A DNA stretch of 31,757 nt from a virus. Shown here one piece after another: positions 1 through 31,757 of the stretch. The position numbers and the translations under genes were made by a program. The first letter of the stretch is position 1. Each line of letters opens with the position of its first letter. The notes under the pieces are model-generated. The model did not search any database and had not been told where the DNA came from. It worked only from the letters and a program-made list of their open reading frames with translations. The stretch covers positions 1-31,757 of the IMG/VR virus record IMGVR_UViG_3300028596_000047; one strand, written 5' to 3'.

Positions 1-218
1 CCATGGAAATGACTGGCGTGATCGAATTCGACACCTACGCGGTGAAAGAAATCGCTCGCCAGATGCTGCAACTGATGCCTCTGTACAACCCGGATGCTGT
101 TACTGCTCCGGTCGGCTTCAGCCAGCGTACTTCCACGGTAGAGAACCTGAACTCCGGCGTCATCGAGCGCATGGTAGAACAGGCCACTCGCGTGGACCAG
201 CCAGCTTACATGGGCTAA
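1..218 (+). CDS. C-terminal fragment of an unidentified phage protein
   Basis: An open frame enters from the left edge and stops with TAA at 216-218, so about 72 residues are visible. The in-frame ATG at position 3 lies at the window edge and has no visible ribosome binding site, so I treat this as the end of a longer gene. The fragment ends in AYMG and has no recognisable motif or membrane segment. Codons are strongly biased to C or G in the third position, as in well expressed genes of this phage, and a perfect 15-bp hairpin follows 13 bases after the stop. Both are compatible with an abundant virion protein, but this is only inference. Function unknown. Confidence 0.6.
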   Translation, partial: MEMTGVIEFDTYAVKEIARQMLQLMPLYNPDAVTAPVGFSQRTSTVENLNSGVIERMVEQATRVDQPAYMG

Positions 219-231
219 AGCAACACAGTAC

Positions 232-266
232 CCCCTACCCCTGGGCTCAAGGCCCAGGGGTAGGGG
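232..266. terminator. Bidirectional hairpin between convergent genes
   Basis: The arm CCCCTACCCCTGGGC (232-246) pairs perfectly with GCCCAGGGGTAGGGG (252-266) across a 5-base loop. It lies between the stop of the plus-strand gene (218) and the stop of the minus-strand gene (277). Only short T runs follow on either side (TTTA on the plus strand), so termination would depend mainly on the very stable stem. Confidence 0.75.
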
Positions 267-276
267 TTTATGCCGC

Positions 277-705
277 TCAACGATAAAACGGTTTATGGTC
301 TGAATTGTCATACGAGTAGATATGTCCGTTAATGCTAATCAATGCATCGTTCTTGTGATTGACGATTTCATTGAAGACTAACATATCCTTGGAATGCGAA
401 ACATTCCGTAGGGATGCAACGTAGGAACGAATGTACTCACACATTTCCAACACGGTGTAATCAATCGGAAAACGACACTCCCAACCAAACACCCCTTGAG
501 ATACTTGTGGAGTGTTGACGTTCATGTCCCGCAATAGATCCACCTTACCGGCATATATCCCCAGCCGATAATGGAAGTACAACCCCATCGTGCTACGCAT
601 GAGGGTATACTCCAGTTGTCGCATTTCCATTACCCTAGCTTTCATCAAGATAACAGCAACTACCCAAATAAATGCGGCAGCTGCATCCATCAGAAGCTCG
701 CCCAT
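277..705 (-). CDS. Small predicted single-pass membrane protein, unknown function
   Basis: A 142-aa protein. I chose the ATG at 705 because AGG lies 8 bases upstream of it; a GTG at 714 in the same frame overlaps the previous stop and has no ribosome binding site. Residues about 4-24 form one hydrophobic helix (the AAAAFIWVVAVILM core) followed by positive residues, which suggests an N-terminal membrane anchor with the rest soluble. The rest has no motif I recognise. It starts 5 bases after the HD-like gene at 711 and is the last gene before the hairpin at 232-266, so the two are probably co-transcribed. An inner-membrane location is inferred. Confidence 0.7.
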   Translation of the reverse strand: MGELLMDAAAAFIWVVAVILMKARVMEMRQLEYTLMRSTMGLYFHYRLGIYAGKVDLLRDMNVNTPQVSQGVFGWECRFPIDYTVLEMCEYIRSYVASLRNVSHSKDMLVFNEIVNHKNDALISINGHIYSYDNSDHKPFYR

Positions 706-710
706 CAAAA

Positions 711-1448
711 TCACCTGCTGAAGATGCGTTGATAGTTCTGGTTAATGATCGAATTGATAACGATCTTATTAGCCGCCTGACGTTTGAAGCTCAGGATGTA
801 TTCACCGAACGCCTCTCTGGTAACGCTGGTAAGACCATTCCAAGCTTCGCCCTCGTGTCCGTAGAGTTGATCGAAGCCTCTCGACAATTCATTCAACCAG
901 TCGTCAATGGCATTTTCACCAACAACGTCTAATGGCGGACACTTGTTCTCCTTAACAAAGTTAACCACGGCAGTGTCGATATCAGAGAACCGCACATTGG
1001 TTAACAGGCGCACTTCATCCGTCAGTGTGACGAAATGACTGTCTACACCGACCCGGAAAGGTTTGGTGTAACGGCAACAGTTGCATATGATCTGAATTTC
1101 TTCATCATCGAAGTACTTAGGTGCTACAGTGTTGATGAAGGTCATGGCAAACGCGCTAGACGCTTCCCGATGCCCAGCACCGTTGAAGGTACGGCCTGTT
1201 TCCATCAACATAGTAATAGCATATAACAAAGCCTCGTACTCAGGCTTAAGGTCTTGTGCTTGTGCCACCTCCTTGGCTGTCAACAATGCACGTTGTAACC
1301 AGACGTCATCGAAACCTGGTGGGTTGTTCCGCATATGGTTAAAAATACCCACGATAAAATCCAAAGGTAGCCTGGATTCACATACTTCAAGGATTCCTTT
1401 AAACGTCGTTTGGGTCTTGTGATCCTGTACGGTAAACTTGATTGACAT
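711..1448 (-). CDS. HD-domain-like protein with degenerate metal site
   Basis: A 245-aa protein. The start is supported by AGGAGG upstream of the ATG at 1448. Residues about 55-165 have the layout of an HD phosphohydrolase: a helix ending in LLYAITMLMETGR (74-86) where active enzymes have a hydrophobic run plus HDxG, then GHREASSAFA (92-101) in the position of the second conserved His, then an EIQIICNCC helix (117-125) and a later DEVRLLTNVRFSDID segment. The HD doublet itself reads ME (82-83), so phosphohydrolase activity is doubtful. If the family call is right, the protein may bind nucleotides or proteins instead. The alternative is an unrelated all-helical protein. It is the first gene after the hairpin at 1492-1522. 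Confidence 0.5.
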   Translation of the reverse strand: MSIKFTVQDHKTQTTFKGILEVCESRLPLDFIVGIFNHMRNNPPGFDDVWLQRALLTAKEVAQAQDLKPEYEALLYAITMLMETGRTFNGAGHREASSAFAMTFINTVAPKYFDDEEIQIICNCCRYTKPFRVGVDSHFVTLTDEVRLLTNVRFSDIDTAVVNFVKENKCPPLDVVGENAIDDWLNELSRGFDQLYGHEGEAWNGLTSVTREAFGEYILSFKRQAANKIVINSIINQNYQRIFSR

Positions 1449-1491
1449 ATTGTTTCCTCCTCAAAAAATACAAAAAAAAAATAAATAGAGC

Positions 1492-1522
1492 GTACTACCT
1501 ACCCCACTGGGGTAGGTAGTAC
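1492..1522 (-). terminator. Rho-independent terminator after the 369-aa gene
   Basis: Perfect 14-bp stem, GTACTACCTACCCC (1492-1505) with GGGGTAGGTAGTAC (1509-1522), and a 3-base loop. On the minus strand it starts 8 bases past the stop at 1531 and is followed by a long T-rich run (complement of the A-rich stretch at about 1461-1487). The T run leads directly into the ribosome binding site of the next gene. Confidence 0.85.
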
Positions 1523-1530
1523 AAGCTCAG

Positions 1531-2640
1531 TTAGAGCGGGAGACCATTGAACATGGCAATTTCATGCCATGGCTCTGGGCCGAAGATGAAACCTGGAACG
1601 GTGAAGTAGATGTTGCGATCACGAATGTCGTGCTCGTAGGAGTCCCAGTCAATAATCGCGCGGATTTGCGTGTTGTCTGGTTGCCCCATCTGCTTGCGCA
1701 CTCGGATGATCAGTTCTTTGCGGAAGATGTCCCGGTGGGTCTGGTCGCTGAAATCGAACGAGTAACCTTCGGTTTCTTTGTCCAGCCACTCAACCCAGTC
1801 CTTGTTCACCAACCACACCCCCAGCTCTTTGACTTTCTGCTTGTCGTCAGCAGCCCAGAACTTCGGCTCAACGGCTTTGGTGGTTACATTCACCACATCG
1901 ACCAGGTCGCTGAGGGAATTGGTATTGCCATCCAGTTTGCCCAGCAGTTCCAGCACCCACTGACGCACCCGGGCCATGTCGGAACCTTCACCGGTAGTGA
2001 CCCGTGCAAACAGATCGCTGATCCAGCGTTGAGTGACCCGGATCAGATCAGTTCGGTCTTGACCGATGTGGTAGTCGGTGAAGAAGGCACGGTCGATTTC
2101 ACGGAGCAGGTCGCTCACCATGACAGCGCTGTCGGCACGTGCATTGCGCAGGTGCTCTGGCATGTTGTACGGTGTCGGGGTGCTGACACTGTACGAGCTT
2201 TTGCTTTCGCCATATTCCAGGCGCTGGAGCAGGTTGCCCTGCTTGGTACAGATGTAACGTACTGCCACGCCGTCGGCAGAGATCGCGTGGTGTACGACCT
2301 GGTTGTTGGGGAAACTGATCTCGTGGGCGATGTAACGGTCACCCTGGACCAAGTCTGGCGGGGTAGTGTTGTAGCCCTTGGTCTCTTCCGAGAGGTTGAC
2401 ACCGGCCTGGTTCTTGGCCGCTTTGAGTTCCTCGATTTCTTCCAGCATCGATCGGCCGTTATCAGCGAGCTTATCGATTACCGCGAGGAGTTCGTGGATC
2501 ACGTCGGTGGCGTCTTTCACAGCTTTGGCGGATTTCGCGCCGCCTGGAATGCTCTTGCGGGTAGCCAGTGGTACCAGAATTCCCAGCAGCTCATTGATAG
2601 CACCGCGGTTTACGGTGTCGTTCTTGACGTACTTACTCAT
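1531..2640 (-). CDS. 369-aa protein of unknown function
   Basis: The open frame extends upstream to 2724, but that would translate through a terminator hairpin. The ATG at 2640 is preceded by GAGGG at a good distance and gives a sensible N-terminus (MSKYVKNDTVNRG). Residues about 35-77 look helical and charged (a possible short coiled coil: VIDKLADNGRSMLEEIEELK), followed by a mixed alpha/beta body and a C-terminal region rich in aromatic residues (for example FTVPGFIFGPEPW). No catalytic motif, signal peptide or membrane segment is visible. It lies between two strong hairpins, so its dosage may be set separately from its neighbours. I do not recognise the family. Confidence 0.8.
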   Translation of the reverse strand: MSKYVKNDTVNRGAINELLGILVPLATRKSIPGGAKSAKAVKDATDVIHELLAVIDKLADNGRSMLEEIEELKAAKNQAGVNLSEETKGYNTTPPDLVQGDRYIAHEISFPNNQVVHHAISADGVAVRYICTKQGNLLQRLEYGESKSSYSVSTPTPYNMPEHLRNARADSAVMVSDLLREIDRAFFTDYHIGQDRTDLIRVTQRWISDLFARVTTGEGSDMARVRQWVLELLGKLDGNTNSLSDLVDVVNVTTKAVEPKFWAADDKQKVKELGVWLVNKDWVEWLDKETEGYSFDFSDQTHRDIFRKELIIRVRKQMGQPDNTQIRAIIDWDSYEHDIRDRNIYFTVPGFIFGPEPWHEIAMFNGLPL

Positions 2641-2678
2641 TTGCTGCGCCCTCTTGTTAAAAATAAAAATACAAGCTT

Positions 2679-2702
2679 GGCCCTGCTGTAATAGCCAGGG
2701 CC
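2679..2702 (-). terminator. Hairpin terminator after the secreted-protein gene
   Basis: GGCCCTG (2679-2685) pairs with CAGGGCC (2696-2702) over a 10-base loop, 8 bases past the stop of the minus-strand gene at 2711. A T-rich stretch follows on the minus strand (complement of 2658-2672). Confidence 0.7.
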
Positions 2703-2710
2703 GTGAAAAC

Positions 2711-3133
2711 TTACTCGTCGTCAACCGCGGTCATGTTCTCTGCTACATAATCAGGCAGGTGGACGACCGTGTTCTTTTCGCAGGAGTCGAGGGTAACAGT
2801 CTTGTCACCCACTTCTTGCTTGAAGGTCACCAAGATGTCGGTACCACGATCGGTAACGGCGATGGTGTTGTAGTACTGGCTGACCATGTAGTAAAACTCA
2901 CGATCAGCCACGCCTTCCGACGCACTGTACATGTAGCTGGTACCCATGTTGTTGGTGAGCACCGTGGTCGAGTAGTCCGGACCGTAGTTGATGGTCAGGG
3001 TTTCTTTGGTGCGGTCGAACTCCACCTTGAAGTCTTTGCCTTCGTTGGTGGCACACTGGATAACGGTTTCAGCCATGGCTACTTGAGCCAGAGCAACACT
3101 CAGTGCGACGACCAGCAGTTTAATCAGTTTCAT
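2711..3133 (-). CDS. Secreted (periplasmic) phage protein with Sec signal peptide
   Basis: A 140-aa protein. The N-terminus MKLIKLLVVALSVALAQVAMA is a textbook Sec signal peptide: two lysines, a hydrophobic core, and AMA before E22 as the signal peptidase I site. The mature part of about 119 residues is polar and beta-rich, and it contains two cysteines (C27 and C118) that could form a disulfide in the periplasm. There is no lipobox, so it should be soluble. The start is fixed by AAGGAG 8 bases upstream; this binding site lies just past the TAA of the preceding gene, so the two genes are coupled. An early-type TATATTAC site lies upstream of the pair at 3650-3657. Function unknown. A role in the envelope early in infection, such as superinfection exclusion, is speculation. 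Confidence 0.8.
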   Translation of the reverse strand: MKLIKLLVVALSVALAQVAMAETVIQCATNEGKDFKVEFDRTKETLTINYGPDYSTTVLTNNMGTSYMYSASEGVADREFYYMVSQYYNTIAVTDRGTDILVTFKQEVGDKTVTLDSCEKNTVVHLPDYVAENMTAVDDE

Positions 3134-3144
3134 TGTCTTGCTCC

Positions 3145-3594
3145 TTATTCGTTAACAGCTTTACGGTGATGGGACGAACCACGACGGTTCATGGACAGGT
3201 TCATTTTGTCCAGGTAAGTACCGATGTTTTCCCGTGGGTCGAAGTCGGTGATTACCAGGCTGAACTGAGCGATACTGAGGAAGCTACCACCCAGCAGGTT
3301 TTGCAGGAGGTCATTCGAGTTGTATACCAACTTGAACGCCTTGTTTTGGTCTGCGGAATAACGTTCGAATACCACCACGGTATCCAGTGGAGTACCCACC
3401 ATGATAACGCGACGACCAGAATCAGGGCACACACTCTTGACGACCTCACCGATCTTCAGATCAGCTTGGACAGCGTTGGAGAGGTAACCTTGTTCATCCC
3501 TCCAACCGATATCGAATTGGACGGATGCTTTAATGTTCTGGTAGGCATTGTCGAAACGTTTCTTCATTTCTACAGATTGGTCTACGAGTACCAT
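3145..3594 (-). CDS. 149-aa protein, first gene after an early-type promoter
   Basis: The start at 3594 (MVLVDQSVEMKKRF) is supported by AAGGAG 9 bases upstream. The open frame continues to 3762, but that would run through the promoter site and a terminator. The protein is soluble and mixed alpha/beta, with a hydrophobic segment near residues 103-113 (SFLSIAQFSLV) that is too short to call a membrane helix. The C-terminus is basic and polar (MNRRGSSHHRKAVNE). No family recognised. It is followed after 11 bases by the signal-peptide gene, which makes a probable two-gene early unit. Confidence 0.75.
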   Translation of the reverse strand: MVLVDQSVEMKKRFDNAYQNIKASVQFDIGWRDEQGYLSNAVQADLKIGEVVKSVCPDSGRRVIMVGTPLDTVVVFERYSADQNKAFKLVYNSNDLLQNLLGGSFLSIAQFSLVITDFDPRENIGTYLDKMNLSMNRRGSSHHRKAVNE

Positions 3595-3649
3595 TAGAAG
3601 CTCCTTTGCACTAAGGCATGAAAGTTTTTGATTGACCTTATCTACCCAA

Positions 3650-3657
3650 GTAATATA
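3650..3657 (-). promoter_or_regulatory. TATATTAC early-type promoter element
   Basis: The minus strand reads CCTATATTACTT across this site, 56 bases upstream of the ATG at 3594 and downstream of the hairpin at 3696-3721. The octamer is the element I recall from phiKZ early promoters used by the virion RNA polymerase. The 11 bases AGTAATATAGG (plus strand) also occur at 31687-31697. No sigma70 -35/-10 pair is evident here. Confidence 0.65.
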
Positions 3658-3695
3658 GGCCTGAAGCGTTCTAAAAGTTAAATATAAAACATAGC

Positions 3696-3721
3696 CCAGC
3701 CTACCCCGGAGGGTAGGCTGG
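3696..3721 (-). terminator. Hairpin terminator after the dTMP kinase gene
   Basis: Perfect 11-bp stem CCAGCCTACCC (3696-3706)/GGGTAGGCTGG (3711-3721) with loop CGGA, 6 bases past the minus-strand stop at 3728. A T-rich stretch follows on the minus strand (TTTTATATTTAACTTTT). Confidence 0.75.
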
Positions 3722-3727
3722 TGGCTA

Positions 3728-4411
3728 TTAACGAAGGCAAGGTGGGATCTTGATACTGGCACAGAACTCAGGACGACGGATCCGACTGTTCTGGATACTC
3801 ATCAGCGTAGGCAGGATCTGGGCAAACATCTGCTCAGAGTCTTGTTCTGCATCTACACCGAAGTAACCGTCTGGATTACTCTTTACAACGCCGTCGTAGT
3901 AGTCTTGGATACGCATTTGTCGTTCCAAGTCCCAACGATCGAATTGGTCGGTGGCTTTCTCTTCACCCGTGACCCGTGACATGAAGATCTCAGGGTCACC
4001 TTGCATCATCAAGGTCAGATCAGGCATCAACCCAATCGCATGATGATGGATCTGTTGTAAGGTGTGGAGATGAACCATTTCACCAATACCCTGGTAGCCC
4101 AAGGTAGTCATCATGTAACGGTCGCACACGACAACCTTGCCTGCGGCGAGTGCAGGTTTGATAACCTTGTTGACATGCTCGATGCGCGCTACGTTGAACA
4201 ACATAGCTTTGGCCAAAGGTGTCATTTCTTCACACCCCGGCAACCCTTCACGACAGAGTTTGCGCAAGTAGTTCGCCGTGTCACAACCACCCGGTTCAAA
4301 CGTGAGGATATTGGGTACTTGTGCGTCAGTGAACCACTGCGCAATCTTTTTACTTAACGTGGACTTACCAGACCCGCCAAGACCTTCAACAGCCAGGAAA
4401 AAACCACTCAT
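3728..4411 (-). CDS. tmk: Thymidylate (dTMP) kinase family
   Basis: A 227-aa protein of the usual length for the family. In order it has a P-loop GLGGSGKST (residues 10-18), an EPGG motif (39-42) that in this family binds near the dTMP phosphate, the helix LFNVARIEHV (71-80), KPALAAGKVVVCDRYMM with the conserved DRY (97-99), then GYQG (105-108), and a DQFDRW segment like the C-terminal part of the lid region. The expected reaction is ATP-dependent phosphorylation of dTMP to dTDP in the cytoplasm, supplying dTTP for phage replication. The Asp often found after the first P-loop glycines is Gly here, a conservative change. AGGG lies 8 bases upstream of the ATG. It is the last gene of a run starting near 7330 and is followed by a hairpin. 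Another deoxynucleoside monophosphate kinase specificity cannot be excluded. Confidence 0.88.
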   Translation of the reverse strand: MSGFFLAVEGLGGSGKSTLSKKIAQWFTDAQVPNILTFEPGGCDTANYLRKLCREGLPGCEEMTPLAKAMLFNVARIEHVNKVIKPALAAGKVVVCDRYMMTTLGYQGIGEMVHLHTLQQIHHHAIGLMPDLTLMMQGDPEIFMSRVTGEEKATDQFDRWDLERQMRIQDYYDGVVKSNPDGYFGVDAEQDSEQMFAQILPTLMSIQNSRIRRPEFCASIKIPPCLR

Positions 4412-4421
4412 GTGCTAACCC

Positions 4422-4604
4422 TTACTTCTTGTTCGGAACGTTGAGGTCCATACCGTAGTTGAACTCCACGGGAGGATTCAACGGCTTTACAATACCTTGC
4501 GATTTGGAATCCGCAGGCGGACGGTCAGCCGGAGTAGTCGGCATTACTTTCCCCAAGGATTTAAGCAACTCGGGGTTGACAGTAGTAGTGTCTTGTTGGG
4601 ACAT
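4422..4604 (-). CDS. 60-aa proline-rich small protein
   Basis: The start at 4604 is preceded by AGAGGG 7 bases upstream, so this short frame is likely translated. The product is polar and probably disordered, with many prolines and a basic end (VPNKK). It lies 15 bases after the PP-loop gene and 10 bases before the dTMP kinase, filling the gap exactly, which also supports it as a real gene. No homology recognised. Confidence 0.65.
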   Translation of the reverse strand: MSQQDTTTVNPELLKSLGKVMPTTPADRPPADSKSQGIVKPLNPPVEFNYGMDLNVPNKK

Positions 4605-4619
4605 GGGAAAACCCTCTAG

Positions 4620-5594
4620 TTATGCCTCGAAAGATTTCTCGGCTGACATAGATTGGTTTTCTTCGTCCAAATTCAATTCGACCTTTTGAGCCGCCAGGAT
4701 CCTGACAATGATCTTCTCACGAAGACGCATACGGAAACTACCGATGTTACTGTGACTGATAACGCGGGTATCCTTATCGAACGGATAGGTGCCCAGTATA
4801 ACACCCTGGGCAGTGGAAGGCAGATTCAGGTCCAACCAGGAAGCCATACCGCACAATGCACGGCACCACAGGTCTACGTCGCTCTCGTAGTTGTCTGGCG
4901 TGTTGTACGAGTCCTTGATCGGAATACCAGCCTTCTTGTATTCCTTCACCTTCAGATCGAACGGCACGTGCCCCCACACGTGGTCGTCGATATTGCTACC
5001 TCTACCATTCGGTACTACGTGTGTTGCCAATTCAGGATCCAGCTTGAGCCAGATCTGATGTTTACGCATTTCCCACAGCGGCGCACGGAATGGCTTGGCA
5101 ATGGTGTTGGAGTTACTCAGCCGCCCCAAGACAGTGTTAAGGTTCAACAGCTCTTTATAAGCGGCTTCACTGTGGTCGTACTCGTTGTGGGAGAACTCAG
5201 ACGAGTCTTCACGCAACCAACCGAGCCAGGTAGTAGGGTAGTCATCACCCGACATTGTCCCGGTGAGCATGTCCATCATGCCCAGCACCAACGCATACTG
5301 CTGAGTCACAGTCGTGTTGATAACCGAGTTCACTCGACTACCCATGGGTTGGTAAGGACACTCAGGGCGGTAGTAAACGTTGTTGATATTGCCTGGGTAT
5401 CGGTTCTTATCCCGACCAGAGTCCTGGAAGTAAGCGATAGTTTGCTGCAAGCTACGCAACTCACCCAGGTTGCTGAAACGGTTACCAGAAAGGTTGATCC
5501 AGCAGACGTTGACGGATGCACCCATTTCCATGGCTTTCTGAATCATGTAAGCCGATTCGATACCACCACTGCAAGCAATGTTGATTGTAGGCAT
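4620..5594 (-). CDS. PP-loop (N-type ATP pyrophosphatase) protein, QueC-like, zinc site lost
   Basis: A 324-aa protein with a 5' ribosome binding site AAGGA. Right at the N-terminus a beta strand leads into SGGIES (residues 9-14), the PP-loop SGGxDS signature with Glu in place of Asp. Later, PFRAPLWEMRKHQI (168-181) resembles the QueC stretch before its C-terminal zinc site. WGHVPFDLKVKEYKKAGIP (207-225) lines up with the QueC CxxC-type segment that is followed by R-x-x-A/G-F-x-x-AG, but every cysteine is replaced. In the QueC family the enzyme makes 7-cyano-7-deazaguanine using ATP. Here the ATP fold seems kept while the zinc-bound structure is not, so the substrate may differ (a modified nucleobase or a different adenylation). 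The superfamily is fairly sure; the QueC link is inference. Confidence 0.6.
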   Translation of the reverse strand: MPTINIACSGGIESAYMIQKAMEMGASVNVCWINLSGNRFSNLGELRSLQQTIAYFQDSGRDKNRYPGNINNVYYRPECPYQPMGSRVNSVINTTVTQQYALVLGMMDMLTGTMSGDDYPTTWLGWLREDSSEFSHNEYDHSEAAYKELLNLNTVLGRLSNSNTIAKPFRAPLWEMRKHQIWLKLDPELATHVVPNGRGSNIDDHVWGHVPFDLKVKEYKKAGIPIKDSYNTPDNYESDVDLWCRALCGMASWLDLNLPSTAQGVILGTYPFDKDTRVISHSNIGSFRMRLREKIIVRILAAQKVELNLDEENQSMSAEKSFEA

Positions 5595-5602
5595 AACTGT
5601 CC

Positions 5603-6577
5603 TTAGAAGTTGTTGGTAGTTTGTTCAGAGAGACGACGGGCTTGTTCCCAGATGGTATTACCTTCGAGCAAAGCATTTTCTTTGATCAGCAAGGCGGACC
5701 ATGGTTCAAACGGGATATTTATTAAGTGTTGAATGCGTTCTTCCATACCGTGGCGGTCATTAGCGAAGATGACATTACCTGCTGTCTTGGTGTTATCATC
5801 AAGTACCTCCTGGAGTAAGCACAAGCCCGTCAGACAATCGTTATCTAACCAGCCCATGAAGGTATAGTCAGGGTCCAAGAACTCCACCATGGAGGCGTCA
5901 GGGGCGTTTACGACGTACACACAACCCAGGTGAGGAGAACCTTTGTAAGTGGGCTTACGAACGCCATCACGAATGAAGCCTATGACTTGGGTCTCCTCGA
6001 GGATAGTGGGTGCATACCGTTCCAAATATGGAATACCTCCGTGGATACAAGGAGTCGCTACGTTAACGATGCTACTGTAATTAGTGGCGATTGCTCTGGA
6101 CAACGTAGCCTGAAGATCAATCTGAGGAACTCGACAACCCAGGGTTAGCATTAAACCATTACTGTTGTCTGGCTCAGCCAGGAAGTAGCCCTGCACGTCA
6201 TTCATTGTGACAAAGCCACTGATACCGATAGAGAGCACAAAGTGCTCCTTACCTTCACCATCAACTTTACGCTGTTTGTAAATAGCGTACTCGACTCGAG
6301 GTTGAGAGAATCTACCAAATGCCCTTTCATCGAGCATGTCACCAATGGGCGGCAGTCCACGTGTGGTGATGCCGTAGGTAACGAAAGGAGCGATGATTTC
6401 ATTGTTATTGATGAAAGACCGTTGGCCAGACATCACACCTGGTTCGAGTACACGGAAAGTACCATGCATGGCATCTTGGTAACCGAAGTGCTCTTCTTTG
6501 AACACTTCCATGAAAATGCCTTTATGTAGGCCGTAGATCATTTCATTGTCGAACATTTCACGATCAACAAAAGACAT
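5603..6577 (-). CDS. 324-aa protein of unknown function
   Basis: The start MSFVDREMFD at 6577 has GAGGTG 6 bases upstream and lies just after the TAA of the previous gene, so it is translationally linked. The sequence is a well-mixed globular protein with no signal peptide, P-loop or nuclease motif that I can name. Noticeable segments are GITTRGLPPIGDMLDERAFG (near residues 69-88) and a C-terminal half rich in short beta strands. The position between two small paralogous proteins and the PP-loop ATPase suggests an accessory or metabolic role, but I cannot assign one. Confidence 0.75.
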   Translation of the reverse strand: MSFVDREMFDNEMIYGLHKGIFMEVFKEEHFGYQDAMHGTFRVLEPGVMSGQRSFINNNEIIAPFVTYGITTRGLPPIGDMLDERAFGRFSQPRVEYAIYKQRKVDGEGKEHFVLSIGISGFVTMNDVQGYFLAEPDNSNGLMLTLGCRVPQIDLQATLSRAIATNYSSIVNVATPCIHGGIPYLERYAPTILEETQVIGFIRDGVRKPTYKGSPHLGCVYVVNAPDASMVEFLDPDYTFMGWLDNDCLTGLCLLQEVLDDNTKTAGNVIFANDRHGMEERIQHLINIPFEPWSALLIKENALLEGNTIWEQARRLSEQTTNNF

Positions 6578-6585
6578 AGAGCACC

Positions 6586-6939
6586 TCAGTTAACTTTCTT
6601 CTGGATATGGAGAGACCAGGTGTAATCTGGAATCATGATGCGGATATCTTCGGTAACCTCGTGTGTTACCAAAGCATCCTTAACGTGGGACTTACCCAAT
6701 TGCAAACAAACCTGATACAGGCCGCAACGAATGATGTCATAAACGCCATTCGTTTGGAAATAGGGTTTGATCTCTTCGATCAATTGTTGGGGAGGCGGTA
6801 CATCCCCTGGGTACTGTCCGACAGTCTCCATCCCTCGAAGACGTTCCAGTACTTTAGACCAGAACTCGTCTTCAGGAGTGGTAATACGCATCAAGTCACT
6901 GATGAGTAGGTTTTGCATCCGACTCTTGGCTTTCGGCAT
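6586..6939 (-). CDS. 117-aa protein, paralogue of the gene just upstream
   Basis: The ATG at 6939 is preceded by AGAGGT 7 bases upstream, although it lies 44 bases inside the previous gene. A later ATG at 6918 is a weaker alternative. From FW (26-27) onward the protein follows the 144-aa neighbour nearly without gaps: FWxxV, a QL(I/F)xE helix, YFxxNGxY, an R, a V-x-x-x-L strand, then M(I/P)P/W at the end. The shared pattern shows a common fold and a tandem duplication. Function unknown; cytoplasmic by composition. Confidence 0.75.
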   Translation of the reverse strand: MPKAKSRMQNLLISDLMRITTPEDEFWSKVLERLRGMETVGQYPGDVPPPQQLIEEIKPYFQTNGVYDIIRCGLYQVCLQLGKSHVKDALVTHEVTEDIRIMIPDYTWSLHIQKKVN

Positions 6940-7330
6940 TGGACACCTCTGCTAAGGACAATAAAAGCCCCCACACCGGTTTAGGCATGAGTAGCCTGTT
7001 CCCAGAAATGCAATCATTCGTGTGCATTTCATAACTGCCTTCAGATCGATACAGTAACAACTGAACCACATGCGTGCGGTCCCTCAAGCCACCGTAAAGA
7101 CCATTATGACTGAAGTACCGCCTCAAGGTCTCTACAAACAGTTGAGGGTCTTCCAAGGGGATCTTAACTTTGTTCTGGCTTCTTGCTCGAGCAACCGCTT
7201 GCTCTACATTGTGCCAGAAAAGACTAACGGGATGACCGGCGTCTTCAACTGCTTGGAAAGAAGACGACAAGTTTAGAAGGCTATTGCCGTCTTGTACAAC
7301 TACTTCAATACGACCGGGTAGTTCAGCCAT
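6896..7330 (-). CDS. 144-aa protein, paralogue of the gene just downstream
   Basis: I chose the ATG at 7330 (MAELPGRIEV) because GGAG sits 8 bases upstream; the in-frame ATG at 7348 has none. Residues from FWHNVEQ (38 on) match the 117-aa protein downstream in spacing and in the key positions FW, YF, NG and the terminal tryptophan. It has an extra N-terminal beta-rich part of about 12 residues and a polar C-terminal tail. Its 3' end overlaps the paralogue by 44 bases. Function unknown. Confidence 0.75.
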   Translation of the reverse strand: MAELPGRIEVVVQDGNSLLNLSSSFQAVEDAGHPVSLFWHNVEQAVARARSQNKVKIPLEDPQLFVETLRRYFSHNGLYGGLRDRTHVVQLLLYRSEGSYEMHTNDCISGNRLLMPKPVWGLLLSLAEVSNAESQESDAKPTHQ

Positions 7331-7361
7331 GCTTACTCCAAAAATCAAAATGCAGCATAAA

Positions 7362-7391
7362 GAGTACAGCTAGGATATCCTAGCTGTACTC
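7362..7391 (-). terminator. Perfect 30-base palindrome, probable terminator
   Basis: GAGTACAGCTAGGAT (7362-7376) is followed directly by its exact reverse complement (7377-7391). It lies 16 bases past the minus-strand stop at 7408. The T tract after it on the minus strand is broken (TTTTGATTTTT, about 15 bases on), so it may be a weak terminator or an operator-like palindrome. Confidence 0.55.
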
Positions 7392-7407
7392 AATTTGTAC
7401 CGGCTGA

Positions 7408-7848
7408 TTAGCCGAAGAGCTTGGTTGCCAGATCCACGTTGGTCTGACGTTGGTCGTCCAGCCAGATGGCGAGGTCTTCACCCTGGGCGTAGTCGACTGC
7501 GGTGGTACCGACACCGAAGATCCAGTCTTCGCCAACCTGCTGCTTGAGGTGATGTTGAGAGTTGACGGAGACACCGCCGAATTCCCAGGTGCCGTCGACA
7601 GTGGTCAGCTTGTCGTTGGATTCGTATTCACGGCGAGCGATCTGGGCGGTAGCGGCTTCTACCTGACCAGACATGTTGTTGATGAACTCGACGTGGTTTT
7701 TCAGCGATTCTTCGGTGATGCCTTCAGGTACATCGGTCTTGGTGGCATCGTAGGTGACGTGATTGGTAGCCTTGTGATACTTGGCATGCTCTACCAAGTT
7801 CTCTACGCCTTTCTGTTGGGCTTCGGCGTACTCTTTATTCAGGGACAT
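7408..7848 (-). CDS. 146-aa protein with structured leader, unknown function
   Basis: The ATG at 7848 is preceded by GTGAGAAAG, a modest ribosome binding site. The N-terminal half is helical and charged (LNKEYAEAQQKGVENLVEHAKYHKATNHVTY). The C-terminal half is beta-rich with WEFGGVSVNSQHH and DWIFGVGTT segments. No family recognised. It uses mostly preferred codons, unlike the small proteins to its left, which suggests high expression. It has its own transcription unit: a TATATCAC promoter block at 7938-7965, a three-way-junction leader at 7882-7938, and the palindrome at 7362-7391 after it. This makes it a candidate strongly expressed early protein. Confidence 0.8.
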   Translation of the reverse strand: MSLNKEYAEAQQKGVENLVEHAKYHKATNHVTYDATKTDVPEGITEESLKNHVEFINNMSGQVEAATAQIARREYESNDKLTTVDGTWEFGGVSVNSQHHLKQQVGEDWIFGVGTTAVDYAQGEDLAIWLDDQRQTNVDLATKLFG

Positions 7849-7881
7849 AGCTTTCTCACTTCATTCAGGGTTTAAAGTTAA

Positions 7882-7938
7882 AGGACCAAATAAAGGAAGT
7901 GTGCGCACTTCCCCTCAGGCATTTGCCTGCTTGGTCCT
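7882..7938 (-). ncRNA. Three-way-junction RNA leader upstream of the 146-aa gene
   Basis: On the minus strand a closing stem AGGACCAA/TTGGTCCT (7931-7938 with 7882-7889, 8 bp) encloses two adjacent hairpins. One is CAGGC-AAAT-GCCTG (7916-7929). The other is GGAAGTG-CGCA-CACTTCC (7895-7912, 7 bp). Almost no bases are unpaired at the junction. It starts within a few bases of the TATATCAC promoter element, so it would form the very 5' end of the mRNA. It may stabilise the transcript or regulate translation. It does not have tRNA features. It is a predicted structure, not a known RNA family. Confidence 0.55.
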
Positions 7939-7965
7939 CTTAGTGATATAGGTTTGAAAAATTAT
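7938..7965 (-). promoter_or_regulatory. TATATCAC early-type promoter block (copy 1)
   Basis: The core TATATCAC occupies 7943-7950 on the minus strand, preceded by the A/T-rich AATTTTTCAAACC. The 28-base block matches 31683-31710 at 26 positions; the two differences are A/G changes. It begins on the TAA stop of the gene at 7962 and lies about 95 bases upstream of the ATG at 7848. No sigma70 promoter fits as well. Confidence 0.65.
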
Positions 7966-8684
7966 TGCACCAGAAGGTCGAAACGATCCATCAGGTGCAT
8001 GGCGCCTTCTTCAGGTTCTTCCGAGTAGTGCTTGATGGCCTTGAGGATTTCAGCCTCGAAATACTCCGGGGTGAAGCCGTTCTCGGTGAACTTGGTTTCG
8101 AAGTAGTGGTGGTAGTGACCGTACTTGGAATCCAGTTCCTTACGACCGCTGGCCAGTTCGAAACGGTTGGCCAGGTACATCATGGCGGTGTAGGTCAGTA
8201 CCCGCATGTCTTCGGTCAGGGCCGCTTCGACGATCAGGTCATCGAAACCGATCAGACGGGTCGTCACCGGACGGAACAGCTTGAGGTGGTCGGTGAAAGT
8301 CTGCGCCGCCAGGCGGTTGGTGATGGTGACGTTGGTGAAGTTCTCGGACGCGATGGTGTCTTTGGTCCAGGCGGTAGCACGGGTACCAGCAGATACCAGG
8401 TAGTGCTTGACCACCTTCGACACGTAAGCCTGAATGGCTTCGGACTTGGAGTGACCCACAGCCACGTCTTTGATCAGGTGCTCTCCGGTGTTACCGTTGA
8501 CCGAACGGTCCCATTCCAGCGCCGAGGTTTCCAGCAGGCCTTTCAGTACAGCACGGCTGCCGACAAAGTCACGCAGGGCGGTAACGAAAGCGATGTGGTC
8601 GAGCATGGCGAAGCGCAGATGCTGTTTGCCATCGTCGAGGGCTTCCACACCCGCAAATTTGTTCAGGATGTTGCTAGCGCTCAC
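7962..8684 (-). CDS. 240-aa protein, possibly a virion protein
   Basis: A GTG start at 8684 is chosen because AAGGAG lies 8 bases upstream and no ATG fits better. The protein is mostly helical, with a tyrosine/histidine-rich patch (YGHYHHYFETKF) near residues 193-204 and an acidic C-terminus. It uses preferred codons with high third-position GC, like the neighbouring virion-type genes. It has its own unit, separated from the protease gene by a terminator at 8760-8787. No motif identifies it; a role in the virion is only suggested by context. Confidence 0.75.
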   Translation of the reverse strand: MSASNILNKFAGVEALDDGKQHLRFAMLDHIAFVTALRDFVGSRAVLKGLLETSALEWDRSVNGNTGEHLIKDVAVGHSKSEAIQAYVSKVVKHYLVSAGTRATAWTKDTIASENFTNVTITNRLAAQTFTDHLKLFRPVTTRLIGFDDLIVEAALTEDMRVLTYTAMMYLANRFELASGRKELDSKYGHYHHYFETKFTENGFTPEYFEAEILKAIKHYSEEPEEGAMHLMDRFDLLVQ

Positions 8685-8759
8685 GGTAAATCTCCTTGGT
8701 CAAGAAAGTCAACCCTCTACGGGTATACAATAATTAGGTAGCACAAAAATATAAACCTC

Positions 8760-8787
8760 TAGGGCTAAGGGTTGCCCCCTAGCCCTA
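8760..8787 (-). terminator. Terminator after the prohead protease operon
   Basis: TAGGGCTA (8760-8767) pairs with TAGCCCTA (8780-8787), and GGG/CCC extends the stem after a small bulge. It lies 4 bases past the stop at 8792. A T-rich run follows on the minus strand (TTTATATTTTTG). The remaining 75 bases to the GTG at 8684 hold an A/T-rich segment (8721-8737) that may be a promoter, but it does not match the TATATTAC type. Confidence 0.75.
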
Positions 8788-8791
8788 TTGG

Positions 8792-9640
8792 TCAGAATGC
8801 CGCCAGCGAGTTCGACATCTTCAGCTTCACCGGAGTACGGTGGTTGTAGCTCTTCTTTAGTTGGTCCAGCATGCTGGTGATCTGGTTGTGGCTTTCGGTA
8901 CCAGCGTACTGGGTCATGAAAGCGTCTTTCTGCAGTTCACGTTCGCAGACATACAGGACTTCATCGAAGCTTGCAGTCATTTCAGCTGGCGCAGCGTTCA
9001 TCTGGTTAGCCATGAAGCTTTCCAGACCATCGGTGCGGAACTTGCACGCATGCAACATACCCGGCTCGATCACGAGGTCGTAGGTGGAGAAGTAATCCAC
9101 TTCCCGTACCCGGTCACCCATTTTCTGCGGTTTGGTCACAGTGCGCATCGAGAACGCCGTGTTGTTGTCCGGGTCAGTCAGGGAATCTTCCATGATCTGC
9201 TTGTGGACACCGAACGGACGTACCTCGATCTTGTTGTATACCGGATCGTGTTCACCACCGGTCATGATCCAATGGATCTTCCGGATCTTACCGCACACGT
9301 TCGGTTCCAGGACCGTACGCAGGCGATGGATCCACTGGAAGATGTCGGTGATCGGCGTTTGCACGATACGACCTTGCACCCACTCGTAGTAGTACTGAGG
9401 AGGGTGACCCAGTTCGCACTGGACCTGACCTTCCGCTACCCGACGGTTGAGGTCGGATTCAGGACGCATACATTCACGCAGGTAATCGTTGAAGCGATAT
9501 TTGATACCACCCCGGTTTTCGATGTTGAAGCCACCGGCGTTGATCAGGTAGTAATGACCACCTGGTTCCATGGGATGGAGGATCCCTTTCTTGCCGGTAC
9601 CTTCAAGAACAGTGCTCCCGAAGGTAATGATCTTGCTCAT
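8792..9640 (-). CDS. Probable prohead (head maturation) protease, phiKZ gp175-like
   Basis: A 282-aa protein. CELGHPP (residues 75-81) carries the GE-x-x-HP type histidine motif of phage head maturation proteases, with H79 as the likely base. AFSMR (162-166) fits the catalytic serine strand (S164), and TYDLVIEPGM (187-195) resembles the segment after it that ends the protease fold. The order His then Ser is that of herpes-type assemblin proteases. Such enzymes cut scaffold and internal head proteins inside the prohead. The gene is last in the beta'-beta-endolysin operon, which also matches my memory of the phiKZ gene 175-181 order. The ATG overlaps the preceding stop (ATGA), with GAGGGG upstream. 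The family assignment rests on short motifs, so it is probable rather than certain. Confidence 0.6.
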   Translation of the reverse strand: MSKIITFGSTVLEGTGKKGILHPMEPGGHYYLINAGGFNIENRGGIKYRFNDYLRECMRPESDLNRRVAEGQVQCELGHPPQYYYEWVQGRIVQTPITDIFQWIHRLRTVLEPNVCGKIRKIHWIMTGGEHDPVYNKIEVRPFGVHKQIMEDSLTDPDNNTAFSMRTVTKPQKMGDRVREVDYFSTYDLVIEPGMLHACKFRTDGLESFMANQMNAAPAEMTASFDEVLYVCERELQKDAFMTQYAGTESHNQITSMLDQLKKSYNHRTPVKLKMSNSLAAF

Positions 9641-10371
9641 TGTGGGATACCCCTCATGATCCTTTCGTAGTCGGTGACTTTGGTGTCTGGGTTAACCATG
9701 GCACCCAAAGTGTTGTCTTGCAAGTAGCCACCCGTGATCTTCGCGAAGGTACCGTCAATCAACATGCTGCCGTTGTTCAGACCCACAATGACTGGAGGCC
9801 TGCCTTCTTTAGCTGCTTGACTGTAACGATACGCTTGGTCCAGGTTGTCAGGATCCCGGAACATGAGAGACGTTAATACACGAGGCACCTGGAAGCTACT
9901 ACCGACTGTTTCACCGCATTCAGCCTTGGCGTTGTCAAAGAGAGAACGCACATCACGATGATCCATGTACCAAGGGATCTTGGCGTAGTAGTAGAACTCC
10001 ATGGTGAAAGCATAAGGCTTGTTCGGATCCATGATGTAATTCAAACTCTGGATTACCGTGTCGCCTTTGCTAAACTCCAAGACAAGATACTGATTTCCTT
10101 GGATATTTGTTTCCCGGATGCTCAGAGGCACCAAGACTGCGTCTGACAAAGCAATCAGAGGAGAGTAGACACCCTCCTTAGGGATCACCACACCCATAGC
10201 ACATACAGACGACACGACGTCGCTTACCGACGCCATGCCGTTCTCTACGAAGCGTTTAGGGATATGGATTTCCAAATCTTTGTTGGCAATGACCGAGCCG
10301 TCTTCCAGTTCGGTCAAAGCCTTCGGAATCAGTGTCCTGGTCCGGTCACGCTTAAGTTGACCTACGTCCAC
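9637..10371 (-). CDS. 244-aa putative virion protein
   Basis: A GTG start at 10371 lies 2 bases after the TAA of the previous gene, with no strong ribosome binding site, so translation probably depends on coupling. The last codon overlaps the protease start. The sequence is a soluble mixed protein with an aromatic stretch (FTMEFYYYAKIPWYMDHRD) in the middle. No enzymatic motif seen. Its place between the protease and a 510-aa protein, upstream of the RNA polymerase genes, corresponds to small virion genes in phiKZ as I recall them; this is inference. Confidence 0.75.
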   Translation of the reverse strand: MDVGQLKRDRTRTLIPKALTELEDGSVIANKDLEIHIPKRFVENGMASVSDVVSSVCAMGVVIPKEGVYSPLIALSDAVLVPLSIRETNIQGNQYLVLEFSKGDTVIQSLNYIMDPNKPYAFTMEFYYYAKIPWYMDHRDVRSLFDNAKAECGETVGSSFQVPRVLTSLMFRDPDNLDQAYRYSQAAKEGRPPVIVGLNNGSMLIDGTFAKITGGYLQDNTLGAMVNPDTKVTDYERIMRGIPQ

Positions 10372-10373
10372 GT

Positions 10374-11906
10374 TTAGGCAACGCAGCGGGCAACAATGAG
10401 GTTGATCAGCGACACGTGCAGACGCTCACGCATCTCGTTGACGTTGTCTTCCTCAGCGCGTTCGATGAAGGTGTCTTCCAGGATCTCAGCCGCCATGACA
10501 CAGCCAAGAACACGCAGGAACGTCGGCACCAACTTCGAGCACATGATGATTTCTTCCAGGCTGGCATCTTGGTTGTCACCTTCAGCCACTACCTCGCCCA
10601 GATTGACATTGCTTTCTACAACCATGTAGAAGCAGCGCTCCAGTTCACCGATCAGTTTGGCACGCAGCCAGGTCGACAGCATTTCGGTGCTACCTTGACG
10701 CACTTGGGCAACACGGTTGTTGACAGCTTCGTTCGACGCCACGAAGCTTTGGATCGCTTCGAGTGCCTTGTTGATGAAGATGTCACGGGCATGCACCACA
10801 CGCTTCTCGTGTACGTACGCGAAGTAGTGGTTGGCCGCCGCATCGAAAGCTTGAGGTTCTTGCAGAACGTCGGTGAACGAACGAGGGCCTTTGGTCACAC
10901 GCTCCCACAGATAACCGACGGTGACTTCTGGCAGGGAGCAATCCACACCAGTAATCGCATCCATCGCCGACGAGGTGTAGTACACGGTGACTTCAGCCGC
11001 CAGGTAACGAGTATCCTTGTCGGTGTCGTCCTGACCGTCTACCAGGCTCGGCGCTTTGTTGATCACCAGCACCAGTTGCTGTGCGCGGTAGGTGTTGATG
11101 ATCTGGCGCAGAGTAATGAGGTAACGGGTCATACCGTTCCACAGCATCGCCACGTACTCACGGTACTTGGCCAGGTCGCCTGCTTTCAGCCATGGGACTG
11201 GATCTTCCTTACCGTACATCTTGGTCAGGATGATGTAAGCTTTCAGCAGCAGTTCGGAGTTCAGTTCACGGACTTTGGTGAAGTCGTAGTGACCGTTCTC
11301 GTTGCGGTGGAAGAAGCGGTTGAGCGACTCGACGTCGAACAGGAACTCAGCAGCACGGGTAACGTTGTAGTCACGCTCACGCAGGATCTCTACCAGATCC
11401 GCATGGTTGGTGGCCACGTAATCCATGATCTGTTCTTCGCTGGCGTACTCGAAGGACAGGTCTTTGACCATGGACAGGTCCACGTTGGTGTACGTGAAAC
11501 CTTTATCCTTGACTTCCGATGGGTAGATCGGGGAGTCGAAGAACGGATCGTCCAGGAAGACGAATTGCATGCCGACGTTACGGGTCGCCAGATCACGCAG
11601 GTGACGACGGCTGTACATCGACTCGGTGTGCTTGGCAATGGCTACTGCCAAAGGCTTACCGTAGTCGCTGATGTTTGCCATCGCCCCACGAATGACCTCG
11701 GCCAAGCGCTCGCTGGCTGCTTCCAGGTACGGAGTGTGGTTGGTCAGGTTGCTGGTGACGTCGACGAGTTCCTTACGGAAGTTTTCGGTGTAGATACCGT
11801 CGCCGTACGACTCATCGTTCAGACCGATGATGATCTCGCTGGGATTGATGGCCGGCTGAGCAGCTGCGATCAATTCACCAAGCGCAATACTGGATGGACG
11901 AATCAT
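10374..11906 (-). CDS. 510-aa putative virion protein
   Basis: The ATG at 11906 shares its A with the stop of the preceding 57-aa gene (TAATG). The protein is mainly helical and acidic, with no signal peptide, membrane helix or nucleotide-binding loop. Codon choice is strongly GC-ending, as in the other late genes. It sits in the operon between the endolysin and the protease, where phiKZ-like phages have internal head or virion proteins. A head-associated or tail role is likely but unproven. Confidence 0.75.
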   Translation of the reverse strand: MIRPSSIALGELIAAAQPAINPSEIIIGLNDESYGDGIYTENFRKELVDVTSNLTNHTPYLEAASERLAEVIRGAMANISDYGKPLAVAIAKHTESMYSRRHLRDLATRNVGMQFVFLDDPFFDSPIYPSEVKDKGFTYTNVDLSMVKDLSFEYASEEQIMDYVATNHADLVEILRERDYNVTRAAEFLFDVESLNRFFHRNENGHYDFTKVRELNSELLLKAYIILTKMYGKEDPVPWLKAGDLAKYREYVAMLWNGMTRYLITLRQIINTYRAQQLVLVINKAPSLVDGQDDTDKDTRYLAAEVTVYYTSSAMDAITGVDCSLPEVTVGYLWERVTKGPRSFTDVLQEPQAFDAAANHYFAYVHEKRVVHARDIFINKALEAIQSFVASNEAVNNRVAQVRQGSTEMLSTWLRAKLIGELERCFYMVVESNVNLGEVVAEGDNQDASLEEIIMCSKLVPTFLRVLGCVMAAEILEDTFIERAEEDNVNEMRERLHVSLINLIVARCVA

Positions 11907-12079
11907 TACTTGGCTCCCGCTTTAGGGATGGAGGCCGCAACGATGGCCTTGCTGATCTTCTCGTCCTGAACAGCTTCAGGCAGAGGTGCGATGTAAACCA
12001 GACCCACCCGGGAGATGGTCCCTTTTACCAACTCGACGATGTTCGCCACCGTGATGGTATCGTCAATAACTTTTTTCAT
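11906..12079 (-). CDS. 57-aa small protein between endolysin and 510-aa gene
   Basis: I chose the ATG at 12079 (MKKVIDDTITVANIV) because GAGG lies 8 bases upstream; the open frame continues 39 bases further into the endolysin gene without a better start. The product has a helical N-terminus and a hydrophobic middle (RVGLVYIAPLPEAV) that is too short and broken for a clear membrane helix. A small late protein next to an endolysin could in principle be a holin or regulator, but the sequence does not look like a holin. Unknown function. Confidence 0.6.
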   Translation of the reverse strand: MKKVIDDTITVANIVELVKGTISRVGLVYIAPLPEAVQDEKISKAIVAASIPKAGAK

Positions 12080-12092
12080 GGCCCAGCCTCGG

Positions 12093-12995
12093 TTAGTAGT
12101 TCTGGTTGAGAACGACACGGTTCTGTGGAAGCATGCCGTCGTAGTAAGTGGTGTACAGGCGCGTGTTGATTTCGCCTACGGTGATCTTGCCGTCTTTGTC
12201 GAAATCGAAACCTTTGTTCTGGGTATAACCCAGCTTCTGTTTTTCGATGTCGCGGTTGAAGATAACTTCGTCCGGCGTCTTACCCACAGCAGCGGGATAG
12301 AAGATGGTCAGATAGAAGTCTTCGAGACGGGTGTAGACCTTGCCACGCTTCATCCACATTTCGAAGTACTTGAAGACCCAGTCCAGCTGTTGTTCTGCGG
12401 TCAGGGTGATCAGGTAATCGACAGTGGTGCCCATGTCAGACGCCGCGTCCTTACCAAACTGGATCAGACCGAAGTAGTAAGCACCAGCACCGTTGCGGAT
12501 GGTAGGACTGAACGTCCCACCGGTTTCGAAGTGCATACAGGCCATGAGCCAAGATGGAGCACGTTCGTCCATGTTGTGTTTCTTGCACCAGTCTTCGACT
12601 TTCTTGATGAAAGCCTTGGTGACCTTCTTGCTCCAACCGATGTCGAGGAACGGCACCTTGTTGTAAGCACGGTAGCTGGCTACCACCTTGCGGAAGGCAT
12701 TCCAGGTACCAGGTCCCATCACACCGTCAACGTCCCCTTCATACAGCTTGAGGAGTTTCAGGTTGTTCTGGATACCTTTCAATGCACTGGTGTTGTCTTG
12801 TGAGGCGAGGATCACTGGCAAAGGCGACGTATGTGCGCGGCTGCCGTTAACCCGGTAGTTGTAGTCGTCGAGCAGAGAGGTCACACCAGAAGCGCTTCCC
12901 TTGCCCCATGCACCATCAATAGACCCGGAGTACAGGTTGCACTCTTTCGAGGCAACCTGAATGTCCCGGATTGCATTAAGCAACCGATAGTTCAC
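12093..12995 (-). CDS. Endolysin, EL gp188/phiKZ gp144 type (muralytic, modular)
   Basis: A 300-aa lysis enzyme with binding modules at the N-terminus, the reverse of most Gram-negative phage lysins. Two peptidoglycan-binding repeats (LYSGSIDGAWGKGS..., about 21-45; LYEGDVDGVMGPGT..., about 84-108) precede a transglycosylase/lysozyme domain. In that domain MHFETGGTFSP (154-164) carries the catalytic Glu157 and YFGLIQF (174-180) the conserved substrate-side Gln. Near the C-terminus DFDKDGKITVGE (264-275) is a complete EF-hand calcium loop. The whole layout, including the final NRxV segment, matches my memory of EL gp188. It cleaves cell wall glycan from the inside at lysis. The GTG start directly follows the beta stop (TAAGTG), with GGAG 8 bases upstream. 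No signal peptide, so release would need a holin not seen here. Confidence 0.9.
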   Translation of the reverse strand: MNYRLLNAIRDIQVASKECNLYSGSIDGAWGKGSASGVTSLLDDYNYRVNGSRAHTSPLPVILASQDNTSALKGIQNNLKLLKLYEGDVDGVMGPGTWNAFRKVVASYRAYNKVPFLDIGWSKKVTKAFIKKVEDWCKKHNMDERAPSWLMACMHFETGGTFSPTIRNGAGAYYFGLIQFGKDAASDMGTTVDYLITLTAEQQLDWVFKYFEMWMKRGKVYTRLEDFYLTIFYPAAVGKTPDEVIFNRDIEKQKLGYTQNKGFDFDKDGKITVGEINTRLYTTYYDGMLPQNRVVLNQNY

Positions 12996-15900
12996 TTATT
13001 TCTCTCCCCTGTAAACCTTAACGGCCAACTTAGAGAAGTTAGACGTCAATTCGTTCATGCCAATTTTGTCTCGAAGACTCAATACCATTCGGTTGAACAT
13101 ACCTTTAAAGCTGATCATCATGTCGACCTCACGACCGTCACGGGTAGTGAGTGGGAACTCCATGATAGTGCCGGCGGTACCTTTCATCTGGTTACCGACG
13201 ACGTATTTGTCAGCTGTGGTACTTCCGTCCAGCGACTCGATGTAAATAGTGACGACGAGCATCCCTGGCGGGATAACAGGCTTGGCGACGTTCAGGTTGT
13301 TGTTGACAGCACCCGTTACCGGATCTTTACCTTCGGTCTCCATGGTCCGTTTACGCTCCTTGTCCGCCTTGGTGATCAGTTTCTTCACCGATTCAGACAT
13401 GTCTTCCGCTGGAGCGTTGTACTTGACGTCTACTTTAATAACCTTGCCGTGATACTTAGAACGGATCTGCCGAATGCCCAGACGGTTAATGTCAGAAGCG
13501 ACATGATTACCCTCCGAGAAGCCACCCATTACGTGGCTGTCTTCGATCTCGCATAAAATCGCGTCATAGTCGATTTCGTCACCCACTTTCACATGCATCA
13601 AGACACCTTGGTTCGCCTGCATGGAGAACCGAGCATCATTCAGATACGGTGTGATCGAAGTGCCAGCAATGCGTTGAGACACTGCAATGGAGTCTTCATA
13701 GGTGTCCTGGTTTTCCAGCAATGCAATACGAGCCATGTAACCGACTTTCAGCACTGCTTGACCTGGGTTGAATGGATCGCGAGCGAACCACTCTTCGTCG
13801 AAACCAATGACGTCACCCTTCTTGAACTTGTCACCCACCTTCAGGTCAGTAACTCGGGTGTGTCGGTGGTGTTCACCACTGGCTTCACCAATCACCAGAC
13901 CCAATGGGTACTTGTCTACAGTTCCATCCGAATAGGTTACCGTGAGTTGGTCATTGCTGACTTCAGTCACTTTACCGTCTTCCCGCGCCACCTTACTGTA
14001 CAGTTCGGAGGTACGGTGTGGAATGATCGAATCGTAACCAGTACGGGTGATGTTCCAGGTGTAGTTCTTGGCGGTGGCTGCCTGACTCCACTGGGTCGAA
14101 ACGTAAACAGCCCGCTTCGTGTCATCCTTGGTAATAGAAGCTGCCAAGTTACCCGTGACCGACGACAGACTCGTCAGAGAAGGTTTTTCTTTGAGTGCAA
14201 GATTGCCACGGTAGTCTTCGAGGAGTGGGTCACTGGTGGTGTAGGTGACGTAACCTACCTTACCACTGTCCTTGTTCGCCTCAGAGATAACACCACGATA
14301 GGAATCCAGCTGTACACGCGCTCGTTGCACCATGGTGATTTCACTACGACCACCGGTACCACCAAACGTCACTTCTTCTTGGTCTTTCAACTGGTGAATC
14401 GGGTTAACCTCTTCGACCAAGTTGACCGAGGTGTCAGTAATGATTTTCATCACTACTGCGTCAGGGTTGAACTCAAGCTTGTGCTTGCGGTCATTACCCT
14501 TGTTCCGATACATCCGGACACTCTTACACCATTCCGCATAGATGTGACCCGCGAAACGCTCGTAGCCAACAATCCGCTGTTCCTCCAACTCCACCTCATG
14601 GCGGGTGTAATCGGTTTCCAGCATCTCCACTGCATCAAGCAGCAGGTAGTGGAAGGAATCTGCATGACCGAGCTTTTGCAACTCTACCTTGGTAATGGGG
14701 TCGATGAACAAATCGAACAAGTTCTTCATTTCACGGAAGTGCTTGGTCTTCACCTTAGGGTCAGCCATGAGTGGGCCCCAGACACCATTGTTGTTCAGAT
14801 CACTCTTACTGAAGTTGCTGATGTTGTTCAGTTTGACCAGACCACCGAAGATCATGCTGGCAAACTTTTCACGACGGTTGAAGATCAGGTGCTCGTCGTT
14901 GAACGAGATCATGTACTCATCTTCGGTCAGCTTAGGACGGGTCCCATTAGGCACAGAACGAGTCGTTGCCTTGGTCACCGACAGAAGCTTGTCAATGCCG
15001 AAGTAGTAGCACAGCACCACACCAATCGGGAATGGATAGCCGCCGATGTTGATGGAGGCATACTCGATAGGTGCTTTAGTGGTGTTGATCCCCATCAGAC
15101 CTTCAATGGTTCCTACCTCGACTCCACCGTTGTATACGTTGCCGTAACTGTCCATGGTCAGTGGGTTGCCGTTGTGCACACCTACCAGGAAGTCGTCCTT
15201 CTTCAAATGCTTCTTGAAGCTGGGGTTTTCTTCGAGGAGTTTATCGATCCGGAAATCGAAGGTGAACTCATCCACTTTAATCCATTGGAACTTGGTGGCG
15301 ATCGCACTGTAGATCCGAGGAGCCTGGTAATTCTGGTTGAACTTACTACCCCGGTTGAATTCCAGAACGCCTTCCTGCCCGCGCAACAAGATCTGTTTAG
15401 CCAACCACAGACCCATGTCATCGACCACCTTCTGGCTACGGGTCACCATGAGGCGAATGTCGTAGTAGCTGCTCAGGGCAACCTTCCAGCGGTTAATCTT
15501 GCGGATAGGACGTTCACGGCGTTGCAACTGCATATGGCTCTTAACGCCATCCACCATGAAGGTACCGTCATCTTCTACCATGGGGTAGCGGATAACGTGC
15601 GTGGACTGCTCACCGTTGACCGGGTGGAACTGCACACTGAGAATACCGTAACGACCTTCTACACTGTTAACCACTTCGTGTTTGAAGTTGTTCAGTGCAA
15701 TACCAGCGTTCTGGATACCCACCAACATGTGGACCATGTCTTTCAACATGAACTTCTTGGCGTAGCCTTGCTTCAGGACTTTCGCCCGGGACTGCAACAT
15801 ACTCTCATCAAGAATGGTAGTGAAGTTGGCTTCGATCTTCGCATCATTCTTGAGTTCTTTGAGTTCTTCCGGAGTAACCCGCATGAACTCTTCAAGGGTT

Positions 15901-17396
15901 TGTCCGTTGTCCATCTCAACGTGCTGATATTGGGTGCCTTTACGCATGAAGAATGCGTGCTCAGCAACACTGAGATTACCTTCGCGGGCGCGCTGATCCA
16001 AGGCCAACTGCACGCCAGCTGCTGGGGTAGAGAACGGGTCTTTTTTCGTGGAGACTTCCGCAGACGCTTGTTCTTGTTCGAGTAGCTTGTCGTCTACTTC
16101 GGAGTTCCACTCTTGATCAGTCGCAAGATCAGTTCCGATTCCCGAATCTCCTGCGGCTTCCTCCAATGGTTCCACAGATCCTTCAGGTTCGCTGAGAACA
16201 TCAAGGAGAGGATTGCCAGTGCGAGGAGCTGCCACAGGGCGAGCCGAATCATCGATCGTTTCTTGTCTGTCCGATGGGGGTGTTGATCCTTCCCCTTCCG
16301 CAGTTCCCGCCGCTCCTTCAGCCAGAGCGGGATCCTTCGTCTCGGTTCCATTGTCGTCTTCCCTTTCCGGTTCGATAACACCACCGCGGGAAAGTGTCAT
16401 CAAGGCTAAGTAGAAACGCTTAGTAGCGTTAAGTCGTTTCTGGTGGCCTAGACGGTGACTCTTACTATCCTTCTTGGCCACCTGACCTTCTGCGAGGTCT
16501 TTTTGCTCCTTGCTTTGTTTTTCCAGATAGCGCTTGTCGAATTCGTTATCCAACCACTCTTTGATGGTGGCGTAATGGATAACCAGACACCGGCTGTCGA
16601 ATACAAAGACAACGTGTAACGCTTTCTGTGCCGCTTCAGTCAGTTTGTTGAACTGGCTGTACTCATAGTCACCAAACAGCATGGCCATGAGATCGATCAA
16701 CCAGTACGAACCTTCTGCCTTGGTCAGACGCACAGTTTGGTTGCTAGGGACAGGTAATCCCTTTTCGGTATTGAACTTGGCGATGTAATGGTCGTAATCG
16801 ACCAGCATCTCCGTCCAGCCCGGGAAATTGATGGGGAGATCAATCCGCATGAACTGATGACGATCCCCCCGAGCAGCCTCTTCGTTAATACCCTTCATCA
16901 AGGCATCGAAGTGGTTGTAGTAGCGTTCGAAGTTGACGAAGATACCAGGACGTTGATTCCACAGTTTGTCCAGCAAGCCGTAACTCTTCACAATGAGGTT
17001 ACGTTCTTTCCGGTAAACGGTGTTGATGTCCTTGGTCCAGTTGTAGTTGTAATGCGAAGCCCGATAAGCCTGAATGGCTTTACGGATCTCGATTACCAAC
17101 TTACGACCATTGCCCATGACTGGGTTGTAGTCGCTGACGAAGTCCAGGAAGATATCGCCCTGGAAGTTACTGATGAAAGCCTCAGAACGGCTAGGACCGA
17201 TTTCCAAGGTGTTGTTTGGGAAGTAGTGGACCAATGACATCCGTGGCAAACTGATTTCACTGATCGGTAAGAAACGTGGATTCATCAGTTCTTGGCGCTT
17301 GCGCATTACAAACCAACGGAAGAACTGCGCGTATTGAGCCGCGAGCGCTTCGTCACCGGTCACTGCATCCAGTTTCGGATCAGTTCCAAAAATCAT
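12996..17396 (-). CDS. Phage multisubunit RNA polymerase, beta-like subunit (undivided)
   Basis: A 1466-aa protein. Residues 1-340 have no bacterial beta counterpart that I recognise. Residues 340-460 are an acidic Pro/Ala/Glu/Ser-rich, probably disordered stretch. The beta-like part follows: GTFMVDGVKSHMQLQRRERP (about 611-630) matches the GTFIINGxERV core. PGQAVLKVGYM...TYEDSIAVSQRIA (about 1213-1245) matches the GYNFEDAI block, with E1234 and D1235. KYVVGNQMKGTAGTIMEF...FKGMFNRM (about 1397-1437) matches the C-terminal GDKxAGRHGNKG...PSRM block, though its key lysines differ. In phiKZ the beta subunit is split in two; here it is one chain. It starts ATGA-coupled to beta'N. Next to virion genes, it is likely the virion polymerase, injected to start early transcription; the non-virion enzyme is less likely. 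Confidence 0.9.
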   Translation of the reverse strand: MIFGTDPKLDAVTGDEALAAQYAQFFRWFVMRKRQELMNPRFLPISEISLPRMSLVHYFPNNTLEIGPSRSEAFISNFQGDIFLDFVSDYNPVMGNGRKLVIEIRKAIQAYRASHYNYNWTKDINTVYRKERNLIVKSYGLLDKLWNQRPGIFVNFERYYNHFDALMKGINEEAARGDRHQFMRIDLPINFPGWTEMLVDYDHYIAKFNTEKGLPVPSNQTVRLTKAEGSYWLIDLMAMLFGDYEYSQFNKLTEAAQKALHVVFVFDSRCLVIHYATIKEWLDNEFDKRYLEKQSKEQKDLAEGQVAKKDSKSHRLGHQKRLNATKRFYLALMTLSRGGVIEPEREDDNGTETKDPALAEGAAGTAEGEGSTPPSDRQETIDDSARPVAAPRTGNPLLDVLSEPEGSVEPLEEAAGDSGIGTDLATDQEWNSEVDDKLLEQEQASAEVSTKKDPFSTPAAGVQLALDQRAREGNLSVAEHAFFMRKGTQYQHVEMDNGQTLEEFMRVTPEELKELKNDAKIEANFTTILDESMLQSRAKVLKQGYAKKFMLKDMVHMLVGIQNAGIALNNFKHEVVNSVEGRYGILSVQFHPVNGEQSTHVIRYPMVEDDGTFMVDGVKSHMQLQRRERPIRKINRWKVALSSYYDIRLMVTRSQKVVDDMGLWLAKQILLRGQEGVLEFNRGSKFNQNYQAPRIYSAIATKFQWIKVDEFTFDFRIDKLLEENPSFKKHLKKDDFLVGVHNGNPLTMDSYGNVYNGGVEVGTIEGLMGINTTKAPIEYASINIGGYPFPIGVVLCYYFGIDKLLSVTKATTRSVPNGTRPKLTEDEYMISFNDEHLIFNRREKFASMIFGGLVKLNNISNFSKSDLNNNGVWGPLMADPKVKTKHFREMKNLFDLFIDPITKVELQKLGHADSFHYLLLDAVEMLETDYTRHEVELEEQRIVGYERFAGHIYAEWCKSVRMYRNKGNDRKHKLEFNPDAVVMKIITDTSVNLVEEVNPIHQLKDQEEVTFGGTGGRSEITMVQRARVQLDSYRGVISEANKDSGKVGYVTYTTSDPLLEDYRGNLALKEKPSLTSLSSVTGNLAASITKDDTKRAVYVSTQWSQAATAKNYTWNITRTGYDSIIPHRTSELYSKVAREDGKVTEVSNDQLTVTYSDGTVDKYPLGLVIGEASGEHHRHTRVTDLKVGDKFKKGDVIGFDEEWFARDPFNPGQAVLKVGYMARIALLENQDTYEDSIAVSQRIAGTSITPYLNDARFSMQANQGVLMHVKVGDEIDYDAILCEIEDSHVMGGFSEGNHVASDINRLGIRQIRSKYHGKVIKVDVKYNAPAEDMSESVKKLITKADKERKRTMETEGKDPVTGAVNNNLNVAKPVIPPGMLVVTIYIESLDGSTTADKYVVGNQMKGTAGTIMEFPLTTRDGREVDMMISFKGMFNRMVLSLRDKIGMNELTSNFSKLAVKVYRGEK

Positions 17397-19015
17397 TTAC
17401 GTTTCTCCATACCGCTCGTCGCGGCTTTCAAAACAAACAGAATAGGTTCGTTAACGGGGTCATACAAGAAGTTCCCGTTACCGCTGATATAGTACTCGCG
17501 TTTCCCGAAGAGGTCGATAACTTCAGCTTTAGAATCCTCGGCACATACCGAGTTACTGTTCAGCTGGTCACCGTCGTGGTCGGAGTCGAGTGCGGCTTCA
17601 CGGGTCGGGTCTACCGACATCGCATCGAAGTAGTCGACTTTACCTGTCTTCTTTGGATAACGTGGCAAGACCTGAATGACTTCACCAGTCGTGTCGATCA
17701 AGTTACGCTTGGTCGAACCAATGGTGGTCAGCAGGTTAACCTTGGCTGGGAAGATCGAACCGATACCAATGATGGGGTAACGAGTCTGCTGGGTCATCTG
17801 CAAACGGATGGCTTCCTGGCAAGACAAGTAGAACAACTCCATGTAGGTGATCGGCGAAACCAGTTTACGGTCTTTACCTTCTGGCAGGTCGTTGATGTCG
17901 CTGAGGACACAGACTTCTTTACCATCGTCGTACACCAGAGCCAAGTAGTGACCGCTGATGATGATCGGCTTGTTACGCAGGTTGACGTTGGAGAAGCCGT
18001 TGAACAGCTTGCCCATACCGGTGGCGGTGGTCCACTTGTCTACCGTGGCTGGCTGCACTTCGACATACTCGTATTCGAGGGTCTTGGTGTTAACCAGCTT
18101 AGCGCTCTGACTACCTGGGGTGAAGATGGGCTCCAGGTACTTGGTGGTCATCGCATGGATACAAACGTACTGGTAGTTCAGCAGCGCCTGGTACAGACCC
18201 ATGTCGACACTGTTAGGGCTGACCCCGTCGTCTTCGAACAGGTTGCTACGCGAGACCTTACGCGCAGTAATCACGTTACGGGTACCGCCCACTACAGCAC
18301 GGGTCGACATACGGCGTTGGAGGATACCTCCCTTACCGCCTTGCAGACCAAAGATGTACTGGTCAATGTCGTTAAAAGAACTCTGCAAACCCCAACGTAC
18401 CGAATCGTATAACGGGTTCTCGGTATCTTCCTTATTAGCCACGGAAATAACCCGGGTGCGGAAGATCAGTTTGCGGTAGTAATCGGTGATCTCCGGTTCA
18501 CTGGGAGCCCCGTTCGGCAAGAACTGAATGTCTCGAATACCGGCTGGAGGGACCAACACCTTGGTCGTCAGGGCGATGTTGCGGAACATGTCAACCGCTT
18601 TCACCCGCTGCTTCCGTTTATAGGAATCGGTCGTGGTAACGACCAAATCATAGAAGTGCCGGACAAAGAAACTGAAGCCTGTCTGGCCATCAATGATGTT
18701 GGATTTTATGAAATCTTTGGACCCCTCGTCCCAAACCGCGTATTCCGTCCCTTTGAGAATACCCAGGTAGAGGGATTTTATTTGACCCAGTGCCTTCAGA
18801 TACGAAGGGTTGAAAATGGGCAGCTTAACGTCAATGTAAGCTTCGGTTTTATCCCGTTCCTTGGATCCCATCTTTCCGAAGATCTCCAAGGAATACAGAC
18901 CCTCGTCATTGAGGTTCTGGGTCATGCCCTCGAACGCATCCGTGGACGTAACCTCTTTGTAGATCCCAGGGACAATCGTCCTGGGATCTAGCATGGTTAA
19001 ATTACTGGGTTTCAT
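17393..19015 (-). CDS. Phage RNA polymerase beta'-like subunit, N-terminal half
   Basis: A 540-aa protein. DSDHDGDQLNS (477-487) is the beta' metal site NADFDGDQM, with D479, D481 and D483 as the Mg-binding triad. After it, NFLYDPVNEPILFVLKAAT matches NILSPANGDPIIVPSQD, and the chain ends there. The bridge helix, trigger loop and jaw are therefore missing and must be encoded elsewhere, as in phiKZ, where beta' is split into gp180 and gp80. The protein forms half of the catalytic centre with beta, which is translated directly downstream through an ATGA overlap. The frame is open upstream to 19294, but the ATG at 19015 is the first start outside the divergent lysin gene. The ribosome binding site is weak (AAGAGA). 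An inverted repeat lies in codons 10-19. Confidence 0.9.
   Translation of the reverse strand: MKPSNLTMLDPRTIVPGIYKEVTSTDAFEGMTQNLNDEGLYSLEIFGKMGSKERDKTEAYIDVKLPIFNPSYLKALGQIKSLYLGILKGTEYAVWDEGSKDFIKSNIIDGQTGFSFFVRHFYDLVVTTTDSYKRKQRVKAVDMFRNIALTTKVLVPPAGIRDIQFLPNGAPSEPEITDYYRKLIFRTRVISVANKEDTENPLYDSVRWGLQSSFNDIDQYIFGLQGGKGGILQRRMSTRAVVGGTRNVITARKVSRSNLFEDDGVSPNSVDMGLYQALLNYQYVCIHAMTTKYLEPIFTPGSQSAKLVNTKTLEYEYVEVQPATVDKWTTATGMGKLFNGFSNVNLRNKPIIISGHYLALVYDDGKEVCVLSDINDLPEGKDRKLVSPITYMELFYLSCQEAIRLQMTQQTRYPIIGIGSIFPAKVNLLTTIGSTKRNLIDTTGEVIQVLPRYPKKTGKVDYFDAMSVDPTREAALDSDHDGDQLNSNSVCAEDSKAEVIDLFGKREYYISGNGNFLYDPVNEPILFVLKAATSGMEKRK
18961..18989. repeat. 10-bp inverted repeat near the divergent RNAP/lysin starts
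   Basis: AGATCCCAGG (18961-18970) and CCTGGGATCT (18980-18989) are perfect inverted copies separated by 9 bases. It lies inside the first codons of beta'N, 26 bases downstream of its ATG and 51 bases upstream of the lysin ATG. In the beta' mRNA it would form a hairpin close to the start; as DNA it could be a binding site. No T tract follows, so it is not a terminator. Confidence 0.5.
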
Positions 19016-19040
19016 GTTCTGAATTCTCTTGGAGTTGGAT

Positions 19041-22000
19041 ATGAGTGATAGTTTTGAATTAGACAACGACTGGGGGGATGATCCGTTCGAAGGCGATATG
19101 GACTTCGATATGGACTTCGACAACCCCGGTGGTAATAAGGGGTTTTTCCGCAGCGCTGTAACAGGATTCTTAAACGGTATTGTCGATCGCACGGTAGGTA
19201 GCACTGACGCGCAGATCGACACCCTGAAACGTGTTTTGCCTAATACCTGGACTCCAGCCTTCCGTAACCTGCGGGAAATGAACGACCGCCGCAAGCAGGT
19301 AATGGAGGAAATGAAGAATAACAGCTACCAAGCTGTGCAAGATCTTCAGTACTTGGCTGAGCGTGCTGCAAAAGCTTCCGCAGGAAAGGTTCCTAATAAA
19401 ATCTCCGAAGGCCTGTTAGGGTTCTCGCAACGCGACTTTTCCAGCTGGGAAGATCGCTCGGGGATGGGCGACGATGACACCGTTCGCATGGAGGATGTGC
19501 AGGAAGGAGACGTCCAAGCCATCCTGCAAAATGAAGACGCCAACTCGATGTTGGACCGTCAAACCATGGAGTCGGTCGGTGCCCGTACCATTCGTGCATT
19601 GAACGAAGTAGGTGGTCGGACTATTGGTGGGATGCACGCCATCACCCAAACCACCATGCGCACCAACCAGCTGCTGGAACATCTCCTCGATTACCAACGT
19701 CGTGTTAAACAACGCCACGACAACATGCAGCTTAACGTACTGGCCCGTCATTACCTGACCAGCGCCAAGTACTACAAGTTCATGGAAGCGTCTAACCACC
19801 GTATCGTTAGCGAACTGAAAGCTATCTCCAAAGCTACTCAGATGTCGGACTACGAGAAGACTTCCCACAGCGATGCTTTGAAGCGCTCTGTACGGGAAAG
19901 CGTGTTCAACACGGTGAAAAGCAAGTTCGGCGGTATCTCCGAGTTCCTCGAAGAGAAGCTCGGTCAAGATGCCCGCGAAAACGCTACCGGTGGTGCAGCA
20001 GATATCCTGAGCAACATCCGCATGGTCGCCGAGATGACCGAGGGCATGCCCCTTAACTTCGGTTCCATGGCGGGTAACGCTGCCGCAGGTATCTTCCTCA
20101 ACAACTTGCCTAAGCTCATCCAAATGCGTAAAGGGCAAGAGTACCTGGCTAAGTTCAAGAAACAGTTCCCTAAACTGTCTAAGTGGGCGGAAGACGCTTA
20201 CATTCGTTTAGAAGATCTGGGCAACGTTTCCAGTTACGTGACTGGCAACTACAAAGAACTGGCTAACACCCTGTCGAAGCACTATCAGGGTGGGTACATG
20301 TTCGAGGAGCATGACGACTACGACGATTACCTTGCTTCTGTTCCTAAAGGCAAGGACCCCGTCACCAAAGCGCAGTGGTACATCATGCGCACTGCCAAGC
20401 GCCAGATCAACAAAGGCGCCGGGGCTATCTTGGACAACGTTTGGCAACCAGACGGTACCAAGTACAGCCTAACCCAACGCACTCTGGCAGACGGCCACGA
20501 ACGTCAGATCTGGACCCGTCGTAGCGACCGCACCCTCAACGAAGAGATTCCACGTTGGTTTGGTTTGCTACACCAGTCGTTGGAAAAGATCCGCACCGGT
20601 AATGACAACCTGCGTCCTCTGACGTATGACTATGTCCAGGCTAACTTCGTCACGGCTAAGCAGCGTGATGCGATCGCCCTGAACCGTGTACTGGACCGTA
20701 ACCAGCTGCAGTCCCAAGCACAGATGGCCAACTCGATGGCTGACTCGCTTGATGAACAAGGCATGCTCAGCAAGAAGGCGAAACAAGCCCTGGCTTACCA
20801 GTTGGCACGCGACGCTGACCGCGATCTTGGCTTCAACCCCTACAACTACTTCAAGCTGGACGAAGAAGAGGGGATGGACAAGAAGACGGCTGAGGAAATC
20901 CGTAAGGTCATGCGTGGTACCTTTGGTATCGGCGACGATGACTTGAAAGCCTTCTTTGAAGGTAGCGAAGCGGATCGCCTGAAGAAAGCCACTTACATGC
21001 CGACCGAAGCGGGGCGTAAGAAACTGACCGGTATGGCGGACTCCGCTCGCCTGTTGGCTGACTTTGTACCAGACATCGCTGAGCGTCTCGACATCCTGAA
21101 AGGCAACGGTTACTACGAAGCCTTGAAGAAGTCTGGTGTAATTACCACGTCGGCTCACGGTACCGAAGAAGTCAACGACGAGCTGGTTTGGAAAATGCTT
21201 AAGGAGTTCATCAAGAACCCTGAGCGTAAGACGGCCATTGTCCCTGAAGACGATGCAATCGATCCAACCCGCCCGTACACTACGCAACGTACCACTACCA
21301 TTAAAACTGGTCGTGGTAAGAAGGAGAAAGAAGAAACTATCCAGATCCCCTCTAACGTAATTAAGTTGGAAGGTCTGGATCAGCTCATGGGTAGCCTGGA
21401 CGGTTTGAAGGATCTGAACAAGAGCCTCAGCCAAGCCAGCGAAGGTTTCAAATCCATCGGTACCTTGGGTGACAAGATCGACCTGACACCTGTTAGTAGT
21501 CGTATGGACCAGTTGATCACGCAAGTGACCAGCCTGGTGGCATTGAACACCACCAGCAGCGAAACCTTAACCAAGATCCATGAAGGCCTGCCTCGCCGTC
21601 GTCGTCCGCTCAGTGACACCGAGCAGAATGAGATTCAGCAAGGCAAACGCACCATCATGGACCGCATTAAACAGTTCTCCTTCAAGGACATGTTTAACAA
21701 AGGGGTGGAGAAACTCCTGGATAACGAACCACTGATCCTGGGTGGTTTGTTGGGTGGTCTCGCTGGGGTTGCATTCCACGACCCTAAAGCGGCTGCATTG
21801 ATTGGTGGCGGTATGGCTGCGGCAGCTGTTTACAGCAAGATCCGCACCATGGCTAAAGCACGTACACCGGAAGACGATCAAGACCTTTATGAGGAAGGCT
21901 CGGAAGAACCTATCCTCGAGGCTAAGCGTTTGCAGGCGGGTCAGTACTACGACCTGGCTAAAAGTAAACTGATCAAGAGCTGGAAGGACATCTCCGGTTC

Positions 22001-25000
22001 TATCAAGATCGTTAGTACGGATGCTTACAACGGCACGATCATTGGCGCTCGTCGTTTGGCCAACAAGCTGTTTACTGCTGAGAACAAGGAAGTATTCCTC
22101 AGCGGCCTGAATAAGCTGCGTGAACTGCTGTTGAAAGGTTTCCGTTTCCTGGATCCAATGGGTCGGGCTAGTAAGCTCAAGAACGCTATATCCAAGCGCT
22201 TCTTCCAGATGGATGTGTATAAGGAAGGTGCCGACGCCCCTACCCTGTTGGGTAAGAGCTTTGATGGCGGCGCTTACTGGAAGAAAGACAAAGACGGTAA
22301 ACCTGTTGTACTGAAAGGTTGGAACGAGATCGACGGCCCGGTCTATGACCGCGAAGGCAACGTACTCATCACCCAGGAAGAATACGACCGCGGTTTGGTC
22401 ACTTCGATGGGCGTTAGTATTAACAAGATGGGTGCTTTGACTCGTAAGGCTTCTGCTTGGACCTGGGACATCGCTAAGAAGTTCGGGAACAAAGCAGCAG
22501 AGTATGCGGGTGTTGCCAAAGACAAAGCCATGGATACGTTCAAGGCGGACTATTCCCCTATCGTTAACTCGGTTGATCGCATCTACCACTTGCTGCGCGA
22601 GCACTGGGGCTACAAGGATGAACGACCGGCGGTAGAAATAGACCCAGAAGGTCCTGTAGCTGCCCCTGCAGCTGAAGAACCTGCAACCCAGCCCGAGACC
22701 AAGCCTGCTAAGGAAGCAGCCCCTAAGAAGGCTCCCCGTAAGCGTAAGGCTAAACCAAAGGCTGATGATCCGACCGCACCAAGTGCAGAGGAAGTAGCCA
22801 GACGGGAAGAAGCCGATCTCAAGCCTGAGGGTGGTGACAAATACACCCTGGCCAATGGCATTCGTAAGAAAGTCAAGGCCATGGGCGCTGAGAAGGCTGA
22901 AGAAACCGCTCGACTCAACTCGGCAGCTGACCAAAAGACCAAGAAGGAAAAGAAGAAGAAAGAGAAAGTCCAAGACGCTATTATCGACATCGCCAGCGGT
23001 ATGGGCTTTGGTGATAAGGAGAATAAAGATAAACCGAAAGGTCTCTTTGGGTTGCTGGCCAGTGGTATCGGCGGCATCTTCTCCGTAGTGTCCGGGATCA
23101 GTGCTTTCTTTACCAAACGTCTGTGGGGTAGTTTCAAACTCCTCGGTACTTTTGCCTCGATTGGTATCAAAGCTTTGCCCATGATGGTAACGGGTATTGC
23201 TGCGGTGGCCAAAGGCATCATGACGTTGGTGCAAACCCGCAGTATTACCCAAGCTGGTGGAGAGGTATTAGACACTGTCTTGAACCGTGATCCAGCGGAG
23301 CGCCAAGAACGTCGTAATCGTCGTGGTCAGAAGAAGTCGTTTGGTGGTAGCCTGAAGTCTGGTGGTTTGGCCTTGGGTGTAGGTCTGGTAGCTGACCAAG
23401 CCATGAATGGCCTGATCGATTCTGGATTGGTATCGGAAGACGGGTTGGCAGCTAATGCCGCCGACGTTGTGTCTACTGCAGCCACGGTTTACGGTGGTTA
23501 CCAGTTGGCGGCAGGTGTGGCTGGACTGATGGGCACAACAGTGACCGGTGCTGCTATCACCGCAGGCGGTGCACTGTGGGGCGGCGCCGTGGCAGCAGGT
23601 GGCTTCTTAGCACCGTTGCTGTTTAACCCCTTCACCCTTGGCGCTATCGCGGTTGGCTTGGCAGGTTACGGCCTGTACAAGTTCTTCCAGGCGGGCAAAG
23701 GTACCCAGCTGAAGATCCGTCTGACCCAGTACGGTGTGTCCGATGTTGAAAGTGAACTTGCAGAGAAAGTGCTGAAGGCTGAGCAACTGCTGCAAGAGTT
23801 CGTAGTAATTGGTAACGGTAGAGCGTCGATCTCCAAGAGCGCGCCTATCGAGGAAGTGTTCAAGCTCTTCATCACCGATCCAAAAGACAAGAAACAACTT
23901 GGTGATGTCTTCACGTGGTTTAACGGTCGTTTCAAGCCAGTCTTCTTGACCTACCATGCTTGCCTCGACGTTGTGAAGATGAAGACCCTCAAGCAGTATG
24001 ATGAGGCTCAAGGCCAAGACGTCTACAAGGTCGCTAAACAGGCGCATGCGGCGTTGGTTACTGTCATGCCGTATCCGTACTCGATCGTAGCCAAGATCGA
24101 CGCTGATACTCCGCTCATGGGTGAACGAGACACTGTGATCCGCGTCAACAACTTCATGGAGGAGTTGAAGAAGTACAGTGATCGCAAAACGGACTCCGAT
24201 GAGCTGGCACCTGTTGCAACACCGAAGAGTGAGAAAGCCCTCATTGAGGAAAAGAAAACCCTTGAGAAGAAGTTGGAGGACAAGAGCAACTTCGCTTCAG
24301 GGTGGGATGGCGTTAAACAACGCAACGAAGCACACGCTCGCGTAAAACAAATCAACTCGCAGCTACAAGGCCTTAACTCGGAGTTTAAGCTGTCTCCGAT
24401 GGTCAAGCAGATCTGGATCCAAGACCTGCTCCCCGATGACCGAGCCATGGATCTCCTTACGGCGATTCGTGTGGCGTGTTACGGCAACGACGAGGACATC
24501 CCTTGGCGTGTAGAAGCAGTGCTGCGTTTGGAACGGCATTGTGAATCGTTGTTCAAGTTTGATGGCCAAGAAGTTAAGTTCACTGGCCAAGTGGGCGACC
24601 TGTACGGGCTCTTCAAAGAGTCTTTCCGTTTAGACAAAAACGATAACGGTGATAACTGGTGCCGGTGGTTCCGCGACCGCTTTGCTCCAGTGATGTCCAC
24701 CTACGTGCAAATGGTGGCGAACTATCGCAAGGGTAATCCAGGGTTGGTGTGGAAATCCCTCTCGACGACAGCTCGTTACGAAATTGCCAAAGCGCTGATC
24801 GAGACTAAGGTAACGATCACTAAGGCGTTTATCGTCCCAGTCTGGAACGTACGGGCGGCTCCGTTCGATGGCGCTTCATCTCCGAGCAAACCCGATAAAG
24901 TAACGCGGATGCTCAAGCTGTTGAGTGAAGCAGCTACCCAAGCCAAACTGCGTGACCCTGAAAAGGAAGCAGGGAAAACCAACACGCAAACTTGGGCCAA

Positions 25001-27110
25001 CACTATCTCGCCTCACAAGACGGGTGGTGGATGGACACCGAACGCAGCCAACGTGCAGAAACCGCAAGACTACAAGAACCGTCGTGATGTTGCGATGGGT
25101 GGTCAGTTTGGTACCAGCACGTCGCGTGGCGCAGGCAACGGTAATATCTACGATATGTCCGGGGCTTACAACACGCCGTCCAACTCGTTTGGCTTCAAGC
25201 CTTTAACAGGCGACTCCGACACCAGTCACCTCGACATGACCGGAGTAGAACGCAACCAAGGTAAAGACACGGGGATTAAGGTACCTCGTAAACTGGCTGA
25301 GCAGTTGATCATCCGTGAGATGCTGAAACAAGGCTTCACTGATCCACGGGCAATTGCGGAGATGTTGGCCCTTACCAACTATGAGACCGGTGGCTACACT
25401 CGCACTGTCGAGAACATGAAGTACACCGATCCTCAACGGTTGATGAGGATGTTCAAGGAAGTCACCAACCTCGAACAAGCCAAGCAATTGGTAGCAGCAG
25501 GTGAAGTAGCGATTGCTAACACGGTATACGGTGGTGGTAAAGGTCAGTCCCTGGGTAACTCTAAACCAGGTGATGGCTTCCTGTACCGTGGACGTGGCCT
25601 GGTTCAGTTAACAGGCCGGGCTAACTACGCACGCATCGGGCAAGAACTCGGGATCGACCTCGAGGGCAAACCTGAGCTGGCGTCGGAAGATCCAAACGTC
25701 ATGGCGGCCATTGCGGTTAACTTCTACAAGAACTCTAAGCTCTTGCGGAGTATTACTGAAGATGGCAACTTTGGTCGTGCGGCCACTGGCTTGAACGGTG
25801 GTAATGCATTGCCGGGTATGGGTGATCGTTACAGACTTTACCTGCAATACCTTGACCAGTTGCAGAAAGGTTCACTCCAGGCGAACGAAGACGGAGCTAC
25901 TGCGGCGTCGCAAGACAAAGTAGGTAGCGAAGCTCCAAGTAGCAGCGGAGGGGGAAGTGTTTACGGAACACCGGGTGCCGGTTCCAGCCCAGCTGGTGGA
26001 GAAGGTGGTGCTTCTACTCCAATGATCGGTAATGGGGCTACACCTCCTCTGGGAGCGAGTCCGTCTGGTGGGATGGCCAGTGGTGGTAACTTCGGTACAC
26101 CTGGTACGTCGAGTCGCACTGAAGGTGATTACAGTGGTGCGATGTCTGGTAATGGTGGTGCTGATACCCCATTGGTGAACAGTGGCGTTTCGGGGTCGAG
26201 TGGCTTACGCCTCAAGTCTCCTGAAGCAGTGGCGGGTGGGCCTGCTCATCCGGGTGTCATGGCATTGGGTAGGATGATCCAAAGCCGTGTGCAGAACTTC
26301 CGCTACTTCAGTGCTTTGAACGATGCATGGCATAAACGGAATAAGCCTAATTCGAAGCATGCCTTGGGTCTAGCAATTGACTTCACCTTGACTAATGGTG
26401 CTGCTAGCAGTGACCGCGCCCACGCTACAGTGGTAGGTATCTTGCGTTCGGCTGGTATGTCTCCTAATGAGTTCAAGGTGCTCGACGAGTATCGCAAAGC
26501 TTCTGCTAAAGCGACAGGTGGGCACATCCACGTCCACTTCATGTCTGCTCAAGCTGCTGCCAAGTTTAACGAAGCAGCAGGAGGCAGCGCAACTAACGGA
26601 CAGGACACTACCGAGGGTTCGGGTGGTCCGGTACAACCTACCGCTCCACAAGCTGACCCGATCGCTACCCCACCGGTTACACCGATCGAACAAACTACTC
26701 CTCGGGGTATGGAAGACGATCTGGCGGATGGGCAACAAGCCGGTAGCGCAGGTATGCCGCCAGGGAAGACCTACACCAAGGTCCCTCTGCCGGGCAGTAC
26801 GGGTGGTAACACTACGACTGATCCTGCTGGTCCTACAGCACCCAATACTCGTAAGACTATTGGACAGGCCAATGAGAACATCGACAACGTACCTTCCCAG
26901 CGTCCACCAACGCCGAAGGCTGCACCTAAAGCAGAGCCACAAGCTCCGCAACAGGCAGCAGGTCCGAGCATCGAGGAGATCATGAGCCGCTTGGAAACCG
27001 CCTTGGCTACATCGGGTGATAAACAAGCAGGTGTAATGGCCGAGGCTGTTAAACAACTCATTGAGTTGAACAAGAACTCGAAAACCCCCTCTAAAACAGT
27101 GACGGTGTAA
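19041..27110 (+). CDS. Giant virion peptidoglycan hydrolase (phiKZ gp181/EL gp183-like)
   Basis: A 2689-aa protein. I set the start at the ATG at 19041, with GGAG 6 bases before it, rather than the TTG at 19029. The N-terminus is very acidic (DDPFEGDMDFDMDFD). Hydrophobic glycine-rich segments lie near 896-932, 1334-1400 and 1474-1550. A Pro/Ala/Lys linker spans about 1197-1258, and a Lys-rich run follows near 1300. A GH19-type lysozyme domain (about 2080-2270) has NYETGGYTRTVENMKY with the catalytic pair E2115/E2124 and RGRGLVQLTGR from residue 2183. A Gly/Ser linker (about 2288-2395) leads to an M15-type D,D-/L,D-peptidase domain with SKHALGLAIDF (H2440, D2447) and GGHIHVHF (H2497/H2499) as zinc ligands. 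It likely acts in the tail or injected inner body to open the cell wall during entry. A disordered Pro-rich tail ends the chain. The gene is divergent from the RNA polymerase genes. Confidence 0.88.
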   Translation: MSDSFELDNDWGDDPFEGDMDFDMDFDNPGGNKGFFRSAVTGFLNGIVDRTVGSTDAQIDTLKRVLPNTWTPAFRNLREMNDRRKQVMEEMKNNSYQAVQDLQYLAERAAKASAGKVPNKISEGLLGFSQRDFSSWEDRSGMGDDDTVRMEDVQEGDVQAILQNEDANSMLDRQTMESVGARTIRALNEVGGRTIGGMHAITQTTMRTNQLLEHLLDYQRRVKQRHDNMQLNVLARHYLTSAKYYKFMEASNHRIVSELKAISKATQMSDYEKTSHSDALKRSVRESVFNTVKSKFGGISEFLEEKLGQDARENATGGAADILSNIRMVAEMTEGMPLNFGSMAGNAAAGIFLNNLPKLIQMRKGQEYLAKFKKQFPKLSKWAEDAYIRLEDLGNVSSYVTGNYKELANTLSKHYQGGYMFEEHDDYDDYLASVPKGKDPVTKAQWYIMRTAKRQINKGAGAILDNVWQPDGTKYSLTQRTLADGHERQIWTRRSDRTLNEEIPRWFGLLHQSLEKIRTGNDNLRPLTYDYVQANFVTAKQRDAIALNRVLDRNQLQSQAQMANSMADSLDEQGMLSKKAKQALAYQLARDADRDLGFNPYNYFKLDEEEGMDKKTAEEIRKVMRGTFGIGDDDLKAFFEGSEADRLKKATYMPTEAGRKKLTGMADSARLLADFVPDIAERLDILKGNGYYEALKKSGVITTSAHGTEEVNDELVWKMLKEFIKNPERKTAIVPEDDAIDPTRPYTTQRTTTIKTGRGKKEKEETIQIPSNVIKLEGLDQLMGSLDGLKDLNKSLSQASEGFKSIGTLGDKIDLTPVSSRMDQLITQVTSLVALNTTSSETLTKIHEGLPRRRRPLSDTEQNEIQQGKRTIMDRIKQFSFKDMFNKGVEKLLDNEPLILGGLLGGLAGVAFHDPKAAALIGGGMAAAAVYSKIRTMAKARTPEDDQDLYEEGSEEPILEAKRLQAGQYYDLAKSKLIKSWKDISGSIKIVSTDAYNGTIIGARRLANKLFTAENKEVFLSGLNKLRELLLKGFRFLDPMGRASKLKNAISKRFFQMDVYKEGADAPTLLGKSFDGGAYWKKDKDGKPVVLKGWNEIDGPVYDREGNVLITQEEYDRGLVTSMGVSINKMGALTRKASAWTWDIAKKFGNKAAEYAGVAKDKAMDTFKADYSPIVNSVDRIYHLLREHWGYKDERPAVEIDPEGPVAAPAAEEPATQPETKPAKEAAPKKAPRKRKAKPKADDPTAPSAEEVARREEADLKPEGGDKYTLANGIRKKVKAMGAEKAEETARLNSAADQKTKKEKKKKEKVQDAIIDIASGMGFGDKENKDKPKGLFGLLASGIGGIFSVVSGISAFFTKRLWGSFKLLGTFASIGIKALPMMVTGIAAVAKGIMTLVQTRSITQAGGEVLDTVLNRDPAERQERRNRRGQKKSFGGSLKSGGLALGVGLVADQAMNGLIDSGLVSEDGLAANAADVVSTAATVYGGYQLAAGVAGLMGTTVTGAAITAGGALWGGAVAAGGFLAPLLFNPFTLGAIAVGLAGYGLYKFFQAGKGTQLKIRLTQYGVSDVESELAEKVLKAEQLLQEFVVIGNGRASISKSAPIEEVFKLFITDPKDKKQLGDVFTWFNGRFKPVFLTYHACLDVVKMKTLKQYDEAQGQDVYKVAKQAHAALVTVMPYPYSIVAKIDADTPLMGERDTVIRVNNFMEELKKYSDRKTDSDELAPVATPKSEKALIEEKKTLEKKLEDKSNFASGWDGVKQRNEAHARVKQINSQLQGLNSEFKLSPMVKQIWIQDLLPDDRAMDLLTAIRVACYGNDEDIPWRVEAVLRLERHCESLFKFDGQEVKFTGQVGDLYGLFKESFRLDKNDNGDNWCRWFRDRFAPVMSTYVQMVANYRKGNPGLVWKSLSTTARYEIAKALIETKVTITKAFIVPVWNVRAAPFDGASSPSKPDKVTRMLKLLSEAATQAKLRDPEKEAGKTNTQTWANTISPHKTGGGWTPNAANVQKPQDYKNRRDVAMGGQFGTSTSRGAGNGNIYDMSGAYNTPSNSFGFKPLTGDSDTSHLDMTGVERNQGKDTGIKVPRKLAEQLIIREMLKQGFTDPRAIAEMLALTNYETGGYTRTVENMKYTDPQRLMRMFKEVTNLEQAKQLVAAGEVAIANTVYGGGKGQSLGNSKPGDGFLYRGRGLVQLTGRANYARIGQELGIDLEGKPELASEDPNVMAAIAVNFYKNSKLLRSITEDGNFGRAATGLNGGNALPGMGDRYRLYLQYLDQLQKGSLQANEDGATAASQDKVGSEAPSSSGGGSVYGTPGAGSSPAGGEGGASTPMIGNGATPPLGASPSGGMASGGNFGTPGTSSRTEGDYSGAMSGNGGADTPLVNSGVSGSSGLRLKSPEAVAGGPAHPGVMALGRMIQSRVQNFRYFSALNDAWHKRNKPNSKHALGLAIDFTLTNGAASSDRAHATVVGILRSAGMSPNEFKVLDEYRKASAKATGGHIHVHFMSAQAAAKFNEAAGGSATNGQDTTEGSGGPVQPTAPQADPIATPPVTPIEQTTPRGMEDDLADGQQAGSAGMPPGKTYTKVPLPGSTGGNTTTDPAGPTAPNTRKTIGQANENIDNVPSQRPPTPKAAPKAEPQAPQQAAGPSIEEIMSRLETALATSGDKQAGVMAEAVKQLIELNKNSKTPSKTVTV

Positions 27111-27125
27111 ACATCGTAGTAGGGG

Positions 27126-27149
27126 CCGGGAGGGGTAACACCCTCCTGG
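27126..27149 (+). terminator. Terminator after the giant lysin gene
   Basis: CCGGGAGGG (27126-27134) pairs with CCCTCCTGG (27141-27149) with one G-T pair and a 6-base loop. TCTTTACTCTTTT follows on the plus strand. It lies 15 bases past the stop, before the next gene at 27180. Confidence 0.75.
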
Positions 27150-27179
27150 TCTTTACTCTTTTAAATAACAGGTATCCAC

Positions 27180-29348
27180 ATGGTCGCAACAGTATCTACC
27201 CGGGATAAGGACATTATCACCAAGTCCTTCCGGCTGCTCACGCGCGGTGTTTTACCGACTGACATGCTGGAACGAATGGACTGGGACCGTTACTTTAACG
27301 TTTTCAGTAGTGCCACGGGCGACAACCGTTACATCAACCCGGCACCGCAATCGAACCCTTACACCGATCCGCGTTACGGTCGGTTGATGCAAACCCGTGA
27401 AGGTGGGATGGGTGGTTTCTACAAAGAACAAATGGAAGACAACGTTACCCTGTTGACACTCACCCCGAGTGTGCCGCAGTTCTCAGGGTTACTGGCGTTT
27501 ATCACCAACATGTTCTCCCCCAGCGCTGCAATCATTGCCAACAAAGGTCGTGCACCTGGATTGGCGTTCTACATGGGTCAGGCGATTACCTCGGTGGCTT
27601 TCTGGCCGATGCAGATGTTGTCTGCCGGTTTGCAGTTCATTAACTTCTTGATCGACTCCCCCAAGAACAACTTCTATACCCTTAAGCCAGCGGTGGGTGC
27701 TTACACCATGGCCTCCACGGGGGTACTGAACGACTTGATGGTAAAGCTGGGCTATATCGACCCGATTCTGCCTAAGCGCGATCAACAGCAACAAGACCCA
27801 CTCCACGGCCTCAAGCCTGACTACGACAACTCCAAAGCTATTTCTGATCTGCGCATGTTGATCCCCGACGCCGTGAACGACGACGGTACGATCGACTTGA
27901 TGCGTCTGGTCATGAAGGGTACCCGGAAACACAGGGTGATGCTCCGTGAGTTAGCGAAGATGGATAACGAGGCACTGTCGACCCCCGGTGAGAAAGCGCA
28001 ACGGGCGAAACAGATCATGGAGGAAGTAGAGTTCGATGAAGTGACCATGGCAGGTTTCCCTAGTCAATATTTCGTCGAGCAAGAAATGCAAACAGTCGGT
28101 AAGTATCGTGGTGACACCGAAGGACAGTACGTCGAACAAGACAGTGCTTACTTCAACCAAGATGCATACCAGAACATGTTCAACGCCGATGCGGCTATCG
28201 GTAACGTAGGCTCAGCTACCTCGGGAGAAGGAGAATCTGCACGTAGCTTCAGCAGCATCATTCAAGAAGCTGCTACCGGAGGCTCTTTCGGTGCAACCCC
28301 CAACCCCAACCAAAACGCCGGTAGGCCCACCCCTGCTACCAGCGCCAACCCTAATGTTGCCGGTGGACGACAAATCAATTACGAGGATAACCCTGACGAC
28401 CGTAGCTGGGCGGGCGATATCTTTGACTTGCTGCGCTCTGCGGCGTATGGTGGTTTGGATGGTATTACTTGGCGAGTAGATGGGGCTAGCGGTCCTACTA
28501 CTGACTCGTTCAGTAACAGCCACACCCAATCACCTATGGCAAGTAAGTTCAACTCGGTAGTTAAAGCAGCCAACGACTTCCGCTTTGACATCGCGGGTGG
28601 TGCTACTGGTATCGACATCATTGACGGTGTGGTCAACACCATCAAAGAAGGTGCAATTGGTGCTCTGTCTGGTACCGTGATTGGTAACATCCCGCTGGCC
28701 TTGGTGAACAACTCGTACATCAAGATCGCAGACCACTGGGACGGTTCTACTACCAGTCTGCACAAAGAAAGCTACAGCATGTTCTTCACCTGCAACTACG
28801 CTCACCCGTACGAGCAGATCATGAAGATCTGGATTCCGTTTGCCCTGTTCTTGCCGATGGTTGCTCCGTTCTCGGCAGGTGGTGCGAGCTACACGTCTCC
28901 ATTCATGTGCCGTGCTTTCTGCCAAGGTCGACAGTTCATCCGCACGGGTATGATTGACAACTGTACTTTCACCTTCGGTATGGGTGAACGTGGTTGGACT
29001 CGTGACCGTAAGCCACTGAACTTGAAGATCGATTTCAACGTGTACGACCTGGACCCAGTGGTATCGGTTCCTATCGACCGTTCGATCTCTTTGTTGGAGC
29101 TGCCTAACCTCAACGCTGTAGCGGGTCGGGTATTCAACGACGATACCGCGTACAACAACTACCTGTCGCGCATCACCGGTGTAACCTACCTGGACACCGT
29201 AATGAAGTATGCTCGTCTGAACCGTCAACTGACTGGTTTGGCACTGGACTTGAAAACCAGTATTCGAGCAGACAACATTGCGTCTAAAGTCTCGGACAGT
29301 ATTATCACCGACTTTGCTAAGATCTTCACCAAACCTCTGGCACGATAA
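27180..29348 (+). CDS. 722-aa putative virion protein with hydrophobic segments
   Basis: The ATG at 27180 has only a weak ribosome binding site (ACAGGT). Hydrophobic stretches occur near residues 98-120 (FSGLLAFITNMF...), 127-159 (LAFYMGQAITSVAFWPMQML...), 484-505 (GALSGTVIGNIPLALV) and 552-572 (IPFALFLPMVAPFSAGG). The middle (about 340-400) is a Gly/Ser/Asn/Pro-rich flexible stretch. It has no enzymatic motif. It follows the virion lysin on the same strand, with similar GC-rich codon use, so a structural or injected protein that contacts membranes during entry is plausible. In phiKZ a structural gene occupies this place as I remember, but I cannot name the homologue. Confidence 0.75.
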   Translation: MVATVSTRDKDIITKSFRLLTRGVLPTDMLERMDWDRYFNVFSSATGDNRYINPAPQSNPYTDPRYGRLMQTREGGMGGFYKEQMEDNVTLLTLTPSVPQFSGLLAFITNMFSPSAAIIANKGRAPGLAFYMGQAITSVAFWPMQMLSAGLQFINFLIDSPKNNFYTLKPAVGAYTMASTGVLNDLMVKLGYIDPILPKRDQQQQDPLHGLKPDYDNSKAISDLRMLIPDAVNDDGTIDLMRLVMKGTRKHRVMLRELAKMDNEALSTPGEKAQRAKQIMEEVEFDEVTMAGFPSQYFVEQEMQTVGKYRGDTEGQYVEQDSAYFNQDAYQNMFNADAAIGNVGSATSGEGESARSFSSIIQEAATGGSFGATPNPNQNAGRPTPATSANPNVAGGRQINYEDNPDDRSWAGDIFDLLRSAAYGGLDGITWRVDGASGPTTDSFSNSHTQSPMASKFNSVVKAANDFRFDIAGGATGIDIIDGVVNTIKEGAIGALSGTVIGNIPLALVNNSYIKIADHWDGSTTSLHKESYSMFFTCNYAHPYEQIMKIWIPFALFLPMVAPFSAGGASYTSPFMCRAFCQGRQFIRTGMIDNCTFTFGMGERGWTRDRKPLNLKIDFNVYDLDPVVSVPIDRSISLLELPNLNAVAGRVFNDDTAYNNYLSRITGVTYLDTVMKYARLNRQLTGLALDLKTSIRADNIASKVSDSIITDFAKIFTKPLAR

Positions 29349-29360
29349 AAAATAGAGGTA

Positions 29361-29395
29361 TATACCCCCTAGGCCCATTGGGCCTAGGGGGTATA
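29361..29395. terminator. 16-bp perfect hairpin between convergent genes
   Basis: TATACCCCCTAGGCCC (29361-29376) pairs with its exact complement (29380-29395) over a 3-base loop. A T run follows on the minus strand (complement of AAAAAATAGAGG), so it is a strong terminator for the minus-strand gene at 29399 and probably also stops plus-strand transcription. Confidence 0.85.
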
Positions 29396-29398
29396 GTG

Positions 29399-30520
29399 TC
29401 AACTAGGGAATTGAGCAGCGCCTTTGAATTGACGTCTGAGCACCGAGGTAGCACTCTCTTCGTTAAACATACCCGCAGTACACAACAACGGGATGATAGG
29501 CGGGTAGCCTTGCAGCAGCGTTACCATGTCTTTACTGGCCCGGGTCATGATTGCCAAGTTCAAGACATCCCCAAACTCAGTATGCTTCAACCACCAGTCA
29601 TCACCACGGATACGTTCCAAGACATCCAGCAACATCTCCAGCAATGCTGGGTAGTCTTCTGGGAACACATCATCGTCGAACTTGAAGTTGCTGAACAAGT
29701 TCTCGATGAAGTTAGGGAACTTAGAAGCGATGATCTTGCGGTTAGCCTGGAGACCTGCATCGTCTTCGTCCAGAATATCCAACACCACTTGAACACTCTT
29801 GATGTCCCCGTTGGTGATCATGTTCTGTAATGCTTCTAAGGTTGCATCCCGACGAATGGACTCAAACCCTATCGGATAACCGTAGTAGATTTTCCGATAG
29901 CTGTCACTCATGCCGTTGAGTGCGGCATTGTTGTAGATCGAGTTGTACATCGCCGACTGAACACTGCGGTCAATGAACTCATCGAAACCAAAGAACTTGG
30001 TCAACTGCTTCATGGTCTCAGCAGCAATCGAACCACCGGCTTTATTCTTCAACCGGAAGTCTTTACCGTCACTGCTGATAATACCACCGATGTTCAAACC
30101 GGTGATACGTTGGAACTCTTTACTGATATCCTGTGCTAGCTTACGGTGCGCACCAGAAGCACTGGACACGGGATAACCCATGGCCCGAGAGACTGTGGAC
30201 AGAATAGCGTTCTCATCGAACATCACGCCGTCACGACCAATCTTGATAGCCTTGGTCAAGTCCTTGGTGTTCAGCGTACCGCCAGACATAGCACCGATAA
30301 TACCGTCCAATGCGTCAACAACAGTATCACGGTACGCAGTAACCTGGCCCTTCAGACCAGTGTCACGAGAAGTCTTGAGGGCAATACCCTCTTTCATTTT
30401 CTTCGACGTAATGTCAACCGGAGTCAGGCTATTGTCCTTGACACCCTGGATGGCAGTGTTGGTGTTCTTACGGAAAGACTGAACGTCCGGGGCTAAGTTT
30501 AACCCTTCGAATGGATTCAT
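29399..30520 (-). CDS. 373-aa protein, possibly a virion protein
   Basis: MNPFEGLNLAPDVQSFRK starts at the ATG at 30520, with a weak ribosome binding site (GGGTGA). The protein is helical with an acidic C-terminal half that has the pattern DDDVFPEDYPALLEMLLDVLERIRGDDWW. No membrane segment, signal peptide or enzymatic motif is seen. Its 3' end faces the 722-aa gene across a strong hairpin. The T-rich end of the preceding terminator lies directly upstream of its ribosome binding site, leaving no clear promoter, so it may depend on read-through from 31695. I do not recognise the family. Confidence 0.75.
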   Translation of the reverse strand: MNPFEGLNLAPDVQSFRKNTNTAIQGVKDNSLTPVDITSKKMKEGIALKTSRDTGLKGQVTAYRDTVVDALDGIIGAMSGGTLNTKDLTKAIKIGRDGVMFDENAILSTVSRAMGYPVSSASGAHRKLAQDISKEFQRITGLNIGGIISSDGKDFRLKNKAGGSIAAETMKQLTKFFGFDEFIDRSVQSAMYNSIYNNAALNGMSDSYRKIYYGYPIGFESIRRDATLEALQNMITNGDIKSVQVVLDILDEDDAGLQANRKIIASKFPNFIENLFSNFKFDDDVFPEDYPALLEMLLDVLERIRGDDWWLKHTEFGDVLNLAIMTRASKDMVTLLQGYPPIIPLLCTAGMFNEESATSVLRRQFKGAAQFPS

Positions 30521-30557
30521 GACTTTTCACCCAAAAAAGAAAAAACAAAAAAGAAAA

Positions 30558-30577
30558 GGTAGGGGCGAACCCCTACC
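30558..30577 (-). terminator. Rho-independent terminator after the 158-aa gene
   Basis: GGTAGGGG (30558-30565) pairs with CCCCTACC (30570-30577) around a CGAA loop, 6 bases past the stop at 30584. On the minus strand it is followed by a long T-rich run (TTTTCTTTTTTGTTTTTTC), the strongest T tract in the window. Confidence 0.85.
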
Positions 30578-30583
30578 ATTCAA

Positions 30584-31060
30584 TTATTCCTCGTCACCAT
30601 TCTCAGCGGCATCTTTTTCCTGTTGTTTCAGGATTTGATCTTTGCGAGATTTGGAAACAAGTTTGATCGTATCACTCACCCTTACGATGTTCCCGTTTAC
30701 ATCCTTAAGGGTGAGTTGAACCTCGCACTCTTCAAACTGCAGGATAGAAACCCCCTCGATCAATTTGTTGAACGACAGAGTGGGTTTTTGGAAGTAGGTA
30801 TCCCGGATATTACCAGCGCGAGTTTGTCTTTCTGTTTTGGCTTTTTCTTCGTCTTCTGTAGTGACAATCCATTCCAGGTATTCCCGCAGGTATTTAGTCC
30901 AACCGAAATACCCAATACCCAGTTCCTTGATCAACTTGCGGAACAACCGAGCAGGTGTATCTTGCAGCTGGTCATCTGGAATGAACTTCTTTTCTGAGAC
31001 GCGTTCTAAACTGTCATGCCGTGGATTGGCTTTCTTACGGGTTCTGTTGGACTTCTCCAT
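30584..31060 (-). CDS. 158-aa basic protein, unknown function
   Basis: The ATG at 31060 (MEKSNRTRKKANPRH) is preceded by GGAGG 5 bases away; the upstream in-frame ATG at 31114 has no such site. The start lies 26 bases inside the previous gene, so the two are coupled. The N-terminal 40 residues are very basic. They are followed by a helix-rich core (TPARLFRKLIKELGIGYFGW) with a C-terminal beta part and a charged tail (KQQEKDAAENGDEE). The basic head might contact nucleic acid, but there is no recognised DNA-binding motif. Confidence 0.75.
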   Translation of the reverse strand: MEKSNRTRKKANPRHDSLERVSEKKFIPDDQLQDTPARLFRKLIKELGIGYFGWTKYLREYLEWIVTTEDEEKAKTERQTRAGNIRDTYFQKPTLSFNKLIEGVSILQFEECEVQLTLKDVNGNIVRVSDTIKLVSKSRKDQILKQQEKDAAENGDEE

Positions 31061-31661
31061 TGAGCCTCCGTAACTGAGTGTGAATGGCAAGCCGGACCAG
31101 TGTGATAAAATCATCGAGCACCAGTCGGAAATACCGTGAACTGAAGAAGTCTAATAGACTGGGTTTGAGTTCTTTACGTTGATATTCAAATTTATAACGT
31201 TCTCCGTATTCATCGTCTTTTGGATTGTCCTCGCAGTACAGATCGAGGATCAGCATAAACTGACCGAGCAATTCATCTGTACTTTCGGGGTTGCTGTACC
31301 AATCCAAGAAACCAGTTTCGTGGTCTACAGCGTAGAGTTCTTTGAAGTATTCGTCATACCGCGGGATGCCCCCGGTCAGTATCATGCGCAACAGCGCTGT
31401 AGCTTCCTGTGACGTCTTTGTGTAAGCGCTGATGCCAACGTTAGGGTACCAACTGAAATCGTCGTATAAACGAATATCCAGGCCTTTCAGGCAATCGTAT
31501 AGGCAATGTATGCTATCGGTCAAGGTCACCTTCGGGTGATTGAACCGTTTTCGTACGCCCTCGATCTCTGCCAACACTTTGTTGTAATGATCTCGCTGGA
31601 TCTCCTCGCCAATAATTGGCCAGTTTCGGAAGAGATCAAACTTCCAGTTTTTCCAATTCAT
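31035..31661 (-). CDS. 208-aa protein behind an early-type promoter
   Basis: The ATG at 31661 has GGGGGA 8 bases upstream and lies 26 bases after the TATATTAC element at 31688-31695. The protein is helical and rich in Tyr, Trp and Asp (FLDWYSNPESTDELLGQFMLILDLYCEDNPKDDEYG in two pieces), with a short hydrophobic patch around GQFMLILDLY and no membrane helix. No family recognised. It is the first gene of a unit that continues into the 158-aa gene and perhaps the 373-aa gene. Confidence 0.75.
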   Translation of the reverse strand: MNWKNWKFDLFRNWPIIGEEIQRDHYNKVLAEIEGVRKRFNHPKVTLTDSIHCLYDCLKGLDIRLYDDFSWYPNVGISAYTKTSQEATALLRMILTGGIPRYDEYFKELYAVDHETGFLDWYSNPESTDELLGQFMLILDLYCEDNPKDDEYGERYKFEYQRKELKPSLLDFFSSRYFRLVLDDFITLVRLAIHTQLRRLNGEVQQNP

Positions 31662-31682
31662 TAAAGAATCCCCCAGATACTG

Positions 31683-31710
31683 TCTTAGTAATATAGGTTT
31701 AAAAAATTAT
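31683..31710 (-). promoter_or_regulatory. TATATTAC early-type promoter block (copy 2)
   Basis: The minus strand has AATTTTTTAAACC then TATATTAC (31688-31695) then TAAGA. It is 26/28 identical to 7938-7965. It sits just after a probable stop codon of the next minus-strand gene and 26 bases before the ATG at 31661. The octamer equals the phiKZ early promoter element as I remember it. Confidence 0.72.
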
Positions 31711-31757
31711 GACGACGCCAGCAGATGAATCTGTAGAGACCGAGGACAGTTCCGACT

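Follow-up and report, generated by a model that had tools for sequence, protein, structure and literature searches.

How might a jumbo phage protect or control one of its earliest messages through the 5′ end of that message itself? The question is raised by a short minus-strand stretch of the window, by which we mean the whole 31,757-base virus record analysed here. The window belongs to an EL-like jumbo phage, as judged from the gene behind the stretch, which is 55% identical to EL ORF194, and from an S80 head maturation protease upstream. In nucleus-forming jumbo phages an injected phage polymerase makes the early mRNAs, and to our knowledge almost nothing is known of RNA-level control in this group. 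The stretch encodes a compact leader RNA that probably protects or controls an early message.

Promoter, fold and transcription unit

A sequence-only reading of this DNA had placed an early-type promoter directly before the leader, and the box does match the published EL-type motifs of the virion RNA polymerase (vRNAP) and is conserved in relatives. Early promoter motifs have been published for EL (WTTTYAAACCTACATTATY), N1M2, OBP and phiKZ (PMC7058600); the window sequence TTTTTCAAACCTATATCAC carries an AT-rich box resembling TATATTAC together with the extended EL motif TTTYAAACCTAYATTA and differs from the EL consensus at one base, C for T. In AR9 the AT-rich box is followed by 6 nt and then G+1, and phiKZ and phiR1-37 transcripts likewise start 6 nt downstream (PMC5312081). 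Relatives of the window show the box, six variable bases and then, in nearly all cases, GA at the predicted +1/+2. With +1 predicted at G7936, the transcript would begin 5′-GACCAAG, which is the first strand of the outer stem. Two further early-promoter-like sites in the window, with predicted +1 at 3643 and 31681 (minus strand), are not followed by strong leader folds. The features of the locus are as follows.

7943–7958, minus strand: early (virion RNA polymerase type) promoter box TTCAAACCTATATCAC, fitting the published EL, N1M2, OBP and phiKZ early motifs (PMC7058600 Table 2) and conserved in homologous leaders
7936, minus strand: predicted transcription start G+1, 6 nt past the box, by the AAATATATATTAT-(6N)-G+1 rule (PMC5312081)
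7931–7936, minus strand: 5′ arm of the outer (closing) stem, GACCAA, from the fold and arm-swap tests
7916–7929, minus strand: hairpin 1, CAGGC-AAAT-GCCTG, five pairs, all with compensatory types across clades
7892–7915, minus strand: hairpin 2, AGGGGAAGTG-CGCA-CACTTCCTTT, then a U-rich stretch, from the fold and alignment; labelled ‘terminator’ in Klebsiella phage Miami
7884–7889, minus strand: 3′ arm of the outer stem, TTGGTC, from the fold and arm-swap tests
7878–7922, minus strand: 14-codon mini-ORF in the leader, MPEGKCAHFLYLVL, with ATG at 7920–7922 and a stop ending at 7878; not conserved
7849–7883, minus strand: linker with the predicted ribosome-binding region of the phrog_13587 gene, with 85% identity in one clade against 99% for the junction
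7408–7848, minus strand: downstream gene, 146 aa, phrog_13587, function not assigned (PHROG match E 2.3e-58; 55% identity to EL ORF194)
7362–7391, minus strand: perfect-palindrome terminator of 30 nt, 3′ of the phrog_13587 gene

The minimum-energy fold of the minus-strand RNA from 7936 to 7884 is a three-way junction of outer stem, hairpin 1 and hairpin 2, at −35.2 kcal/mol (z −4.38; none of 200 dinucleotide shuffles folded as well). The junction of the earlier reading, with its 8-bp closing stem (7931–7938 with 7882–7889) and 5-bp hairpin (7916–7929), is present in this fold; the 7-bp second hairpin that it described stands as a core (7895–7912), but the full pairing spans 10 bp (7892–7915). 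Given +1 at G7936, transcription from this promoter would leave out the closing pairs at 7937 and 7938, and the closing stem of the RNA would be 6–7 bp and begin at the 5′ end. Across 83 early-promoter-like sites in four related genomes and the window, this leader is in all five sources the one with the strongest structure (z −4.6 in RisingSun, −4.45 in EL, −4.4 in phiKp_32, −3.7 in the window and −3.2 in FishSpeaker), and the fold therefore exceeds chance. Strong folding as a general trait of early leaders was considered and rejected, as the others are only mildly enriched in 5′ pairing (0.41 vs 0.33, z about 2.6). A few of them carry simple perfect hairpins at +1. Several other early transcripts, among them those at 61392 in FishSpeaker (OP589283; GAACGTAAGCAACCCTTACGTTC) and at 113992 and 125153 in RisingSun (MF459646), are predicted to open with simple hairpins at or within a few bases of +1.

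In 15 of 16 leaders the sense strand gives a more stable fold than the complementary strand, and G-U pairs are used, so that the selected object is this RNA; a DNA cruciform or an antisense RNA is ruled out on the same grounds. A long rod pairing the 5′ arm of hairpin 1 with the outer 3′ arm was also considered as a general switch and set aside, as it appears in the folds of EL and RisingSun and not in those of most clades.

The succession of promoter, junction, linker with ribosome site, gene and palindromic terminator (7362–7391) makes the phrog_13587 gene a probable single-gene unit; the stop of the upstream gene lies at 7962. In the relative L001 the terminator palindrome is compensated with other letters (GGGTAGAGCTGGGTTACCCAGCTCTACCC). 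The phrog_13587 product has a confident AlphaFold model (mean pLDDT 88.6), for which a fold search of the PDB returned no match and no known RNA-binding fold. The only proteins that the model does match are viral ones that are uncharacterised or unnamed, several belonging to jumbo phages, and it gives no functional clue. Uncharacterised proteins of PhiEaH1 and KTN4, and more weakly of Phabio, are among the fold matches of this product (7408–7848), and profile and sequence searches of phiKZ found no relative. Going by the structural model, phrog_13587 may be more widespread across the jumbo-phage group than its sequence reveals.

Covariation and distribution

The structure of the leader is real, its shape having been kept by compensatory change while its letters changed. 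In a model-guided alignment of ten leaders, eight of them distinct, 94.3% of cells are paired and 8 of 20 pairs have changed on both sides, with three, two and three such changes in helices 1, 2 and 3. The covariation score is 0.429 vs 0.230 for shuffles, none of 500 of which reached the observed value, and 0.08–0.18 for slid controls; the picture holds in a 13-sequence alignment, with somewhat weaker pair-type counts. Compensatory changes, the check that the sequence-only reading had proposed for related leaders, are thus found in every helix. Because the alignment had been fitted to the structure, two tests that need no alignment were run as well. The arms of hairpin 1 pair fully with their own partners (100%) vs 63% with those of other clades, and the outer arms reach −6.0 kcal/mol when matched with their own partners vs −3.7 when swapped (permutation p < 5e-5, in the non-redundant set too). 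The outer stems concerned include GACCAA/UUGGUC in the window, GAGCAA/UUGCUU in L073, GACGCU/AGCGUC in L086, ACAAC/GUUGU in L085 and CGACAUC/GGUGUCG in EL. RNAalifold on the 13-sequence alignment recovered hairpins 1 and 2 and missed the outer stem, a region with gaps in the alignment.

Sequence constraint is strongest within the clade of eight L073-type phages, where identity is 99.2% across the 51-nt junction and 77.9% at the third positions of the gene's codons. In the same clade the protein is 91% identical, the promoter box 92%, the linker 85% and the six bases preceding +1 79%. The limits of the constrained stretch are thus those of the predicted RNA, namely +1 and the last base of the outer stem. 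The motif ACA/ACAC recurs in the loop of hairpin 2.

Upstream of phrog_13587 the leader occurs in about 20 distinct types, which come from jumbo phages of Pseudomonas, Erwinia, Klebsiella and Shewanella and from many IMG/VR contigs, and the gene order protease, variable gene, leader, phrog_13587 is common to EL, RisingSun, FishSpeaker, Klebsiella and Vibrio phages. In IMG/VR, searching by protein and by DNA pattern added about 40 loci, several of which overlap. Since the DNA pattern demanded the promoter box and hairpin 1 but not the gene, it is informative that 26 of its 28 matches precede phrog_13587; the other two end at the edge of the stored sequence. A covariance model, R2, whose only sources were EL-type metagenomic leaders and the window, found a single copy in the genome of Klebsiella phage phiKp_32, upstream of phrog_13587 (E 1.7e-5 in 0.94 Mb), and weaker matches at the same locus in RisingSun (0.044) and FishSpeaker (0.34). 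Its search of phiKZ, OBP, N1M2, Aeromonas and Vibrio phages gave nothing convincing (best E in phiKZ 0.3). The leader is recovered by covariance model in L084, L085 and L090.

The association also has its exceptions. The Vibrio group keeps hairpins 1 and 2, as judged by eye, and has no outer stem; in L082, L084 and L112 that stem is weak or missing; and in N1M2, Yubaba, OBP and Kc263 no such leader accompanies phrog_13587. In L085 a 50-aa ORF (1012–1164; MSEFKKLFVLVDKHG...) lies between the conserved leader and phrog_13587, which indicates that the leader stays with the promoter. In Aeromonas phage CF8 (L018, 612–800) phrog_13587 is preceded by two early-promoter boxes, and behind the first of them lies a three-way-junction-like fold that the model missed and that may be a distant relative of the leader.

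Candidate functions of the leader

The explanation we favour, tentatively and at a little below an even call, is that of a conserved, single-copy, structured 5′-terminal leader of one early mRNA in EL-like nucleus-forming jumbo phages, which would stabilise that mRNA by shielding its 5′ end. The virion RNA polymerase would start at G7936 and the 5′ end of the RNA would immediately enter the outer stem. With its 5′ triphosphate end tied into the closing stem, the transcript would be shielded from 5′-end-dependent decay by RppH and RNase E, both of which are blocked by 5′-terminal base pairing according to references in PMC3997798. The compact single-gene early mRNA would thereby be stabilised, with its ribosome site in the linker outside the junction. 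The position of the outer stem favours 5′-end protection: it begins at the predicted +1 in 6 of 10 clades and between +2 and +5 in the others (+4/+5 in EL and RisingSun), and hence, given the predicted start, lies near the 5′ end as mRNA-stabilising stems do. The strongest objections are the lack of the outer stem in the Vibrio group and a few others, and a near-invariance within a clade that a simple block would not call for. For 5′ protection a plain hairpin would suffice; three helices, nearly identical in sequence among members of a clade, point to a more specific partner.

Such a partner would explain why the junction is nearly invariant within its clade, and the junction could be a dedicated regulatory or trans-acting RNA, made within minutes of infection by the injected polymerase and acting with a specific protein or RNA partner, a proposal that we take seriously but doubt. 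That the junction is a specific regulatory site, bound by a protein of the phage or the host (perhaps the phrog_13587 product itself) that controls decay or translation of this mRNA, strikes us as unlikely. The 99% identity of 51 nt in eight phages, where third codon positions reach 78%, the recurring ACA/ACAC of the hairpin 2 loop and the close tie to a single gene would all suit a binding site; yet N1M2, Yubaba, OBP and Kc263 have the gene but no leader, its modelled product is unlike any known RNA-binding fold in the PDB, and the leader and gene of L085 are separated by the 50-aa ORF. Alternatively, hairpin 2 and the U-rich tail could halt much early transcription as a promoter-proximal attenuator, and a stop after about 45–55 nt could free a short structured RNA, with read-through to phrog_13587; we consider both the halt and the release somewhat unlikely. 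A U-rich tract follows hairpin 2 in nearly all relatives, forming a textbook terminator in Aphrodite1, and the terminator score is positive there and in phiKp_32, FishSpeaker and L072 and near zero in the window. The ‘terminator’ annotation in phage Miami points the same way, as does the 180-nt structured ncRNA from the phiKZ p40 5′ UTR, for which premature termination is suspected (PMC8545117). However, the score is strongly negative in the best-conserved clade (−43 in L073), EL, RisingSun, L100 and others, and the conserved outer 3′ arm lies past the U tract, so that the RNA must usually run beyond it. Termination might also serve the upstream head-protease operon, the hairpin overlapping the next gene's leader by chance. 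While the window has no other terminator from the upstream stop (7962) to the promoter, and the Miami annotation would fit here too, L084 and L085 have a separate strong hairpin before the promoter and still keep the leader, conservation begins at +1 and many relatives score low as terminators, and this origin is very improbable.

Translation of the leader fares worst. The sequence-only reading had drawn attention to a mini-ORF with an AGG, and had raised the prospect of a translated switch. The frame exists and an AGG is close by, three bases before the ATG rather than five as that reading had it, but the AGG and part of the start are paired in the hairpin 1 stem. From an ATG at this place the frame runs for 14 codons in the window, 19 in L072, 5 in L091, 22 in L100 and 16 in L101, most leaders have no ATG there, and a 2-nt deletion breaks the frame in the nearest relative. 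With its frame not conserved and its start signal largely buried, a translated 14-codon switch controlling the gene is scarcely credible, and the mini-ORF is probably an incidental by-product of the sequence CAGGCAAATGCCTG. Masking of the phrog_13587 ribosome site, also proposed earlier, must be discarded: the site lies about 30 nt past the junction in a linker of its own. Inspection by eye for pairing between the hairpin 1 loop and the ribosome site found nothing consistent.

Relation to known RNAs

Rfam scans at the gathering score found no match in the window and eight relatives, in line with the earlier remark that no named phage RNA has this shape, and a tRNA scan found nothing. No description of the leader RNA was found in the literature searched, which mostly excluded subscription papers (including two phiKZ transcriptome papers). 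The packaging RNA of phi29 is a phage RNA with a three-way junction; the leader differs from it in phage, size, sequence and genomic place, and the Rfam scan of the window returned no match. The leader is a distinct RNA family absent from Rfam, with its junction anchored at the predicted start of the injected phage polymerase.

Our results describe a covariation-supported RNA family in nucleus-forming jumbo phages with a predicted start and a single target gene. Pseudomonas phage EL offers a culturable model in which the mRNA protection, attenuation and small-RNA hypotheses are directly testable.

Structured 5′ leaders are already a known kind of element, as is the early vRNAP promoter, and the box upstream of the leader is that of phiKZ, EL, OBP and N1M2 (PMC7058600, PMC5312081). 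The ncRNA of the phiKZ p40 5′ UTR (PMC8545117) is likewise a structured early 5′ UTR RNA of a nucleus-forming jumbo phage, whose second stem-loop is a suspected terminator; unlike the leader, it is 180 nt long, has two stem-loops and belongs to another gene, and the best R2 match in phiKZ has an E of 0.3. Closest in design are the 5′ stem-loops of the ompA and papA type (Emory, Bouvet and Belasco, as cited in PMC3997798), in which the mRNA 5′ end is likewise base-paired with the ribosome site downstream. The leader, for which stabilisation is a prediction, differs from these in being a three-way junction that recurs across phage genera with one phage gene and a vRNAP promoter.
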